From assembly GCA_958295915.1 (NCBI GenBank), contig OY282381.1, positions 952,722 to 1,016,721 on the forward strand: a stretch of 64,000 nucleotides of DNA. Reading direction: 5' to 3'. The notes under the pieces were generated by a model, which was not told the DNA's origin, did no database searches, and worked only from the letters and a program-made list of their open reading frames with translations. The stretch is from an uncultured Caldilineaceae bacterium. GTDB taxonomy: Bacteria; Chloroflexota; Anaerolineae; Caldilineales; Caldilineaceae. The position numbers and the translations under genes are program-made. Within the stretch, counting starts at the first letter, position 1; each line of letters begins with the position of its first letter. Of the stretch, positions 1 through 64,000 are shown piece by piece.

Positions 1-768
1 TGTGCGTAGGCGCAGCTCGCCCGTGAAGATGTCCACCAGAAGGTCGCCATCATCGCCGTTTACCTCAATAGTTGACTCCAGATCGACGACGCTGCCGAGA
101 TTGACTTGAAACGCGCCCCAGGCGCCGTCATAGTCGAAATGCCCCTGGCTGTGGCGCTGCGCCCGTCCAGGCAGGCCATCGCCGTCGAGGACCAGCGCCC
201 GTCTGGGCGTCGCATCGAAAATGCGATTCAACGCATCCACGTACCAGGGGATCAGATGGTTGATCGTGCAGATGTCGGATGCAGGGACTGACCCCCAGTT
301 GGATTGGAGGCGAATATGAGCCGTCCGTATCTGGCCGAGGATGCCGCTACGCACCCGCTTGACAGCCTCCACAAAGACGGGAATGAAGCCGATTTCTAGG
401 TCGGCATGGGTAATTTGGGGCGCGTTCAGCAGCCGGGTCAACATCGGTCGTATGCGCTGGCGCTCGTTGGCAAGGGGTGGTTCGTAGAAGATCGCCACCC
501 CTGCATCGAGGGCGGCCCTGGTCGCCTCCTCATGGACTGCCTCCGGCACGGCGATAAAGGCCGCGTCGATGGGCGGCCCAGCCAACAGATCGTGCGTTCC
601 GGAGAATATGGCTACATCGGCGCCGAGTTCGACGCCGATGCGCTGCTGTGTAGCGGCGCTGGGGGCCGCAGCCGAGACGATGCGGGCCCGCCCGTCACGC
701 TGGAGCGCCGGCGCCAAAGCCACCCGGGCCCACCCGCCGTAGCCGACCAGTCCAACACGTATAGTCAC
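1..768 (-). CDS. Gfo/Idh/MocA-family NAD(P)-dependent oxidoreductase, cut by window edge
   Basis: The minus strand is open from a GTG at 768 to the window edge (256 codons, no stop). The product begins with a Rossmann motif (VGLVGYGGWAR) followed by a typical Gfo/Idh/MocA layout. The usual EKP motif appears as YEPPLANE, so the conserved lysine is replaced by proline. The GTG at 768 is preferred over the in-frame GTG at 777 because an AAGGAG sits about 8 nt upstream of it. It is divergent from the FAD oxidase at 1016. Family members oxidise or reduce sugars, inositols and related polyols; the substrate is unknown. The C-terminus lies outside the window. Confidence 0.8.
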   Translation of the reverse strand, partial: MTIRVGLVGYGGWARVALAPALQRDGRARIVSAAAPSAATQQRIGVELGADVAIFSGTHDLLAGPPIDAAFIAVPEAVHEEATRAALDAGVAIFYEPPLANERQRIRPMLTRLLNAPQITHADLEIGFIPVFVEAVKRVRSGILGQIRTAHIRLQSNWGSVPASDICTINHLIPWYVDALNRIFDATPRRALVLDGDGLPGRAQRHSQGHFDYDGAWGAFQVNLGSVVDLESTIEVNGDDGDLLVDIFTGELRLRT

Positions 769-1015
769 CGTGGTCACTCCTTTCGTTGCGCGCTGCTGTC
801 CTCGGTTCAAGGGGCATCCCCCGCTTTTGCAATAGCATATCACAGTTCAGATGTTTACTGAAAGCAACTCATCAGAGACCTGGAACTCGAAAACGTTTGA
901 CTGAACAATCAAAATATGTTACCCTTCCTATGCTTCCTGATGCACTCTTTTCACGAGAGTCCTGTTCCTGTGCCTCAGGCAGGACCCCATTCAGTAGAGA
1001 AGATTCTCGCATATC

Positions 1016-2260
1016 ATGCCCAAATTCATCATAATTGGCGGCGGTGTCATTGGTCTGAATACCGCCTATCAGTTGGCGCGAACGGAAGCGGGCGAGACGC
1101 CCGCGATCCCAGGCGGTAAGCGACCCGCCAAAGTCGTTCTGCTGGAAAAAGGTCAGGTTGGCGACGGCTCCAGCAGTCGCGCGGGCGGTATCATTACCGG
1201 ACTCCTGTGGACGGAGGCAGGCGTCCTGGCGAGGCGGACCAGCCTGCGTCTCTATCGAGAGTTGTCGGCAGATCTGGAACAGTATGGCTACCGTTTCCAG
1301 GACGTCGGCTGTCTTAACCTCTTCGATTCGTCGTTGTGGCCGGAGCGGGAAGCGCTGCTCCCACTGTATGATCGCCTCGACTTCTCCTACGAAATCCTCG
1401 ATGCCGGCCAGATGCGCCGGCGCTGGCCAGATCTGGCGCCCGAGGCCGATCACATCGGTCTCTACGATGCCCTGGGCGGCTACAGTGAACCGCATGAATT
1501 TGTGCCGGCATTGGCCAGACGCTGCCGCGATCTGGGTGTAGAGATACGCGAGAACGCGCGCGTGAACGGGCTGCAGATTGAAAATGGCCGGGCGACCGGC
1601 GTGCGGACAGACATGGGCACCGTGGCGGGCGATGTGGTCATCTGCACGGTGCACGCCTGGACCCGGGCGCTCATGGCCCAGTGCGGTCTGCGCCTGCCGA
1701 TCAAATCGTTTGTCCACCAGCGTTACATCACATCGGAACTGCCGGCCCGTGTGGCGATACCCGCCATCAACGCCAATCCCCAAGGCGGCTATATCCGCCC
1801 GGCCCGTCTGGGAAGCGGCGACTTTCGACTGCTGGCCGGCGGTGAAACCGAAGAGCGGTCAGAACAGCCGGTGGATGACCTCGCCTTTCACATGTCGGCC
1901 CTTTCCGCCCCGGACAGCGTACGCGCGCGCCTGTCGGCCAATCTGACGCCGCTGATCCCCAAGCTGGCGGGAAGCCGATGGGAGACCGAACAGGTAGGGC
2001 TGATCTCGTTCTCACTGGACGGAGAACCGATTTTAGGGAGCTTGCCCCAGCTACCCGGGCTGGTGGTGGGAGCGGCTTTCCATTCCGGCGGCTTCGCCTA
2101 CAGCCCGGTGGCCGGCCTGCTGCTGGCGCAGTTGGCGGCCGGCGAAGAACCCAGCGTCGACGTCTCAGCGTTCTCGCCAGAGCGCTTTTCCGTTGCCGAT
2201 ACAGACGCGTATCTCTCCACGACCGTGACCCAGGCCCATGCGTTTCGGCGCCGACACTGA
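1016..2260 (+). CDS. FAD-dependent oxidoreductase of the DAO (D-amino acid/sarcosine/glycine oxidase) family
   Basis: 414 aa. The N-terminus carries the dinucleotide-binding motif IIGGGVIGLNTAYQLA (about residues 6-21), followed by a SSSRAGG segment typical of FAD contacts in this family. Near the C-terminus, SFSLDGEPILG and GAAFHSGGFAYSPVAG match the second FAD-binding region of glycine/sarcosine oxidases. Such enzymes oxidise secondary or primary amines and release H2O2. Between the first helix and the second Rossmann strand there is an extra stretch of about 15 residues (TEAGETPAIPGGKRPA) encoded by a palindromic repeat. It stands alone, divergent from the oxidoreductase at 1-768 and before the first importer operon. 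Confidence 0.85.
   Translation: MPKFIIIGGGVIGLNTAYQLARTEAGETPAIPGGKRPAKVVLLEKGQVGDGSSSRAGGIITGLLWTEAGVLARRTSLRLYRELSADLEQYGYRFQDVGCLNLFDSSLWPEREALLPLYDRLDFSYEILDAGQMRRRWPDLAPEADHIGLYDALGGYSEPHEFVPALARRCRDLGVEIRENARVNGLQIENGRATGVRTDMGTVAGDVVICTVHAWTRALMAQCGLRLPIKSFVHQRYITSELPARVAIPAINANPQGGYIRPARLGSGDFRLLAGGETEERSEQPVDDLAFHMSALSAPDSVRARLSANLTPLIPKLAGSRWETEQVGLISFSLDGEPILGSLPQLPGLVVGAAFHSGGFAYSPVAGLLLAQLAAGEEPSVDVSAFSPERFSVADTDAYLSTTVTQAHAFRRRH
1085..1119 (+). repeat. Short palindromic repeat inserted in frame in the FAD oxidase gene
   Basis: Contains the inverted repeat GCGGGCG (1088-1094) / CGCCCGC (1098-1104) followed by GATCCCA. A second copy of the core lies at 46051-46074 in non-coding DNA. 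In the protein it adds a GETPAIPG-type peptide at the turn after the first Rossmann helix, where family members usually have only a few residues. Confidence 0.6.
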
Positions 2261-2289
2261 AGCAAGAAGCTCTCAATGCCTTTCGATTT

Positions 2290-2318
2290 TTGACAAGAGA
2301 TAACCCTTTTGGCATAGT
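2290..2318 (+). promoter_or_regulatory. Putative sigma70-type promoter of the first importer operon
   Basis: A perfect -35 hexamer TTGACA (2290-2295), 17-nt spacer and CATAGT (2313-2318, 4 of 6 matches). It lies about 210 nt upstream of the first solute-binding protein gene, with nothing coding between. The leader contains the inverted repeat at 2347-2396. Confidence 0.5.
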
Positions 2319-2346
2319 ATCACCCATCCCCTTATAAAAGTTTCTG

Positions 2347-2396
2347 GTTTTTAGTTTTTCGTTTCGAGTAACCGCAGTGTACTGACAACTAAAAAC
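2347..2396 (+). repeat. Inverted repeat of A/T-tract dispersed type in operon leader
   Basis: GTTTTTAG (2347-2354) pairs perfectly with CTAAAAAC (2389-2396) across a 34-nt loop. It lies in the 274-bp gap between the FAD oxidase and the first binding-protein gene. The rest of that gap (2397-2534) shows nothing beyond the AAGGAG ribosome site at about 2520. Confidence 0.5.
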
Positions 2397-2534
2397 TGCT
2401 CTTTTTGTTTGTATGGACGAGCCACGCTTTAGCGGCGCAAGACCTGTTCGTCCTCCGACAGCTCACATGCAGGAGTCTGATATCATCTGAGCTGTCGTAT
2501 CCACTTTTCACCCTCTTCATAAGGAGAAACACAC

Positions 2535-4223
2535 ATGAAACAATGGCCTCTCCGCTATGTAATTTCGACACTTCTACTGCTGGCCGTCATCCTGGGCGCC
2601 TGCGCAACGCCGGCGATGCCGGCGGCGTCGGATTCCGGTGACGCCGCCATGATGGATTCGGACGAAGCTGAAGAGATGGCTGGCCGGCCGCTGCCAGACG
2701 ACGCAGCCGCAGAGCAGGTAATCCGCTATGTGGCCCGGGGGTTTGGCCGTTTGAACCCGGCGGCAGAAGGCGGGTTCGGACGCTTTATCATCTCCCACAT
2801 GTGGATGCCCTTCTTCATCCGCGATGCGAATCACAACCTGTCGCCCTGGCTGGCTACGGGCATCGACGCCAACGACGACCAGACCGTCTACACCATTCAC
2901 ATCCATCCGGACGCAGTCTGGAACGACGGCTCGCCAGTGCTCGCTCAGGAGGCTAAGGAGTACTGGGAATACGGCCTGCATCCAGATCGGTGTATCGGCT
3001 GTTATCTTTCCCGCTTTACCGGCTTCGATCTGATCGAAGGCGCTGAGGCGGTGATCAACGGCGAGACCGAAGAGGTCTCCGGCATCGTGGCCGTGGATGA
3101 TAAGACCCTGGAAATTCGTTTGCACACAGCGGATCCCCTGTTCCCTCAACGAGTCGCCCTCTTTGACACAGGCTTCGTCAAAGTGGATGATATCACTGGA
3201 GAAGATTTTTCGGCGACGGCCGAAACCCGGGTCAATGGGCCCTTCATGCTCCAAGAATGGGACGTGGACGAGCAGAACTTCGAGATCGTGCAGAATCCCA
3301 ACTGGTGGGGAGACAAAAAGCCCTTCATCGAGCGCATCATCGCCACCCCCTCCGCGGATGAAAATATCTCCTTCATCATGTGGCAGAACGACGAAGTGGA
3401 TATTGTCTTCTTCCTCACCAATGTACGCGAGCAGGTGGAAAAAGAGACCTTCACGGTCATTCCATACGCCACAAACCTGTTCTACACCTTCTGGGCCGGG
3501 GTAGAGCCAATGGACGATATCAATGTGCGCCGGGCATTGGTGCACGCCGTGGACTGGCGGCCAGCCATCTCCGCAGCCTGGGAGGGCACCCGGGACGACC
3601 GCTTCATGGCAACGCTGCTGACGCCGGAGCTTCAGTGCTACAAGGCAGACAACTGGCCCGATTTCGGCTTCGACCCCGAACTGGCCAAGGAAGAGCTGGC
3701 CGCCTCCAAGTACGGCGGGCCGGAGAATCTGCCCAAAATCCGCATCAGCACCGGTGGCCAGTCCCCCAACTACATCCGCACCGCTGAAATCATGGTGGAG
3801 CAGTGGAAGAACAATCTGGGCGTCACCAATGTGGAGATCCGCCCCGGCTGGCTGGATGTCTGGGGACAGGATGCCGATCTGGTCAATGTGCGCCGCCAGA
3901 GCCTGGGCGCTATCCTGCCCGATCCGCCCAACTTCCTCACCGGCCATCTGACCAATTATGGCGACGCTGAAAAAGCGGGCAGCGCGGCCGCAGATACAGA
4001 GCTGGCCGAGATGATCGAGTCTCTGAAGTCGATGTCGCGCGACGATCCGGAATTCTGCGACCGGGTGCAGGAGGCCGAAGCTCGTATACTCAGCCACTAT
4101 CCCATTATTCCCATGATCTGGGATCCCTACGGCTACAATGTGAAGCCCCACATCAAGAACTTCGCGACCAACGTGGACAACAACTGGGCCTCGTTGCTGG
4201 ACATCTACGTCGCAGAAGAATAG
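2535..4223 (+). CDS. Solute-binding lipoprotein, family 5 (peptide/oligosaccharide ABC importer)
   Basis: 562 aa. A signal peptide ends in a lipobox (VILGAC), then comes an acidic Ala/Ser/Asp/Glu linker rich in Met. The mature part is a SBP_bac_5 (DppA/OppA-like) domain with typical phrases such as GPFMLQEWD, VQNPNWWG and NVRRALVHAVD. It would sit on the outer face of the membrane and deliver peptides or oligosaccharides to the permeases at 6085 and 7156. AAGGAG lies about 10 nt before the ATG. It is a close paralogue of the next gene, with an almost identical linker. No ATPase gene follows. Confidence 0.92.
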   Translation: MKQWPLRYVISTLLLLAVILGACATPAMPAASDSGDAAMMDSDEAEEMAGRPLPDDAAAEQVIRYVARGFGRLNPAAEGGFGRFIISHMWMPFFIRDANHNLSPWLATGIDANDDQTVYTIHIHPDAVWNDGSPVLAQEAKEYWEYGLHPDRCIGCYLSRFTGFDLIEGAEAVINGETEEVSGIVAVDDKTLEIRLHTADPLFPQRVALFDTGFVKVDDITGEDFSATAETRVNGPFMLQEWDVDEQNFEIVQNPNWWGDKKPFIERIIATPSADENISFIMWQNDEVDIVFFLTNVREQVEKETFTVIPYATNLFYTFWAGVEPMDDINVRRALVHAVDWRPAISAAWEGTRDDRFMATLLTPELQCYKADNWPDFGFDPELAKEELAASKYGGPENLPKIRISTGGQSPNYIRTAEIMVEQWKNNLGVTNVEIRPGWLDVWGQDADLVNVRRQSLGAILPDPPNFLTGHLTNYGDAEKAGSAAADTELAEMIESLKSMSRDDPEFCDRVQEAEARILSHYPIIPMIWDPYGYNVKPHIKNFATNVDNNWASLLDIYVAEE

Positions 4224-4243
4224 TAAACCCAATATAATCGTCA

Positions 4244-4286
4244 GGTAGGCTGCTAGACGCAAAGAATTCAGCGTTATCAGCCTACC
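4244..4286 (+). terminator. Hairpin between tandem binding-protein genes (terminator/attenuator-like)
   Basis: GGTAGGCTG (4244-4252) and CAGCCTACC (4278-4286) form a perfect 9-bp stem. An inner ACGC/GCGT pair extends it, and AATTTT follows. The T-run is short, so partial read-through into the next gene is likely. Confidence 0.5.
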
Positions 4287-4314
4287 AATTTTCAAAACCG
4301 GAGGTTGAACCCTA

Positions 4315-5994
4315 ATGAAAAATAGACCCTATCTATTTGTAGCTTCTCTGCTGATGATCGCTGCCCTGGCGCTGTCTGCCTGCGCGCCGGCGGCGCCGGC
4401 GGCGTCGGATTCCGGTGACGCCGACATGATGGATTCGGGCGAAGCTGAAGAGATGGCCGGCCGGCCGCTGCCGGACGACGCAGCCGCAGAGCAGGTAATC
4501 CGCTATGTGACACGCGACCTCAGCCGTCTGAACCCGGCCTCGGAGAGCGGTTTTGGCCGCCCCTGGATCTCCCACATGTGGATGCCCTTTTTCCTGCGCG
4601 ACCGCAACCACGATATCCACCCCTGGTTGGCCACCGACTGGGAGGTCAACGACGATAACACCGTGTACACCATCCATATCCATCCGGATGCCGCCTGGTC
4701 AGACGGCTCGCCCGTGGTGGCCCAAGAGGCCATCGACTACTGGTCCTGGGCGATCAGCCCAGACTGCACGACCTGCTGGGCCTTTCTGCGGTTGGGTGGG
4801 ATCGAAGGCGCGCAAGCTGTGGTCGACGGCGAAGCCGATACGATTTCCGGTCTGACAGCAGTGGATGACAAGACGCTGCGGATCACCCTCGCCACGCCCA
4901 GCCCCACGTTTATCGCCAGCATGGCCCACTACAACACCGGCTTCGTCAAGATGGAGGATGTGAACGCCAGCGAATTCGCAGCCGATGCGAACACCCGGGT
5001 GAACGGCCCGTTCCAGATCGAAGTGTGGGATCTGGATACCCGCGAATATGTTGTCGTGCAGAACCCCAACTGGTGGGGGGACGAGAAGCCCTACATCGAA
5101 CGCATCGAAGCCCAGTGGTCGAACGATGAGAATATCACCTACCTGATGTGGCAGGACGGCGAGGCCGATGTCGCGCACTGGTTCACCAATATCCGTGAAC
5201 CGCTGCGGGTCGAAAACCCTGACCTCTTCGTGCTCATCCCCTACGCCACCAACTTCTACTTTGCCCTCCACGGGGCCAAGCCGCCCCTGGATGATATCAA
5301 TGTCCGCCGGGCGTTGTTGCATGCCGTAGATTGGGACCTGGCCATCAGCGCGGCGTATGAGGGCTCGCGCAACGAACGCGTCATGAAAACCCATCTGACG
5401 CCGGAACTGCCCTGTTTCGTGGCCGACAACTGGCCGGATTTTGGCTATGATCCCGAGCTGGCCAAACAGGAGTTGGCGGCATCGAAATACGGCGGACCCG
5501 AAAACCTACCCAAGATCCGCATTTCCAGCGGTGGCCAGTCGCCCAACTATCTGCGCACAGCCGAGATCATGGCAGAGCAGTGGAAGAACGTGTTGGGCAT
5601 CACCGATGTGGAAATTCGGCAGGGTTGGGGAGATGCCTGGGGCCAGGAAGCCGATCTGGTCAATGTCCAGCGCAACAGCTGGGGCGCCACGATCCCAGAT
5701 CCGGCGGCAATGATCTCCGGCCTGTGGCAGTATTACAGAGCGCCTCACGAGGTCGGCCTTGAGGACGAAGAGCTGGACGCGATGATGGAAGAGCTTTCCT
5801 CGCTCGATCCGCAAAGCTCAGAGTTCTGTGAAAAGGTGTCGGCGGCTGAAAACCGGCTTCTCGGGCACTACTACTTCCTGCCCATGATCTGGGATCTGTA
5901 CGAGTATGTGGTCCAACCCTACGTCAAGAATTTCGACGCCAACGTGGACAACAACTGGTCAACACTGCTCGATATCTACGTGGCGGAGCATTAA
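4315..5994 (+). CDS. Solute-binding lipoprotein, family 5, paralogue of the upstream gene
   Basis: 559 aa. Lipobox LSAC follows a short hydrophobic signal. The acidic linker after the cysteine is nearly identical to the preceding gene's, including the PLPDD-AAAEQVIRYV junction. The SBP_bac_5 domain then diverges in the ligand-facing parts but keeps the framework (VQNPNWWGDEKPYIERI, SGGQSPNYLRTAEIMAEQW). GGAGG precedes the ATG. Two binding proteins before one permease pair suggests one channel serving two ligand preferences. Downstream is an inverted repeat and then the permease genes. Confidence 0.92.
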   Translation: MKNRPYLFVASLLMIAALALSACAPAAPAASDSGDADMMDSGEAEEMAGRPLPDDAAAEQVIRYVTRDLSRLNPASESGFGRPWISHMWMPFFLRDRNHDIHPWLATDWEVNDDNTVYTIHIHPDAAWSDGSPVVAQEAIDYWSWAISPDCTTCWAFLRLGGIEGAQAVVDGEADTISGLTAVDDKTLRITLATPSPTFIASMAHYNTGFVKMEDVNASEFAADANTRVNGPFQIEVWDLDTREYVVVQNPNWWGDEKPYIERIEAQWSNDENITYLMWQDGEADVAHWFTNIREPLRVENPDLFVLIPYATNFYFALHGAKPPLDDINVRRALLHAVDWDLAISAAYEGSRNERVMKTHLTPELPCFVADNWPDFGYDPELAKQELAASKYGGPENLPKIRISSGGQSPNYLRTAEIMAEQWKNVLGITDVEIRQGWGDAWGQEADLVNVQRNSWGATIPDPAAMISGLWQYYRAPHEVGLEDEELDAMMEELSSLDPQSSEFCEKVSAAENRLLGHYYFLPMIWDLYEYVVQPYVKNFDANVDNNWSTLLDIYVAEH

Positions 5995-6006
5995 ACGTCA
6001 CCCCAG

Positions 6007-6070
6007 GAGTGAGAGGATAGGAGTGAGGAGAGAGCCCCCCTCTCACTTCTCTCCTCTCCCCTCTCTCCTC
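6007..6070 (+). repeat. Purine/pyrimidine inverted repeats at binding-protein/permease junction
   Basis: GTGAGAGG (6009-6016) pairs with CCTCTCAC (6039-6046). GAGGAGAGAG (6025-6034) pairs with CTCTCTCCTC (6061-6070). The two pairings overlap and cannot form fully at once. The element fills the gap before the ribosome site of the permease gene at 6085 and resembles the GAGTGAGGA-type sequence near 44775-44840. Confidence 0.5.
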
Positions 6071-6084
6071 GAAGGACGATCCGC

Positions 6085-7035
6085 ATGTTGAAATATGCAA
6101 TGGGACGCCTGGCAGTCGCTATCCCAACGTTCATCGCCGTCCTACTCATCACCTTCACCCTCACCGTGGTCAGCCCCTTCGATCCGGTGGCAATGATGAT
6201 GAGCCAATTCGAAGGCACGCTGGACACCCTGGCCAGAGAAGAGGTCATCGAACGCATCCGCGATCAGTACGGTCTGAACGATTCCTACGGCGTGCAGTTC
6301 ACACGCTGGGTGCAGCGATTGCTGCAGGGTGATCTGGGTATCTCCATCAATGGCCAGCGGGATGTGCTGCGTATGATCGTCAAGACCTTTCCTATCTCCT
6401 TCCAGTTGGGCCTGGCTGGGGCGGTAGTGACGACCCTGATGGGAATTCCACTGGGCTGCATCGCCGCTCTCAGACAAAATACCTGGCTCGACTATACCAT
6501 CGTTGGCGGCGCCCTGACCTTCCGCACAGTGCCGGTCTTTGTGCTGGCGCCTTTGCTCCTGGTCCTCTTTGTCCTGGTGCTGGGGATCATGAAGGTGCCC
6601 CGAGGGTGGGATGGACTCTTGCAGACCAAGGTGATCCTGCCCGTCTTTATTCTGGCGCTAGGCCCCTTGCCTGTGGTCGTGCGCCAGACCCGCGCGGCGG
6701 TGCTCGAGGTTTTCTCGATGGACTACGTGCGCACGGCCAAGATGAAGGGGCTGGAAATGTGGCGCATCATCATCCGCCACATCTTGCGTAACGCGCTGAT
6801 TCCGGTGGTCACCACCCTGGGCTTCATCGCCGAGGGACTGATCGTAGGCAGCATTTTTCTGGACAGCATCTTCGCTATCCCCGGCTTCGGCGGCGTGGCG
6901 GAAGGCGCCTTTCGCGGCTTCGACTACCCGGTGATCATGGGCGTCACCATGGTCAGCGCCATCATGATCATCCTGACCAATCTGCTCGTCGATCTGATCT
7001 ACCCTTTCCTCGATCCACGCATCAAGCTGGAGTAG
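6085..7035 (+). CDS. ABC importer permease, DppB/OppB type
   Basis: 316 aa with about six membrane helices. The N-terminal region MLKYAMGRLAVAIPTFIAVL is typical of DppB-type permeases. The cytoplasmic ATPase-coupling loop is visible as DYVRTAKMKGLEMWRIIIRH followed by LRNALIPVV. It forms the channel with the next gene product and takes ligand from the binding proteins at 2535 and 4315. An AAGGA lies 8-9 nt before the ATG. The C-terminus (YPFLDPRIKLE) is standard for the family. Confidence 0.92.
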   Translation: MLKYAMGRLAVAIPTFIAVLLITFTLTVVSPFDPVAMMMSQFEGTLDTLAREEVIERIRDQYGLNDSYGVQFTRWVQRLLQGDLGISINGQRDVLRMIVKTFPISFQLGLAGAVVTTLMGIPLGCIAALRQNTWLDYTIVGGALTFRTVPVFVLAPLLLVLFVLVLGIMKVPRGWDGLLQTKVILPVFILALGPLPVVVRQTRAAVLEVFSMDYVRTAKMKGLEMWRIIIRHILRNALIPVVTTLGFIAEGLIVGSIFLDSIFAIPGFGGVAEGAFRGFDYPVIMGVTMVSAIMIILTNLLVDLIYPFLDPRIKLE

Positions 7036-7155
7036 CCATGCGCTTGCCAGCGCTTTGGACAGCGCGCCTCCTCCAGGATCGCAGACGTTTCGCCCGCATC
7101 GCTGTAAAGCGTGGCCCGGATTATTGTTCATTCGACATCTCAGGAAAATCCATAC

Positions 7156-8148
7156 ATGGGTGAGAGCGCCAACGCAGCTGCAGCCAAGAGCGTGAGCGAT
7201 GAACTGAATAACGAAAGCGGACTCAAGCCCCGCTCCTTGTGGCAGGACGCGATGGGGCGACTGCTGCGGAATCGGCTCTCGATCGTCGGCCTGATCATTA
7301 CCATGATCCTGGTGATCGCGGCCCTTTTCGGCCCTTATATCGCGCCCTATGCCTACACAGAGCAGGATCTGTTGAACGTGGCCAAGATGCCCAGCGCCGA
7401 CCACTGGCTAGGCACTGACGAGATCGGCAGAGATCTCTTCAGTCGGGTGCTGTGGGGCGCGCGCACGGCGACCCTGGTCGCTATCTTTACCACCTTTATC
7501 AGCGTTATCATCGGTGTGCTGCTCGGCGCCCTGGCCGGCTACGGGGGCGCGCTGGCCGATAATATCATCGGCCGCATTATCGACATTGTGATGTCCGTAC
7601 CTGGCCTTCTCCTCGCCGCGCTGATCGCTGTCTCCATCAAGCAGCCGATCGTGACGTGGGCCGAAGCTGTCTACGATCGCAGTGGTTTTCCCTTGTTCGC
7701 CGATATAACCTGGTTGGATCTGCTGGTCGTCTTTGGAGGCCTCGCCTTCGTCTCATGGCCGGGCTACGCCCGTTTGATTCGCGGCCAGATCTTCTCCCTG
7801 CGCGAGGAACAGTATATCGAAGCGGCCAAGGCTGTGGGCGTGTCAGAACTGAAAATTGCGCTGCGCCACCTGCTGCCCAACGCCATCGGGCCGGTGATCG
7901 TCACCCTGACCTTCAGCTTTTCCAGCGCCATGGTTCTGGAATCCTCGTTGAGCTATCTGGGCATTGGCGTTCAGCCGCCCCAAGCCAGTTGGGGCAACAT
8001 GATCGCCTCCAACATCGGCAGCTGGTCTTATCGCCCCTGGCTGGTGGCCGTGCCAGCCTTGACCTTAGCCATCGTCACCCTGGGCATCAATTTTCTGGGG
8101 GACGGTTTGAATGACGCCCTCAATCCGCGGTCGAAACGATCGATTTGA
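7156..8148 (+). CDS. ABC importer permease, DppC/OppC type
   Basis: 330 aa from the ATG at 7156, which has AGGAAAA upstream. An in-frame GTG at 7111 would add 15 residues but lacks a clear ribosome site. A Gln/Asn-rich cytoplasmic N-terminus leads to TM1 and the DHWLGTDEIGRDLFSRV signature typical of DppC. The coupling loop is QYIEAAKAVGVSELKIALRH. It ends with NFLGDGLNDALNPR. Its TGA overlaps the first bases of a consensus promoter for the next gene. No ATP-binding subunit gene follows, unlike the classic dpp/opp operon. Confidence 0.92.
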   Translation: MGESANAAAAKSVSDELNNESGLKPRSLWQDAMGRLLRNRLSIVGLIITMILVIAALFGPYIAPYAYTEQDLLNVAKMPSADHWLGTDEIGRDLFSRVLWGARTATLVAIFTTFISVIIGVLLGALAGYGGALADNIIGRIIDIVMSVPGLLLAALIAVSIKQPIVTWAEAVYDRSGFPLFADITWLDLLVVFGGLAFVSWPGYARLIRGQIFSLREEQYIEAAKAVGVSELKIALRHLLPNAIGPVIVTLTFSFSSAMVLESSLSYLGIGVQPPQASWGNMIASNIGSWSYRPWLVAVPALTLAIVTLGINFLGDGLNDALNPRSKRSI

Positions 8149-8174
8149 CAAACGTGACCTCTGATTTATATAAT
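8145..8174 (+). promoter_or_regulatory. Consensus sigma70-type promoter overlapping a permease stop codon
   Basis: TTGACA (8145-8150), an 18-nt spacer and TATAAT (8169-8174): both hexamers match the consensus. The -35 box includes the TGA of the upstream permease gene. It would start transcription near 8181, about 70 nt before the oxidoreductase ATG. Confidence 0.6.
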
Positions 8175-8185
8175 TTTCGTGGTTG

Positions 8186-8230
8186 CCATGATGGTATCCT
8201 GTCAATCATATACATCAAGAAAATCAGTGG
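8186..8230 (+). repeat. Dispersed leader repeat, copy 1
   Basis: A 45-bp element beginning CCATGATGGTATCCTGT and ending AAAATCAGTGG. It differs at about 6 positions from 21453-21497 and is related, in reverse orientation, to 39374-39414. All three lie shortly upstream of a start codon and point the same way as the gene they precede. Confidence 0.65.
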
Positions 8231-8250
8231 CCCCAAACTCAGGAGTGACT

Positions 8251-9285
8251 ATGTCTGAACAAAAACTGCGCGCGGGCGTCATCGGTGGCGGCCTGGGCGG
8301 ATCCCACGGCTATGCCTACGCGCGCGCGCCGGAATACGATCTGGTGGCCATCTGCGATCTCAATCCCGACGTATTCGAGCGCTTTTACGAACGGGCGGAG
8401 ATCCCCCCAGGCAGCATCAACCAGTACACCGATTATCAGGAAATGTTTGAAAAAGAGCGTCTGGACGTAGTCACAGTGGCGACGCCGGATCATCTGCACA
8501 CCGACCCGGTCTGCGATGCCTCCAACGCCGGCATTCGCGGCATCATCTGCGAAAAGCCGCTGACCACCACGATCGAGGATGCGGATCGCGTCATCGAAAC
8601 CATCGAAGCCAACGGCACCAAGATGTCCGTGGATCATACCCGCAGCTGGATTCCCGCGTTCCAGGCTGTGCGCCAGGCCGTCCTGGACGGGGAGATCGGC
8701 GGGCTGACGCGGATCGTGGCCCACATGGGCGGGCGTCGCTCCATGCTCTTCCGCAATGGCACCCATCTGATCGATGGCGTCTGCTTTTTCGCCAACGCCG
8801 AGCCGGTCTGGGTCATCGCCGCCCATGAACAGGGTTTCGAGGACTACGGCCCAGTCTACGACGGCAAGGGAGGCCGAGATCCCCAGTACGACCCCGGCTC
8901 CACGATCATCATCGAATTCGCCAACGGCGTGCGCGGGGTTGTCAATAGCGCCAAATTGACGCCCGCGCTCTTCGAGTACGATCTGCAGGGGCCAGACGGT
9001 CGCTTCTGGCTCACCGATCGGCAGTGTACGGCCTGGAAGACGGAACGGCGGGAAGGCGCGCCAATCGAGACGACGCCGCCTGAAGGACGAAGCTACGTCG
9101 ATCCTTTCGGCGCCAACCTGATCCCGGCCGTGCAGGAGGTGGCGCAGATGATCTGGCGCGACGCGCCCAGCAGCTCCTCCCCCTATCGGGCCCGCAACTC
9201 TCTGGAAATCATGCTGGCGGCTCTGATCTCCCAGACCCAGGGCAGCGCCAAGATCGAGCTGCCGCTGCCGCGCAATAGAGGCTAG
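8251..9285 (+). CDS. Gfo/Idh/MocA-family oxidoreductase
   Basis: 344 aa from the ATG at 8251, which has AGGAG 5 nt upstream; a longer reading from 8179 would run through the dispersed repeat. The Rossmann motif is GVIGGGLGGSHGYAYA, an acidic residue ends strand 2 (VAICDLN), and the cofactor-site signature is ICEKPLTTT. The C-terminal alpha/beta domain is of normal length. It is likely a sugar or polyol dehydrogenase acting on a product of the adjacent importer. It forms a unit with the oxidoreductase 5 bp downstream. Confidence 0.88.
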   Translation: MSEQKLRAGVIGGGLGGSHGYAYARAPEYDLVAICDLNPDVFERFYERAEIPPGSINQYTDYQEMFEKERLDVVTVATPDHLHTDPVCDASNAGIRGIICEKPLTTTIEDADRVIETIEANGTKMSVDHTRSWIPAFQAVRQAVLDGEIGGLTRIVAHMGGRRSMLFRNGTHLIDGVCFFANAEPVWVIAAHEQGFEDYGPVYDGKGGRDPQYDPGSTIIIEFANGVRGVVNSAKLTPALFEYDLQGPDGRFWLTDRQCTAWKTERREGAPIETTPPEGRSYVDPFGANLIPAVQEVAQMIWRDAPSSSSPYRARNSLEIMLAALISQTQGSAKIELPLPRNRG

Positions 9286-9290
9286 ATAAC

Positions 9291-10451
9291 ATGAAGAGTG
9301 ACAAACAACTAGTCGTTGGCGCCATATCGTCCCACGGACACGAACGTGGTCACGTAGGCGTCCTGGATCAGCTGGCCGAGGTTGGGTCGATTCACGTCTG
9401 CGCGGCCACAGATCTGGTCGATGTGGAGGAACTGGCGGCTGAATCCGCGCGGGTGGTCGGAAAATATACGAACGTCGCCGCACTGCTGGCGCGCCCCGAT
9501 CTCGACGCGGTGATCGTGTGCGCTCGCCCCGACCACGCGCCCGCAATTCTGGAGCAGGTCGTCACCGCCGGCCTGCCGGTGCTCTACGACAAGCCAGCAT
9601 CCACCCATTCTTCCCATCTGCGCCAGGTTGCGGATTTGGCCCAACAAAAGGGCATCACGGCCGGCGCTATGCTCCAGTGGCGCTATCATCCTATGGCTCT
9701 CAACCTCAAACGAGCGTTGGCGGATGGCGCGCTGGGTGATGTGATGACCATCGAAGCCAAGCTACTCAACGGTCTTCTGTTATACCGGGACACCTCCACC
9801 TATCTCTTCGACCCCAAAACCGCCGGTCATGGCATCCTCTCCTGGCTCGGCTGCCACTGCCTCGACCTGGTCCTCTATCTGATGCAGGAGCGAGTGGTGG
9901 AAGTGATGGCTATGGTGGGCAACCTGAATCCGGAGAACAAGGTTAATCCGCGCGCCACTGTTGGGCGCGACAGTAATCCACGCGCCACTGTTGGGCGCGA
10001 GACCGCCGTGGAGGATACGGGATTTCTGCTCCTCAAGTTTGAAAGCGGCCGCTTGGGTACTTTTCAGGCCGGCTACCACCTGCGGGGCGACAAGAGCGTC
10101 TACGATTTCTATATAGGCATGCGCGGGACCGAAGGGTACGCCATCTTGCCCTTGGTCGAACCCCAGAAGCAGCCAGAGCAAAGCGCGGAAGCCAGCGGAA
10201 CCTATACACTGTACAGCGAAGCGCGCCACTGGGCCACGGGCCGCGTCCGCCAGGAACGCTATATGATTCCCGAGACGCCCGCGTACGGAGGCATCATGGC
10301 GGAGGAACTCTATCGCGATTTCTTTGCCGCTGCCCAGAGCGGAGCGCCAGCGCCGGCCCCGATCGAGGATTCAGTGCATATGCTGGAAATTATCGAAGCG
10401 GCCAAGGAGTCTTCGGCCACAGGCCGCGCCGTGGGCATCGGCGGCCCGTAA
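9291..10451 (+). CDS. Gfo/Idh/MocA-like oxidoreductase with atypical nucleotide-binding loop
   Basis: 386 aa. The overall fold is that of Gfo/Idh/MocA proteins, with a YDKPAS motif in place of EKP. The first loop reads GAISSHGHERGHVG rather than GxGxxG, so cofactor binding may differ. Around residue 219 a 10-residue unit (NPRATVGRDS, NPRATVGRET) occurs twice, encoded by a 30-bp tandem palindromic repeat. It follows the preceding dehydrogenase by 5 bp, so the two are probably co-translated. Substrate unknown. Confidence 0.8.
   Translation: MKSDKQLVVGAISSHGHERGHVGVLDQLAEVGSIHVCAATDLVDVEELAAESARVVGKYTNVAALLARPDLDAVIVCARPDHAPAILEQVVTAGLPVLYDKPASTHSSHLRQVADLAQQKGITAGAMLQWRYHPMALNLKRALADGALGDVMTIEAKLLNGLLLYRDTSTYLFDPKTAGHGILSWLGCHCLDLVLYLMQERVVEVMAMVGNLNPENKVNPRATVGRDSNPRATVGRETAVEDTGFLLLKFESGRLGTFQAGYHLRGDKSVYDFYIGMRGTEGYAILPLVEPQKQPEQSAEASGTYTLYSEARHWATGRVRQERYMIPETPAYGGIMAEELYRDFFAAAQSGAPAPAPIEDSVHMLEIIEAAKESSATGRAVGIGGP
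9944..10003 (+). repeat. 30-bp tandem palindromic repeat inside a dehydrogenase gene
   Basis: Two 30-bp units (9944-9973, 9974-10003), each containing CGCGCC-ACTGTTG-GGCGCG, an inverted repeat of 6 bp with a 7-nt loop. The units differ at only a few bases. The length is a multiple of three, so the reading frame is kept. Confidence 0.8.
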
Positions 10452-10473
10452 AAGCCGGAGGCAAATACCTGAA

Positions 10474-11175
10474 ATGCGCGCACGCTACCGCGAAACCTTT
10501 GAAGATGGCCCCGGAGGCTGGATAGCCTGGTCGGGGCCGGGCCAGCCAGCGCCTGCCGTCATCGAAGACGGCGCGCTGGTCTCTCGCAGCCCGTGGGGAA
10601 TCGACTCCAACCATGCCCCGCCGGGCGGCGGCTACCTGCATCTCCTCTTTATTCTCCATACCGCGCCCCAGCCCAACCCCGGCCCGCGTTACGGCCCACT
10701 GATGGCTGGGAACCGCTTCATCGCCGGCGGCTACCCGCGCGATTTTCGCAATGCCCGGATCAGCGCGCGCCTGAAGGGTGACGTCGATCTGAAAGGGGCG
10801 GAGTTGCGGCTGCACTGTCAGTCCCAGATGGGCGACAAGGCCATCAACTTCGTGCTGACATCCCAGCCCTTTGTGGTGACGCCGGACTGGTCGGAGCAGA
10901 CGATCGCGCTTGTGCCCGATCCGGCCCAGTGGCTCTGTCTGGGCGCGCGCCACGACCTGATGAACGTATACGGCTGGGACGAGATCGACAACGTGCTGCG
11001 GGATGTCAATATCGACATCATCCTGCTGCTCCATCCTTTGGAGATCGTACCTGTGACGCCGGAAGCGCATGGGCCCCACCACCGCCGCCCTGAAGTCGAC
11101 TACGCAGTAGACCGAACCTATTTGCCTTCGGGCCACATCATGCTGGATGAAATTCGCATCGAATTTCCAGCCTGA
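10474..11175 (+). CDS. Protein of unknown function, possible beta-sandwich (carbohydrate-binding-like)
   Basis: 233 aa from the ATG at 10474, preceded by GGAGG; no signal peptide. The sequence opens with RETFEDGPGGWIAW and alternates short hydrophobic strands with Gly/Pro turns, for example a patch of Leu/His/Tyr residues around 50-75 and ILLLHPLEIVPV near residue 180. This pattern is seen in concanavalin-like or CBM-type jelly rolls, but I do not recognise a specific family. It lies 22 bp after the oxidoreductase and probably shares its transcript. A role in sugar binding is only inferred from context. Confidence 0.65.
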   Translation: MRARYRETFEDGPGGWIAWSGPGQPAPAVIEDGALVSRSPWGIDSNHAPPGGGYLHLLFILHTAPQPNPGPRYGPLMAGNRFIAGGYPRDFRNARISARLKGDVDLKGAELRLHCQSQMGDKAINFVLTSQPFVVTPDWSEQTIALVPDPAQWLCLGARHDLMNVYGWDEIDNVLRDVNIDIILLLHPLEIVPVTPEAHGPHHRRPEVDYAVDRTYLPSGHIMLDEIRIEFPA

Positions 11176-11418
11176 TCATGGCTAAACCCACACACTCTTA
11201 ACTTTGACTCCGACCGGAAATCGTGTTAGCCTTTTGGGGTCAGTTCCTACCGCTGCACGAAAACCTTTGAATCCCCCCGATTTTGCTTGGGATTGCCCAG
11301 CCCGACAGGTTCAAAGACAATGGTTCCACTCACAAGTTCAGGAAAGGAGCATCTTGTTTCGTTCAGAGATCCACTTTCAGTCGTCAATAGAGCAATCTGG
11401 ATTCAGGAGAAAAAACCG

Positions 11419-13137
11419 ATGAAGCGATTAACCACCCACCGAAACCTTTTGCATGTCTGGACCATCCTTATAGTCAGCGCCCTGCTGCTGGCCGCGTGTC
11501 CAGCCCCTGTAGCCCCAACGCCAGAAGAGGCCGCCCCGGCGGCAGCCCCGGCGGAAGAAGAAACCGCCGACATGGAAGAGATGGATGATGATGGCGGCAC
11601 ATTGACCTTTGCCACCGGCTCTCCCTGGGGCACATACAGCCCGTTCCGGCCGACATACCAGTATGGCTACAGCAGCAATACCCCTGCCATGCTGACCCAT
11701 AGCCGCCTCTTCAATCTCGATCGCAACAACGTGCCCCATCCGGACCTGGCGCTTGAGTGGGAGGTGTCGGACGATGCCACCACCTACACCTTCAAACTGC
11801 GCCAGGACGCCAAATGGCACGACGGCGAACCGGTGACAGCCCACGATGTGGAGGCGACGGTCAAGTTCATTATGACCCAGGCCACCAATATCAATCCCCA
11901 ACGTTGGATCAGCAGCCTTGTAGGAGGCCAAGATTTCTACGATGGCGTTTCGGATGAGCTGCCGGGCGTACAGGTTCCCGACGACTTCACAGTTATCTTC
12001 CAGCTGGCAGAATCGAAAGTTGGTTGGCATCTTTCAGCAACTACCGACCTGCAGATCCTGCCAGCGCACATCTTTGCGAATGTGGCGCCAGAAGACATCG
12101 TGGAACACCATGCCCCTGCCTGGTACACGCCAGAACTCAACATCGGCTCCGGGCCGTTCAAATTCGTGCGCGCCGAGCGAGATCAGTTTATCGAACTTGA
12201 GCGCAACGACGACTACTACGGCGGGGCGCCCAACCTCGAACGCATTATCTTCAAGAACTTCGGGACCGCGGATACCCAGTTCATCGCTCTGCAGAAAGGC
12301 GAGCTGGACGTCTGGAAAGTTCCCCAGGACTTCTACGAACAGGTACTGGGATTGGACAACGTCGATGTCCACCTGGTCAACCGCAACTACATCCGGGTCT
12401 TCCTGCTGAACTACGAGTCGGACAAGCTCTCTGACAAGCGCGTGCGTCAGGCCCTGGCCTATGCCATCGACCGCGAGAGCATCTGCGAAGGTCTCTACTC
12501 CGGCCTCTGCCAGCCCTACAACTCCTACATGGAGATGCGGCCCTGGTTGGCGCCCGACCTCAACCAATATGAGTACAATCCGGAAAAGGCCATGGAGCTG
12601 CTGGCCGCGGCCGAAGCCGACGGCGCCTGGGATCCCAACAACGAACTCATCGTGAACTGGTACTACGGTGACGCGCTACACCAGGATATCATGGCGGCGA
12701 TTCAGCAGAATCTGGCCGCGATTGGCGTCCAGACGCAGCTACAGTTCCTGGAAGGCACGTCGGTCTCTAAGGCTGCCGCCAATTGTGAGTATGACATGAT
12801 GTACCAGGGCTGGGGCTTCGCCTTCCCTGAAGACTATAACTCCTTCTTCACAGACGCCGACCGCTGCACTTCCCCCTGGGGTGATCCAGAGGCGCGGGCG
12901 CTCTTCAACAAGACCGCAGCCACGGTCGACGACGATGAACGCCGATCAATCCACTATGAGATCCAGGCGCGGTTGAATGATGAACTGCCGATGATGCCCT
13001 TCCTCCAGTTTACCGGCCCGCTGGCGGTTAGCAAGCGGGTAAGCGGATTCGACGATGATGCCCAGTGGAACCAGTACTATCCGTGGAACAATGGCTTTGC
13101 CAACGCGGCGAACTGGTCTGTGTCGGAGTCGGAATAG
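11419..13137 (+). CDS. Solute-binding lipoprotein, family 5 (second importer)
   Basis: 572 aa from the ATG at 11419, which has CAGGAG upstream. A signal peptide with lipobox LLAAC is followed by a Pro/Ala/Glu-rich linker. The mature SBP_bac_5 domain carries EWEVSDDATTYTFKLRQDA, GSGPFKFV and RVRQALAYAIDRESICEGL. It is more distantly related to the proteins at 2535 and 4315 and closer to classic DppA/OppA proteins. The 243-bp gap before it (11176-11418) shows no clear gene. The permease genes follow after a repeat-derived hairpin. Confidence 0.92.
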   Translation: MKRLTTHRNLLHVWTILIVSALLLAACPAPVAPTPEEAAPAAAPAEEETADMEEMDDDGGTLTFATGSPWGTYSPFRPTYQYGYSSNTPAMLTHSRLFNLDRNNVPHPDLALEWEVSDDATTYTFKLRQDAKWHDGEPVTAHDVEATVKFIMTQATNINPQRWISSLVGGQDFYDGVSDELPGVQVPDDFTVIFQLAESKVGWHLSATTDLQILPAHIFANVAPEDIVEHHAPAWYTPELNIGSGPFKFVRAERDQFIELERNDDYYGGAPNLERIIFKNFGTADTQFIALQKGELDVWKVPQDFYEQVLGLDNVDVHLVNRNYIRVFLLNYESDKLSDKRVRQALAYAIDRESICEGLYSGLCQPYNSYMEMRPWLAPDLNQYEYNPEKAMELLAAAEADGAWDPNNELIVNWYYGDALHQDIMAAIQQNLAAIGVQTQLQFLEGTSVSKAAANCEYDMMYQGWGFAFPEDYNSFFTDADRCTSPWGDPEARALFNKTAATVDDDERRSIHYEIQARLNDELPMMPFLQFTGPLAVSKRVSGFDDDAQWNQYYPWNNGFANAANWSVSESE

Positions 13138-13182
13138 AGGCGTATCGCATGGCGCCCTCAGCCGTGACGCCGATTTGAAAAG

Positions 13183-13233
13183 ACGCAAAGACGCGGGGAC
13201 GCAATACTGCTGTTTTCCCTTGCGTCTTTGCGT
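13183..13233 (+). repeat. Dispersed repeat forming a 12-bp hairpin before permease gene
   Basis: ACGCAAAGACGC (13183-13194) pairs perfectly with GCGTCTTTGCGT (13222-13233) across 27 nt. The arms belong to a purine-rich repeat family (GACGCAAAGACGCGGGGACGC) also seen at 24478-24502 and 27319-27333. It occupies most of the 222-bp gap between binding-protein and permease genes. Confidence 0.6.
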
Positions 13234-13359
13234 TGCATTCACAGTTGGAGTGCAGCGGGGCCCATTCCAGCGGAGTGAGCGCTGCCCCCATGCGCGTGGG
13301 CGTGCACTGTGGCGCGCGTACTCCGCTGTTGTCTTGCTGATAACTGCGAGGTCGTATCG

Positions 13360-14322
13360 TTGCGAACTTATATACTGCGCCGCTTGGCGGTCTCCGTGCC
13401 CATTCTCCTGGGCCTGACTGTTGTCACCTTTTTCTTCACCGAACTGATGCCGGGTGACTTTGTGGACGGTCTTATGCCCACCACAGCGATCGCCAATTTC
13501 TCGCCCGAGCAACTAGAGTCCATGCGCGAAAACTACGGACTGAACAGACCGCCCCACGTGCGCTATCTCATCTGGATGCGAGAACTCGCAAAAGGCAATA
13601 TGGGCCGGTCTCTCGCATCCGGGGCGCCTGTGCGCGACGAGATCCTGGCGCGGTTGCCAGCAACCCTTCAGCTAACCGCCAGTTCTCTTCTCTTTGGCAT
13701 TATTTTTGGGGTCGGACTGGGTATTGTCTCAGCAGTCAAACAGTACTCTTGGATCGACCAGTTTCTGACGCTATTGGGATTCTTCTGGATATCTACGCCC
13801 GGCTTCGTCTTCGCTATCGGCGGCATCTTTCTATTTTCCCTGAAGCTGGATCTCTTTCCGACCTCCGGTATCATAAACTACGGTGAAGAGGCCACCCTGC
13901 TGATACGTATACATCATATGATCTTGCCAGCAGTAGTCTTAGGATTAGGCAGTGTGGCCAGCTTTATGCGCTATGCGCGCAGCAGCCTGCTCGATGTCAT
14001 TCGGCAGGATTACATCACGGTCGCCCGCGCCAAGGGCCTGGCTGAGAAGGCCATCTTAATGGGGCACGCCCTACGCAACGCGCTCATACCCCTGATTACG
14101 ATAATCAGTTTGGATATTCCCTTCCTGATCGGCGGCACAGTCATTATTGAACACATTTTCGCCTGGCCCGGCATGGGCACCTACAGCCTGGCGTCTATCT
14201 TCGCCCGCGATTATCCGGTCATCATGGCAGTCAACTTCATGGTCGCGCTGGTCGTCCTGATGAGCAATCTGCTGGCCGATATTACCTACGCGTTTGCCGA
14301 CCCGCGTATTCGTTACGAATAG
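13360..14322 (+). CDS. ABC importer permease, DppB/OppB type (second importer)
   Basis: 320 aa from the TTG at 13360 (RTYILRRLAVSVPILLGL), with a GAGG 8 nt upstream. An in-frame GTG at 13309 would add 17 residues without homology. The coupling loop is DYITVARAKGLAEKAILMGH, and ADPRIRYE ends the protein. Six membrane helices are expected. Directly after its TAG, in the same frame, lies a remnant of an Uma2-family gene, suggesting foreign sequence was joined at its 3' end. Confidence 0.9.
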   Translation: MRTYILRRLAVSVPILLGLTVVTFFFTELMPGDFVDGLMPTTAIANFSPEQLESMRENYGLNRPPHVRYLIWMRELAKGNMGRSLASGAPVRDEILARLPATLQLTASSLLFGIIFGVGLGIVSAVKQYSWIDQFLTLLGFFWISTPGFVFAIGGIFLFSLKLDLFPTSGIINYGEEATLLIRIHHMILPAVVLGLGSVASFMRYARSSLLDVIRQDYITVARAKGLAEKAILMGHALRNALIPLITIISLDIPFLIGGTVIIEHIFAWPGMGTYSLASIFARDYPVIMAVNFMVALVVLMSNLLADITYAFADPRIRYE

Positions 14323-14475
14323 TTGCGTTGGCAGGATGAGAAAGGCGCTCTGATTCTGACCGGGGCCGAACGGGCAGAAAATGAACGGGCTGAACAGACC
14401 GCTCAGACCAAACGAGCAGAGCGTCCGGCCGCGCAACTGCGCGCGGCCAGCTTGACACCAGAGAATGATGCGTAA
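14323..14475 (+). pseudogene. 3' fragment of an Uma2-family (DUF820) gene between two permease genes
   Basis: 51 codons with no start, read directly after the permease stop. The peptide LRWQDEKGALILTGAERAE, then an ERAEQT-type repeat and PAAQLRAASLTPEND, closely matches the C-terminal end of the complete Uma2 gene at 50339-51193 (LRWQDEEGALILTG ... AAQLRAAGLTPENGA). DNA similarity starts abruptly around 14321. It has no ribosome site of its own. Uma2 proteins are PD-(D/E)XK nuclease-like; this piece contains only the tail and cannot be active. Confidence 0.85.
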
Positions 14476-14515
14476 AGAACCCCGCGGGTATCGGTAGAAC
14501 AAAGGCAGATGGAAT

Positions 14516-15454
14516 ATGACGGTCTCAAATGAACAGCAGAAGGATCGGGGATCCAGCGCTGCATCCGCAGTCGATCGTACGCCTACGCTGCAAGCGCCGC
14601 GCAACGACTCGATCCAGTACCGGTTCTGGCGGCGGTTGACCCGGCACAAGCTGGGGATGATCGGGCTGGGCATGTTGGTTATACTCGTGATCGCCGCTGT
14701 CTTCGCGCCGATCGTCGCCGGCATCGATCCGGTGGTCATGGACCTGAAGATGAAGAACAAGCCGCCCAGCGCCGAGCATATTCTGGGCACCGACGCCATC
14801 GGCCGCGACGTCTGGGCGCGTCTGGTCTACGGCGCGCGCGTCTCGCTCTCGGTGGGGCTTGTGGCTGTGGGCATCTATACATCGATCGCCCTGGTGTTGG
14901 GCAGCATCTCCGGCTATTTCGGCGGCCCTGTGGACAACATCATCATGCGCTTTACCGATGTCATCATGTGTTTCCCCACATTTCTGCTGATCATCACCGT
15001 GGCAGCTGTCCTGCCGCCCAATATCTTCAACATCATGGTGATTATCGGCATTTTCGGCTGGCCAGGCATGACCCGCCTGATACGCAGCCAATTCCTCAGC
15101 CTGCGTAACCAGGACTTCGTCATCGCCGCGGTCGCTACCGGCGTGCCGCCCCGTCGCATCATCTTTCGTCATATTCTGCCCAACGTGGTCGGCCCGGTTG
15201 TAGTGGCCGCTACGCTCGGCCTGGCCGGCGCCATTCTGACCGAATCCAGTCTCAGTTTTCTCGGCCTGGGCGTGCAACAGCCAACCCCTAGCTGGGGACA
15301 GACATTGACAACCGCCATACAGCTCCCAATTCTGGCGAATATGCCATGGCGATGGCTGCCTTCGGCGCTTGCGATCGCCTTCGCGGTGCTGTCGATGAAC
15401 TTCTTCGGTGACGCCTTACGCGATGCCTTCGACCCGCGCATGAATTTGGACTAG
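14516..15454 (+). CDS. ABC importer permease, DppC/OppC type (second importer)
   Basis: 312 aa. TM1 is LGMIGLGMLVILVIAAVFAP, followed by the DppC signature EHILGTDAIGRDVWARLVYG. The coupling loop is DFVIAAVATGVPPRRIIFRH, and the end is NFFGDALRDAFDPR. The ribosome site is weak (GGAAT only). The gap to the DppB-type partner holds the Uma2 fragment instead of the usual short spacer. It is followed 48 bp later by the propeller pair, probably on the same transcript. Confidence 0.92.
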   Translation: MTVSNEQQKDRGSSAASAVDRTPTLQAPRNDSIQYRFWRRLTRHKLGMIGLGMLVILVIAAVFAPIVAGIDPVVMDLKMKNKPPSAEHILGTDAIGRDVWARLVYGARVSLSVGLVAVGIYTSIALVLGSISGYFGGPVDNIIMRFTDVIMCFPTFLLIITVAAVLPPNIFNIMVIIGIFGWPGMTRLIRSQFLSLRNQDFVIAAVATGVPPRRIIFRHILPNVVGPVVVAATLGLAGAILTESSLSFLGLGVQQPTPSWGQTLTTAIQLPILANMPWRWLPSALAIAFAVLSMNFFGDALRDAFDPRMNLD

Positions 15455-15502
15455 ACCAGCTATGCCAAGTCAGGGCGCTCATGCCTCACATAAGGGCCAA
15501 CG

Positions 15503-16951
15503 ATGACGAAAACACACGCCCAGTTCCTGGCAGGGCAACGTCAACTTTTCCTGGATGACGACGACGTCGCCCACATGGAAAACCTGCGTAAAGGGTTCCA
15601 CCAGCCGCATAAGAAGGGAGCTGTCATCCGGCGTGAACCTGCCCTTGGCGGGAACCCGGAGATCCGCTGCGCGCCGGCGTGGGATCCCGAGGCGCAGATA
15701 TGGAAACTGTGGACCATTTGCATAACGCCGGAAGAACTGCACGGTATCGCCGGCCTCTCCGGCTACCACGAAAGCCGCGATGGCCTCCACTGGCGCCAAC
15801 CAATTCTGCGCCAGGCTGAATACCTCGACACACGCGAAAACAATCTCGTCTATATTCCCATGGCTGATAACCGCACCGCCGAGATCTTAGGAGCGGTGTA
15901 CGATAGCAGCGACCCGGACCCGAGCCGGCGCTACAAAGGGATGTCCTTCACGATGGAGCCGGAGTTGGCCATCCTTTTCGCCACCTCGCCCGACGGCATC
16001 CAGTGGACACGACTCGATATTCCGCCCATTGCCTCAGGCGACGAGCCCAACTTCAGTTTTGATGAACGCAACCATCTCTTCATCGCCACAGTAAAGACGC
16101 CAGGCCCCTTCGGGCGTTCCCACGCCCTGACCGTCAGCGAAGACTTCGAGCACTGGAGCGAACCGCAACTGGTCTTCCATGCAGATGAGGAGGACCAAGC
16201 GCAGGCCCAGACCATCATTGCCGACCTGCTGGCGGACCCATCTCGGCAGCAGCCGGTCTTCAACCACCCCGAGGAGCATGCGGTCGACGTCTACAACTTC
16301 GCCATCTCCCGCTACGAAAGCCGTTACATCGGCTTTGCCTCCATGTTCTACCATACGGGACGAGCGTGGAATGACCGCAACCACGACGGCTTTCACCACG
16401 TCCAGCTGGCCAGCAGCAGAGACATGCGCGCCTGGCGACGTCTGGGGAACCGAGCGCCCTTTATCAGCCCGTCGCCCCTCGGCGCCGGCGCCTACGATAC
16501 CATGCAGATTCTCGGCCCATCCTTCCCGATCGTGCGCGGGGAGCGGCTCTGGTTCTACTATTCCGGTATCCGCCATCGTTGGCCGCCCCGTAAGGCCAGC
16601 CCGGAGCGCGCCGCGATCTGTCTGGCCACGCTGCGGCGAGACGGATTCGTCTCGCTGGACGCCACGGCAGACGGCGGCGCAGTAACGACGGTTCCGTTTT
16701 TCTGGGAAGGGGAGCGGTGCTTTCTTAACGCCGATGCCGCAGACGGCGAAATACGATGCGAGCTTGTGGGCGCCACGGGTCAACCGCTGGCAGGCTTCGA
16801 GCGGGATAACTCGATTCCCCTGACCGAAGACGGTGTGTGTTTGGCAGTCAGATGGCGTGGACAGGAACGAATGCCAGCGATATCCGCAGGGCCAATTCAG
16901 CTGCGGATATCACTGCGCGACGCGCATCTCTATAGCTACTGGTTCGAATAG
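15503..16951 (+). CDS. Beta-propeller protein, glycoside-hydrolase-like, first of tandem pair
   Basis: 482 aa, no signal peptide. The N-terminus (RQLFLDDDDVAHMENL) resembles hypothetical proteins of Planctomycetes and Chloroflexota. Repeats such as YHESRDGLHW and ATSPDGIQW look like propeller blades related to GH32/43/68-type folds or Asp-box proteins. FNHPEEHAVDVYNFAISRYE and HVQLASSRDMRAW form a conserved core. Catalytic acids cannot be assigned with confidence. It lies 48 bp after the permease and 12 bp before its paralogue. It is likely cytoplasmic, acting on imported sugar or reading one. Confidence 0.7.
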   Translation: MTKTHAQFLAGQRQLFLDDDDVAHMENLRKGFHQPHKKGAVIRREPALGGNPEIRCAPAWDPEAQIWKLWTICITPEELHGIAGLSGYHESRDGLHWRQPILRQAEYLDTRENNLVYIPMADNRTAEILGAVYDSSDPDPSRRYKGMSFTMEPELAILFATSPDGIQWTRLDIPPIASGDEPNFSFDERNHLFIATVKTPGPFGRSHALTVSEDFEHWSEPQLVFHADEEDQAQAQTIIADLLADPSRQQPVFNHPEEHAVDVYNFAISRYESRYIGFASMFYHTGRAWNDRNHDGFHHVQLASSRDMRAWRRLGNRAPFISPSPLGAGAYDTMQILGPSFPIVRGERLWFYYSGIRHRWPPRKASPERAAICLATLRRDGFVSLDATADGGAVTTVPFFWEGERCFLNADAADGEIRCELVGATGQPLAGFERDNSIPLTEDGVCLAVRWRGQERMPAISAGPIQLRISLRDAHLYSYWFE

Positions 16952-16963
16952 AGGAGGAGTATC

Positions 16964-18436
16964 GTGACGACTGAACCTACCCGCGCATTCGCGCGCAAAG
17001 AGAGGCAACTCTTTCTCGACAAGGCGGACATATCCGAGATCGACAACCTGCAGACGCGCATGCACCGCCCCAACAAGAAAGGCGCGGTGATCCGCTCAGA
17101 CCCGCACATGGCTCTGCGAGCCCAACAGAACGACGGACCAGCCTACCGGCCCCAGACGCGTACAGCGCCAGTGTGGGATGCGGAGGCCGGTCTCTGGAAG
17201 TTCTGGACCATCGGGGCAAAGCTGGACGCTGATACAGGGCGCTCATCCTACCACGAGAGCCGCGATGGGCTCCACTGGTACCAGCCAAACGTGGGTCAGT
17301 GGGAGTACCAAGGCTCAAGCGACAACAACCACGTCTGTATCCCCATCGATGACACACGCACCACTGAAGTGCTGGGCGTTGTCTACGATGCCAGCGACCC
17401 GGATCCGTCCCAGCGCTTCAAGGCGATCACCTTTACGGTCGCGCCAGACCACTCTATATTCTTCGCCGTCTCCCCCGATGGCATCGTCTGGAAACGTCAC
17501 CACGCTCCCCCGATCCTGTCCGGGGACGAACCAAACTTCAGCTTTGACGCCGCCAACCACCGCTTCATCGCCACAGTCAAGGTCAGAGGGCCCCACGGAC
17601 GTTCGCACGCGCTGACCACGAGCGAGGACTTCACGCATTGGAGCGAACCAGAGCTGGTCTTCCACGCAGACGACGAAGATCAGGAGCTGGCGCGCGCGGT
17701 GATCGCGCGGCGGCTCGCCAATCCCGCGCTGCAACAGCCAATCATCAACCATCCAGAGGAGCATGGCGTTGATGTCTACAACTTCGCCATCTCCCGCTAC
17801 GAAAGCCGTTATATCGGCTTCGCCTCCATGTTCCACCATGTCGGGCGCAGCTATGAAGGGCGCAACCACGACGGCTTCCATCACGTCCAGTTAGCGAGCA
17901 GCCAGGACATGCGCGCCTGGCTGCGGCAGGGCAAGCGCGAGCCCTTTATCGACTCGTCACCGTTGGGCGGCGGCGCCTACGACACGCTGCAGATGCTCGG
18001 GCCTTCCTCGCCTGTGATACGTGATGATGAGCTTTGGTTTTACTACACAGGCGTCAAGTTCCGCTGGCCGCCGCAGAAATGGGATCTGGATCACGCGGCC
18101 ATCTGTCTGGCCACGCTGCGGCGAGACGGATTCGTCTCGCTGGATGCCACGGCAGAGGGCGGCTCAGTCACGACCGAGCCATTCCACTGGCAAGGGGAGC
18201 GGCTCTTCCTCAACGCCGTCGCGGACGAAGGCGCCATAACCGTTGCGCTTCTGGACGCCGACAACAGGCCCCTTCCGGGCTTCGGTCCGGACGACGCCAT
18301 CGCCTTGCGCGACGATGGTGTACGGCAGCCAGTGGCCTGGCGCGCGCGGAACCGGCTGCCTGAACCCGCCGACGGGCCCATACGGCTGCGCATCAACCTG
18401 ACCAACGCGCGCCTATACAGCTACTGGTTCGAATAA
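16964..18436 (+). CDS. Beta-propeller protein, glycoside-hydrolase-like, second of tandem pair
   Basis: 490 aa from a GTG preceded by GGAGGAG. It aligns along its whole length with the preceding protein, including near-identical stretches such as VDVYNFAISRYESRYIGFAS and ICLATLRRDGFVSLDAT, and the same C-terminal LYSYWFE. It differs by a short insertion near residue 50 and in loops around residues 95-130. This is a tandem duplication with later divergence, so the two may act on related substrates or form a heteromer. Function is otherwise unknown. Confidence 0.7.
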   Translation: MTTEPTRAFARKERQLFLDKADISEIDNLQTRMHRPNKKGAVIRSDPHMALRAQQNDGPAYRPQTRTAPVWDAEAGLWKFWTIGAKLDADTGRSSYHESRDGLHWYQPNVGQWEYQGSSDNNHVCIPIDDTRTTEVLGVVYDASDPDPSQRFKAITFTVAPDHSIFFAVSPDGIVWKRHHAPPILSGDEPNFSFDAANHRFIATVKVRGPHGRSHALTTSEDFTHWSEPELVFHADDEDQELARAVIARRLANPALQQPIINHPEEHGVDVYNFAISRYESRYIGFASMFHHVGRSYEGRNHDGFHHVQLASSQDMRAWLRQGKREPFIDSSPLGGGAYDTLQMLGPSSPVIRDDELWFYYTGVKFRWPPQKWDLDHAAICLATLRRDGFVSLDATAEGGSVTTEPFHWQGERLFLNAVADEGAITVALLDADNRPLPGFGPDDAIALRDDGVRQPVAWRARNRLPEPADGPIRLRINLTNARLYSYWFE

Positions 18437-18534
18437 TTCCAGCAAACGTGATATGCTGAGAACACAATCCATTATTCTCGCATCGCCAGACAGTATATCC
18501 GCACAACGATCTCAGATACGCCGAGGAACAGACG

Positions 18535-19863
18535 ATGGATCAAACTGCCGCTACGATCGAGGAGATCTATACCGCAGAAAACCCAAGCTCGCTGGAGCAG
18601 TTCGACAGGGACCGCAAGTCCATGCCGGGCGGCGCCAAGGGAGCGTACTTCTACGCCCCCTATCCACTTACCATGCAACGCGGGGAGGGCTGTTATCTCT
18701 ATGATATCGACGAACGGCGCCGCGTCGATTTTGCCAACCACCACACCGGGCAGATCCTGGGACACAACAACCCCGCGGTGAACGCAGCGCTGCAGGCGCA
18801 GCTCTCTCGGGGAATCGCCCTCGGCGCGCCTACGGGCAATGAAGCGGCGCTGGCCGAGGAGATGTGTGACCGTGTCGCGTCGGTTGAGCGCATCCGCTTC
18901 TGCAACTCCGGCACCGAGGCGACCCTACATGCCATTCGGCTGGCGCGGGGGTTCAGCGGGCGGCCCAAGATCGCCAAGTTCGAGGGTGGTTATCACGGCA
19001 GCCATGACGTAGTCGAGGTGAGCGTCGCGCCGCCGGTAGATGAGGCAGGCCCCGCCGACGCGCCCTATGCGGCGCCGACCGCGGGCGGCATATCTCCCCA
19101 TGCGACCGCCGAAGTCATCGTCTTGCCCTACAACAACGAAGACGCGCTTGAACAGCTCGTGCGCCGCCATCGGGACGAACTGGCCTGTGTGATCCTCGAC
19201 CCCAAGACAGGGATCCTACCGCTGCGTAAAGAGTTTGCGCAAGCTGTGCGCCGTGTGACCGCAGAGAACGATGTCCTGTTCATACTCGACGAGGTGGTCG
19301 GCTTTCGCCTGGCGCGGGGCGGCGTTCAGGAATACTACGGCATCAGCCCAGACCTGACCGCGTTCGGTAAACTGATTGGGGGTGGCCTCCCGGTCGGCGC
19401 CTTTGGTGGCCGCGCCGATATTATGGACCTATTCGATGGCAGCGGCGAGCCAACCGGATTCTTCCAGAGCGGCACCTTCAGCGCCCATGCCATGGTCATG
19501 GCCGCGGGACTCGCCACCTTACAGCAGCTGACGCCGGCCGCCTTTCGGCGTCTGAACAGACTGGGGGAGCGTCTGCGCGCCGGGTTCAACGATCTCCGCG
19601 CCCGTATCGACATCCCCGTCCAGGCTGTCGTACTCGGCTCCCTCTTCAGCATCTATTTCACCGACGAGCCGCTGATCGACTACCGCAGTCTGGCCAGCAA
19701 CGACAGCGAAATGGCCCAGCGCGTCTTTCTCTCCCTTCTCAATCAGGGCTATTTCCTGAGCCAGGGACTAACGATGAATGCGCTCTCCCTGCCTATGGAA
19801 GATGAACATATCGACGGGTTGCTGCTCGCATTCGAAAAAGCCCTCGAGCAAGCCCGCCCATAG
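18535..19863 (+). CDS. Class III PLP aminotransferase, glutamate-1-semialdehyde aminomutase-like
   Basis: 442 aa. The N-terminal layout (SMPGGAKGAYFYAPYPLTM ... GCYLYDIDERRRVDFAN) is that of HemL-like class III enzymes. FCNSGTEATLHAIRLAR binds PLP phosphate, LDEVVGFRLARGG contains the PLP-N1 aspartate (about D252), and DLTAFGKLIGGGLPVGAFGG holds the Schiff-base lysine (about K279). A GAGGAAC lies before the ATG. In this catabolic setting it probably moves or shifts an amino group on a sugar acid or amino acid rather than making tetrapyrrole precursor, but the sequence alone does not settle this. Confidence 0.82.
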   Translation: MDQTAATIEEIYTAENPSSLEQFDRDRKSMPGGAKGAYFYAPYPLTMQRGEGCYLYDIDERRRVDFANHHTGQILGHNNPAVNAALQAQLSRGIALGAPTGNEAALAEEMCDRVASVERIRFCNSGTEATLHAIRLARGFSGRPKIAKFEGGYHGSHDVVEVSVAPPVDEAGPADAPYAAPTAGGISPHATAEVIVLPYNNEDALEQLVRRHRDELACVILDPKTGILPLRKEFAQAVRRVTAENDVLFILDEVVGFRLARGGVQEYYGISPDLTAFGKLIGGGLPVGAFGGRADIMDLFDGSGEPTGFFQSGTFSAHAMVMAAGLATLQQLTPAAFRRLNRLGERLRAGFNDLRARIDIPVQAVVLGSLFSIYFTDEPLIDYRSLASNDSEMAQRVFLSLLNQGYFLSQGLTMNALSLPMEDEHIDGLLLAFEKALEQARP

Positions 19864-19909
19864 CGGCAAGCCAGCAGCCGCTTCCTGCTCACCGAGAAAA
19901 GGAACCACT

Positions 19910-21430
19910 ATGTACGCCATCGACTTTATCTCTGAATTCAGCGTGAATCCAATCCCCGAACCGGATACAACACTGGCGGCCCTGCTGCGCCAGAGTGAGC
20001 GACACGACACCACGCTCACCCTGACAACATCCCGGCGTGGTCTGGTCAACCAGGTAAACCCCGAAGCCGTGGCAGAGACGCTCGCCGTCACTGCTGAACA
20101 TCCTCGTCTCTTGCCCGTCGGCACTCTCGATCCGCGCTATTTCCTCAACTGGCAGGACGATCTGCAAACCTGTGTCGATGGCGGTTGCGTGGCCATCCGC
20201 TTCTCGCCCGGGCCGCAGAAATGGCATCCGGACATCCTGGTCTTCGAAAAGATGATAGAGGCGGTCGGGGCGGCGGGGCTGCCCATCATCGTTGACTTCA
20301 AGGGGGCAAGCGACGATGGTTTGACCTGGATTCGCAAGGTTGCGGCCGCCACCCACCGTTACGGCGTGCAAGTCGTGATGAACGAGGTCAGCTACGCCAA
20401 CATGGGCGAGTTGATCACCGTAATGCAGGCCTACCCCAATGTCTACGCTGCGATCCGTTGGCTCTGTCTGGCCGATGGCCTCGAAGTTATGGTCGAGGCC
20501 GGCCTGGGCGACCGCTTGCTCTATGGCAGCAACGCGCCCAAGTATTCGATACACGCCCTGCGCAATCAGGTGTTGATGGCCCGGATCTCTGACGAAACCA
20601 AGCAGGCGATCCTCGGAGCCAATGCCCTGCGCCTGCTGGACATGGACATCGAAGATCTGCCGGTGGAACCGCTGCTCATCCAGACAAAGGCAAATTTGCC
20701 CGCTGAACCGATCATCGACATTCACGCCCACGTCTCCGGCTTCCACTGCGCAGAGCCCTACAATACGCGCACCGAAACCAACGTGCCAGAGATGACCGAG
20801 CGTTGCAACATCCAATATACCTTTGTCTCATCTTACAACGCCATCAACTACGACATGCGGGAAGGCAACGCGGACACCCAGGCCTTCCTCGAGCGCTACC
20901 CCAATCTGCGGGGCTATATCTCCTGCGATCCGCGGGACATCCCCGGCTCGGTTGAGCAGATGGAACGCTATTTCCAGGATCCCCGCTTCGTAGGGGTCAA
21001 GCTCTATTGCCCCTTTGGCGGCAATATGGCGACCAAACGCATGCAGGATCTGCTGGACGAAATCGCTCGCTTCGGTCGTCCTGTCAAAATCCACATGGAC
21101 GAAACCGGCTCGCCCTATCCGGGCGTGCGTTCGGCCGCGCTGCGCAACCCCGATTTAGCCATCATCAAGGCCCACGGCGATGATGCGGAGGGCGCGCGCC
21201 AGATCGTTGACCTGCCCAACATATACTTCGAATTTTGCAGCAGCGGCATCCAGGCAGGCCGCATCCGCCGCGCCCTGGACATCTTAGGGCCGGAGCGGAT
21301 TCTCTTTGGCACCGACCAGCCCCTCTTCGCTCCTTGGTTCGAGTACGGGGCCTATATCGACGCCATTCAAACTCAGCGCGAGGCCGACCTGATCTTTCGA
21401 GAGAATGCCAGGCGTATCTTTGCCCTCTGA
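19910..21430 (+). CDS. Fused double amidohydrolase-family protein, N-terminal half lacking metal ligands
   Basis: 506 aa from the ATG at 19910 (AAAAGGAACC upstream). It holds two amidohydrolase (PF04909-type) TIM-barrel halves. The second half (from about residue 265) has all expected ligands: IDIHAHV (H272, H274), VKLYCPF, KIHMDE, IKAHGD and LFGTDQP. The first half keeps the fold pattern and the closing GANALRLLDMD, but starts with AIDFISEF instead of HxH and has YGSNAP where an aspartate is expected. It is therefore likely a structural or regulatory pseudo-enzyme domain. Probable role: hydrolysis or lactone opening of a small sugar-derived acid. Confidence 0.8.
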   Translation: MYAIDFISEFSVNPIPEPDTTLAALLRQSERHDTTLTLTTSRRGLVNQVNPEAVAETLAVTAEHPRLLPVGTLDPRYFLNWQDDLQTCVDGGCVAIRFSPGPQKWHPDILVFEKMIEAVGAAGLPIIVDFKGASDDGLTWIRKVAAATHRYGVQVVMNEVSYANMGELITVMQAYPNVYAAIRWLCLADGLEVMVEAGLGDRLLYGSNAPKYSIHALRNQVLMARISDETKQAILGANALRLLDMDIEDLPVEPLLIQTKANLPAEPIIDIHAHVSGFHCAEPYNTRTETNVPEMTERCNIQYTFVSSYNAINYDMREGNADTQAFLERYPNLRGYISCDPRDIPGSVEQMERYFQDPRFVGVKLYCPFGGNMATKRMQDLLDEIARFGRPVKIHMDETGSPYPGVRSAALRNPDLAIIKAHGDDAEGARQIVDLPNIYFEFCSSGIQAGRIRRALDILGPERILFGTDQPLFAPWFEYGAYIDAIQTQREADLIFRENARRIFAL

Positions 21431-21452
21431 TTCATTTGATCTATCTGATCGA

Positions 21453-21497
21453 CCATGATGGTATCCTGTTCATCATAGCAATCAGGAAAATCAGTGG
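21453..21497 (+). repeat. Dispersed leader repeat, copy 2
   Basis: 45 bp matching 8186-8230 at about 39 positions. It lies 89 bp before the DegT aminotransferase ATG, in the same orientation relative to that gene as copy 1 is to its gene. The remainder of the gap (21498-21585) contains only the ribosome site AAAGGAG. Confidence 0.65.
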
Positions 21498-21585
21498 TCA
21501 GATTGGTAGCAAGTTTATCGAAACGGCCCAGAAGATTCATCGACAGAGTGAATTTCCGGGCCAGCACAGCGAAAGGAGACATCTG

Positions 21586-22818
21586 ATGGCCATAGCAATC
21601 GAACGCAACGCGCCGCCGGTTCGCAGCGGTTCATTTGGACCCCAATGGGATATGGGCGACGAAGAGATCAACGAACTGATCGAGGTGATCCGCGCCGGCA
21701 AATTAGGGCGTTTAGGCGGTTCGAAGGTCGACCAATTTGAGCGCGACTTTGCCGAGATGAACGGCGTCAACTATGCCCAAGCAGTGACATCGGGCACCGC
21801 GGCCGTCCATACGGCCGTAGGGGTCATCGACCCCAATCCCGGCGACGAGATCATCACCACGAGCATCACCGACATGGGCACGATCATCGGCATCCTCTAC
21901 CAGAATGCAATCCCCATCTTTGCCGACATCGATCCCGCTACCGGCAACCTGGACATCCAGGATGTGGAGGCCAAGATCACCGAACGCACCAAAGCGATTC
22001 TCGTAGTCCATCTTTTTGGCAATCCCTGCCCGATGGAGGCGTATGTGGCCCTGGCGCGCAAGTATGACCTCTTTCTGATCGAGGACTGCGCGCAGGCGCA
22101 ACTGGCCGAATACGGCGGACGGCCTGTCGGCGCATGGGGCGATTTCGGCTGCTTCAGTTTTGGCGGCAAACACATGACCACCGGCGACGGCGGTATGGTG
22201 ATCAGCAACCGCGCTGATCTATCCGAACGGTTGAAGTGGTTCGCGGACAAAGGCAATCCCCGCCACCCAATCTACGAGCACTACTATCTGGCCCCCAATT
22301 ACCGTATGACCGACCTGCAAGGCGCAGTTGGCATCGCCCAACTCAGGAAGGTGACCGCTGCCGTACGCCACAAGCAATGGGTCGCCAGCCATCTTAACGA
22401 GGTCATCGACGGCGAGGAAGGCCTCTCTTTGCAGCCCGTCCTGCCAGAAGCCAGACACTCCTACTGGGCCTATGGCTTTCACGTCGATGCCGCGCTGATG
22501 GGCGCGTCGGCAACCCAGTTCGCAGCCGCATTGCAGGCCGAAGGCGTGCCCGCCAACGCGCCCTATATGATCTATCCCGTCTACAAATACCCGGTCATGG
22601 CCCAGCAGCGCGCCTATGGAACGTCCGATTTCTCTTGGGCCGGAGAGGCCGCCACAGCCATCGACTACGGTTCCCTGTCATTACAAGACTCCGAGAAGTT
22701 CCTGGAGACAACGGTCGTGATGCCAATGAATCCTTCCTATACGGAACAGGACGTGGCAGACTTCAGCGCAGCTATCAAGAAGGTCAGCGATTACTACCGC
22801 TCGAAACTGTCGGCCTAG
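21586..22818 (+). CDS. DegT/DnrJ/EryC1/StrS-type PLP aminotransferase
   Basis: 410 aa from the ATG at 21586 with AAAGGAGA upstream; longer readings run through the repeat. Motifs are AVTSGTAAVHTAVG (phosphate binding), LIEDCAQAQLAEYGG, and GCFSFGGKHMTTGDGG with the Schiff-base lysine at about K195. Family members transfer amino groups to keto-sugars or scyllo-inosose. With the Gfo/Idh dehydrogenases nearby, amino-sugar or aminocyclitol conversion is a reasonable inference. A paralogue lies in the minus-strand operon at 43439-44848. Confidence 0.9.
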   Translation: MAIAIERNAPPVRSGSFGPQWDMGDEEINELIEVIRAGKLGRLGGSKVDQFERDFAEMNGVNYAQAVTSGTAAVHTAVGVIDPNPGDEIITTSITDMGTIIGILYQNAIPIFADIDPATGNLDIQDVEAKITERTKAILVVHLFGNPCPMEAYVALARKYDLFLIEDCAQAQLAEYGGRPVGAWGDFGCFSFGGKHMTTGDGGMVISNRADLSERLKWFADKGNPRHPIYEHYYLAPNYRMTDLQGAVGIAQLRKVTAAVRHKQWVASHLNEVIDGEEGLSLQPVLPEARHSYWAYGFHVDAALMGASATQFAAALQAEGVPANAPYMIYPVYKYPVMAQQRAYGTSDFSWAGEAATAIDYGSLSLQDSEKFLETTVVMPMNPSYTEQDVADFSAAIKKVSDYYRSKLSA

Positions 22819-22823
22819 AAACC

Positions 22824-22848
22824 CCAGTGATCAGTGGTCAGTGCAGTT
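22824..22848 (+). repeat. CAGTGATCAGTGGTCAGTG-type junction repeat
   Basis: A short element of the CAGTGGTCAGTG family fills the gap between the DegT aminotransferase stop and the next start. Relatives are at 29984-30019, 42551-42573, 42620-42645, 43441-43480 and 44866-44886, all at gene junctions. It leaves the next gene without a visible Shine-Dalgarno sequence. Confidence 0.6.
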
Positions 22849-22854
22849 AAAAAA

Positions 22855-23622
22855 ATGTCTACTCAATTCACATTCCGCCCACGCGTTCCCGTATTCGATG
22901 CCAATGTTCGGGTAGGCGATCTACACTATGAACCGTCAGCGTGCCGCAATCGCGAACAACTGTTGGCCGAGATGGACCGGCACGAAATCGAAAAGGCTCT
23001 GATCTACCACGCGCATACGGAAGAGCTGAGCCCAGTCGACGGCAACCTTTTCCTGGAAGAGTGGCTGGGAGACGAAGGCCGTCTTTTTCCCCAATGGTCG
23101 ATCATGCCCACAGCCGAATCCATGGCGCAGGTACAGAGGCTGCACGATCAGGGACGTGTGCGCAACGTTCGCCTGCACGATACGCGCGGCGCCGGGCTGC
23201 CCTTCCGCGCCTGGGCCTACGGACCCATGCTCACCTGGCTGAGTGAAAAGCGGATTCCACTCTGGATCCCCGTGCCCGATGCGGATGCCGACGAGCTGGC
23301 TACAACGCTCCAGGCTTACCCTGATCTCGTTACAGTCCTGGTCGGCGCCCACTACCTGCACGCCCTGTTGGTCCGCCCGCTCCTTACCGCGTTGCCCAAC
23401 ACCTATCTGGAGCTGAGCCGCTTCGAGCCGCTAGGCGAAGTGGAAGCGCTTTGCTCCGAGTATGGGTCCGAACGATTCGTATACGGCTCCTGGTATGACC
23501 GCTATGCCATGGGCCCGATGCTCTTCTACCTCCATCACACGGAGCTCAACGATACGGATCTGGCTCTGATCTGCGCCGGAAATCTGTTGCGTATTCTACA
23601 GGGAGAGGGCCAGCATGATTGA
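22855..23622 (+). CDS. Amidohydrolase-like TIM-barrel protein with degenerate metal site
   Basis: 255 aa from the ATG at 22855; an in-frame GTG at 22834 lies inside the junction repeat. The fold pattern follows PF04909 proteins and ends with DTDLALICAGNLLRIL, but the first-strand HxH is replaced by VFDANVRVG and the late aspartate region reads VYGSWYDRY. It overlaps the next, apparently intact amidohydrolase gene by 8 bp, so the two are probably translated together. It may act as a non-catalytic partner or bind a substrate without metal. Confidence 0.7.
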   Translation: MSTQFTFRPRVPVFDANVRVGDLHYEPSACRNREQLLAEMDRHEIEKALIYHAHTEELSPVDGNLFLEEWLGDEGRLFPQWSIMPTAESMAQVQRLHDQGRVRNVRLHDTRGAGLPFRAWAYGPMLTWLSEKRIPLWIPVPDADADELATTLQAYPDLVTVLVGAHYLHALLVRPLLTALPNTYLELSRFEPLGEVEALCSEYGSERFVYGSWYDRYAMGPMLFYLHHTELNDTDLALICAGNLLRILQGEGQHD

Positions 23623-24364
23623 AGAGCAGAGGATCATCGACTTCCACGGCCATACGGGGCGCCAGGATCGGTACAACTGGAACGACGACCCCACGGCGAT
23701 ACTGCATGCCATGGACAAGGCAGGGATCGACATCGCCTGTCTATTCAACATCTTCCATCCCGACGGAACCACCGGCAACGATATAACGGCGCGTTTTGTG
23801 GCCGCGCATCCAGACCGCTTTGTTGGTTTCGCTTACGTCTCGCCGACCATGCCAGAGCGCATGGTTCCCGAACTGACCCGCGCCATCGACGAGCTCAATC
23901 TCGTCGCCATCAAGCTCTACCCACCCTATACCCAATGGGATCTGCACGAACCGATCTGGCATCCGATCTATGAATTCGCCAATGCGCGCGGGCTGGCGGT
24001 CATCTTCCACACAGGCGCCGACCCACATTCCCACCCCAGCCTCCTGGCCGCCTGCGCGGCTCAGTTTCCCAAAGCGAATTTCGTCGCCGGCCACGCCGGC
24101 AACATCGCCGAACCGCGGCGAGCGGCCATTCAGGTGGCCCAGACCTATCCCAATGTCTATCTGGAGACCTGCTCGACCTTTCGCACGCCCGGCGTTATTG
24201 AGAAGCTGGTGAACGAAGCCGGCCCAGACCGGGTTCTATTTGGCTCCGATATCTCCCTGATGGATCCCCGCCCACAGCTGGGAAAGATCATCACCGCGCA
24301 CATCTCAGAGGAAGCGAAAAGAATGGTCTGCGGCGCAAACGCTGCCCGGCTGTTGGGAATCTGA
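23615..24364 (+). CDS. Amidohydrolase (PF04909-type metal-dependent hydrolase)
   Basis: 249 aa. Metal-site motifs are present: IDFHGHTG (H11, H13), AIKLYPPY, VIFHTGAD, FVAGHAGN and LFGSDISL. The end ANAARLLGI is typical. Family members hydrolyse lactones, decarboxylate or hydrate small carboxylates. The start overlaps the preceding degenerate homologue by 8 bp (GGGAGAGG just upstream). It is the last plus-strand catabolic gene before the methyltransferase insertion. Confidence 0.85.
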   Translation: MIEEQRIIDFHGHTGRQDRYNWNDDPTAILHAMDKAGIDIACLFNIFHPDGTTGNDITARFVAAHPDRFVGFAYVSPTMPERMVPELTRAIDELNLVAIKLYPPYTQWDLHEPIWHPIYEFANARGLAVIFHTGADPHSHPSLLAACAAQFPKANFVAGHAGNIAEPRRAAIQVAQTYPNVYLETCSTFRTPGVIEKLVNEAGPDRVLFGSDISLMDPRPQLGKIITAHISEEAKRMVCGANAARLLGI

Positions 24365-24477
24365 CTGCTGTAAAGACCGACCAGGATCTGTATGATTTCT
24401 GTGATAGACAAGAGTACGTCCTCGCGCCATGGCATCCTTGCCTTAAAAAGTTTGATATCCCGCAGAAATCAACGCCA

Positions 24478-24502
24478 GGACGCAGAGACGCGGAGACGCA
24501 AA
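24478..24502 (+). repeat. GACGCAGAGACGCGGAGACGCAAAG-type dispersed repeat
   Basis: Purine-rich repeat related to 13183-13233 and repeated at 27319-27333. It marks the left border of the duplicated methyltransferase unit. The upstream part of this gap (24365-24477) contains no recognisable gene. Confidence 0.55.
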
Positions 24503-24573
24503 GAGAACTGCGGTGATCGATCGCTGGAAACAGGGGGCGGTTCCTGATATCGACGCGAGAGCACGAACACACG

Positions 24574-27294
24574 TTGAACGTCTGGCTGGCCTCGCATCTG
24601 CGAAAGTACGGCCTGAACGCCAGGCAGGAATCGACGCAACCCGGCAATCGCCGCCTTGATGTGGAGGTGCGCATCGGCCCGCTGGTGATCGCCGTGGAGG
24701 CGGAGCATGGTCAAAGCCGCGCCAAGCAGACAGCCGCCATCCGCGATGCCGACGCCCGCCTGCGACAGGGGCTGGCCCAATGCGCGGTCGCCGTCTGCTA
24801 CCCCGATAACACCACCGAGGAATCCCTGCCGGCGGCCAATCTGCTCTGGACAGTGCGCGACCCGGCCGCGCCAACGCCGGCGGCCGCCGACTGGAGCGCT
24901 GGCGACCTCGATCAGCTGGCCTCGGTGCTGCGGCTCACGCCGGCGCAACTGGGCGACCCCGACTCGGCCGCAGCCGCGCTGTCCAGCAGCCTGGATGGGG
25001 CCGTCGCGCGGCTCAGCGAGAGCCAGAAGCGGGAGCTGGCGAAAGCGTTGGACCTGCCGGAAAGCTCCAAGGCGAGCAAGGGCAATCTCCTGGATACCGC
25101 GGCCAAGCGCGCCCTGCTGGTCATCGCCACCGCGGTCATGTTCCATGCGCGCCTGGACAACCATCGGCAGGAGCTGCGCCCCGAATATGACAACCGCACT
25201 GTCCCGCCCCAGCCTTTTCAGGACGACTGGCCGCCGGCCATGGCCCAGCAGTGCGCCGCGTCTCCCGACCCCATCGCCGCGTTCGGCGATGCCTGGAACC
25301 TGATCCTGGCGCTGGATTACAAGCCCATTTTTGAAACGGCCGCCGCAGCCCTCTCCGCCTGCCCCCAGAACCCGGCCTATACAGCCGCCGTTCGGGATAC
25401 AGCCCGCGCGGCCCTGGTCATCGTCCGCAACATCGCCGGTTTGCGCCACGACCTATTGGGCCGCATCTTTCACACCGTGCTGGATACCGCCCGCTACGAC
25501 GGCTCTTTCTACACCACCACGCCAGCGGCTACCTTGCTGGCCACGCTGGCCATCCACGAAACCATGTGCGACTGGCAAGACCCCGAAGCCATCGCCCGCC
25601 TGCGGATTATCGACCCAGCCTGCGGCACGGGCACGCTGCTCATGGCGGCGGCGGAACGAATCCGCGACCTGGCCCCGCAGTCCCAGGACGATGAGACAGT
25701 AGCGGCCGGCCTGATCGAACAGGTGCTCAGCGGCTACGATGTCAACCTGACCGCCACCCACATGGCAGCGACCACATTGGGCCTGCTGTCGCCCACAACC
25801 CTGTTTCGGAACATGAAGATCGGCCGCGCCTTTCTGGGCGTGGATCACCTGGGCGAAGCCTACCTCGGTTCGCTGGAATTTCTGGAGCGGCAGCCCTGGC
25901 TCATCCCCTGGCCCAAAGCCATCCAGGCCGTATCCCAGATAGACAGTGGCGAGCAGATAACCGAGGCGGAGCCGGCCGACCTGGTGATTATGAACCCGCC
26001 CTATACCCGCGACAGCCTGCGCCACGATCAGTTCACCCGCGCGGGGGAACGCAAAATCAAGGCGCGGGAGAAGGCGCTGTTCGCCAACAAGCCGGTCCAT
26101 CTGTCCAGCAACGGCAACGCATTTCTGGCGCTGGCAGACCATATCAACAAAGCCGATACGGGCGCCATAGCGGCCGTACTGCCGCTGGTCACGGCAACCA
26201 ACGCATCATCTCGCGCGATGCGCAAACATCTGGCAAGTCGCTATCACATTGAGACCATCGTAACGTCCCATGACCCGCAGCGCATCTACTTTTCCGAAAA
26301 CACCAGCATCGGCGAAATGCTGCTGATATGCCGACGCTGGCCAGCGAACAAAGGCCCGAAACCGCCGACGCGAGTGGTCAATCTGGCGCTGAATCCGGCG
26401 TCACCGGCCGCCGCGATCTCCACCGCCTGGGCTATCACAAATGGCACTGTAGCGACCCAAGGATATGGAACCGTGCAACAATGGCCGGCAGGGAAAATTG
26501 CGGCCGGCGATTGGGGCGCTGCGCAGTTCCTCTCGCCCTATTTGTGCGAAAAATTTACCCAGTTGAGAGACGGTGAACTTTTCCAGGCGGTTGCGTTGGG
26601 CAGCATTGCAGACATCGGGCCAGCCGGCCAAGGGATACGGGGTACTTTTACCCGATCTACTATGCCCGACGAACAGGGCCGCATTGCGCTGTGGCAGCAT
26701 GACACCGCGCGAACGCAATCAATGGCCGCCAAAACGGATACGCACATCGTCGCCAAACCAAAAAAAGCGCATCTGGCGGAACAATATTGGCAACAGCGCA
26801 GCTCTTTGCTTTTGCCAGCGCGAATGCGGCTCAACACCGTCAGGATAGTAACTGTTAGGCTGGACACGCCGGCAGTAGGTTCAGCGTGGGTTCCTTGTCG
26901 CCTTACTGTATCGGAGGCACTATTAGCGGATTGGGAGAAAGCCGTATGCGTCTATCTGAATTCGTCGGTCGGCATACTGTCCATCTTGGGCGACCGTTCG
27001 AATAAGACGCCCTCTTATCCGAGCATATCAATAGACGATATGCGCAAACTGACGGCGCCGGACTTGGCCGCCATCGGCGGGGATGCGGCGGCGCAGTTAG
27101 CGGCGGCCTACGATGCCCATGCCGGGGATATACTGCTGCCCCTGCCGCAGATGAACGACTGCCCCATTCGCCGCGCCCTGGATGATGCCGTCATCACGGC
27201 GCTGGATCTGGATAGGGAGATGGTAGCCACCCTCCGCCGCAGCCTGGCCGCAGAGCCATCAGTAACCGGCCGGCGCTATGCTGGGACGATTTGA
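24574..27294 (+). CDS. N6-adenine DNA methyltransferase with N-terminal nuclease-like domain, copy 1
   Basis: About 906 aa; the start is uncertain. TTG at 24574 is used, but in-frame codons back to 24517 (reading ISTREHEHT) may be coding, with only CTG or ATA as alternatives and no ribosome site. Residues 1-100 (RRLDVEVRIG ... VIAVEAEHGQSRAKQTA) look like a PD-(D/E)XK-type nuclease core. Motif FYTTTPAATLL is followed by the AdoMet motif IIDPACGTGTLL (about 346-357) and catalytic NPPY (about 474-477). The C-terminal part would hold target recognition. This resembles type IIG/BREX-like stand-alone restriction-modification enzymes. No separate restriction gene is nearby. Confidence 0.85.
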   Translation: MNVWLASHLRKYGLNARQESTQPGNRRLDVEVRIGPLVIAVEAEHGQSRAKQTAAIRDADARLRQGLAQCAVAVCYPDNTTEESLPAANLLWTVRDPAAPTPAAADWSAGDLDQLASVLRLTPAQLGDPDSAAAALSSSLDGAVARLSESQKRELAKALDLPESSKASKGNLLDTAAKRALLVIATAVMFHARLDNHRQELRPEYDNRTVPPQPFQDDWPPAMAQQCAASPDPIAAFGDAWNLILALDYKPIFETAAAALSACPQNPAYTAAVRDTARAALVIVRNIAGLRHDLLGRIFHTVLDTARYDGSFYTTTPAATLLATLAIHETMCDWQDPEAIARLRIIDPACGTGTLLMAAAERIRDLAPQSQDDETVAAGLIEQVLSGYDVNLTATHMAATTLGLLSPTTLFRNMKIGRAFLGVDHLGEAYLGSLEFLERQPWLIPWPKAIQAVSQIDSGEQITEAEPADLVIMNPPYTRDSLRHDQFTRAGERKIKAREKALFANKPVHLSSNGNAFLALADHINKADTGAIAAVLPLVTATNASSRAMRKHLASRYHIETIVTSHDPQRIYFSENTSIGEMLLICRRWPANKGPKPPTRVVNLALNPASPAAAISTAWAITNGTVATQGYGTVQQWPAGKIAAGDWGAAQFLSPYLCEKFTQLRDGELFQAVALGSIADIGPAGQGIRGTFTRSTMPDEQGRIALWQHDTARTQSMAAKTDTHIVAKPKKAHLAEQYWQQRSSLLLPARMRLNTVRIVTVRLDTPAVGSAWVPCRLTVSEALLADWEKAVCVYLNSSVGILSILGDRSNKTPSYPSISIDDMRKLTAPDLAAIGGDAAAQLAAAYDAHAGDILLPLPQMNDCPIRRALDDAVITALDLDREMVATLRRSLAAEPSVTGRRYAGTI

Positions 27295-27403
27295 AAGAAA
27301 CGCGATGTCGCCCAGCAGCGCGGAGACGCAAAGAGAACTGCGGTGATCGATCGATAGAAACAGGGGGCGGTTCCTGATATCGACGCGAGAGCACGAACAC
27401 ACG

Positions 27404-29974
27404 TTGAACGTCTGGCTGGCCTCGCATCTGCGAAAGTACGGCCTGAACGCCAGGCAGGAATCGACGCAACCCGGCAATCGCCGCCTTGATGTGGAGGTGC
27501 GCATCGGCCCGCTGGTGATTGACGTGGAGACGGAGCATGGCCAAAGCCGCGCCAAGCGGACAGCCGCCGACTGGAGCAGCGGCGACGTGGAGCAGTTGGC
27601 CTCGGTACTGCGGCTCACGCCGGCGCAACTGGGCGACCCCGACGCGGCCGCCGCCGCGCTGTCCAGCAGCCTGGATGGGGCCGTCGCGCGGCTCAGCGAG
27701 AGCCAGAAGCGGGAGCTGGCGAAAGCGTTGGACCTGCCGGAAAGCGCCAAGGCGAGCAAGGGCAATCTCCTGGATACCGCGGCCAAGCGCGCCCTGCTGG
27801 TCATCGCCACCGCGGTGATGTTCCATGCGCGCCTGGACAACCATCGGCAGGAGCTGCGCCCCGAATATGACAACCGCACTGTCCCGCCCCAGCCTTTTCA
27901 GGACGACTGGCCGCCGGCCATGGCCCAGCAGTGCGCCGCGTCTCCCGACCCCATCGCCGCGTTCGGCGATGCCTGGAACCTGATCCTGGCGCTGGATTAC
28001 AAGCCCATTTTTGAAACGGCCGCCGCAGCCCTCTCCGCCTGCCCCCAGAACCCGGCCTATACAGCTGCCGTTCGGGATACGGCCCGCGCGGCCCTGGCCA
28101 TCGTCCGCAACATCGCCGGTTTGCGCCACGACCTATTGGGCCGCATCTTTCACACCGTGCTGGATACCGCCCGCTACGACGGCTCTTTCTACACCACCAC
28201 GCCAGCGGCTACCTTGCTGGCCACGCTGGCCATCCACGAAACCATGTGCGACTGGCAAGACCCCGAAGCCATCGCCCGCCTGCGGATTATCGACCCGGCC
28301 TGCGGCACAGGCACGCTGCTCATGGCGGCGGCGGAACGAATCCGCGACCTGGCCCCGCAGTCCCAGGACGATGAGACAGTGGCGGCCGGCCTGATCGAAC
28401 AGGTGCTCAGCGGCTACGATGTCAACCTGACCGCCACCCACATGGCAGCGACCACATTGGGCCTGCTGTCGCCCACAACCCTGTTTCGGAACATGAAAAT
28501 CGGCCGCGCCTTTCTGGGCGTGGATCACCTGGGCGAAGCCTACCTCGGTTCGCTGGAGTTTCTGGAGCGGCAGCCCTGGCTCATCCCCTGGCCCAAAGCC
28601 ATCCAGGCCGTATCCCAGATAGACAGCGGCGAGCGGATAACCGAAGCGGAGCCGGCCGACCTGGTGATTATGAACCCGCCCTATACCCGCGACAGCCTGC
28701 GCCACGATCAGTTCACCCGCGCGGAGGAACGCAAAATCAAGGCGCGGGAGAAGGCGCTGTTCGCCAACAAGCCGGTCCATCTGTCCCATAATGGCGGCCC
28801 TTTTCTTTATCTCGCCGATTTTCTGACCAAAAGCGACGCTGGGACGGTAGCAGTCATTTTGCCATTGGTAGGCGCAACCAACTATTCAACCATGGACATG
28901 CGCAAATTTCTGGCGCAGCGATTCCATATCGAGACCATCGTAACTTCTCACGACCCGCAGCGCATCTACTTTTCCGAAAACACCAGCATCGGCGAAATGC
29001 TGCTGATATGCCGACGCTGGCCGGCGGACAAAGGCCCGAAACCGCCGACGCGAGTGGCCAATCTGGCGCTGAATCCGGCGTCACCGGCCGCTGCAATCAC
29101 CACTGCCTGGGCTATCATAAATGGCACTGTAGCGACCCAAGGATATGGAACCGTGCAACACTGGCCGGCAGGGAAAATTGCGGCCGGCGATTGGGGCGCT
29201 GTGCAGTTTCTTTCGCCCTATTTGTGCGAAAAATTTACCCAGTTGAGAGACGGCGAATTTTTCCGGTCGGTTGCGTTGGGCAGCATTGCAGACATCGGGC
29301 CAGCCGGACAAGGGATACGGGGTACTTTTACCCGATCTACTATGCCCGACGAACAGGGCCGCGTTGCGCTGTGGCAGCATGACACGAAACGAACGCAATC
29401 AATGGCCGCCAAAGCGGATACGCACCTCAGCGCAAAGCCGGCGAAAGCGCATCTGGCGGAAAAGTATTGGCAACAGCGCGGCTCTTTGCTTTTGCCACAT
29501 CGCTTGTTCCTGCCAACCGCTCGAGTCGCGACTGTTCGATTGAACACGCCGGCGTTGGGGTCATTGTGGACACCTTGCCGCCTTACTGTGTCGCAAAATT
29601 GCCTACCAGAATTGGAAAAGGCTCTGTGCGTCTATTTCAATTCGTCGGTAGGGATATTGGCAATCTTGGGAGACCGTACTAACAAAAAGCCTACTTATCC
29701 CCAATTCTCACTGGACGACTTACGCAAACTGGCGACGCCGGACTTTGCCGCCATCGGCGGGGATGCGGCGGCGCAGTTAGCGGCCGCCTACGATGCCCAC
29801 GCCGGGAATATACTGCTGCCCCTGCCGCAAATGAACGACTGCCCCATTCGCCGCGCCCTGGATGATGCCGTCATCGCGGCGCTGGATCTGGATAGGGAGA
29901 TGATGGCCACCCTCCGCCGCAGCCTGGCCGCAGAGCCATCAGTAACCGGCCGGCGCTATGCTGGGACGATTTGA
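27404..29974 (+). CDS. N6-adenine DNA methyltransferase, tandem copy 2 with shortened N-terminal domain
   Basis: About 856 aa from the TTG at 27404, in the same context as copy 1. It keeps the first nuclease-like strand pair (VIDVETEHGQSRAKR) but lacks 50 residues that follow in copy 1, so nuclease activity is doubtful. DPACGTG and NPPY motifs are intact and identical to copy 1. The segment just after NPPY (HLSHNGGPFLYLADFLTKSD versus HLSSNGNAFLALADHINKAD in copy 1) and a C-terminal segment (LLLPHRLFLPTARVATVRLN) differ strongly from copy 1. It may be a modification-only partner or an alternative-specificity allele. Confidence 0.85.
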   Translation: MNVWLASHLRKYGLNARQESTQPGNRRLDVEVRIGPLVIDVETEHGQSRAKRTAADWSSGDVEQLASVLRLTPAQLGDPDAAAAALSSSLDGAVARLSESQKRELAKALDLPESAKASKGNLLDTAAKRALLVIATAVMFHARLDNHRQELRPEYDNRTVPPQPFQDDWPPAMAQQCAASPDPIAAFGDAWNLILALDYKPIFETAAAALSACPQNPAYTAAVRDTARAALAIVRNIAGLRHDLLGRIFHTVLDTARYDGSFYTTTPAATLLATLAIHETMCDWQDPEAIARLRIIDPACGTGTLLMAAAERIRDLAPQSQDDETVAAGLIEQVLSGYDVNLTATHMAATTLGLLSPTTLFRNMKIGRAFLGVDHLGEAYLGSLEFLERQPWLIPWPKAIQAVSQIDSGERITEAEPADLVIMNPPYTRDSLRHDQFTRAEERKIKAREKALFANKPVHLSHNGGPFLYLADFLTKSDAGTVAVILPLVGATNYSTMDMRKFLAQRFHIETIVTSHDPQRIYFSENTSIGEMLLICRRWPADKGPKPPTRVANLALNPASPAAAITTAWAIINGTVATQGYGTVQHWPAGKIAAGDWGAVQFLSPYLCEKFTQLRDGEFFRSVALGSIADIGPAGQGIRGTFTRSTMPDEQGRVALWQHDTKRTQSMAAKADTHLSAKPAKAHLAEKYWQQRGSLLLPHRLFLPTARVATVRLNTPALGSLWTPCRLTVSQNCLPELEKALCVYFNSSVGILAILGDRTNKKPTYPQFSLDDLRKLATPDFAAIGGDAAAQLAAAYDAHAGNILLPLPQMNDCPIRRALDDAVIAALDLDREMMATLRRSLAAEPSVTGRRYAGTI

Positions 29975-29983
29975 AAGAAACGC

Positions 29984-30011
29984 CAGTGGCCAGAGCCGTT
30001 TCTGGCCACTG
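29984..30011 (+). repeat. Perfect 11-bp inverted repeat after the methyltransferases
   Basis: CAGTGGCCAGA (29984-29994) pairs with TCTGGCCACTG (30001-30011) around a 6-nt loop, followed by ACCACTGA of the junction repeat family. There is no T-run, so it is a weak terminator at best. Confidence 0.6.
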
Positions 30012-30042
30012 ACCACTGAAGATGCCAATGGGAGATCAGACC

Positions 30043-31050
30043 ATGGACTACAGCGAATCCGATCGTGAAATTTGGGAAGAGGAACTGTCGGACTTTGTCC
30101 CTCAACGGGTGTTTGATGCCCACTGCCATCTGTTCGATCCGGCGCACATGCGGCCTGACGCGCCGCCGACGCCACGATCGTACGCTGATCTGGCGACGCT
30201 GAAGGAGTGGGGCCGTCTTATGTTCCCCGGCCGCCGCATGAACTTCCTTCTTCTGGGCCTGCCCAAAATCGGCATCGATGTGGAGAAACATACCGCCATG
30301 CTTGCCGAACAAGTGGCTCTGGATCCCGGTTCACGGGCCAATCGACTGGTCACCCCTTCCTGTAACGCGTCTCGCATCGAGGAGGATATCCAGCGCGCCG
30401 GATTTATCGGCTTGAAACCCTACCGGATCTTTTCCTCGACCGGAGATACAGACTACTGCCGCATTCACGAGTTTCTGACCCACGAACAGATGGAACTCGC
30501 CAACGACCGTGGGCTTTGGGTCACAATGCACCTTTCGCGGCCTGATGGCTGTGCCGATGGCGATAATCTGGCCGACCTGGAAGAATACACGACTCGTCGT
30601 TATCCCCGTATCAAATGGATCCTCGCCCATTGCGCTCGCAGCTTTACCTATTGGCCCATTCGCGAGGCGGTCGAGCGTCTGCGCGACATGCCTAATATCT
30701 GGTACGATCTGTCCGCCGTAACAACCATGTCCCCGTTCCTGACCTTGTTCCGTAAGGAAGACCTGAAACGGATCTTTTACGGCTCCGACGGTGTCGACTC
30801 AGCCTTCTTTCACGGCAAGTACGTCCCATTCGGAAAATACTGGTACCAGGTGGCGCCCAATGCGTCTCAGTTCAGCTTCGCGCACACAGACGCGCGGCCG
30901 ATCTTATGCGTTTACGAACAGATTATGGCCATGAAACAGGCCGCGGACATCGCAGGCCTGTCCAAAGATGATGTCGAAGGGATATTCTGGCGCAACGCCC
31001 ACGAAGCGCTCGCGATCGAAACCGCGGACGAAAACGCGGCCGCCCTGTAA
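30043..31050 (+). CDS. Amidohydrolase (PF04909-type metal-dependent hydrolase)
   Basis: 335 aa from the ATG at 30043, which has GGGAG 8 nt upstream; ATGs at 30022 and 30028 are in frame but lack a site. Metal-binding motifs are FDAHCHLFD (H27, H29), IGLKPYRIF, VTMHLSRPDG, WILAHCARSF and FYGSDGVDSA. It is longer than the 249-aa relative at 23615 and not its close paralogue. The C-terminus (SKDDVEGIFWRNAHEAL) is standard. It would catalyse hydrolysis or decarboxylation of a small acid or lactone; substrate unknown. Confidence 0.85.
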   Translation: MDYSESDREIWEEELSDFVPQRVFDAHCHLFDPAHMRPDAPPTPRSYADLATLKEWGRLMFPGRRMNFLLLGLPKIGIDVEKHTAMLAEQVALDPGSRANRLVTPSCNASRIEEDIQRAGFIGLKPYRIFSSTGDTDYCRIHEFLTHEQMELANDRGLWVTMHLSRPDGCADGDNLADLEEYTTRRYPRIKWILAHCARSFTYWPIREAVERLRDMPNIWYDLSAVTTMSPFLTLFRKEDLKRIFYGSDGVDSAFFHGKYVPFGKYWYQVAPNASQFSFAHTDARPILCVYEQIMAMKQAADIAGLSKDDVEGIFWRNAHEALAIETADENAAAL

Positions 31051-31154
31051 TCGCAGATGCGGTTCACTTTTCCGCGCCTTACGCACGATTCACACTTATG
31101 ATAAAATGATGAAGCCATCCGCCTCTGCAGATAACATGAACAGGAAAAAAGCCC

Positions 31155-32672
31155 ATGAACCGCGCGCCAGAACGTCCAAAGTTGAGTCCAACGCCCGGCC
31201 CGACCATAGCGGAGATGGAGGCGGGGCTGAAACAATGGGCGGCTGCCCGGCCCGAAACCATGCAGGTGGAGATAGTTGGCCGCTCACCCGGCGGCCTGCC
31301 GCTGCTGTTGTGTCGCATTAGCGACGCCACTGTAACCGATGAGGACAAACAGGTGGCGTTATTCACCACTACACACAGCGGCGTGGAGAGGGTCACGACC
31401 GCCGGCCTGCTCCAACTCATCAAATGGCTCATCAGCGACGACGCTGAGGCGCAGGAAATTCGCCGGCGCCAAATTGTCCTCGTCATGCCAGCCTGCGAGC
31501 CAGAAAGCTATGATCGGAAGTTGATAGACGTCGCCGAGTTTTTCGCCGGCCGCAGCCGCTGGGTCTATGAAGGCTGGACGTGGGACGGGCCCCAGGATCC
31601 CCCCAATCAGCCAGAGGCGATGGCCGTCAAACAGGTGGTGGATCAGTATCGACCGGAGGTCCATCAAGACGTTCACGGCATATGGTTTGAACAGGCCACC
31701 ATGACGGAAAGCACCGGCATCTCCTGGGCTTCGAACCTGTACCGCGGATATTGGCGCGCGATCCCTGATTTAATGAACCAGGCGGCGGAAGAAGCTGGCT
31801 ATTTGACAACCCGGGGCGAAGAAAGCGCCGGACAGATACTATCTACTGTACCCGTGCCAGGCGTCGAACGCTGGTTCTACGGCAGCGCATCGACGCCCAA
31901 GGTTGTTTGTGGCCTCTATTCCTATTACCAGTATCATAGCATTGCGCAGACGATGGAGGTCGGTTGGGAGGAGAGCGTTGTCCTACGCTTGCGTCGGTTG
32001 CTCCAGATCGGCAATCAGGTGTGGCGAGGAGAGCCCTACCCCGGCTACCCAGCCAACCAGGTTAGCTGCCGGTCGTCGGTAGCAATCGCCGCCTGGGGCA
32101 AGACCGCCGCCCAACGGCGGGCTAGTCGGGTCGAGCTATGGCGCAAACTGCCCCAGCTCTCCCACACCTGTGGCTGGCCCGAGGCCCGCGACGGCATCGT
32201 CGCCCTTGTCTCCACCACGCCAGAAAGCCGGAACCAGTACGCGCCAGGGCAGGCAACGACCGCGCCAAATCTGAACGAACCGAATCTGGAGCCGATGTTT
32301 GCCCGACTCAAACAGAACCCCCGCTTTGACGGCGATGCCTTGGATGAATTTCTCAGTATGTCCGTTTCACGCCAGGTATCTTGGCCGCAGGTGGAATACG
32401 AAGGCCCGGCAGAACCGATTCAGAACGGCCTCGCCATCCGCCTGCGGCTGCCCCACCCTGATGTGTCATTCAAGCGCCTCAAACTGGATGGTCATACGAT
32501 GGAGCCATCAGACCTTGACGGCTACTTTGTGTACCACAATCCAGGCTCCATCGTTCAGATCAATATTCCGCCAGGCAAGGTCGAGGACTTCCACGTGGTG
32601 ACCGCTGTATTCGATTCGACCGCGAAGCGGATCTCCGGCTTCCACCCTCAAGACTGGTCATTGGAAGAATAA
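31155..32672 (+). CDS. M14-like carboxypeptidase (cytoplasmic), unusual zinc motif
   Basis: 505 aa, no signal peptide. The M14 pattern is visible: VEIVGRSPGGLPLLLCRI, then ALFTTTHSGVERVTTAG (H74) as the first zinc region and EVHQDVHGIWFE (H170/H174) as the third. The first motif reads HSGVE (HxxxE) instead of HxxE. The C-terminal 100 residues (LRLPHPDVSFKRLKLDG ... VQINIPPG) are shared with the protein at 36572. These M14 paralogues flank the third importer, suggesting trimming of imported peptides or amide-linked conjugates. The upstream gap (31051-31154) holds nothing clear. Confidence 0.75.
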   Translation: MNRAPERPKLSPTPGPTIAEMEAGLKQWAAARPETMQVEIVGRSPGGLPLLLCRISDATVTDEDKQVALFTTTHSGVERVTTAGLLQLIKWLISDDAEAQEIRRRQIVLVMPACEPESYDRKLIDVAEFFAGRSRWVYEGWTWDGPQDPPNQPEAMAVKQVVDQYRPEVHQDVHGIWFEQATMTESTGISWASNLYRGYWRAIPDLMNQAAEEAGYLTTRGEESAGQILSTVPVPGVERWFYGSASTPKVVCGLYSYYQYHSIAQTMEVGWEESVVLRLRRLLQIGNQVWRGEPYPGYPANQVSCRSSVAIAAWGKTAAQRRASRVELWRKLPQLSHTCGWPEARDGIVALVSTTPESRNQYAPGQATTAPNLNEPNLEPMFARLKQNPRFDGDALDEFLSMSVSRQVSWPQVEYEGPAEPIQNGLAIRLRLPHPDVSFKRLKLDGHTMEPSDLDGYFVYHNPGSIVQINIPPGKVEDFHVVTAVFDSTAKRISGFHPQDWSLEE

Positions 32673-32839
32673 AACCCGGGACACAGGGAGGTGTCAGGCC
32701 GGCAAGATGTTTGCGTGGTGAATCGTGTTCCGGGCCCAGCCAGCCTGCACTCTATACGGTTCGTTTCACCAACACAAGTATGTGATAACATCGGGAGATC
32801 CTTCAATAAGCATGCATAGTCATGGGAGAGATATCTAAG

Positions 32840-34495
32840 ATGAAACCCTATCCTTTAGCCATACTCTTTGTTGTTGTAGGCATATTGTTTGCAGCCTGCG
32901 TCGCGCCGATGCCGACCGCCAGTGAATCGGGGGCGGCGAGCGCCGAGGGGGAGGTTGAAGCGGAACCTGCTGTCGAGCAAGTAGTTCGCTACGGCATGAT
33001 TCAAAGCATGAAGACCTTTGACCCAGCCCGGGAAGGCGGCTTTGGCCGCTTCATCATGCAACATGTGTGGCTGCCGCCATTCATTGCCGACCCCGAGGCG
33101 AACCTGACACCGGGGTCGTGCACGTCGTTCGATGTTAGCGACGACGGGACTACCTACACATTACATGTGAATCCTGAAGTCAAATGGTCAGATGGAAGTC
33201 AATTCACCGCTCACGATATCAAAGCCTGGTTCGAGTATGTGGTAAACCCTGAGAACCCAGCAGGCTGGGTTCCACCGAACTATGGCGGCATCGTAGGATA
33301 TGACGCAGTGCGCGACGGAGAAACCACCGAGTTGGCGGGTCTGGTGGTCGTGGACGAATTTACATTGCAGATCAATCTGAAAGAAGCCGATCCCCTGTTC
33401 ACATTCAAAGTGCTCGCCAACTATAACTCAGCCACAGCCAAGGCCGAACAGGCTTGGGCAGATCTGAATGGCGAATGGTGGACCAATGATCCGCTGGTCA
33501 ATGGCCCTTATACCATCGAATCATGGGACGATGACGTGATGCACTATGTCTATGTGCCCAACCCGAACTACTGGGGCGAAAATAAGGCAACCATACGGAT
33601 CGAAGTGACATCGGTGCTTGCCGAAGAAACGCTCAGTGTCATGTATGAGAATGACCAGTTTGACATCGTCATTTTCACAGGCGCGGCAGGAGATGCGCTG
33701 TCTCTAAAGTATCCCGATGACGTCGTGCCGATGAACTACAAGTACAGCAACATCTGGGGTTTCAATCCAAACCTGCCTCCTATGGACGACCCGCTAGTGC
33801 GACGGGCGCTGATTCATGCCATAGATCACGAACGCATTGTGCAGGTCATATACGGAGACACCAAGGATCCCGCCGCTGGCCCCGTCTATCCGGGCTTGTC
33901 CGGATATCGCGCCAATATATTCGACATGGCCGGGGCGCTTCAGTATGATCCCGAACTGGCAAAGCAGGAGCTGGCCCAATCCACCTATGGTTCAGCCGAA
34001 AACCTGCCCAAACTCAATCTTGCTCTGGGGACACCGGACGCTGAGTGGGTGCGCGGCATGGAGATGATCCTGGAGATGTGGCGAGACACGCTGGGTATTA
34101 CCAATGTCGAAACCAAACCATGGTGGAATGATTGGGCACGAGGCGATGCAAGGGCGGACGTCGTCCACATGGGAGGCTTCGGCTGGGGTACTTTGCCCGA
34201 CCCAGGACATGCCGTGTGGCGAGCCGCTTACACCGGCAACGCCATGAGCAGAATCAGATACAGCAACCCCGAGGTGGACGCGCTTCTTGACGAGGCTCTG
34301 TCTCTCAGTCGCGATAATCCTCGATTCCTTGAGTTGGTCCAGCAGGCGGAACAGCTGTACCTGGAAGACTATGTCTGGAAGCCATTCTTCGTGGTGTCAT
34401 ATGCTTGGCATGCGAAGCCTTGGGTCCAAGGCCTGCAGGGTACCTGGTACAATAACTGGTACAACATTGAAGAGGTAACCGTGGCAGACCACTAG
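32840..34495 (+). CDS. Solute-binding lipoprotein, family 5 (third importer)
   Basis: 551 aa from the ATG at 32840 with GGGAGAG upstream; an ATG at 32822 would add six residues. Signal peptide with lipobox FAAC, then an Ala/Glu linker shorter than in the other binding proteins. SBP_bac_5 domain with VNGPYTIESWD, VPNPNYWGENKATIRIEV and LVRRALIHAIDHERI. It is related to the proteins at 2535/4315 (LAKQELAQSTYGSAENLPK). A strong hairpin follows the stop before the permease gene. The 167-bp gap before it has only a long-loop imperfect inverted repeat near 32673-32740. Confidence 0.92.
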   Translation: MKPYPLAILFVVVGILFAACVAPMPTASESGAASAEGEVEAEPAVEQVVRYGMIQSMKTFDPAREGGFGRFIMQHVWLPPFIADPEANLTPGSCTSFDVSDDGTTYTLHVNPEVKWSDGSQFTAHDIKAWFEYVVNPENPAGWVPPNYGGIVGYDAVRDGETTELAGLVVVDEFTLQINLKEADPLFTFKVLANYNSATAKAEQAWADLNGEWWTNDPLVNGPYTIESWDDDVMHYVYVPNPNYWGENKATIRIEVTSVLAEETLSVMYENDQFDIVIFTGAAGDALSLKYPDDVVPMNYKYSNIWGFNPNLPPMDDPLVRRALIHAIDHERIVQVIYGDTKDPAAGPVYPGLSGYRANIFDMAGALQYDPELAKQELAQSTYGSAENLPKLNLALGTPDAEWVRGMEMILEMWRDTLGITNVETKPWWNDWARGDARADVVHMGGFGWGTLPDPGHAVWRAAYTGNAMSRIRYSNPEVDALLDEALSLSRDNPRFLELVQQAEQLYLEDYVWKPFFVVSYAWHAKPWVQGLQGTWYNNWYNIEEVTVADH

Positions 34496-34524
34496 CAGAG
34501 CGCCCAAGGGGTATAGCGGAAAGG

Positions 34525-34553
34525 AAGGCTGGCTCTTGTCAAGAGTCAGCCTT
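34525..34553 (+). terminator. Strong hairpin between binding-protein and permease genes
   Basis: AAGGCTGGCTCTT (34525-34537) pairs with AAGAGTCAGCCTT (34541-34553), 13 bp with one G-T pair and a 3-nt loop. There is no T-run after it. It probably stabilises the upstream mRNA or reduces read-through so that binding protein exceeds permease. Confidence 0.65.
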
Positions 34554-34609
34554 CTGGTTGCCCATCATTCATGTTCGCCGTTTTATGACGGTGACCAGGA
34601 GACGGCAGG

Positions 34610-35548
34610 TTGACCAAATATCTGATTTTGCGTTTACTTGGCATCATTCCGCTGCTACTCGTAGTACTCGTGATTATCTTCACTCTAGGCCACCTGGCTC
34701 CTGGCGACCCCATTGAAATGATGTATGAAAGTATGGAGACGGTGGTCGCCACTGAAGAGATGGTTGAGCGGGCGAGGGCTCGGCTTGGCCTGGACCAGCC
34801 GCTTTACCTGCAGTTCATTCGCTACGCGCGTAATATCCTTCGCGGTGACCTGGGTGATTCCATCGTTCGCAGTCGACCTGTGTTGGGGATGATCCTGAAA
34901 GTGTTCCCAATCTCCGCGCAACTGGGGCTATTGGCTTTCATCGTATTGGTGATGACCGGCATACCTTTGGGTATCCTGGCGGCAAGTAAACAGAACACCG
35001 CGGTAGACTATTTCATTGTCGGGGGCAGCCTGTTTCTCCGCACAGTTCCAGTTTATGTCCTCGCCCCCTTGCTGTTTATCATTTTGGTGCTTAGGCTGGA
35101 TGTCATGAATGTGCCCTATGGATGGCGGGGTATATCTCATCCGAATGTGATCATGCCGACCCTGATGCTGATCCTATTCCCACTGGCAGTCGTGATCCGC
35201 CAAATGCGAATCGGCATTCTGGAAGTTATGGACAATGACTACGTTCGTACCGCACGGGCAAAGGGGCTCCGAGAACGACAAGTCATTCTTACGCATGTCA
35301 TGCGCAACGCGATCACTCCAGTTGTAACCTCACTTGGGCTAATCGTCACAGGCCTCATAACAGGTTCGATCTTTATTGAGCAGATCTTCGGCATTCCTGG
35401 ATATGGCAATCTGTTCGTCACCTCGCTCATTCAACGTGATTACCCGCTCATGATGGGCTGCACTCTCTTTGGCGCCTTTCTTATCATGATGAGCAACCTC
35501 ATCGTTGATTTTGTATACCCGTTCTTGGATCCCAGAGTGACGCTGTGA
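34610..35548 (+). CDS. ABC importer permease, DppB/OppB type (third importer)
   Basis: 312 aa from a TTG with AGGAG 8 nt upstream. Six predicted membrane helices. The coupling loop is DYVRTARAKGLRERQVILTH and the end is YPFLDPRVTL. It is close to the protein at 6085 over most of its length (IPLGILAASKQNT versus IPLGCIAALRQNT). Its stop overlaps the GTG of the next gene by 4 bp, indicating coupled translation. Confidence 0.92.
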   Translation: MTKYLILRLLGIIPLLLVVLVIIFTLGHLAPGDPIEMMYESMETVVATEEMVERARARLGLDQPLYLQFIRYARNILRGDLGDSIVRSRPVLGMILKVFPISAQLGLLAFIVLVMTGIPLGILAASKQNTAVDYFIVGGSLFLRTVPVYVLAPLLFIILVLRLDVMNVPYGWRGISHPNVIMPTLMLILFPLAVVIRQMRIGILEVMDNDYVRTARAKGLRERQVILTHVMRNAITPVVTSLGLIVTGLITGSIFIEQIFGIPGYGNLFVTSLIQRDYPLMMGCTLFGAFLIMMSNLIVDFVYPFLDPRVTL

Positions 35549-36558
35549 CGAATACGACCTCAAACCAAGAGTCAGAGCAGTCGTCGTCAGAGACCATACA
35601 AGAAAGCCTCCTTGGACAACTCGAGTCACAAGAATTCGGTCTCAGAGGTCTGTGGAGCGACGCCTTCCGGCGCTTGCTCCGCAACCGTCTCTCCCTAATC
35701 GGTCTGATCATCGTGCTCTGTACCTACGCGACAGCTATCGTGGGGCCATTCCTCGCGCCCTACGATTACCTGGATCAGAATCTCGAACAGATCGCTTTGC
35801 CGCCCAATACAGACCACTGGCTGGGTACAGATGACGTCGGTCGCGACTATTTCAGTCGCTTGCTGCACGCTATGCGGACGGCGGTACTGATATCGATTCT
35901 CGTGCCCCTCCTGACTCTGATCATAGGTGTGACTCTGGGCAGTGTCAGCGCGTATTCAGGCAGAACAGTGGACAACACCATTATGCGCTTGGCAGACATA
36001 GTGATGACCATCCCCACTATCCTCTTCGCAGCCCTTATCAATGCCTCGATCGCAGAGCCACTGGAAATCGTAATGGGTAACCTGCATGAACAGACGGGGT
36101 GGAGTTTCCTGACCAATACCGTCTATCTGGATTATCTGATCGTCTTCAGTTCTCTTGCCCTTATCTCCTGGCCCGGCGAGGCGCGGCTGATTCGCGGCCA
36201 AATCCTTTCACTTCGAGAGCAAGAGTATGTGCTGGCGGCGCGTGCTGTCGGGGCCACCACCGGACAGATCATGCTGAAACACTTGGCCCCCAATGCCCTG
36301 GGCCCAGTCATCGTCAGTTTCACCTTCAGTATGTCCAGCGCCATGATCCTGGAAGCCTCGCTCAGTTACCTGGGCATCGGAATCCAACCCCCCGGCGCCA
36401 GTTTGGGATCCATGATCAACAGATCCATGTCAACCTGGCGGACTTGGCCGCATCTGATCGCCATCCCCGCCATCGTGTTGGGCATTGTGACGCTGGCGAT
36501 CAATTTCCTGGGCGATGGCCTCAACGACGCCTTGAATCCGCGGCAGTCAGGAAAATAA
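35545..36558 (+). CDS. ABC importer permease, DppC/OppC type (third importer)
   Basis: 337 aa from a GTG overlapping the previous stop. A Ser/Glu-rich N-terminus leads to a first membrane helix and the TDHWLGTDDVGRDYFSRLL signature. The coupling loop is EYVLAARAVGATTGQIMLKH and the end is NFLGDGLNDALNPR. It is closest to the protein at 7156, showing that importers 1 and 3 are related cassettes. The M14 peptidase gene follows 13 bp later; no ATPase gene is present. Confidence 0.92.
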   Translation: MTNTTSNQESEQSSSETIQESLLGQLESQEFGLRGLWSDAFRRLLRNRLSLIGLIIVLCTYATAIVGPFLAPYDYLDQNLEQIALPPNTDHWLGTDDVGRDYFSRLLHAMRTAVLISILVPLLTLIIGVTLGSVSAYSGRTVDNTIMRLADIVMTIPTILFAALINASIAEPLEIVMGNLHEQTGWSFLTNTVYLDYLIVFSSLALISWPGEARLIRGQILSLREQEYVLAARAVGATTGQIMLKHLAPNALGPVIVSFTFSMSSAMILEASLSYLGIGIQPPGASLGSMINRSMSTWRTWPHLIAIPAIVLGIVTLAINFLGDGLNDALNPRQSGK

Positions 36559-36571
36559 TGAAGGTTTTGCT

Positions 36572-38053
36572 GTGAAATTCACTTGGACATCCCGAGTTTG
36601 GTCACAAGGATCCGCAGACGGAAGCGAGCTACTATCATACCCGTCGTTGCCAGAAATAGAGACCTTTGCCAGAAAACTACAGGCCAGTCATCCGCATTCT
36701 GTTACCCTTGAAAAAGCCGGGCGTTCCGTGCAGGGACAGCCGATCTGGCTGTTGACCATCACCGACCAGGCCGCTGACGACCAAGATAAGCAACGCGTCT
36801 TGATGGTTGGACAAGAGCATGGTCAGGAGCGCAGCGCCAGCCTGGCCTTGCTGGAACTGGCGCGCTGGCTTGTAACACCGGCCGCGGCCGGAATACGTCG
36901 TAGCCAGAGCGTCGGCCTTATGCCGATAGCCAATCCCGATTCCTGGGAAGATCTGCGCTTCAACAATCTGAATGATGTGAACCTCTATGCAGATTATTCC
37001 CTTGAAGGTGAGCCTACCCAACCGGAATCTCAGGCCATCGCGCATACACTTGCCCGACTTCAACCTGAACTCTTCTGTTCACTTCACGGCACTGAATTCG
37101 GCTGGAAATACCGCATGGGTGAGAGTAACGGATTTTCCTGGACGACCAGCCAGTTCGATCGTGCTCACTCGCGCCTCTTTATTGAGGAAATCAACCGCGC
37201 GGCGGAAACCGCTGGATTCCCCCAAGACCGTGGCGAAGAAGAAGCCGAGCGCATCCTACCCTGGCTACCGGGCCATGTCTACCATTCATATTACTCCGGC
37301 CAGCGCATGACGTCATGTGTCCATGCCTATCACCGGTGCCACACCCTTGCCAACACAATGGAGGTACACCACCCGCTCAGCGGCCTGATCCGTTGTATAA
37401 GAATGCTCGAACTCGGTATGCAACCGTGGAGGACCGAAAAGGTAGCGGGGTATCCTGTGCGCACGATGTTCCAGCAAGATGAAACCTTCGTTGCCGCCTA
37501 TGGGCAAACAGCCGCTGAGCGCCGTGCCAGTCGTGTGGAGCTATGGACACATGCGAACCAGTTTCTTGTTGCTCGCGGGGTCAGTGAACCCGTGGGGCTG
37601 GCCGTCACTGCTTTCTCATTAGACCCTAACGATTTCGACCGTTGGCGCACAATGGAAATCGATGCCTTTCTGCGGCAATATGGGGAAGAGCAGGGAATCG
37701 ACCTAACCGAGATCCGCGCGGCATGCCAGCAGTACGACCGGCTCCAGAGTATACGCTGCGATCAGATAAAGCCCGTGGCGAACCCGCAGGGCGCCCCCCC
37801 AATACGGGCTGCAACCAAGGGTTTATCACTGCGCCTGCGGTTACCTGGCCAAGCGACCGTTCAGCGTATCTGGCTCGACGGCCGGACGATCCGTCCGTCG
37901 CCTCGTGATGGCTATGAAAGTTGGCATACGCCCAACAATTTCACTATGCTCCAGTTCAATATCCCGCCGCGGGCCCAGTCCGACCAATATCAGCGTCACC
38001 TGATCGTGGCGGCATATGAGGCCCCGCGTATCGACCGGGGAAAGCTAACCTAG
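36572..38053 (+). CDS. M14-like zinc carboxypeptidase (cytoplasmic)
   Basis: 493 aa from a GTG 13 bp after the permease. GRSVQGQPIWLLTITD precedes the zinc motif GQEHGQERS (H83, E86, canonical HxxE) and LFCSLHGTEFGW (H172) as third ligand. The C-terminal domain (GLSLRLRLPGQATVQRIWLDG) is shared with the paralogue at 31155. There is no signal peptide, so it would act on peptides or N-acyl compounds already imported. It is the last gene of the third-importer operon; the operon on the other strand converges on it. Confidence 0.82.
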   Translation: MKFTWTSRVWSQGSADGSELLSYPSLPEIETFARKLQASHPHSVTLEKAGRSVQGQPIWLLTITDQAADDQDKQRVLMVGQEHGQERSASLALLELARWLVTPAAAGIRRSQSVGLMPIANPDSWEDLRFNNLNDVNLYADYSLEGEPTQPESQAIAHTLARLQPELFCSLHGTEFGWKYRMGESNGFSWTTSQFDRAHSRLFIEEINRAAETAGFPQDRGEEEAERILPWLPGHVYHSYYSGQRMTSCVHAYHRCHTLANTMEVHHPLSGLIRCIRMLELGMQPWRTEKVAGYPVRTMFQQDETFVAAYGQTAAERRASRVELWTHANQFLVARGVSEPVGLAVTAFSLDPNDFDRWRTMEIDAFLRQYGEEQGIDLTEIRAACQQYDRLQSIRCDQIKPVANPQGAPPIRAATKGLSLRLRLPGQATVQRIWLDGRTIRPSPRDGYESWHTPNNFTMLQFNIPPRAQSDQYQRHLIVAAYEAPRIDRGKLT

Positions 38054-38122
38054 GCAGGATCGTTGCCCTGCGAAGGAGGCAGCCACCATGTCGTTCATGT
38101 CGATTGAACCCGGAATGAAGAC

Positions 38123-39346
38123 TTACCGCTCGCTGATCTCCCGCTGCACCGCCGCGATCAGTTCTCGCTCGTCCCAGGTAACCGCGATGGCATGGTAGTT
38201 CCGATCCCGGTAGAGAGGATTGTCCGCGTGTTGCCTGGCGTCACGCGCGCTGCGCATGGAGGGATTGTAGTAGTACATGGTGATTCCCTGGCCGCTTCCG
38301 CTGTCGTAGCGGACGATACTGGAGGGATAGCCCAGATCCGTGCGACGGGGCTCTTCAACAGTGTAGCCGTACAGATGGCCGGAAAAGGTTAGCAGACAGT
38401 CCAACCAGGAGTGTCCGTTGTCGCGGCTGATCCGTCCCTCGACGCGGTAGGGCGGATTGCGGTTGCCGTAGGTGAGCAGAATGTCGCCATTGGCAAGACG
38501 CACGAGGTCAGCGGGATGTTGGCGGGCGTCGGTAATCTGGCGCGGTGAAGACCAGGCGCGGCCGCCATCTTGCGAATGGGCGCTATGTAATCCTTGCGCG
38601 CCGTCGGCGCCGCGCAGTACCGCGAGGAGCGCGCCATCGGGCAAGGCAAGCAGCGCAGTCTCGTTCATATCGGGCGCGATCAGCGATATATCTCCCCAAG
38701 TCCGCCCGTCATCCCGCGAGCGGGCCAACAAGGCGTAGTCCGTTTGCGCGGCGCTCTGCTCTCCTATCAAACGGGCAAACGATGCCCAAGATGGGGATGA
38801 GAGGTTTGCCCGTCCGACCCATGCCTGACTGGTGTAGATGGGGGCGATCAGGGTATCGTCGGCCAGGGATACGATCTTGCCGTAGGGCGATCCAGTGGGC
38901 AGGGAGTCGATGGCCAGGGGATAGGGCTTCTCCCAGCTGAGACCGGTATCGTGGGAGCGGGTGGCCATCAGGGCGATGGGCTGACCACTAACGGCGCGGG
39001 CGCCCCCCTGGTAGTTGCCGTCCGCGTCGTAGTTGTGCTGGCGGTGGTATAGGAGGATCAGGGTTCCCTGGGGCGAAATGCCGAAGGCCGGGTTGCGGTC
39101 GTCGTCCTCACTGTCGGCGACCACATTGGGCGGGGACCAGGTGAGGCCGCCGTTCAGCGAGCGCACGACTTCCATACGGCCCTGGCGGCCGATATGGCCG
39201 GCGCCGCCCCGCAGAGAAGCGACAGCGACACCGTCTGGGGTCAGAGCCAGAACAGGGAAGAGGCCGCCGTCCTTATAGACGATGGTCTCCCGGGTTCCAG
39301 GCAGAGCGCGAATATCGAGGACACGATCGGGCGTATAGGTGGTCAC
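38123..39346 (-). CDS. Sialidase-like (BNR/Asp-box) propeller protein
   Basis: 407 aa from a GTG at 39346 with AGGAG 8 nt upstream. Five Asp-box-like repeats are visible: RSLNGGLTW, SHDTGLSW, SRDDGRTW, SQDGGRAW and SRDNGHSW, matching a six-bladed GH33-type propeller. The classic RIP motif and arginine triad cannot be assigned, so sialic acid specificity is not proved. No signal peptide. A repeat-derived segment (VGRANLSSPSWASFARLIG) lies near residue 180. It is the last gene of the minus operon, 105 bp after its neighbour. Confidence 0.8.
   Translation of the reverse strand: MTTYTPDRVLDIRALPGTRETIVYKDGGLFPVLALTPDGVAVASLRGGAGHIGRQGRMEVVRSLNGGLTWSPPNVVADSEDDDRNPAFGISPQGTLILLYHRQHNYDADGNYQGGARAVSGQPIALMATRSHDTGLSWEKPYPLAIDSLPTGSPYGKIVSLADDTLIAPIYTSQAWVGRANLSSPSWASFARLIGEQSAAQTDYALLARSRDDGRTWGDISLIAPDMNETALLALPDGALLAVLRGADGAQGLHSAHSQDGGRAWSSPRQITDARQHPADLVRLANGDILLTYGNRNPPYRVEGRISRDNGHSWLDCLLTFSGHLYGYTVEEPRRTDLGYPSSIVRYDSGSGQGITMYYYNPSMRSARDARQHADNPLYRDRNYHAIAVTWDERELIAAVQREISER
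38771..38817 (-). repeat. Palindromic dispersed element inside sialidase-like gene
   Basis: A 47-bp element bounded by ACGGGC and GCCCGT. Its core GCCCAAGATGGG and right end TTTGCCCGTCCGA match 42004-42044 in the deacetylase-like gene. The two proteins read it in different frames. Confidence 0.75.
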
Positions 39347-39373
39347 AGCAGAGTCTCCTGATTTCGGACTGTA

Positions 39374-39414
39374 ATTCTCCTGATCGATATGATGGACAGG
39401 ATAAAATCATAGTC
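39374..39414 (-). repeat. Dispersed leader repeat, copy 3
   Basis: Read on the minus strand it resembles copies 1 and 2 (ATCCTGTCCATCAT then ATCAGGAGAAT). It lies 28 bp before the GTG of the sialidase-like gene and has the same orientation relative to that gene as the other copies have to theirs. Confidence 0.5.
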
Positions 39415-39451
39415 ATTTTGCGATGCGCTCGATTCGATAGGCCGCCTCGCC

Positions 39452-40576
39452 CTACCTTTCCACCGTCACCCGCGCCAGCCACACGCTATTGGTATCGTTC
39501 ATCTCTTCGGGAATGCGGCGCCAACCGTTGGGAGCGCGATCGTACATGTAGAGCAGATGATTCTCGTCCACTGCCACGATTTCTGTGTAGGCCGTGGTTT
39601 TCTGCTGGGACAGATCATCGGAATAGATGATGGGTTCCTGGGGATGACAGGCGTTGTGGTGGGCGAGGACGTCGACCCGCTGCCAGTTTTGCCCGCTTCC
39701 ATCAGCGTTGAGCCACAGGTAGAGTCCTGGACGGCCTGCCGACAGGGCCACAGCGCCATCCGCCATCACAGCCAAGCTCGGCTGTACGGAAAAGACGCCC
39801 GGCATGGCCACAGCCGGCGTCCAGCTCTTCCCCTCATCGCCGCTCCAGGTCTGCCCTAAGGGCATCCGGCTTTCGACGCGAAAAACGCACAGAATGCGCC
39901 CATCCTGGAGACGGCAGATCGCGGACTCGCTGGGGCCCCCTTTTCCCGGCACTGCGCAGTTGGCATCGGCGATGATCGACCGCACCGCCCAATGCTCGCC
40001 GTCCGTCGACTCCACGGCCACAATCGTATCGCGTTCGTCCTCCGCAAAGCGCCCATAAACTGTCGCCAGGTAAGCGCCATCCTCCAGCCACAGAGTCTGC
40101 CCATTGAACGAAAAAGACGCGACATCAAGGCCAGGCACTATGACGGGGATTGGCGCCGGCATCCCTGTGATCACAACCCCCGTCGGCACATAGTCAAAAA
40201 ACCGCTGGCCGGCGGGGAAACGATTATAGGGAGCGCCTATCCCTTGCGGGCGAGGGCGAAGATCATAGGGCAAAAGGATGCTATCGCCAGAGTGCAGATG
40301 CAGCAGCGTCTGTCCTCCGTCACAGGATACAAACGGCTCGCTCCAGGTCAGGCCCCCATCCCGAGACCAGGTGACCAGATAGGGGACTCCGGACAAATGG
40401 ATGTCCGGTACCGGCGAAATCGTAGACAACAGATCGCCGTTGGACATTTTCCACAGGTTGGGGAACCAGAAATACCCTCTTCTGCGCCCCACCACTATAG
40501 GTTGGGAGAGCGTGACGCGCATTCCATCCAGGTCAAGCGTTTCCCTATCGATCCACGCAGCAGCTGTCTCAGCCAT
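39452..40576 (-). CDS. Sialidase-like (Asp-box) propeller protein
   Basis: 374 aa from the ATG at 40576, which has AAGGAG 6 nt upstream; an ATG at 40591 lies inside the duplicated ribosome-site repeat. Asp-box-like motifs are WSRDGGLTW, ESTDGEHW and SGDEGKSW. No signal peptide. ESAICRLQDGRILCVFRVE and SVQPSLAVMADGAVALSAG are typical of exo-sialidase-like proteins in glycan clusters. It is distant from the proteins at 38123 and 44885, so this operon carries three separate propellers of the family. Confidence 0.78.
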   Translation of the reverse strand: MAETAAAWIDRETLDLDGMRVTLSQPIVVGRRRGYFWFPNLWKMSNGDLLSTISPVPDIHLSGVPYLVTWSRDGGLTWSEPFVSCDGGQTLLHLHSGDSILLPYDLRPRPQGIGAPYNRFPAGQRFFDYVPTGVVITGMPAPIPVIVPGLDVASFSFNGQTLWLEDGAYLATVYGRFAEDERDTIVAVESTDGEHWAVRSIIADANCAVPGKGGPSESAICRLQDGRILCVFRVESRMPLGQTWSGDEGKSWTPAVAMPGVFSVQPSLAVMADGAVALSAGRPGLYLWLNADGSGQNWQRVDVLAHHNACHPQEPIIYSDDLSQQKTTAYTEIVAVDENHLLYMYDRAPNGWRRIPEEMNDTNSVWLARVTVER

Positions 40577-40615
40577 CGTCTTCTCCTTCATCTAATCGTC
40601 TTCTCCTTCATCTAA
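40576..40615 (-). repeat. 20-bp tandem duplication of a ribosome-binding region
   Basis: Two identical 20-bp units (40576-40595 and 40596-40615), each holding the rbs AAGGAG and, on the minus strand, ATGAAGGAGAAGACGA. Only the unit next to the gene is placed to serve the ATG at 40576. Confidence 0.8.
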
Positions 40616-40636
40616 CAAGATGAAATCAAATCGCTT

Positions 40637-42520
40637 CTACTCTTCGCCAAAGCGCATCCCAATCTCATGCTCGCCGCAGAGATCCACCGCGATCTGCGCA
40701 AAGCGATGGCCGTACCGCTCCACGCTGAGCGAGGAAACCGCTTCGCCGTCGAGAGTGAGCGCGGGAGGGTTTCCACTGGCAGGGAGCAAGAAAAGCAATG
40801 TCGCCTGGGGGAGACTGTCGGGAGCTTGAATCAAGTAGGCTCTGCCACCTGCAGAGGCCCCCTCTCCCTGAGTAATGGCCGCGCGGCGACGGGCCCGCTC
40901 CCAGGTGTTGATGGCCGCGCTTGTCCACCATTCCATACCAAGGCTGCGGGTGTAGGCTACCGTCTCGCGAATCGCTCGTTCACACTCCGGATCCTCGATG
41001 TGGGTTGGGTGGAAGAGGAAATGGGCAACCCCATAGGCGGCGTGGCACTGATCCGCCAGCGGCCGCATAAAGCCATGCGGGCAGACAACGGTCAGATCCT
41101 GGGTGAGAAAGCAGAGCGCGAGCACGTCGATGAACTCGCCGCCGGGACGGTCGTCTTGCATCGGCAGCCAGGGGTGCGATGTGCCGAAGGTAAAGCCCCG
41201 GTCTCCACGCGACTGCTCAATCTGAATGCCCTTGGCCTGACACCAGCGGTAGAACTCCAGACGACCTTGCCAGGCCAGGCCGTGGTTCTTGTTGGAGACG
41301 ATGCGCGAGAGACGGGTCTCATAGCATAGTGTGTCGTATTGCCAATCGAAATCCATCTGGCTCCAGCGGCGATCCTCCCGCAGCGGCGCGTTGCCGGTGG
41401 CGTAGTGCAGGGCGATTTCGGAATCTGACTGCTGCAGCGCGTTGTAGAAGGCGCGGGTGTAACCGGACACCGGCATCGTGCACCAGGTCGAAGGCGCGTC
41501 AAGTGAATGCAGAAGCTCGTAGAGAGACCAAGCCAGACTCTGCCGGTTGCCGTCGCTATCGTGGGACATGTGCGCAATCGAATGCAGCCCACGAGGCCAG
41601 TACCAGAGGACGGGCAGCGTCTCGCCGGCGCTACTGAAGAGGTGGAAGATGGCGCGCAGCAGCAGTTCGCGCAGAACATCGGCCATCGGCGTGAGCAGGA
41701 CGCGGCGATTGTAATGGGGCCGGCCATCCTCCCCGCGGGCAGCGTGGGAGTAGTAGAGATCATCCAGCGCGTCAATTTCGACAATATCCCCATCCCTGTC
41801 CGGATCCAGGATGGAACCTTGGGGCGTGCCTGTCGACTCACGAGGCGCTGCCGGCGTCACCGGCTTGCCCTGCTGGATATGAACCACAGAGGTGATCAGA
41901 TCGGGCGCGATGAGTAGCGTGCGGCCGCGGCCGCTTGTATGCGCGACGACAGCATCGGCGCTAGAGTTGTCTGTCCCCGGCGCGGGCAGCGTGGGCCTAT
42001 CGGACGGGCAACCGAGGCCCAAGATGGGAGGTTCGCCCGTCCGAACCTGTGATAGCGCGGCGCCGGTCGTTGCCGTGACCCGACTGCCGCCAAAGACGTG
42101 AATCTCCCGGCGCAACCCAGCGGTGACCGGGTGCGTTTCTGACGGCGGCCGCAGATACCCTTCGTCGAGGAATCCGTCCGTCCGCACGCCGAACAGACCA
42201 TCCAGACCCGACGCGCCGGCAATGCCGATCAGCGCGCCTCCGCTCTCGACAAAAGCGGCCGCTCCCGCTTTCTGGTCCGCATTCAGATCGAGATCCTGGG
42301 CCAGGATCAGAAGGCGCGGAGAGCCGGTTTGTTGCGTCCGCCACTGTAGGGCGGACGAAGACCCGGCGACCAGAGCATCCGGCGGCAGCAAGGAGAAGGG
42401 TATGCCGGCATGACGCAATATCTCGCTGATATAGGGGGCGGCATAAACAGGCAGATCCGTATTCCCCTTGCGCGGCTGTTCAGAACTGACGATCACAGCG
42501 ATCGATTGGGTTGTCACCAT
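40637..42520 (-). CDS. GATase-like plus polysaccharide-deacetylase-like two-domain protein
   Basis: 627 aa. Residues 1-230 look like a class I glutamine-amidotransferase/ThuA-type domain (LLILAQDLDLN, FVESGGALIGIAG). From about residue 270 a polysaccharide-deacetylase-like TIM barrel follows, with IAHMSHDSDGNRQSLAW (H320/D321 region) as the likely metal motif and HFLFHPTHIEDPECERAI late in the barrel. Residues 160-185 (VRTGEPPILGLGCPSDRP) derive from an inserted palindromic repeat. No signal peptide. It would deacetylate or otherwise process an internalised sugar; activity is inferred. Confidence 0.7.
   Translation of the reverse strand: MVTTQSIAVIVSSEQPRKGNTDLPVYAAPYISEILRHAGIPFSLLPPDALVAGSSSALQWRTQQTGSPRLLILAQDLDLNADQKAGAAAFVESGGALIGIAGASGLDGLFGVRTDGFLDEGYLRPPSETHPVTAGLRREIHVFGGSRVTATTGAALSQVRTGEPPILGLGCPSDRPTLPAPGTDNSSADAVVAHTSGRGRTLLIAPDLITSVVHIQQGKPVTPAAPRESTGTPQGSILDPDRDGDIVEIDALDDLYYSHAARGEDGRPHYNRRVLLTPMADVLRELLLRAIFHLFSSAGETLPVLWYWPRGLHSIAHMSHDSDGNRQSLAWSLYELLHSLDAPSTWCTMPVSGYTRAFYNALQQSDSEIALHYATGNAPLREDRRWSQMDFDWQYDTLCYETRLSRIVSNKNHGLAWQGRLEFYRWCQAKGIQIEQSRGDRGFTFGTSHPWLPMQDDRPGGEFIDVLALCFLTQDLTVVCPHGFMRPLADQCHAAYGVAHFLFHPTHIEDPECERAIRETVAYTRSLGMEWWTSAAINTWERARRRAAITQGEGASAGGRAYLIQAPDSLPQATLLFLLPASGNPPALTLDGEAVSSLSVERYGHRFAQIAVDLCGEHEIGMRFGEE
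42004..42044 (-). repeat. Palindromic dispersed element inside deacetylase-like gene
   Basis: 41 bp bounded by ACGGGC and GCCCGT, with core GCCCAAGATGGG. It is homologous to 38771-38817 and inserted in frame between the GATase-like strands. Confidence 0.75.
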
Positions 42521-42621
42521 ACCCTGGCTCCTATCGCAAGAAAAAAATAGCAGTGGTCAGTTGCCAGTGGCTAGTAGGATCGGCATCTTGCGCCTGCCCC
42601 GGGCAACCCTTGTGGTTGCCT

Positions 42622-43431
42622 CTACTGATCGCTGGCCACTGCAGTTTGCGCGCAGCGAAAGCCGACATGGCGGCGGCGCATTCTGGCGAAGCGATCATAG
42701 CGCGCCGCGCAGCGGGCGCGCTCCGCGCCGTTGTACCAGGAGCCGCCGCGGAGGACATAATAACCATCGTAGTGGACCTCTGGCTTTGCGCAGCGGGGGT
42801 TCGCCCGGGGACTCTGCTCGTAAAAATCGACCACATAGCGGTCCAGACACCACTCCCAGACATTGCCGGCCATGTCGCAGACGCCGTAGGGGCTGATGTT
42901 GCCTGCAGCCGTGAAGCGGTCCACGGGTGTTGGTCGCCCCAAGCCCGCTTCCAGAGCGTTGAGGCGACAGGAATCCCATTCATTGCCCCAGGGCCAACGC
43001 CGTCCATCACCGCCGCGGGCTGCCTTCTCCCATTCGGCTTCGGTAGGCAGACGCAAGCCTGCCCAGCCAGCATAGGCCAGGGCATCATCCTGGGAGACGC
43101 CGATCACCGGTTGCTGGGGCGCGTTGAAACGGGGATCGTCCCAACAATCGGGCGGAAGGGCGCCGGTCTCCTCCAGGTAGCGGCTATATTGGGCAACCGT
43201 GACCGGATACTGGCAGATGTAAAACGTATCCAGATAGACCGTGTGCTGCGGGCGCTCATCGTCAAAGCGATCGGCCCGCCAACCATACTGCCGGATCATC
43301 CGCTGCGCCTCCGCATCGTCCGTTCCCATGAGAAAATCGCCGCTGGAGATGCGGATGAGCGTCGATCCGTCCTGGTTTTGAAAGGTTTGTTTGTCCCCGC
43401 CATTGGAGGCGGGAAATGTGCGCGCGGCCAT
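42622..43431 (-). CDS. Formylglycine-generating-enzyme (SUMF1) domain protein
   Basis: 269 aa from the ATG at 43431 (AGGA upstream); longer readings are encoded by the junction repeat. SUMF1/FGE-sulfatase motifs are GDFLMGTDD, YPVTVAQYSRYLEE, LRLPTEAEWEKAARGGDG, DMAGNVWEWCLDRY, YVLRGGSWYN and RHVGFRCA. Enzymes of this family oxidise a cysteine of sulfatases to formylglycine; others have different roles. No sulfatase is seen in the window, so a partner elsewhere or a different function is possible. The last residues (TAVASDQ) and the TAG are encoded by the repeat at 42620-42645. Confidence 0.85.
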   Translation of the reverse strand: MAARTFPASNGGDKQTFQNQDGSTLIRISSGDFLMGTDDAEAQRMIRQYGWRADRFDDERPQHTVYLDTFYICQYPVTVAQYSRYLEETGALPPDCWDDPRFNAPQQPVIGVSQDDALAYAGWAGLRLPTEAEWEKAARGGDGRRWPWGNEWDSCRLNALEAGLGRPTPVDRFTAAGNISPYGVCDMAGNVWEWCLDRYVVDFYEQSPRANPRCAKPEVHYDGYYVLRGGSWYNGAERARCAARYDRFARMRRRHVGFRCAQTAVASDQ

Positions 43432-43438
43432 GGCTGTC

Positions 43439-44848
43439 CTAGTGGTCAGTGGGCTGGTGGTCAGTGGGCTGGTGGTCAGCAACTGCAGTCCGCCCAGCAT
43501 AGTGCAACGCTACCTTGCGCATGGCGGCGGCAATGTCCTTGGCATCCTGTTCCGTGTAGGAGTTGCGGAACAGGATGAACCCTGTCTTGGGCAGCTCCCG
43601 TTCAACATGGGGCAGATAGAGCGCGCTGTAGTCGATACGCCGCTGCCCCTGTTCATCGACGAAAGGATAGCGGGAATGGCCGTAGGTGCGCTCTTCCGCG
43701 AAGATCGGGTAGCGGTAGAGCGGCCGACCCTGAATATAGGGCCCATAACAGTCGGGAATGCCCTCAGCCCTGACCGCTTCAGCGAAGCGCTCAGACGACA
43801 CGCCGGCTTCTGCCGCGTCCACCGTGTAGGCATAGACGTAGTAGGCGCTGCGGTCAGCGGGATGGACCTTTTGAATCTTGAAGCCGGGCAGATGGGGCGC
43901 TACCTCATCGAGGATGGCGGCTGTCCGGCGTCGCGCCCGGGTGGCCTCTTCCCAGCGGCCCAATTGGGCCAGACCGATCGCGGCGTGGAGATCGGTCATC
44001 GGGTGGAAGTCGCCCAGGAAGGCGTAGCCCCGATTCGAACCGCGCTGATAGGAGGTGGGCGCAAGGGAGCTGCGTAGGGCGCTGTCTATTTCCGCGCCCT
44101 TGCGGGCAAAGCCCATAGCTCGCCGGGCCAGCGCTTCATTGTTGGTGATGATCATACCGCCCTGGTCGGTGCTCAGGGTCTTGCCGCCGAGAGAAAAACA
44201 GCCGATATCACCGATGACGCCCACCTTGTCGCCCCGGTATTCGGCCAGATGGGCCTGAGAGCAGTCCTCGATCACGGGCAGATCATGGGCGCGGGCGATC
44301 TCCAGGATCGGACCCATATCGCAGGGATTGCCGTAGAGATGCACTACCAGGATGGCGCGGGTTCGCTCGGTGATGCGGCGCTCAATGTCGGCCGGATCGG
44401 AGTTGAAGGTCTCAGGATCCCAATCGGCGAAGACAGGGATGGCGTTGTGCAGCAAGATGCCCAACACAGAGCCAATATCGGAGGTGGGGGTTGTGATGAT
44501 CTCATCGCCAGGTTCAGGGTTGATGGCGGCGACAGCGGCGTGGATAGCGCCCGTGCCGGAAGTCGTGGCCACAGCGTACCTTGCGCCGTGGAGGGTGGCA
44601 AAGGCGTCGGCAAAGGCCTTCACCTTAAACTGGGAACGCCAGCCGGTCGGCGCATTGTCCATAACTTCCATGAGTTGGCGCCGTTCCTCCTCACCGAAGA
44701 TCCACTGGGGGCCAAAAGGCTGGCTACGCAGCGGCGCGCCGCCATCGATGGCAAGCGCGGCAGAAGTGAGGGTAGAGGCGTGAGGAATGAGAGGGGTGTC
44801 TCTCTTCTCGACCCCGCCCTCTCTCTTCTCAGAATTTGCCGTGGTCAT
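43439..44848 (-). CDS. DegT/DnrJ/EryC1/StrS-type PLP aminotransferase
   Basis: 469 aa from the ATG at 44848 (AAGGA 8 nt upstream). Motifs are ATTSGTGAIHAAV, VIEDCSQAHLAEYRGD and GCFSLGGKTLSTDQGG with the Schiff-base lysine. It is related throughout to the enzyme at 21586 (PGDEIITT, AILVVHLYGNPC). The N-terminal tail (about residues 5-30, EKREGGVEKRDTPLIPHAS) and the C-terminal tail (ADHQPTDHQPTDH, then TAG) are both encoded by dispersed repeats and are absent from the paralogue. Likely amino-sugar or aminocyclitol aminotransferase. Confidence 0.88.
   Translation of the reverse strand: MTTANSEKREGGVEKRDTPLIPHASTLTSAALAIDGGAPLRSQPFGPQWIFGEEERRQLMEVMDNAPTGWRSQFKVKAFADAFATLHGARYAVATTSGTGAIHAAVAAINPEPGDEIITTPTSDIGSVLGILLHNAIPVFADWDPETFNSDPADIERRITERTRAILVVHLYGNPCDMGPILEIARAHDLPVIEDCSQAHLAEYRGDKVGVIGDIGCFSLGGKTLSTDQGGMIITNNEALARRAMGFARKGAEIDSALRSSLAPTSYQRGSNRGYAFLGDFHPMTDLHAAIGLAQLGRWEEATRARRRTAAILDEVAPHLPGFKIQKVHPADRSAYYVYAYTVDAAEAGVSSERFAEAVRAEGIPDCYGPYIQGRPLYRYPIFAEERTYGHSRYPFVDEQGQRRIDYSALYLPHVERELPKTGFILFRNSYTEQDAKDIAAAMRKVALHYAGRTAVADHQPTDHQPTDH
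43441..43480 (-). repeat. 15-bp tandem junction repeat supplying an aminotransferase stop
   Basis: Unit GTGGTCAGTGGGCTG occurs about 2.6 times. On the minus strand it encodes the repeating DHQPT at the end of the aminotransferase and the TAG stop. It belongs to the CAGTGGTCAGTG junction family. Confidence 0.8.
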
Positions 44849-44884
44849 GAGCTGCATCCTTAGATCAGTGATCAGTGGTTCGTG

Positions 44885-46009
44885 TCAGACCTCATCGATG
44901 CGCCACCTGGTCGCGGCGGCATGGGTGATGCCGTCCGCCAAGGTGATCCAATAGCAGGTGAAGAGGCTGCCGTCATCGAACTGAACTGTGATTGGATAGC
45001 CTACATCGGAGCCTCCGCTGTGGCGCGGATAATCCGGCCACATGGGGGAGGCCGTGCCGGCGTCATCCCGCAGAATGATGGTGTTCTCCACATCCCAGCT
45101 CTTGCCGTTGTCCTCGCTGAGCGCCAGACGGATCCCCATCGGTTCCCAGCGATAGGTTACGCCGCAGAGCAGGCGGCCATCTTGCAGGCGCAGCAGATGG
45201 GGCGGATAGCCCTTGATATCTGTGCATAGGGGCTGAGACCAAGTGATGCCGCCGTCTTCCGACCAACTCTCCAGCAGGTATCCGCTTGTTATCTGGCCCG
45301 GGGTTGCATGGCGGATGTGGGCCAGAACTGTGCCCGGCTCGGTCTCGATGAAACAGGTCTCGTCTCCCATTACATCGGAAATGCTGGAAGAAAGAGGGTG
45401 CAGGCGCCAGGTGTCCGCCTGAGGATCGGAACGCCAGACAAAAACCTGGCCCTGACCGCCATCCTGATTGCGGGCGTATACAGGCAAGAGAATGCAGCCA
45501 TCTTGCAGCCGTGTCCAGCGAGGAAAAGCGGTCATCCAGCTGAAGCCGGGCGCCAGCCACTCGCGGCGCTCCCAGGTCTGCCCCTGATCGTGTGACCGTT
45601 GGCTGAAGAGCTTTGGCATGCCGATGAGTAGCTCCTGCCCCAGGTTGTTGGGATGCGCGCGCGCTGTCAGACCCAGCTCCTCAGCTTCAGCGCGACGCTC
45701 CGCAGGCCAGATTTCAAAGCCGACCGTACCCGTAGCCAGATAGGTCCCATCCGGCAGGATATCGGCGTAGCGGTCGTAGCGTTCGCGCGGCAACGCGCCG
45801 GGCCAGGCGAGGGGAATCGTCTGATCGTCCGTCTCTGTGAAGGTCTCTCCCTGATCTTCAGAGACCAGCACGATCCAATCGGCCAGGCCATAGTGATCCG
45901 CGAAGGGTGAAGATACGACTCCAACGGCCAAGCGGCCATCAGATAACAGTTGGGGTACAGGCCCCAAGGAATAAAAACCGGGCCGTTTGTACAAAATGCT
46001 GTGCCGCAT
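44885..46009 (-). CDS. Sialidase-like (Asp-box) propeller protein
   Basis: 374 aa from an ATG with AAGGAG 7 nt upstream. Asp-box motifs are VSEDQGETF, SHDQGQTW, SEDGGITW and SEDNGKSW, giving a GH33-like propeller. No signal peptide. YPPHLLRLQDGRLLCGVTYR is typical of the family. The stop is immediately followed by the junction repeat at 44866-44886, and the gene is the first enzyme after the permease genes in the operon. Substrate could be a sialic- or other acidic-sugar conjugate; this is inference. Confidence 0.8.
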   Translation of the reverse strand: MRHSILYKRPGFYSLGPVPQLLSDGRLAVGVVSSPFADHYGLADWIVLVSEDQGETFTETDDQTIPLAWPGALPRERYDRYADILPDGTYLATGTVGFEIWPAERRAEAEELGLTARAHPNNLGQELLIGMPKLFSQRSHDQGQTWERREWLAPGFSWMTAFPRWTRLQDGCILLPVYARNQDGGQGQVFVWRSDPQADTWRLHPLSSSISDVMGDETCFIETEPGTVLAHIRHATPGQITSGYLLESWSEDGGITWSQPLCTDIKGYPPHLLRLQDGRLLCGVTYRWEPMGIRLALSEDNGKSWDVENTIILRDDAGTASPMWPDYPRHSGGSDVGYPITVQFDDGSLFTCYWITLADGITHAAATRWRIDEV

Positions 46010-46050
46010 ACTCTATCTCCTTGCCTGAAAGCGGAGAGCGCTCTGTTCAT

Positions 46051-46074
46051 GTGGGCGAAACCCCCGCGATCCCA
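46051..46074 (-). repeat. Second copy of the GGGCGA-CCCGCGATCCCA palindromic repeat
   Basis: Matches the core of the element inside the FAD oxidase gene (1085-1119) but lies in the non-coding gap between the permease stop and the sialidase-like gene. Confidence 0.6.
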
Positions 46075-46083
46075 TCAATCCAT

Positions 46084-46111
46084 GCTGAGCGCAAGCCGCT
46101 TTGCGCTCAGC
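46084..46111 (-). repeat. Perfect 11-bp inverted repeat overlapping a permease stop codon
   Basis: GCTGAGCGCAA (46084-46094) pairs with TTGCGCTCAGC (46101-46111) across 6 nt. The TGA of the permease gene (46107-46109) lies inside one arm. No T-run follows on the minus strand, so it is more likely an mRNA end-stabilising element than a terminator. Confidence 0.65.
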
Positions 46112-47009
46112 CGCGTCTACGCGGATCCAGAATGTCGCGCAAGGCGTCGCCGATGAGATTGAGGGCGACCACAGTGGCAACCAGAATCAGACCCGGCGGA
46201 ACCCAAAGCCACCAGAAGCGTTGGATGAGGGTAAGATTGTTGGCCGCCGTGACGATATTTCCCCAGCTTGGCGTCGGCGGCTGCACACCAAGACCCAGGA
46301 AGCTGAGCCCCGCCTCGGCGATGATGACCGTGCCGATACCCAAGGTCATGTTGACCAACACCAAGGACATCACATGGGGCATAATATGCTGCCGGATGAT
46401 GCGCCAGTTGCTCGTCCCGATGGAGCGGGCAGCAAGTATAAAATCCAATTCTCGAATCGAAAGCACCTGCGAGCGAAAAACGCGAGTATCATGAGGCCAA
46501 CCTAACAGCCCCTGGCCAATCAAGAGGGTCGTGGGCGATGGACCAAAGGTGGCCACTATGATCAGAAGGAGAAAGATATCGGGGAAGACCAACATAATAT
46601 CGACCACACGCTGTATGCCAAGGTCGACTATGCCGCCACCGTACCCGGAAATCGCTCCCAACACCAAACCGATGGCCGTGCGAATAATCATCGCCAGCAG
46701 CCCGATGAGCAGCGACACACGGCCGCCGTAGAGGATGCGCGTGAGCATATCCCGCCCGGTCAGGTCCGTTCCCAACCAATGCGTGACGTTCGGGGGCTTG
46801 CGGATCGCCTGCACATCGATTTCCTGCGGTTCGAAAGGCGTGACCCAGGGAGCGATTATCACCAGGACCATAATCAGCAGCATGAACACAGCGCCGCCAA
46901 CAGCGCCCGGGTTTTGCAGAAACAGCCGCAGGTTCTGGGCAGCCAATGACGGCTTTTTAAGGGAAACCGTCTGCGCTGGCGCCGAGGACGCTTTGGCCTG
47001 CACGCTCAT
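46107..47009 (-). CDS. ABC importer permease, DppC/OppC type (fourth importer)
   Basis: 300 aa from the ATG at 47009; a TTG at 47027 would add six residues. After the Ala/Lys-rich N-terminus come a membrane helix and the signature THWLGTDLTGRDMLTRILYG. The coupling loop is DFILAARSIGTSNWRIIRQH, and the end is NLIGDALRDILDPRRRG. Six membrane helices expected. It pairs with the permease at 47179 across a 169-bp gap without recognisable genes. Confidence 0.92.
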   Translation of the reverse strand: MSVQAKASSAPAQTVSLKKPSLAAQNLRLFLQNPGAVGGAVFMLLIMVLVIIAPWVTPFEPQEIDVQAIRKPPNVTHWLGTDLTGRDMLTRILYGGRVSLLIGLLAMIIRTAIGLVLGAISGYGGGIVDLGIQRVVDIMLVFPDIFLLLIIVATFGPSPTTLLIGQGLLGWPHDTRVFRSQVLSIRELDFILAARSIGTSNWRIIRQHIMPHVMSLVLVNMTLGIGTVIIAEAGLSFLGLGVQPPTPSWGNIVTAANNLTLIQRFWWLWVPPGLILVATVVALNLIGDALRDILDPRRRG

Positions 47010-47178
47010 TCTCGACCCTCTCTCCAATCGTTCGGTGCTATGCGTACAAAAAGAAAATGACGGTCACTGTTGCCAGACATGGCGCCCCGCGCATGCGCGT
47101 CTATGGACAGGGACTGTCACCTGGATGTCGCCGAAACGCTGCCGGAAAGCCACGCCAAACCCGAGGAATCCCCAGCCA

Positions 47179-48207
47179 TTACGAATACCTGACCCGCGGA
47201 TCGACCCAAGTATAGCAGATGTCAACCACCAGATTGGCGAGAAGGACCATGACGGCTATCACCGTAATATTGGCTATCATAACAGAATAATCCTTGGCCT
47301 CGGTCGCCTGCGCGAACCACATGCCGAGGCCTGGATAGTTGAACGCCGTCTCAAAGAAGGCCGAACCACCGATGATGAAGGGGACGCTGCGACCAATGAT
47401 CGTCACCACCGGCAGCAGAGCATTGCGGAAGATGTGCCGGCTGCGTACGATACTCTCCTTTAACCCCTTTGCCCGCGACACAGTGATAAAATCAGCTTGC
47501 ATCGTCTCCAGAACGCTCGTCCGCGTCCAGCGGATCAGGCCAGCCGAGCCGCTGATTCCCATAGTGAGAACCGGTAGGAGCAGATGGTAGAGCCGGTCGC
47601 TGAAGTCCCCCCCAGTGCGAGGGTTGTACATACCACCGGCGGGGAACCAGCCCAGTTTGATGGCAAAGATAATAATCACCCAGGTGGCGAGCAGGAATCC
47701 CGGCACACTGATGATGATATAGGTGAGGAAGGAGACGACGTTGTCAAAGAGCGAATACTGGTATATGGCCGATAGCGAGCCAACGACGAGACCAATTATG
47801 ATGCTGAGCAGCAGCGACAGTACTGTCAGGCGCACTGTCACGCCGATACGCAGAGCCATCTGCGGGCCGATCAGTTCGGCAGTGCGCATGGCGCGGCCAA
47901 AATCCCCCTGCGCCACGCGGCTGACCCAGCGGAAATACTGCACAGGGATCGGGTCGTTAAGCCCAAGTCTCTCCCTCTGAAACTCGCTTGTGCTGACACC
48001 TTCCTCATCCCCGCGGCCTTTATAGGCTTCCCGTATACCCATCTGATCGCGCACCTGTTGCGCCGTCATGCCCTGGGTATCGCTGGCCAGAAACATGAAC
48101 AGCGTCGGGTCGCCGGGAGCCAGGCGCATCAACGCGAAGTTCAGATAGGTTATGACAAACATCATTGGGACGACCATCAGCAGCCGACGAATAATGTATT
48201 GGGTCAA
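47179..48207 (-). CDS. ABC importer permease, DppB/OppB type (fourth importer)
   Basis: 342 aa from a TTG at 48207 with GGAG 6 nt upstream. QYIIRRLLMVVPMMFVITYL forms the first helix. It is longer than its counterparts by a periplasmic segment (about residues 40-70, GMTAQQVRDQMGIREAYKGR). The coupling loop is DFITVSRAKGLKESIVRSRH, and the end is YTWVDPRVRYS. It is separated from the binding-protein gene by an inverted repeat. Confidence 0.92.
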   Translation of the reverse strand: MTQYIIRRLLMVVPMMFVITYLNFALMRLAPGDPTLFMFLASDTQGMTAQQVRDQMGIREAYKGRGDEEGVSTSEFQRERLGLNDPIPVQYFRWVSRVAQGDFGRAMRTAELIGPQMALRIGVTVRLTVLSLLLSIIIGLVVGSLSAIYQYSLFDNVVSFLTYIIISVPGFLLATWVIIIFAIKLGWFPAGGMYNPRTGGDFSDRLYHLLLPVLTMGISGSAGLIRWTRTSVLETMQADFITVSRAKGLKESIVRSRHIFRNALLPVVTIIGRSVPFIIGGSAFFETAFNYPGLGMWFAQATEAKDYSVMIANITVIAVMVLLANLVVDICYTWVDPRVRYS

Positions 48208-48259
48208 CTTGCACTCCAGACTCTATTCTGATCGATCGCTGAACTGACCGATGCCACAC

Positions 48260-48305
48260 CGATGAATGGTCAACGGCCAACCAGCGGCGCGCTAACCATT
48301 CATCG
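48260..48305 (-). repeat. 11-bp inverted repeat between binding-protein and permease genes
   Basis: CGATGAATGGT (48260-48270) pairs perfectly with ACCATTCATCG (48295-48305) across 24 nt. It lies at the same position in the operon as the hairpins at 4244-4286, 6007-6070, 13183-13233 and 34525-34553, but has an unrelated sequence. Confidence 0.6.
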
Positions 48306-48360
48306 AACGTTCAGCCACGATCTTTGCCTATACAAACCGGCAAGCGCAGTTACTCAGCGA

Positions 48361-50127
48361 CTACTCAATCCAGTACCAGCTGGCCACACCCTTTTCACCG
48401 GAGGTGCCCAGGAAGTTGAAGGCCTCTTCGGGCACAAACCCACCAAGATCGGCGGTCATTACATAGAACTCGGCGATCTGCGTCACACCCCAAATCGGAC
48501 CATCGTTGAAGTAGATCTGCATGATCTCTTCGCTCAAGCGAGAGAACTCATCTGGGTCCGTGGTCCCCATGGCGTCCACGCACATGTTGCGGAAATCCTC
48601 GTTGCACCAGTGGTACTTGGAAGGCCAGAAATCCTGCTCACAGCTACCGACCCAGTAGGTGCAGTTGCGGATGGTGTTCATCACCCAGCCGCCGACCATA
48701 TCGATGTCATAGTCGCCGCTTACATGCCGCTCATCACGCAGCTCGCGGCCGGCCAGGATCTCGCTCTGGATGCCGACTGCCGCCAGCTGCTGTTGCAGCA
48801 GGACAGACGCGTCACCTCCAGCGCCAGTCAATATGGTCAGCACGCGATCGGGGTCCCAACTGCCCTCGCCTTCAGCTTCGGCGAGCAACTGCTGAGACAG
48901 TTCAGGATTGTACTGGCGGGGCACAACGAGGCTCTCGTCGCAGTCGGGGCAGAACGACTCCGTCGCTGTGAGATGGCCGCGCAGGCCGAAGACGGAATCC
49001 TCAGGTTGGCCAAAGCCAAAGTAGAGCGCCTCCGCCCACACCTCGCGGTCGATGGCATAGGCGATGGCATCCATGACCTTGGGCGACAGCTTGCGACCCT
49101 CCATGCGGTTCAGGCCGTAACCGGTCATCATGAAGGTGCGCGGGTGAATGCTGATATCCGGCAGATCCTTGACCGTATCATAGTCGGTGGCGCCGATCTT
49201 GACCATGTCCGACTGGCGCTCAAGGAAGTTGGCCAGAGTCAGTCCCCCCTGTTCGGCGTAGCGCTTGATGCCAGGCTTGCCGTAGATGGCATTGCCCCAC
49301 CACTCTTCCCAGCGCTCGTTCTCCAGTACTTTGGCCTCTGCGTCATACTTGACGACCCGATAGGGCCCGCTGTGAACCTTGGGCATCCAAGCGTCGGGAA
49401 AGTCGCCAGCCCACAGCTGTGTAGGCGTATACTGCCCCAGATGGTGCTCCGGCAGAATGGAGAGCATACCCAGATCACGCCAGATCTCGCCCATGGGCGT
49501 GTCGAACTCGATCCGCATATTGAAATCGTCGATGATCTTGACGCCCGAGATCGAGTCAGCCGCACCGTCGTAGTAGTCCTGACCGCCGGCGACATTCGGT
49601 ATCATGCCTCTGGCGTCACCCAGCCAGTAGTCGGCATCGGCGTGATAGAGCAGATGGAAGGTAAAGGAGACGTCCTCAGTGGTGATGGTCTCTCCGTCGC
49701 TCCACTGGCCCTCTTCATACAGCTCGATCTCCAGAGCCATCTTGTCGTCGACCGGCTCAATGCGTTTGGCCAGCCAGGGTGTGGGTGTCGAATTGCCCAG
49801 AGGACCCAGAAAGATCAGCGGCATATTCAGCATATAGTAGGATTCACTGCTGAAGTTCCAGTTGCTGGCGGTGATGGAGCCCCAAACGCCGACACCCATT
49901 CGCGAGCGACCCGGCAGGATGAGCAGGCGGTCCGAATCGACTGTATCCGGATTGACAGCCAAATGAGCATCCGTCGTCTCCGCTGCAGCCTCCTCCTCCT
50001 CCATAGCCATTTCAGCATCTTGTCCGGTTTCGGGCGCGGAGTCAGCGGCACAGGCCGCAAACAGCAACGCGAGAACTGCCAAAATCGACAGGATGATAGA
50101 CTTCAACCACTTCTGTTTCATGCGCAT
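48361..50127 (-). CDS. Solute-binding lipoprotein, family 5 (fourth importer)
   Basis: 588 aa from the ATG at 50127 with GAGGAG 9 nt upstream; an ATG two codons later is also possible. Signal peptide with lipobox LFAAC, then a Glu/Met-rich linker. SBP_bac_5 domain with LYEEGQWSDGETITTEDVSFT, VHSGPYRVVKYD and MDAIAYAIDREVWAEALYFG. It is the most divergent of the five binding proteins. It starts a nine-gene minus-strand operon behind the promoter at 50283-50311. Confidence 0.92.
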   Translation of the reverse strand: MRMKQKWLKSIILSILAVLALLFAACAADSAPETGQDAEMAMEEEEAAAETTDAHLAVNPDTVDSDRLLILPGRSRMGVGVWGSITASNWNFSSESYYMLNMPLIFLGPLGNSTPTPWLAKRIEPVDDKMALEIELYEEGQWSDGETITTEDVSFTFHLLYHADADYWLGDARGMIPNVAGGQDYYDGAADSISGVKIIDDFNMRIEFDTPMGEIWRDLGMLSILPEHHLGQYTPTQLWAGDFPDAWMPKVHSGPYRVVKYDAEAKVLENERWEEWWGNAIYGKPGIKRYAEQGGLTLANFLERQSDMVKIGATDYDTVKDLPDISIHPRTFMMTGYGLNRMEGRKLSPKVMDAIAYAIDREVWAEALYFGFGQPEDSVFGLRGHLTATESFCPDCDESLVVPRQYNPELSQQLLAEAEGEGSWDPDRVLTILTGAGGDASVLLQQQLAAVGIQSEILAGRELRDERHVSGDYDIDMVGGWVMNTIRNCTYWVGSCEQDFWPSKYHWCNEDFRNMCVDAMGTTDPDEFSRLSEEIMQIYFNDGPIWGVTQIAEFYVMTADLGGFVPEEAFNFLGTSGEKGVASWYWIE

Positions 50128-50282
50128 GTCTTTTCTCTCCTCGGAAGGTGAATGTGAGTTGGTTTTGGTTTGTTGTGAATAGCGATACCGCAAGACAAAA
50201 TCAGAGGAAGCCGCTGGCAGTTGTGGCGAACAGCCGGCCCTTGTCAAAAGGTACGCTTGAGGCAATGTAAAGCTTTCAGACA

Positions 50283-50311
50283 ATTGTAAGCCAACGCCCG
50301 GCCGTTGTCAA
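50283..50311 (-). promoter_or_regulatory. Near-consensus promoter of the nine-gene minus-strand operon
   Basis: On the minus strand TTGACA (50306-50311), 17-nt spacer, TACAAT (50283-50288, 5 of 6). The start would be near 50276 with a leader of about 150 nt. A similar TTGACAAGGGCCGG at 50242-50247 and below repeats the -35 region 64 bp downstream but with a poor -10 (ACAACT). Confidence 0.6.
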
Positions 50312-50338
50312 ACAACGTCTTGAGGCTGGGGAGCCACG

Positions 50339-51193
50339 CTACGCGCCGTTTTCTGGTGTCAAGCCGGCCGCGCGCAGTTGCGCAGCCAGACGCTCCGCCC
50401 GTTCGGTCTGCGCGATGCGCTCTATCCGTTCCGCTTGCTCCGCACGTTCCGCTTGCTCCGCACGTTCGGTCTGCGCGATGCGCTCTGTCCGTTCCGCTTG
50501 CTCCGCACGTTCCGCTTGCTCCGCACGTTCGTGTCCGGTCAAAATCAGGGCGCCTTCCTCATCCTGCCAGCGCAACCAGGTACCGCTCTCGCCCTCAAAG
50601 ACACCCTGCCAGAGCCGTAGACCTAACCCAATCTCTGGCAGCCTGTCAGGAGAGCGCTCTTGATAGACGCTCCGCGCTGCCACAGACGTGAGTTTGTAGA
50701 CCCGAAGCGCACCCTCTTGCACATACTCTTGCGGGTCGAAAATCACGTAGTAGGGCACATGAAACCGAGCATAGCGCTCCATCTTTGTATCGCTTTCCCC
50801 ACCCCGGGTGTTCGATACAATCTCAATCACTACGTCGGGCGGCTTGTCATATTCCCAGATGAAGTAGCTACGTCCCTTCTTTTCCCACCAATCAGGCGGG
50901 CGCGCCACATCCAGGCTGAGAAAGACATCCGGCGCCAGCGGCGGTTCGCTGACGGCATAGAACACGCCAACATTAGCCGCCACAAGAAAGGGGCGGGGCG
51001 CGCCCCCCGGGCCTTCAGGTCCTGACCAGCTTGCATACAGAGGGCTGGTCAGCAGACGTTGTTGTTTCTCGGAAAACCAGTTGTCCACGGGTGTATCGTC
51101 CTCAGTGACCAGATGTTCGACATTGAACGCGTCTTCCGGCGCAAGTGTCAGCGCCGGTCCGTCCCGCTCAACCGGCAGGCGCGTTGTGGTCAT
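50339..51193 (-). CDS. Uma2-family (DUF820) PD-(D/E)XK endonuclease-like protein
   Basis: 284 aa from the ATG at 51193 with AAAGGAG upstream. The fold core reads PDVFLSLDVARP, then KPPDVVIEIVSNTRGGESDTK, which holds the D, E and K of the PD-(D/E)XK-like site, then YYVIFDPQEYVQEG. The C-terminus has a 21-residue repeat of ERAEQA-type heptads (encoded with a 63-bp period, 50411-50535), predicting a coiled coil, and closes with AAQLRAAGLTPENGA. Uma2 genes are abundant in cyanobacteria and Chloroflexota; their role is unclear. A 3' fragment of a relative lies at 14323. Confidence 0.85.
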   Translation of the reverse strand: MTTTRLPVERDGPALTLAPEDAFNVEHLVTEDDTPVDNWFSEKQQRLLTSPLYASWSGPEGPGGAPRPFLVAANVGVFYAVSEPPLAPDVFLSLDVARPPDWWEKKGRSYFIWEYDKPPDVVIEIVSNTRGGESDTKMERYARFHVPYYVIFDPQEYVQEGALRVYKLTSVAARSVYQERSPDRLPEIGLGLRLWQGVFEGESGTWLRWQDEEGALILTGHERAEQAERAEQAERTERIAQTERAEQAERAEQAERIERIAQTERAERLAAQLRAAGLTPENGA

Positions 51194-51238
51194 GTGGTCT
51201 CTCCTTTCAGGCTTTGCGGCGTCCACACATAACGCATT

Positions 51239-52354
51239 TCACACACCTTCATTTCGCCACCAGCGCACCTCATTGCTGTCCCGTTCGGCGGCGGCAACAA
51301 TGTCGAGACGACCATTGCCGTTGAGGTCGGCCGTGATCACCATGTTGGCGCGCGTCCAGCCATCCTTCAGAATCTGCATATCCCAGATACCCCGCGGGTC
51401 GCCCCGGTGTTTGAAGATAGCCACCCGCCCCGTCAGATCCCAGGCTGTGGCCACAACTTCTATCTGCCCGTCATTGTCCAGATCGGCGGCAATGGCTTCA
51501 AACGCATGGGGGAAGTATTCGCAGATGATATGCTTGGGCCATGGACCCCGGCTTGGCTGGCCGTCGTTTTCGTACCAGACGATCTGATGATGCCGCAGAT
51601 CCGCTCCTCGCTCTGGGGGCAACATACCCAGAGCCATCACGACGTCCACATCGCCATCGCCGTCCATGTCGACCGGATGGCCGTGAATCGGCTGGGGCGC
51701 GTCGTCGATGATGTGCTTGCGCCACGGCTGAGAGACCGGATCCCCTGGGTTTTCGTACCAGACAACCTGATTGGCCACCCGCGCCGTGCCCAGCAGATCG
51801 ATCTTGCCGTCACCATCGATATCTGTCGCGTGGATGGCGCGCGTCTCAGCGATGTTGTCTTCGATCATGTGCTTGATCCATCGACCATCCCGATTTTCAT
51901 ACCAGGCGAACTGGTTTCCCTTGCGCCAACCCGAAGCGGCCACATCCAAATCGCCGTCACCGTCGAAGTCAGCCACGGCCACATCATAGGCGCCGGGCAG
52001 GTCTCCTTGTGTGATGTAGTGGTAGCGCCATGAATCGCGAAGGCGCGGGTCGCCATCGTACTCGAACCAGAGCAGACAGCCGTTGATGTTATCCACGATT
52101 ACGATTTCGGGCCGGCCGTCGCCGTTGATATCGGCGATGGCGTGGCGCTCCAGCCACTCATCATCCCGTTCGTGGATGATGTGCTGGGTGAAATTGCCCT
52201 GACCGTCGTTCTCCAGCCAATAGAGACCGACTTCCGTGTCGGCTGTCACAAGATCCGGCACGCCGTTGCCCGTCAGATCCACGGCCGAGATGCCATAGGC
52301 ATAATTAAACCCACCCAAGGCAAGATGTTCAGTGAACTTAATCAGATTCTCCAT
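51239..52354 (-). CDS. FG-GAP/VCBS repeat propeller protein
   Basis: 371 aa from the ATG at 52354 with AGGAGG 5 nt upstream. Six to seven repeats each carry a calcium-binding DxDGDG-type loop: DINGDGRPE, DFDGDGDLD, DIDGDGKID, DMDGDGDVD, DLDNDGQIE and DLNGNGRLD, followed by WYEN-type strands. This is an integrin-like beta-propeller. There is no signal peptide, so either it is cytoplasmic or exported by another route. It lies 45 bp before the Uma2 gene on the same strand. Ligand unknown. Confidence 0.85.
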   Translation of the reverse strand: MENLIKFTEHLALGGFNYAYGISAVDLTGNGVPDLVTADTEVGLYWLENDGQGNFTQHIIHERDDEWLERHAIADINGDGRPEIVIVDNINGCLLWFEYDGDPRLRDSWRYHYITQGDLPGAYDVAVADFDGDGDLDVAASGWRKGNQFAWYENRDGRWIKHMIEDNIAETRAIHATDIDGDGKIDLLGTARVANQVVWYENPGDPVSQPWRKHIIDDAPQPIHGHPVDMDGDGDVDVVMALGMLPPERGADLRHHQIVWYENDGQPSRGPWPKHIICEYFPHAFEAIAADLDNDGQIEVVATAWDLTGRVAIFKHRGDPRGIWDMQILKDGWTRANMVITADLNGNGRLDIVAAAERDSNEVRWWRNEGV

Positions 52355-52507
52355 GTTCGCCTCCTGATGCTCTGCTGCGCGTTCCGATTCATACCACCGC
52401 CAATATCTATCATAGCCGGCTTCGCGGTGAGTGGCAAGCGAATGGCGGAAGGGGGACATCCCAGATCTGGTGACATCCGCAGGCCAGCAGCGCCCAAATT
52501 TGGAGCG

Positions 52508-52560
52508 CTGAACAGATTGTCTGAATCAGGATTATCAGGATGGAAGGATTATTCAGGATG
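52508..52560 (-). repeat. ATCCTGATAATCCTGATTCAGACA-type dispersed repeat
   Basis: On the minus strand short ATCCTG/AATCC units recur, ending in ATTCAGACAATC. It is related to the leader repeats at 8186, 21453 and 39374. It cuts into the end of the small reading frame at 52553-52687. The remainder of the gap between 52355 and 52507 holds nothing recognisable. Confidence 0.55.
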
Positions 52561-52687
52561 ATAAACGATGAGCCGAATCCGGTGTAGCTGACCAGAGGTG
52601 AGCCAGAAACTCGCCCAACTCGCCTTGTAATTGAGGTCTTTGCTGTCGTAATGGGAGAAGCGTTCGGATGATATCCGGTTGTGTCAT
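52553..52687 (-). CDS. Possible small protein or truncated gene (44 codons)
   Basis: ATG at 52687 with GGAG about 5 nt upstream; 44 codons beginning MTQPDIIRTLLPLRQQRP and ending at a TGA inside the dispersed repeat. I do not recognise it. The repeat may have truncated a longer gene. It is downstream of the alpha/beta hydrolase gene on the same strand. Confidence 0.3.
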   Translation of the reverse strand: MTQPDIIRTLLPLRQQRPQLQGELGEFLAHLWSATPDSAHRLSS

Positions 52688-52705
52688 GCGTGCTCCGTTC
52701 CGTTG

Positions 52706-53614
52706 CTATGGGAAATTGACATTGCAACGGGCATCCAGCCAGGCGATCAGTTCGCCGATCGGCCTTTCCCGGCCTAAGTCGTTGTGTAGTTCGTGGTAAT
52801 AGCCTTCATAGAGATGCAGCGTTTTGTCGGCCGAGGAGAGGCGATGGAAAAATGCCTGTGCCGCCGCGGGCAAGACGACAACGTCCGCCATGCCCTGCAT
52901 CATCAGAATCGGCAGGCGGACCTCGCCGGCTCGGTCTGTCACCTCCTGCATAGTTGCAAAGATTTCTACCACCCAGCGCGCGTTGCGGTGATGCACGCCC
53001 AAGGGATCGCTCATGGCCAGATGCACCTCCCTCACGTCTCGGGAAAGCCCATCCTGGCTGCCGGGTTGAGGCATGGTCAGGGTGGGCCACACCCGATGTA
53101 GCAAGACCAGCAGTTGCTTGAGAAAGCGGTTGAGGGGGTCGAGCTGTGGCTGCAGCGCCGGCGCCGAGATGGCGGCCAGATCCACCGCCCCCGGCATTTC
53201 CATCAGGTAATGAAGGCCGAGCATCCCACCCATAGAATGGCCATACAGGCAACAAGGGAGACCTGGGTTGCGCCGCCGGGCCATCATCACAACCTGTGTG
53301 ATGTCGTCCAGATAGTCTTGAAAACAGTTGACGAATCCCCGCGCGCCGCCGGAGCGGCCGAAGCCCTGGTGATCATGCGCATAGACCAGGTAGCCCGCCT
53401 GCGCAAGTGCCGCGACCAGATGACGATAGCGCCCACCATGTTCACCCAGGCCGTGGAGGATCAGCACGACGGCTCGCGCAGGACCAGCCGGCCGCCAGTG
53501 ACGATAGAAGACCGAAGCGCCACTTTCGCTGCGAAAGGAGCCGGTCGAAAAGCCGAAGCTTCCATCCAGCGGGTATATCGAGGCAGTCTGATCGCCATGG
53601 GTACGCGCGTTCAT
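52706..53614 (-). CDS. Alpha/beta hydrolase, monoacylglycerol-lipase/lysophospholipase-like
   Basis: 302 aa. LILHGLGEHGGRYRHL forms the oxyanion region, YGHSMGGML the nucleophile elbow (about S127), and MQGMADVVVLP and YEGYYHELHND carry the likely Asp and His of the triad. The lid is Pro/Leu-rich. No signal peptide. The ATG overlaps the stop of the GNAT gene (ATGA), with GAGGGG upstream, so it is translationally coupled. Likely hydrolyses membrane-derived or dietary monoacylglycerols. Confidence 0.88.
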   Translation of the reverse strand: MNARTHGDQTASIYPLDGSFGFSTGSFRSESGASVFYRHWRPAGPARAVVLILHGLGEHGGRYRHLVAALAQAGYLVYAHDHQGFGRSGGARGFVNCFQDYLDDITQVVMMARRRNPGLPCCLYGHSMGGMLGLHYLMEMPGAVDLAAISAPALQPQLDPLNRFLKQLLVLLHRVWPTLTMPQPGSQDGLSRDVREVHLAMSDPLGVHHRNARWVVEIFATMQEVTDRAGEVRLPILMMQGMADVVVLPAAAQAFFHRLSSADKTLHLYEGYYHELHNDLGRERPIGELIAWLDARCNVNFP

Positions 53615-54612
53615 GGCGTCCCCTCATCGCTCTCATCGACCGTCCGCTGGTCATCGTTCCCATTGTCGGATTCCATCTCATCCTGATCCCCACGCAACAC
53701 CACAATCCAGCGCTGCCAGGGGGCCTGCTGCCACGCAAGACGCAGGCGAGAGAAGGATTCCTGCGACGCTTCCAGATGCTCCCGGCTGAATGTGCGCACC
53801 CGCAGCCGTTGGTTTCGCCCCTGCAGCATCTGGGCCAGGTGGGCGACCAGTTGACGTTCTGGGGCGGTACCCCATAGCCGCTGAGGCAGAGCGAACAGCA
53901 AGCGCAGTTCATCCCGCCAGCGGAATTGCTGGACAAAGCCGATGACTTCGCTCTCCTGTTCGATAAGAAATACCTTCGAGGAGCGCAGGCTGCCGGCGTG
54001 GATCGCGGCGATCATTTCGATCTCTCCCCTGTCCACGTGCAGATACGCCGCCGGCAGCAGCGCGGCCAGGCGCGGGCCAAAACGCGCCGAAATCTGCGGG
54101 GACAGGCGAAAACCGTCTGGCATGGCCGCAGTTTCCGCCAGCGGCAGCCTACCCACCATCTGCGCCGTCTGATAGTCTGCGGAGCGCAGGCCAATCTCCT
54201 CCAGCGTCTGCCCGATTTCCGCTGGAGAGTCGGTGGCAAAACCGAAATAGAAGTACGGATGCAGCCCTTGCTCCTCCACATGGTCCAGAGCGGTGTCGAT
54301 GAGATCCGCGAAGTCCTCCCGGTTCTCCTCAACGGTCAGCGGCTCCATAAACGCCCAGTCGAATGTGCCGGCCGCATCGCCATCGTACTGGACGACCAGA
54401 AATCCGATGATGCGTTCACCCTGGACAGCGACAAATGTATCCATCTGGCTGCCCAGAAGCCGCGGCCCGAACCACCGCAAAAACAGAAACCGACGCCACC
54501 AACTGCCCGCAATCTCCTCCATGCTGCTCACATCGCTCGTTACGCCGGAGACGAGTAGAGTAAGAACCTCGCGGATCTGTTCAGGGGTTGCCCTTGCAAT
54601 CTCAGTGACCAT
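53611..54612 (-). CDS. GNAT-family acetyltransferase-like protein
   Basis: 333 aa. The N-terminal half (IARATPEQIREVLTLL ... FVAVQGERIIGFLVVQYDG) resembles a GNAT domain, and the second half (KVFLIEQESEVIGFVQQF ... ERQLVAHLAQML) a second GNAT-like unit. A classic Q/RxxGxG/A acetyl-CoA loop is not obvious, so activity is uncertain. It overlaps the Nudix gene by 11 bp and the hydrolase gene by 4 bp; the three form one operon. Confidence 0.6.
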   Translation of the reverse strand: MVTEIARATPEQIREVLTLLVSGVTSDVSSMEEIAGSWWRRFLFLRWFGPRLLGSQMDTFVAVQGERIIGFLVVQYDGDAAGTFDWAFMEPLTVEENREDFADLIDTALDHVEEQGLHPYFYFGFATDSPAEIGQTLEEIGLRSADYQTAQMVGRLPLAETAAMPDGFRLSPQISARFGPRLAALLPAAYLHVDRGEIEMIAAIHAGSLRSSKVFLIEQESEVIGFVQQFRWRDELRLLFALPQRLWGTAPERQLVAHLAQMLQGRNQRLRVRTFSREHLEASQESFSRLRLAWQQAPWQRWIVVLRGDQDEMESDNGNDDQRTVDESDEGTP

Positions 54613-55108
54613 TCAGATAGTCCACAGCGAGTCTGACACAGTCCCGTTCGCCTTCGTAAGTCAGCCGGGCCAGCGCGTCCTCAGTCGTGACCCAGTCCAC
54701 CCTCTGCACTTCGATGCTGGCGTCGGACAGACGCCCGCCCACCACTCGCAGCAGATAGAAATCCACCCTTTTGTAGACCCATTCCGGCACAATGCGGGCG
54801 TAGGTATCCAGGTATTCGTAATGAACAGTCTTCAAAAACGATTCAAACTCAGTTTTCAGTCCGGTTTCTTCTTCTACTTCGCGCAAAGCTGCAGCCAGAG
54901 GTTTCTCCATCGAGTAGAGACGACCTTTGGGCAGTTGCCAGCGACGGGTGTCTCGATCAGTAGCGATCAGCGCCACCTCGACAATGATTTGGGCGTCCAC
55001 AGCGCGCAGGCGATAGGCAACCCCGCCGGCCGAATGGCTATGCCGGACAGTATACTGGTTTGCCGGTGGATCTGTCTTTATTTCCTGTCTATCGGGCCGA
55101 GCGTTCAT
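54602..55108 (-). CDS. Nudix hydrolase
   Basis: 168 aa. The Nudix box is complete from the glycine of LPKGRLYSMEKPL through ALREVEEETGLKTEFE, so metal-dependent pyrophosphohydrolase activity is expected. The region before it (SAGGVAYRLRAVDAQIIVEV, DTRRWQLPKG) is typical of diadenosine-tetraphosphate or NTP-cleaning members. It leads the operon with the GNAT and hydrolase genes. Substrate cannot be assigned from sequence. Confidence 0.9.
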   Translation of the reverse strand: MNARPDRQEIKTDPPANQYTVRHSHSAGGVAYRLRAVDAQIIVEVALIATDRDTRRWQLPKGRLYSMEKPLAAALREVEEETGLKTEFESFLKTVHYEYLDTYARIVPEWVYKRVDFYLLRVVGGRLSDASIEVQRVDWVTTEDALARLTYEGERDCVRLAVDYLNGH

Positions 55109-55179
55109 CTACAATAGTCCAACGAACACTGATGGCGCAAGCTGAAGAGTGAGCGCCACATCTGTATACTGATTTCTGC

Positions 55180-55686
55180 TCACTGACGCCGCAGATCGCC
55201 GGCCAGCGGACTGTCGATAACGATCGCGGCCAAGCCTCGGGCCACCCGTTCCCAATTGTTCGGTGGTATCCGCGCCAGGGAGCGGGGCAGCAAGCACGGC
55301 GTAGTGAACGGCAGCGCGCCGGCCAGCTCTGCGACCGACCAGACAGACCGGGCGCGAGCCAGCACCACATAGGTTTCCATCCACTTATCCAGCAGCACGA
55401 ACCACTGGGCCAATGCCTCACAGGCGCCGACCGCCGGCCGCGGGGACGGCGCGCCGCTGGCAAAGCGCACAGCCACCAGACCAGCCCGATCGATCCACAG
55501 CCGCTGTGGGGTCAGAGCGCCCGGCGACATGTTCGCTACGGTCCAACGAGCGAAGCCACGGTGCAGATCAGAGATCAGCGCTGGCCGCAGCCATTCTACG
55601 GCCGCGGGGATGGGCCGACTATGTTCCGGATGGTACGGTGATACCATCTGTTTTCCGTCTTCGTCGTACCAGTACCAACGTGCCAT
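55180..55686 (-). CDS. Protein of unknown function
   Basis: 168 aa from the ATG at 55686, without a clear Shine-Dalgarno. The sequence is rich in Trp, Pro and Arg (MARWYWYDEDGKQMVSPYHP ... PQRLWIDRAGLVAVRF). I do not recognise a family. Its first 91 bp overlap the 3' end of the CorA-like gene in another frame. It lies 71 bp upstream of the Nudix operon. Confidence 0.6.
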   Translation of the reverse strand: MARWYWYDEDGKQMVSPYHPEHSRPIPAAVEWLRPALISDLHRGFARWTVANMSPGALTPQRLWIDRAGLVAVRFASGAPSPRPAVGACEALAQWFVLLDKWMETYVVLARARSVWSVAELAGALPFTTPCLLPRSLARIPPNNWERVARGLAAIVIDSPLAGDLRRQ

Positions 55687-56633
55687 GATGACAGCCACCC
55701 CATGCGCCGAAAATAATAAAACAGACCGCAGACGATTGCCAGAATAAGAACCCACAAGGCCGGATAGGCCCGAACGTAGATTCCGGTCAGGAACATCAAA
55801 GGTAAAAAAATCGTCAAAATCACTATCAGCATCCGCATAAGATCATCCTTGCGGATATCAGATAGGGCCATGTGCATCTCGGTCGTGCCGCGCGCCAGCG
55901 CCTGCATTCCTTCCATCAGCCCAACCATGCGCACCAGATCATCGTCCACATCGGCGAAATATAGCCGGGCATCGCTGGGGATCACACCATAATCGTCACG
56001 AGCCAGACGGTTCATCAGCTCTCTCTGGGGCCGAAGCGCCCGCGTCAAACGCAGCGCACTGGTCTGGGCTGTCAGCAGATCGTTCAGAACATCCTCCCGG
56101 GCGATCTTTTGGTGAAAGAGTACATCCCCCAGCCGTTCCAACTCTGCTTCAAATCCATCCAGCAGACCGCTGTAGCGCTGTATCTGCTGGCGCATCAACT
56201 TACACAGCAAAAACGCGGGTCCCTGACCCAACCCGCTGTTGTCATGATGCGCCTCGTCGGCCAACAGCTCCTCGATTGCATTCATCTCCCGCGCATGAAC
56301 GGTTACCAGAAAATTGGCGCCAAGAAAAATGTCCAGTTCACTGGTGATCAGATCGACTTGCGCTTCACCGCGATAGATGCTGTGAACAACGATGAACAGG
56401 TACCGGCGATAATCATTGATCTTCGGAACCAGAAAGCCGCTGGTGACATCTTCGACCGCCAAAGGATGAAACTGGAACACTTCAGTCAGAATTGTCTGTT
56501 GTTCAGTCTCCGTCGGCGCAGACAGATCCACCCATAGATACGCGCGACTGTCCCGCAGCGCAGCCGCCAACTGATCGATCGGGAAATTGCCTACAATCTT
56601 TCCGCTGGCTTGACGATAGAGAACACGAATCAT
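55596..56633 (-). CDS. CorA-family (2-TM-GxN) divalent cation transporter lacking the GMN motif
   Basis: 345 aa. The N-terminal domain has the CorA-like features AVEDVTSGFLVPKINDYRRYLFIVVHSI and ALSDIRKDDLMRMLIVILTI leading to the first membrane helix (about residues 267-285). Where CorA proteins have GMN and a periplasmic loop, this protein reads FLTGIYVRAYPALWVLILA and enters helix 2 directly, so the GMN signature and loop are missing. The last about 35 residues overlap the next gene. Transport is doubtful without the selectivity motif; it may be a degenerate or regulatory member. Confidence 0.8.
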   Translation of the reverse strand: MIRVLYRQASGKIVGNFPIDQLAAALRDSRAYLWVDLSAPTETEQQTILTEVFQFHPLAVEDVTSGFLVPKINDYRRYLFIVVHSIYRGEAQVDLITSELDIFLGANFLVTVHAREMNAIEELLADEAHHDNSGLGQGPAFLLCKLMRQQIQRYSGLLDGFEAELERLGDVLFHQKIAREDVLNDLLTAQTSALRLTRALRPQRELMNRLARDDYGVIPSDARLYFADVDDDLVRMVGLMEGMQALARGTTEMHMALSDIRKDDLMRMLIVILTIFLPLMFLTGIYVRAYPALWVLILAIVCGLFYYFRRMGWLSSWHVGTGTTKTENRWYHRTIRNIVGPSPRP

Positions 56634-56772
56634 GAAAGGCGGGATGGAAACCGGTTCGGACGTAAATTTTCGGCAATCATATCACAAATGGGAGGATCTT
56701 GCAGATATAACTGCGCCCCTACACAGAAACCACAGAGAGCGGGACACAGTGGCAATTGCAGGGGCGCGTTGG

Positions 56773-56802
56773 TTGCGGCCACCGTGCCGTCTGCGGTATG
56801 AT
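56773..56802 (+). promoter_or_regulatory. Possible promoter of the RNase D gene
   Basis: TTGCGG (56773-56778), an 18-nt spacer and TATGAT (56797-56802, 5 of 6), about 60 nt before the RNase D ATG. The gap also holds a short CACAGAAACCACAGAG repeat near 56718. Confidence 0.35.
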
Positions 56803-56865
56803 GGCCGACATTGTCGGAGCGCAGACCAATTACTGATTCACGCGATTTGGGAGAATTCGATTACC

Positions 56866-58134
56866 ATGGCGCGGGCAAACCGAAAGCGTCCCCAATCCTT
56901 TCGCCGACAGAACGAACAATCCGCTTCTTCTCAACACGGCTGGAAGACGTCGACCATTCCAAAGCCGCAGCTTGTGCAGTCAGTGAAAGAATATGGCCGC
57001 ATGCTCCGACATCTTGAGGGTCAGCCCTGGCTCGCCCTGGATACGGAAAGCGATAGCCTCTATCGCTATACGCCGCGAGTATGCCTGATCCAACTATCCG
57101 CGCCGGCGGCGACCAGCGCGTCCACCACGCCCGTAAACCCCATGCAGGTTCTGGATTACCTGATCGACCCCCTCCAACTACACGATCTGTCAGCGCTGGG
57201 CACAATTCTGGCCAACGACACAACAGAAGTAATCCTCCATGCCGCAGACAACGACATACTGACGCTCCAACGGGATTTCAACATTCGGATAAGCCAGCTT
57301 TTCGACACGCAACTGGCTGCCCGGATTCTGGGGCGACAAGGCGTCGGGCTTGCGCAGATTTTGCAAGAAGAATTCAATGTCGTCAGCGACAAACGCATGC
57401 AGCGCACGAATTGGGGGCAACGCCCGCTAACGCCCCAACAGATGATCTATGCGCAGACCGACACCCACTATCTGCCTACTCTACGCGCCCGCCAGTTCGA
57501 CCATCTCCAGACAGCAAGCCGTTGGAACGAAGCGCAGGATGCCTTTCGCATGCTGGAAACGATCGCATATTCGCCGCCGGCGCCGCGTACATTCTGGCAG
57601 ATGAAACAGATCCGAGCGCTGGCGAAGGAAGATCTGAGCATCTTGCAGACGCTGTGGCGCTGGCGAGAGCGGCTCGCAAAGCGTTCAGACCGCCCGCCGT
57701 TCAAAATTTTGGGAGAGAATACACTGGTGGCGCTGGCTCAGAAACGCCCGCTCACCATGACTGCGCTGCGCAACATTCCTGGATTGAATGCGCGGCAGAT
57801 CGAACGATTCGGCGGAGAGTTGCTGACAGCAATCCGCCAAGGCGCACAGCAGCCCATCCCGCAACGCCCGCTCCCCATGGGGCGAACGGAGCAGGCTCTC
57901 TCCTCGCGAGAGCGAAAGTGTTACGAGGTCCTGCGCCGATGGCGGACGGAAACGGCAAGCGCGCGCCGCGTCGATCCAGACATTGTGTTCAGCAATGACA
58001 CACTGCTGCAGATCACAGCCCGTCAGCCAGCTTCTCTGGCTGCGTTACAAGAGATCCCAGCGATCGGGCAGTGGAAGGCCCAAACCTACGGCCCAGCGCT
58101 CCTCGAGCTGCTCACGAACAGCAGCGACATCTGA
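56866..58134 (+). CDS. rnd: Ribonuclease D, 3'-5' exonuclease
   Basis: 422 aa from the ATG at 56866 (GGGAG upstream); in-frame extension to 56632 is not homologous. DEDDy exonuclease motifs are WLALDTESDSLY (D59, E61), VILHAADNDILTL (D128) and YAQTDTHYLPTLRARQ (Y195, D199). Two helical HRDC-type domains follow (about residues 240-320 and 345-420). It trims 3' ends of tRNA and other stable RNAs. A Lys/Arg-rich N-terminus of about 35 residues precedes the catalytic domain. Confidence 0.9.
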   Translation: MARANRKRPQSFRRQNEQSASSQHGWKTSTIPKPQLVQSVKEYGRMLRHLEGQPWLALDTESDSLYRYTPRVCLIQLSAPAATSASTTPVNPMQVLDYLIDPLQLHDLSALGTILANDTTEVILHAADNDILTLQRDFNIRISQLFDTQLAARILGRQGVGLAQILQEEFNVVSDKRMQRTNWGQRPLTPQQMIYAQTDTHYLPTLRARQFDHLQTASRWNEAQDAFRMLETIAYSPPAPRTFWQMKQIRALAKEDLSILQTLWRWRERLAKRSDRPPFKILGENTLVALAQKRPLTMTALRNIPGLNARQIERFGGELLTAIRQGAQQPIPQRPLPMGRTEQALSSRERKCYEVLRRWRTETASARRVDPDIVFSNDTLLQITARQPASLAALQEIPAIGQWKAQTYGPALLELLTNSSDI

Positions 58135-58276
58135 CAGCTCGCAGGGAAAAAAGCTCGCCTGACACAGGTCTTCTTTCTCCTGATTCCACCGACCTGAAGG
58201 TGACCGCGCAACCACCGATGGAGAGGCGGCCAACAACCTGAGTAGCGGCTCGATGATGGCGCGATGTGTGGAGTGG

Positions 58277-60172
58277 CTAGATTGAGTGGGCGTCGATGGA
58301 GGAGGAGATGGCTGGCTGCAGGGCGAGGGGATCCGGCAGATCATCCGATCCGATACGCCCCTCGAAGACAGCGACAAACTCCTCCGTTTCCAGCGTTTCA
58401 CGCGCGAGCAGAGCTTCGGCAACGGCATCCAACTGCTGGCGATGCGCCACAAGAATTTGACGCACCCGTTCGTGCTGCTCACGTACGATACGTTGCACCT
58501 CGCTGTCCAGAGCTTCGGCAACCTCTTCACTGTAGTCCCGTTGTTCCGTCAGCTCCCGGCCCAGAAAGGGGTTCTCCTCCTGGTGGCCAATCTGCAGAGG
58601 GCCCATTTTTTTGCTCATCCCGTACTTCGTCACCATCGCCCGTGCCATACGCGTAATCATCTGAATGTCATCACTGGCCCCATTGGAAATGTCGGCGAAG
58701 ATCAGCTCCTCGGCCACACGGCCACCCAGCGCGACGGCAATTCTGTCTACAAAATAGGAATGGGGCAATAAGTACCGGTCCCGCTCAGGCACAGTCAGCG
58801 TGACGCCGCCGGCTATGCCGCGCGGGATAATCGTCACTTTGCGCAGGGGGTCGGCGCCCTTAACTATATGCGCGACAAGGGCGTGACCGGCTTCATGATA
58901 GGCAACCACCTGGCGCTCCCTGTCTGTGACCAAGCGGCTACGTCGTTCCGGCCCCCCCATGGCGATGCGCTCGATGGACTCCTGCATTTCAGCCATTGCG
59001 ATGGTGCGTCTGTTGCGCCGGGCAGCCAGAATCGCTGCTTCATTGACCAGATTTTCCAAATCCGCGCCGACGAAACCGGGAGTTTGGCGGGCGATCAAAT
59101 CCAGATCCACATTGGGATCCAGGGGCTTGCCCTTTACATGGACAGTGAGAATCGCCCGGCGGCCCTGTAAATCTGGACGATCCATGGTCACCCGCCGGTC
59201 AAAGCGGCCAGGGCGCAATAGCGCTGGGTCCAGAATATCGGGCCGGTTGGTAGCGGCCACCAGAATGACATTTATATCGGTACTGAAACCGTCCATCTCC
59301 ACCAGAATCTGGTTCAGAGTCTGCTCGCGTTCGTCGTGGGAACCGCCCAGACCGGTGCCCCGGTAGCGCCCTACAGCATCGATCTCATCAATAAATACGA
59401 TACAAGGGCTGTTGCGCTTGGCCTGCTCGAACAGATCTCGCACACGACTGGCCCCGACGCCGACAAACATTTCGACGAATTCGGAACCGCTTATGCTGAA
59501 AAACGGCACGCCTGCCTCGCCAGAGACGGCCTTGGCCATCAGAGTTTTGCCAGTGCCAGGCGGGCCAACCAGCAATACGCCCTTGGGGATGCGGGCGCCC
59601 AGAGCCACGAACTTTTGTGGCTCTTTGAGGAATTCGACGATCTCCTCCAACTCCTGCTTGGCTTCATCCGCGCCGGCTACATCGCTGAAGGTAACCGCGG
59701 GGCGGTCCCCTACAAACATGCGGGCTTTGCTTTTGCCAAAGGAAAGAGCTTGGTTGTTGCCGGTTTGGCTCTGGCGGAACAGAAATAGAAACAGACCGGC
59801 GATCAAAATCAGGGGGAGAAGGTTGATGACCAGCGCAAACCAGTTGCCCGAATTAGACGGGGACTGAACGTTGATTTTCACCTGGGCCAGCCGCTCTTCT
59901 GGGACGCCCAAACCCTGAAGGGTGCGCGTCAGAGCGACGCCCTCCTCCTTGCGGCTGGCAAGCGGCCGCTCACTATCGTACAGGTAGACATGCAGATTCT
60001 CCCCGCGGACGTCGATGCGCGTCACTTCGCCCCGCTCGATCTGCGTCGCCACATTGCTCAGGCTGATGTTCTGGGGTGTTTCGTTGGGACCGTATATATT
60101 CAGAAATAACGCCGCCGCGGCCACCAGAATCAGCAAATAGACAAAAGCGTTACGCGTCCAATTTCCGTTCAC
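58277..60172 (-). CDS. ftsH: ATP-dependent zinc metalloprotease FtsH
   Basis: 631 aa from a GTG with GAGGAG upstream. Two membrane helices (about residues 9-26 and 113-133) flank a periplasmic domain. The AAA+ ATPase has Walker A GPPGTGKT (203-210), Walker B IVFIDEID and the SRH region [20 protein letters not shown]. The protease domain has HEAGH (426-430) and an ISNGASDDI segment giving the third zinc ligand. It degrades misfolded membrane proteins and short-lived regulators. Full length for the family. Confidence 0.97.
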
Positions 60173-60206
60173 ATTGTCTCCTCAGCCATCAGGATTCAGC
60201 ATAGGG

Positions 60207-60212
60207 CAGTAT
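60207..60212 (-). promoter_or_regulatory. Possible extended -10 promoter element of ftsH
   Basis: On the minus strand TGTTATACT provides a TGn-extended -10 (TATACT at 60207-60212) about 35-40 nt before the GTG. A -35 box is poor, as is usual for extended -10 promoters. Confidence 0.35.
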
Positions 60213-60278
60213 AACATAGACGACAGCGGTAGGGCGAATGGTTGAGAATACAGGGCGAAATTTCATGCGCCCCGGGCG

Positions 60279-61274
60279 CTAGGCCGACTGCGCGCTTTGC
60301 ATTTCGCCCAAGGAACGCTCGCCTTGGGCGATATATTCGGCAACCGGGCTTTCCACCCGCCCGTACCCACTCCAGATTTTGAATCCGAGCAGGGCCAGCA
60401 ACGCCGGTGAAGCCTCCGCCAGCACTTCGGGACGGGCGCCAACGGTGAAGTTCTCCTGGGGGCGAAACTGCGGCCCACAGAAGGTGGTAAGTAGCCCGTA
60501 ACGATTCTCAGAGCTGATGTTGGCGCCGGTCCCGTGCCAGAGCCTGCCATCGAAAACCATCGCTGTGCCCGCCGGCCCTTCCGCCGCCAGGGTCTCCACA
60601 TCGGCGTCCCGCTCCATGTGGGGTGGTCGGCCGCGCAGATGACTGCCAGGCACAAAACAGGTACCACCATTCTCAGCGCTGAAATCGTTGAGCATCCACA
60701 TGACGTTCACACAGACGCACGGCGCGATCATCGCCCCTGGCTCCCCCCCTTCCAGATTAGGACGTTGACGAGTGATCGAGCCGATGGGAACCGGCGAAGG
60801 GCCCCGCTCAATGGGATGGGGCATCCACCATTGGTCCGTGTGCAGGTTCATGGCCACGCCACCAGGTTTGGCGATGTTGGCAGAGTAACTGGATAGCAGA
60901 TAGTCGTCGCCAAGGACATGATCGACGATGGCGCGGACGCTCGCCGTGAACAGAATAGCCCGAAAGATACGACCTTTGTTGACCAGCATCCACACTCGTT
61001 GATTGACGCCGCCGGCCACAGCTGTGTAGACCTGCCGTCGAAGCCGTCCGCGGCCATCTGTGAACGCGCCCCACTGCTGTTCAGGCCCGCCATCCTCAAA
61101 GGCCAGACCATACTCCAACTCCGCAGCCGCCTGTTCGATCAGCCGTATGCGGGCAGCCTCTACCTCAGCTGGTGTCAGTGCGTTGGCAATCAGGCAGTAA
61201 CCAAATTCATCGATGTCCCGTTTGGCCCGCGCGATATCTGTCGTTGCCTGGGGCAAGGTTTGGGTGGATAGCAT
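60279..61274 (-). CDS. Phytanoyl-CoA dioxygenase-like Fe(II)/2-oxoglutarate oxygenase
   Basis: 331 aa from an ATG with GGAGGAA upstream. The facial triad is visible: NLHTDQWW (H145, D147) and LWHGTG (about H247), with NRYGLLTTF giving the 2-oxoglutarate-binding arginine. NGGTCFVPGSH is typical of the family. Such enzymes hydroxylate small molecules using O2; the substrate is unknown. It sits between ftsH and an ABC exporter on the same strand but with gaps over 100 bp. Confidence 0.9.
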   Translation of the reverse strand: MLSTQTLPQATTDIARAKRDIDEFGYCLIANALTPAEVEAARIRLIEQAAAELEYGLAFEDGGPEQQWGAFTDGRGRLRRQVYTAVAGGVNQRVWMLVNKGRIFRAILFTASVRAIVDHVLGDDYLLSSYSANIAKPGGVAMNLHTDQWWMPHPIERGPSPVPIGSITRQRPNLEGGEPGAMIAPCVCVNVMWMLNDFSAENGGTCFVPGSHLRGRPPHMERDADVETLAAEGPAGTAMVFDGRLWHGTGANISSENRYGLLTTFCGPQFRPQENFTVGARPEVLAEASPALLALLGFKIWSGYGRVESPVAEYIAQGERSLGEMQSAQSA

Positions 61275-61432
61275 AGAATTCCTCCGAATCGATATTGCTG
61301 GTGAATCCTCTTGTTTCCGGGGCAGGCCGTCGTAGAGGCGACTGTCGTAAAAGGCGGATGCAGCATGATTGACCCGCCCCGGCGAGCCAAAAGCACCGGT
61401 CTGGGTGCGCGCGCAGCAGAGGAATCAGCCAT

Positions 61433-63403
61433 TTACACCGCTCTTTTCATCGTTTGGCCGAATTGGGTTCGGTACAGTTCAGCATAGAGGCCCCCCTGAT
61501 CCAATAATTGTTGGTGGCCGCCCTGCTCCACAAGCCGCCCTTCGTCCAGCGCCAGAATCGTGTCTGCGGCGAGAATGGTTGAAAGCCGGTGGGCTATGAC
61601 AAAACTGGTGCGCCCCTGAAACAGCGGCTCCAACGCAGACTGAATCAGCGCTTCGCTCTGGGAGTCCAGGTGAGCGGTCGCCTCATCCAGGATCAGAATA
61701 CGCGGGTCTTTGAGAATCACCCGGGCGATGGCAAGACGCTGTTTTTCGCCACCGCTCAACCGATAGCCCCGCTCGCCTATAACGGTATCGTAGCCGTCAG
61801 GCAAAGAGATGATAAAGTCGTGGATATTGGCCGCCCGACAGACAGACTCCATCTCTGCGGGGGTTGCGTCCAGTTTAGCATAGCGCAGATTGGCGGCAAT
61901 ACTATCATGGAGAAGATATGTCTCCTGGGTGACGACGCCAATGTTGTGGGCGAGCGAGTCCAACCGTACATCCCGCAGATCGTGGCCGTCGATGCAGATG
62001 CGGCCACTGGTCGGATCGTAGAGCCGGGGAAGCAGATACGTAACCGTCGTCTTGCCCGCGCCGCTCGGCCCGACCAGGGCCACCAGTTCGCCAGGCTTGA
62101 CACGAAAACTCACCTCCTTCAGCGCCCAAAGGCGGGATACGTGCGGCGCGGACTGTGTGATTGCCTCGCCTGTGTCGTTGCCTATTGCGTGCGGCGTATC
62201 TGGTGTTGCGTATTGGGTATTGCGTCGTTGACTATCGTTCTCACTTCGTTGCATCGTCTTCTCCGCGACGCCCGGGCCCGCCTCTCCCACTTCCTGCGAA
62301 TAGTTGAACGACACGTTTTCAAATTCGATAGCTCCAGCGACGTGATCCAATGCCAGCGCCTCCGGGCGGTCGGTAATCTCCACGCGCAGATCGAGATATT
62401 CGAAGACCCGCTCGAAGCTGACCATCGCCTGCACGAACTCCACCTGCACATTCGAGAGAGCGCTGATTGGACCATACAGACGGGTCAGATACGCGGCAAA
62501 GGCGACGATTGTGCCAACGGTAATGACGTCATCCAGAACAAAATGCCCTCCGACCCAGTAGATTAGCGCAGTGCCAAGTGTGGCGACGACGCCCAGACCC
62601 ATGAAAAACCAGCGACCAATCGTCGCCCGGCGCACGCCGATGTCCCTCACTTCTCGGTTGATGACTTCGTAGCGATCCACTTCATGTCGCCCACGCCCAA
62701 ATGTTTTGACGAGCAGCGCGCCGTTGACGTTCAGCGTCTCGTTGATGGCGTTGCTCATCTCTGCATTCAACTCCATTGAGCGCCGGCGGATATCCCGCAA
62801 GATGCGGCCAACCCGCCGGGCCGGCAGAATAAAAAACGGCAGCACCGCAACAGACAGAAGGGTCAGACGCCATTCGATGGTCAGCATCACCGCCAAGGTA
62901 GAGACGAGGGTAAAGATATTGGTGGCGATATTGGGAATTGTCCCGGTGATGGCGTTTTGCGCGCCGATGACGTCGTTATTGAGCCGCGAAATGATGTCGC
63001 CAGCTTTCGTGTGGGTGAAGAAGCGCAGGCTCATCCGCTGCAGATGAGCATACAACTCCTGACGCAGGTCGTAAATGATACCTTCACCAGCTTTGGAGTT
63101 GAAGTAGCGCTGGACCACACTGATCCCGCCACCGGCCAGGGGAATGCCGATCATCGCCAGAGCCAGCAAATTCAGCCGCCGGACATCTCTCGTCGGTAGT
63201 ACGTTGTCGATCAGCTCTCGGAACAAAAGCGGCGGGATTAGCTCCAACAGGGCGATGACGACGATGGTCGCCAAAACCATAAGAATCGCGCGCCAATACG
63301 GACGACCATAGCGAAACACCCGCAAAAGCAGCTTCCGATCCACCATTGGACGAGCCTGCTTCGGGTCGTGAGCAATGTAGCGCCACCAACCACCGTTGTG
63401 CAT
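61433..63403 (-). CDS. ABC exporter, fused membrane and ATPase domains (MsbA/MdlB type)
   Basis: 656 aa from the ATG at 63403; the longer GTG reading at 63472 would begin inside the promoter. Six membrane helices (about residues 30-300) precede the nucleotide-binding domain with Walker A LVGPSGAGKTTV, signature RLSGGEKQRLAIARV, Walker B ILILDEATAHLD and H-loop VIAHRLST. Between FENVSFNYSQ and WALKEVSF there are about 50 extra residues, part of them encoded by a repeat (62183-62225). Homodimeric or heterodimeric export of lipids or drugs is likely. Confidence 0.93.
   Translation of the reverse strand: MHNGGWWRYIAHDPKQARPMVDRKLLLRVFRYGRPYWRAILMVLATIVVIALLELIPPLLFRELIDNVLPTRDVRRLNLLALAMIGIPLAGGGISVVQRYFNSKAGEGIIYDLRQELYAHLQRMSLRFFTHTKAGDIISRLNNDVIGAQNAITGTIPNIATNIFTLVSTLAVMLTIEWRLTLLSVAVLPFFILPARRVGRILRDIRRRSMELNAEMSNAINETLNVNGALLVKTFGRGRHEVDRYEVINREVRDIGVRRATIGRWFFMGLGVVATLGTALIYWVGGHFVLDDVITVGTIVAFAAYLTRLYGPISALSNVQVEFVQAMVSFERVFEYLDLRVEITDRPEALALDHVAGAIEFENVSFNYSQEVGEAGPGVAEKTMQRSENDSQRRNTQYATPDTPHAIGNDTGEAITQSAPHVSRLWALKEVSFRVKPGELVALVGPSGAGKTTVTYLLPRLYDPTSGRICIDGHDLRDVRLDSLAHNIGVVTQETYLLHDSIAANLRYAKLDATPAEMESVCRAANIHDFIISLPDGYDTVIGERGYRLSGGEKQRLAIARVILKDPRILILDEATAHLDSQSEALIQSALEPLFQGRTSFVIAHRLSTILAADTILALDEGRLVEQGGHQQLLDQGGLYAELYRTQFGQTMKRAV
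62183..62225 (-). repeat. ATTGCGTATTGGGTATTGCGT-type dispersed repeat inside ABC exporter gene
   Basis: A run of imperfect TATTGCGT/GTATTGGG units read in frame. On the minus strand it encodes NTQYATPDTPHAI between the first two strands of the ATPase domain, where other exporters have only a short loop. Confidence 0.6.
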
Positions 63404-63774
63404 CAACTTTCTTCCCGAATTTCGAACCGGCTTGGTGCATCCCCATCGGTCAGGTAAGATATCTTCAATCACTATACTTCATTCCCTTATTATTCGACAA
63501 CGCTTGCGAAGACTATAATTTATATACCTATTGTGATTGAGATGATAACTACCATCATCCCCATCATATGAATCCCGTGAATCATAGTCGCTCTGCGCGC
63601 GGGCCGAGGTCCCCCCAGCATTTCGGAAAGCGCTAGAGACCTTTCCTATGGTGTCCGGCAGACAGCGCAACCTCCCATCTGCCGGACATCGTTGCGCGGT
63701 TCAAGATCTGTCCCATCCTGAATTACCAGTACACTGTTTCGAGTCACAGGGTTGGCTGTGCTAGAATGAACTTT
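63404..63774. other. Divergent intergenic region with overlapping inverted repeats
   Basis: This 371-bp gap separates divergent genes. TGTCCGGCAGA (63652-63662) pairs perfectly with TCTGCCGGACA (63678-63688). GCGCAAC (63665-63671), in its loop, also pairs with GTTGCGC (63691-63697). The two stems cannot form together, since the 2-nt linker is too short to span an 11-bp helix. The A+T-rich part near 63500-63600 contains CATCATCCCCATCAT-like sequence reminiscent of the leader repeats. No gene is seen. Confidence 0.5.
63471..63500 (-). promoter_or_regulatory. Putative promoter of the ABC exporter gene
   Basis: On the minus strand TTGTCG (63495-63500), 18-nt spacer and TATAGT (63471-63476, 5 of 6). 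It predicts a start near 63464, which is downstream of the alternative GTG at 63472 and supports the ATG at 63403. Confidence 0.45.
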
Positions 63775-64000
63775 ATGAACAGCATTGCAGAGCCCCTGTC
63801 AGTGCTTCTGGCGCCGATCGGCCCTCCTCTCGTCCTGACGTTGGGCAGCATCGTCGTTTGGATCATTGGCCTCCGCTCCCAGAAAACAGGGATCCTGGGC
63901 GCCGTTGCCCTGCTATTTTGGATCATAGCGGTCATACAGATGGTGACGCTGCGTCTGCAACCATCAGAGCCGATCTACAGCCTACCGTGGCAGCCATTTT
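63775..64000 (+). CDS. Membrane protein of unknown function, 3' end outside window
   Basis: ATG at 63775 (an in-frame ATG lies at 63766) and an open frame to the window end (75 codons). Two hydrophobic helices are visible: PLVLTLGSIVVWIIGL and GILGAVALLFWIIAVIQM, then YSLPWQPF. The pattern is compatible with the N-terminus of a proton-translocating NuoL/NuoM/MrpD-like subunit, but too little is present to say. Confidence 0.5.
   Translation, partial: MNSIAEPLSVLLAPIGPPLVLTLGSIVVWIIGLRSQKTGILGAVALLFWIIAVIQMVTLRLQPSEPIYSLPWQPF

Follow-up and report, generated by a model that had tools for sequence, protein, structure and literature searches.

It has long been asked how a restriction-modification enzyme can switch targets without being lethal to its host, and two tandem genes in an uncultured Caldilineaceae bacterium bear on this question. 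The two copies, A and B, lie in the 64,000 nt of contig OY282381.1 (assembly GCA_958295915.1) that were analysed, here called the window, and a third allele, C, is present elsewhere on the same 5.06 Mb contig. We suggest, with a probability of about 0.7, that A, B, and C are single-chain Type IIG/IIL-like restriction-modification enzymes in which two swappable modules set the DNA target. Moreover, the nuclease-broken tandem copy B raises the idea of a self-protecting specificity switch.

Copies A and B occupy an insertion of 5.66 kb that separates two genes for amidohydrolases (23615-24364 and 30022-31050; Table 1), in agreement with the proposal, made from the sequence alone, that the pair had entered a catabolic locus. 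Matches to the flanking genes are 8-96 bp apart in 11/11 same-genus genomes having both; the site is empty in these 11 of the 16 same-genus relatives, a count that rests on match coordinates, the reading of the loci at sequence level having excluded L141, L142, L145, and L146 (opposite orientation; 4/11). Copy A encodes 906 aa from a TTG at 24574 (24574-27294) and copy B 856 aa from a TTG at 27404 (27404-29974). An in-frame CTG at 24544 of A would yield the family N-terminus ISTREHEHTLNV..., the match to P0001 beginning at residue 2, and the same CTG precedes B (27374). Ahead of the conserved EHEHT neither copy has an ATG, GTG, or TTG start, and hence both may be poorly translated. The duplicated unit starts at 24489 (A) and 27319 (B), and its left-end sequence GCGGAGACGCAAAGAG has one other match within the window (≤3 mismatches), located at the A/B junction (27320-27335). 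Inverted repeats of ≥40 nt, the layout of phase-variable S-gene inversion systems, are absent from 20000-34000.

Table 1. Positions in the window of copies A and B and of the features discussed in the text.
Feature	Position	Strand	Basis or remark
Insertion between two amidohydrolase genes	24365..30021	.	same-genus genome comparison
GCGGAGACGCAAAGAG, left end of duplicated unit	24490..24505	+	motif search of window
Copy A, predicted single-chain Type IIG-like enzyme	24544..27294	+	including upstream in-frame CTG
Nuclease-like motif D36...E49-A-E51, copy A (codons D 24658-24660, E 24697-24699, E 24703-24705)	24658..24705	+	homologue alignment
150 bp of A absent from B	24739..24888	+	P0001 residues 61-110
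Catalytic NPPY motif, copy A	25993..26004	+	sequence
Patch 1 in A, type S; code 1 residues 516/519/523/544/548/550	26107..26250	+	alignment
Patch 2 in A, recognition domain	26704..27060	+	alignment
Code 2 codons in A: R756, T816, S818	26827-26829, 27007-27009, 27013-27015	+	
Code 1 partner codons in A patch 2: A775, S813	26884-26886, 26998-27000	+	
Copy B, tandem paralogue of A	27374..29974	+	including same in-frame CTG upstream
Patch 1 in B, type H	28787..28930	+	alignment
Patch 2 in B: F756, L775, T813, K816, T818	29384..29740	+	alignment

A structure model based on a 63-row alignment (pLDDT 85.8; an earlier model from 40 close rows was weak, with pLDDT 67) predicts an N-terminal PD-(D/E)XK-like domain followed by a helical spacer, a gamma-class N6-adenine methyltransferase, a recognition domain, and C-terminal helices. 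This corresponds to the Type IIG/IIL layout, in which nuclease, spacer, methyltransferase, and recognition domain share one chain and no separate R, M, or S gene is needed. Predicted structure and sequence both support the sequence-only reading, in which a nuclease-like N-terminal domain precedes a methyltransferase of N6-adenine type; that reading was also right in that no separate R or S gene lies beside A/B. No constant neighbour gene (toxin, AAA, or helicase) was found, the largest neighbour cluster being present in 15/94 loci with a simple ORF picker; among the matches listed, conserved neighbours exist within groups of loci. With respect to other classes, PF20473 (MmeI_Mtase, MmeI family) scores 17.1 (A) and 17.3 (B) bits, below its cut-off of 27, PglX models reach at most 20.5 bits against cut-offs of 400-900 for BREX PglX, and A and B differ from Type ISP enzymes, whose chain includes a helicase between nuclease and methyltransferase, in that no helicase family matches either of them at E ≤ 1.

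In a pairwise alignment scored in 60-column bins, A and B are identical at 55-60 of 60 bases per bin within the duplicated unit, except for a deletion in B and two patches. Patch 1 is positioned just after the NPPY motif (bins with 34, 37, and 48 of 60 identical), while bins in patch 2 have 36-52 of 60 identical. The description of two near-identical copies with two sharply bounded patches is thus borne out, and the divergence is not uniform. The A-B dS is 0.033 (residues 131-290), 0.042 (291-513), 0.121 (567-722), and 0.30 in the short segment 111-130 (20 codons) vs 1.70 (patch 1) and 0.88 (patch 2) (labels follow A numbering, which past residue about 210 equals P0001 numbering + 3). The low values outside the patches suggest that the pair is young, and the elevated dS of the two patches favours import over targeted mutation by a diversity-generating retroelement. 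The dN/dS of 0.21 in patch 1 suggests that both versions are constrained. Along A, B, and C the odd-one-out pattern forms 85 runs vs a shuffled mean of 223 (minimum 190, 2000 shuffles); the three alleles are mosaics of one another beyond chance. Given that A and B are near-identical neighbours, an assembly artefact fusing alleles of two strains might be considered. However, the genome is a single contig, the A/B junction has its own sequence (about 27304-27319), and further alleles with the divergent patches were found both at another locus of this genome (C) and segregating as the same patch types in 120 independent homologues, which leaves such an artefact scarcely credible.

Among these 120 homologues, patch 1 is of type H in 46, of type S in 44, and of other types in 30, and it is coupled to the C-terminal residues 775 and 813 (code 1). 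Type H goes with L775 in 17.2/20 pairs on average, with 0 against (median p 1.5e-5). This code is imperfect: L775 is present in 40/46 H rows and A775 in 42/44 S rows, T813 in 41/46 and S813 in 43/44, respectively, and the H-like row L065 carries A/S. A charge swap between positions 756 and 816 (code 2) is consistent in 120/120 rows, where R756 and K816 are mutually exclusive (27/27 independent pairs, p 1.5e-8). In 43 more distant loci the two likewise never occur together (R only in 29, K only in 11, neither in 3). Type H shows no association with R756 (median p 0.51, range 0.039-1), and codes 1 and 2 are mutually independent. Consequently, although the bounds of the patches stand, the patches are not one unit each, since residues of both codes lie in patch 2 and those of code 1 are coupled to patch 1. 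Copy A (S, R756, A775, S813, T816) differs from B (H, F756, L775, T813, K816) in both codes; with A = S/R, B = H/K, and C = S/K, three of the four possible combinations are found in one genome. In inferred same-genome paralogue pairs from three other genomes, at least one code differs in 3/3; P0009/P0016 share code 2, and P0045/P0074 differ over their whole length.

Both modules vary independently of the rest of the gene across the 120 homologues. The correlation between window and backbone distances (116/120 rows) is 0.30-0.48 over about residues 501-600 and 721-860 and 0.57-0.84 elsewhere. P0063 and P0084 have the same patch 2 and backbones that diverge by 2.2%, but their patch 1 differs by 38%; conversely, P0070 and P0082 (backbone divergence 2.6%) have the same patch 1 and differ by 47% in patch 2. 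Mapped onto the backbone tree, the H/S label requires 27 changes vs 30.3 (23-38) when shuffled. Control segments of 4 classes that were left out of the tree require 6 vs 53 (residues 1-55) and 3 vs 31 (55-110). Recognition segments independent of backbone phylogeny are what TRD exchange entails, with some phylogenetic signal kept by the seven-type patch-1 label (46 changes vs 59.1 shuffled, range 51-66) and by the R/K label (30 vs 40.4, range 32-47).

Several known systems resemble the A/B family in part. TaqII and TaqIII of Thermus aquaticus are, like A and B, two paralogous single-chain enzymes in one genome; these Type IIC/IIG twins are 93.4% identical, differ mainly in the putative recognition domain, recognise different motifs, and have the order nuclease, helical, methyltransferase, and recognition domain (PMC5587805). 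They are about 1,100 aa long, and the available part of that account describes neither a nuclease-broken tandem copy nor an independently exchanged methyltransferase-domain patch (PMC5587805). Domain order and sizes as in A/B are seen in the Type IIL enzymes MmeI and DrdV (MmeI, 919 aa: 1-155, 156-300, 301-620, 621-825, 826-919), where alternative residues alter the base that is read and MmeI-family residues covary with the recognised base; the change A774L restricts R to G, which is reminiscent of the A/L775 alternative of the A/B family (PMC4833311). In the part of that source available, covariation is described inside the recognition domain, whereas in the A/B family the recognition state travels with a separate methyltransferase-domain patch (PMC4833311). 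In the Type ISP enzymes LlaGI and LlaBIII, loops of the methyltransferase and recognition domains read the target jointly, and Loop II (1053-1062) of the LlaGI methyltransferase domain touches target bases (PMC4872093). The spacing from N478 to 516 in the A/B family equals that from N1018 to 1056 in LlaGI (38 residues). At sequence level no PDB relative of the recognition domain was found, and therefore residues 756, 775, 813, and 816 were placed on MmeI/LlaGI contacts by spacing and not by alignment. A long relative of the family, L110 (1,473 aa), combines Mrr_cat_2, ResIII, and N6_Mtase, the helicase form being present among long relatives; its nuclease-helicase part alone aligned with LlaGI, its methyltransferase part not being mappable. 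In Helicobacter pylori, TRDs move by recombination between genes and lineages, altering specificity, in Type I, III, and IIG S genes, the segments belonging to a separate S subunit or to the TRD of a Type III Mod (PMC3077401, PMC3983042); in A/B, by contrast, both modules are part of a single restriction-modification chain, and one is next to the catalytic motif. In BrxX/PglX of BREX, a methyltransferase-domain loop that differs among species reads a base pair (PMC11842806). On general inspection, no BREX partner was noticed among the ORFs neighbouring A/B.

The best reading of these data is that specificity in the A/B/C family evolves by swapping the two recognition modules. Homologous recombination via the near-identical flanks would replace the modules singly. 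Cutting and marking depend on the same recognition domain of a single chain and would therefore change together, leaving the allele self-consistent. It might instead be argued that the patches are exchanged under selection other than DNA choice, i.e., for evasion of phage DNA-mimic inhibitors or for packing of the methyltransferase/recognition interface. Patch 1 is coupled to positions over 200 residues distant (775 and 813), as a packing interface would be, and binding of Ocr to BrxX identifies such enzymes as inhibitor targets (PMC11842806). However, patch 1 takes a small number of discrete states, the R/K exchange of code 2 is strict and of the base-reading kind, the LlaGI/LlaBIII methyltransferase-domain loop at the same spacing contacts bases (PMC4872093), and MmeI-family covariation tracks the recognised base (PMC4833311), which together make this explanation unlikely. 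Under module swapping, the family is an apparently large natural data set of one chain with two separable modules, discrete states, and near-perfect covariation. The codes predict as many as three motifs within a single host genome, with features common pairwise, and would offer exchangeable positions for specificity engineering, including some beside the catalytic motif.

The role of B depends on its N-terminal domain. D36 is present in 119/120 rows (one gap) and E49 and E51 in 120/120. At position 51 of the PD-(D/E)XK-like motif, A, B, and C all carry E in place of K; of the 63 rows of the wider alignment A2, 52 have E there and 11 have K. The BamHI-like ExE is a precedent for such a nuclease motif. 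The domain has a predicted alpha-beta-beta-beta-alpha-beta core, and its Pfam matches are all sub-threshold, in 2/7 scanned pieces (PDDEXK_9 in L093, E 2.6e-4; MTES_1575 and Mrr_cat in L124). Copy A itself has no Pfam match here, sub-threshold included, and the best PDB sequence match of the domain is not significant (E 0.22). The alignment confirms that B lacks exactly 150 bp in this domain; the deletion is in frame, flanked by shared GCCGCC, and removes the larger part of helix B together with strands 77-83 and 97-102, nearly half of the domain as modelled. B alone has D at position 47 (A in the other 119/120 rows) and T at 50. A 28-residue gap within 61-110 in P0107 indicates that N-terminal losses are not unique to B; the 50-residue gap is unique to B among the 120 rows.

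A and C are predicted to cut unmodified sites and to methylate self sites, while B, with nearly half of its nuclease-like domain lost, would only methylate, at its own motif, probably different from that of A. The suggestion of a two-allele system in which A cuts and modifies and B only modifies is therefore plausible in its division of labour, and improbable as regards a common target, as both codes differ. That B is the protective methylase of A, acting on the same target, would fit its retained methyltransferase and truncated nuclease-like domain. Nevertheless, with both inferred codes different B would not protect the sites of A, which as a Type IIG enzyme would protect itself, and we judge this role very improbable. 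A serious contender, falling somewhat short of even odds, is that the duplication is transient: B would be a decaying, roleless copy and the patches a by-product of ordinary recombination. This is compatible with module swapping as the explanation of the patches, and the confidences placed in the two are not mutually exclusive. It accords with the deletion between short repeats, the substitutions found in B alone at positions 47 and 50, the site being empty in those relatives having both flanking genes, and the low dS in most non-patch segments (0.03-0.12). On the other hand, the methyltransferase and recognition reading frame and motifs of B are intact and its patch-1 difference is constrained, features still compatible with decay that has only just begun. 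A bolder scenario, which we consider quite doubtful, casts B as a pre-methylating donor, a nuclease-dead allele that bears the alternative modules and would already mark their chromosomal sites, so that gene conversion of these modules into A could change the cutting target without a lethal unprotected window. If true, two independent codes with at least two states each would provide a small combinatorial specificity switch in a single-chain enzyme.

Apart from A, B (as two pieces), and C, the genome search listed a single, distant methyltransferase match and no silent cassettes, and exchange would hence occur between whole alleles or with other cells. Of the earlier suggestion of a segment store for recombination, segment exchange probably holds, but no silent cassette store was found in this genome. 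In the class, 10/396 genomes have a match at E ≤ 1e-60, of which G000, G001, and G009 belong to the genus. Two matches are listed only in G000 and G342 (two partial genes), copy numbers being lower bounds since no more than 2 candidates per genome were scored. The matches listed in the search of 100 relatives, with up to 9 scored, do not include another such pair of close neighbours; neither there nor in the class genomes were tandem copies seen as a general family feature. Carriage by phages or plasmids was considered and rejected. The best 10 of 11 phage records, from haloarchaeal viruses, have 42% cover and about 25% identity, and 9 of these 10 are annotated Type IIG; the best of 4 plasmid records has 27.5% identity over 85%. 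In keeping with a role in defence, allele C lies near the candidate defence genes PDC-S65 and PDC-M02A/B.

Copies A and B are tandem, near-identical genes for predicted Type IIG/IIL-like restriction-modification enzymes, and a third allele, C, lies elsewhere on the single 5.06 Mb contig of the host genome (whole ORF 911 aa, GTG start). The best-supported reading is that all three are stand-alone enzymes of this kind, with the target set by two modules: patch 1, a divergent block just after the catalytic NPPY motif, and patch 2, a divergent block in the C-terminal recognition domain. Both A and B match PF02384 (N-6 DNA methylase; E 8.3e-9 and 9e-8, respectively); their matches to Eco57I- and MmeI-type methylases fall below cut-offs, and those to the PADLOC Type I, II, and IIG methyltransferase models are weak.

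Positions of the three alleles and of the genes beside allele C (window coordinates unless prefixed)
Feature	Position	Strand	Remark
Copy A	24574-27294	+	head to tail with B
Copy B	27404-29974	+	head to tail with A
Allele C	G000:C1 4149437-4152142	-	90% identity to A
PDC-S65, transposase-like ORF, PDC-M02A/B	L006:5560-9819 = G000:C1 ~4145059-4149318		beside C

The alleles are mosaics of one another. In patch 1, A equals C and B differs; at residues ~116-125, B equals C and A differs; and over residues ~143-273, A equals B and C shows 57-90% identity in individual bins. The odd-one-out pattern among the three forms 85 runs, compared with 223 on average after shuffling (minimum 190, 2000 shuffles). 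Outside the patches, A-B dS is 0.033 (131-290), 0.042 (291-513), and 0.121 (567-722), in segments labeled according to A (3 higher than the numbering of homologue P0001 past ~residue 210), and in patches 1 and 2 it rises to 1.70 and 0.88, respectively; A-C dS for residues 131-290 is 0.52. Together with a dN/dS of 0.21-0.25 within the patches, the high dS indicates old, constrained alternatives imported as blocks, not rapid in-place mutation.

The protein search scored 7998 candidates and returned 2027 proteins at E <= 1e-3, the best 120 of which, mostly 890-930 aa long, were aligned. Distances in 40-residue windows correlate with backbone distances at 0.30-0.48 in 501-600 and 721-860 and at 0.57-0.84 elsewhere (116 of the 120 sequences; P0002, P0006, P0018, and P0065, which comprise both copies from the window plus two truncated sequences, were dropped), and the patches correlate with each other at 0.36. 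Homologues P0063 and P0084 have backbones 2.2% apart and identical patch 2, with patch 1 38% different; P0070 and P0082, 2.6% apart, share patch 1 and differ by 47% in patch 2. On a backbone tree built by a quick method, the label for the two main patch-1 types, H and S (90 rows), needs 27 changes vs 30.3 (23-38) when shuffled. As controls, two segments not used to build the tree, each in four classes, need 6 changes vs 53 (residues 1-55) and 3 vs 31 (residues 55-110). Some inheritance remains, since a seven-type patch-1 label (46 changes vs 59.1, 51-66) and the R/K label of patch 2 (30 vs 40.4, 32-47) fall below their shuffled counts. These results show that both patches are modules independent of the backbone.

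Two residue codes run through the alignment. With the type threshold set in this analysis, 46 rows are H, 44 S, and 30 others, and residues 516, 523, 544, 548, and 550 separate H from S within patch 1. The partners in code 1, residues 775 and 813, lie 225-297 residues beyond these positions: 775 is L in 40/46 H rows and A in 42/44 S rows, and 813 is T in 41/46 and S in 43/44, respectively. Phylogenetically independent pairs link H to L775 in 17.2/20 on average, with 0 opposed (median p 1.5e-5), and to T813 in 17.3/21. Code 2 has an R state (R756 and N758, no K816, S/A818) and a K state (F/Y/N756, K816, and T818), with 0 exceptions in 120 rows; R756 and K816 are opposed in 27/27 independent pairs (p 1.5e-8). 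Among 43 more distant loci, 29 have R756 without K816, 11 the reverse, 3 neither, and 0 both; read by eye, 775/813 are L/T in 5/8 H-like and A/S in 5/6 S-like rows. H and R756 are unrelated in independent pairs (median p 0.51, range 0.039-1), and all four combinations are common (HK 28, SK 23, SR 21, HR 18). The host genome holds three: S/R in A, H/K in B, and S/K in C. Because only code 2 differs between A and C, their patch 2 differs mainly in ~26822-26884 (that bin 32/60 identical) and 27005-27035, with 112 of the 120 bases separating these stretches identical.

Patch 1 may itself read DNA, as likeness to other enzymes suggests. Loop II (1053-1062) of the LlaGI and LlaBIII methyltransferase domain touches bases +4 to +6, partly via the minor groove; the residue at 1056 is either S or N, and certain base steps correlate with N at positions 1056 and 1058 (PMC4872093). 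Here the catalytic N478 and residue 516 are 38 residues apart, the same distance as between N1018 and 1056 in LlaGI, a likeness of spacing, not of alignment; S and H rows have S, G, H, or N at 516. Sequence bridging to solved structures gave no link for the recognition domain, nor from the methyltransferase part of a long relative to LlaGI. MmeI reads the fourth base pair through recognition-domain residues 774 and 810, Lys489 of its methyltransferase domain makes a nonspecific minor-groove contact there, and A774L narrows R to G (PMC4833311), a change resembled by the A/L775 alternative of this family, here coupled to patch 1. A methyltransferase-domain loop of BrxX reads the sixth base pair (PMC11842806), and two loops of the CamA catalytic domain face DNA (PMC8187626).

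In the proposed mechanism, the segment beside the catalytic motif and the recognition domain would jointly choose the target, and homologous recombination through conserved flanks would move either segment. Both activities share a single recognition domain, so that an allele would stay consistent on change. Exchange of TRDs is already known from Type I and Type III systems and from the S subunits of Type IIG (PMC3077401, PMC3983042), and TaqII/TaqIII are twin IIC enzymes, 93.4% identical, with different targets (PMC5587805). The open-access literature, in the parts available, yielded no account of this family, of its code-1 coupling, or of any single-chain enzyme in which two modules are exchanged independently.

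Copy B is predicted to be unable to cut. It lacks residues 61-110, a loss that removes two strands and most of a helix from the nuclease-like domain (one other row of 120, P0107, has 28 gaps in this stretch), and it alone has D at position 47 (A in 119 rows) and T at position 50 (106 A, 12 C, 1 S). The reading frame of its methyltransferase and recognition part is intact. Translation initiation of A and B may be weak or non-standard: in the duplicated unit (starts 24489 and 27319), no ATG, GTG, or TTG precedes the family-conserved EHEHTLNV in either copy, and the TTG is preceded, at a distance of ten codons, by an in-frame CTG (24544 in A, 27374 in B). Initiation at this CTG would place EHEHTLNV inside both proteins. 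In both copies (24544-24573 and 27374-27403), the CTG is near the ATG or GTG start site of homologues.

Both flanking amidohydrolase genes were found in 11 of 16 same-genus relatives searched, 8-96 bp apart in 11/11; for the remaining 5, no match to the second gene reached the threshold. The 5.66 kb between them in the host window therefore marks the A/B tandem as an insertion. Unlike this site, the neighborhood of C is defense-like, with the SIR2-type candidate defense gene PDC-S65 (E 3.5e-199) and the candidate defense pair PDC-M02A/B (E 1.9e-56 and 4.0e-100). By eye, the ORFs ahead of C resemble a lysine/arginine biosynthesis operon.

A contig scan gave 223 relatives, of which 80 were kept; the records name Chloroflexota, Acidimicrobiia, Gammaproteobacteria, Acidobacteriota, Latescibacterota, and others. 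Many of the assemblies presumably come from marine sponges, going by their names. There is no constant neighbor gene, the largest neighbor cluster occurring in 15/94 loci. At L109:7992-10759, L115:1851-4690, L043:1460-4335, and L063:7965-10747, the N-terminal nuclease-like domain has an ORF of its own, which overlaps that of the methyltransferase; some lineages may therefore have the nuclease part as a separable subunit, or the split ORFs may be frameshifts. Long relatives (~1,455-1,708 aa) occur at L104, L107, L110-L112, L116, L117, L119, L120, L122, L123, L125, and L045. The two that were Pfam-scanned, L110 and L045, carry an Mrr_cat_2 nuclease and a ResIII helicase ahead of a related methyltransferase, an architecture likened to Type ISP. 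By eye, an AAA ATPase and a DUF4435-like gene, a pair that resembles PARIS, adjoin the distant relatives L038:8575-10844 and L039:273-2542. At L091:7971-10832, a long RE dipeptide repeat, possibly a length-variable contingency repeat or an assembly error, occupies a recognition-domain loop at the family's most variable position, and the recognition domain of P0014 and P0017 contains a 25-residue tandem duplication.
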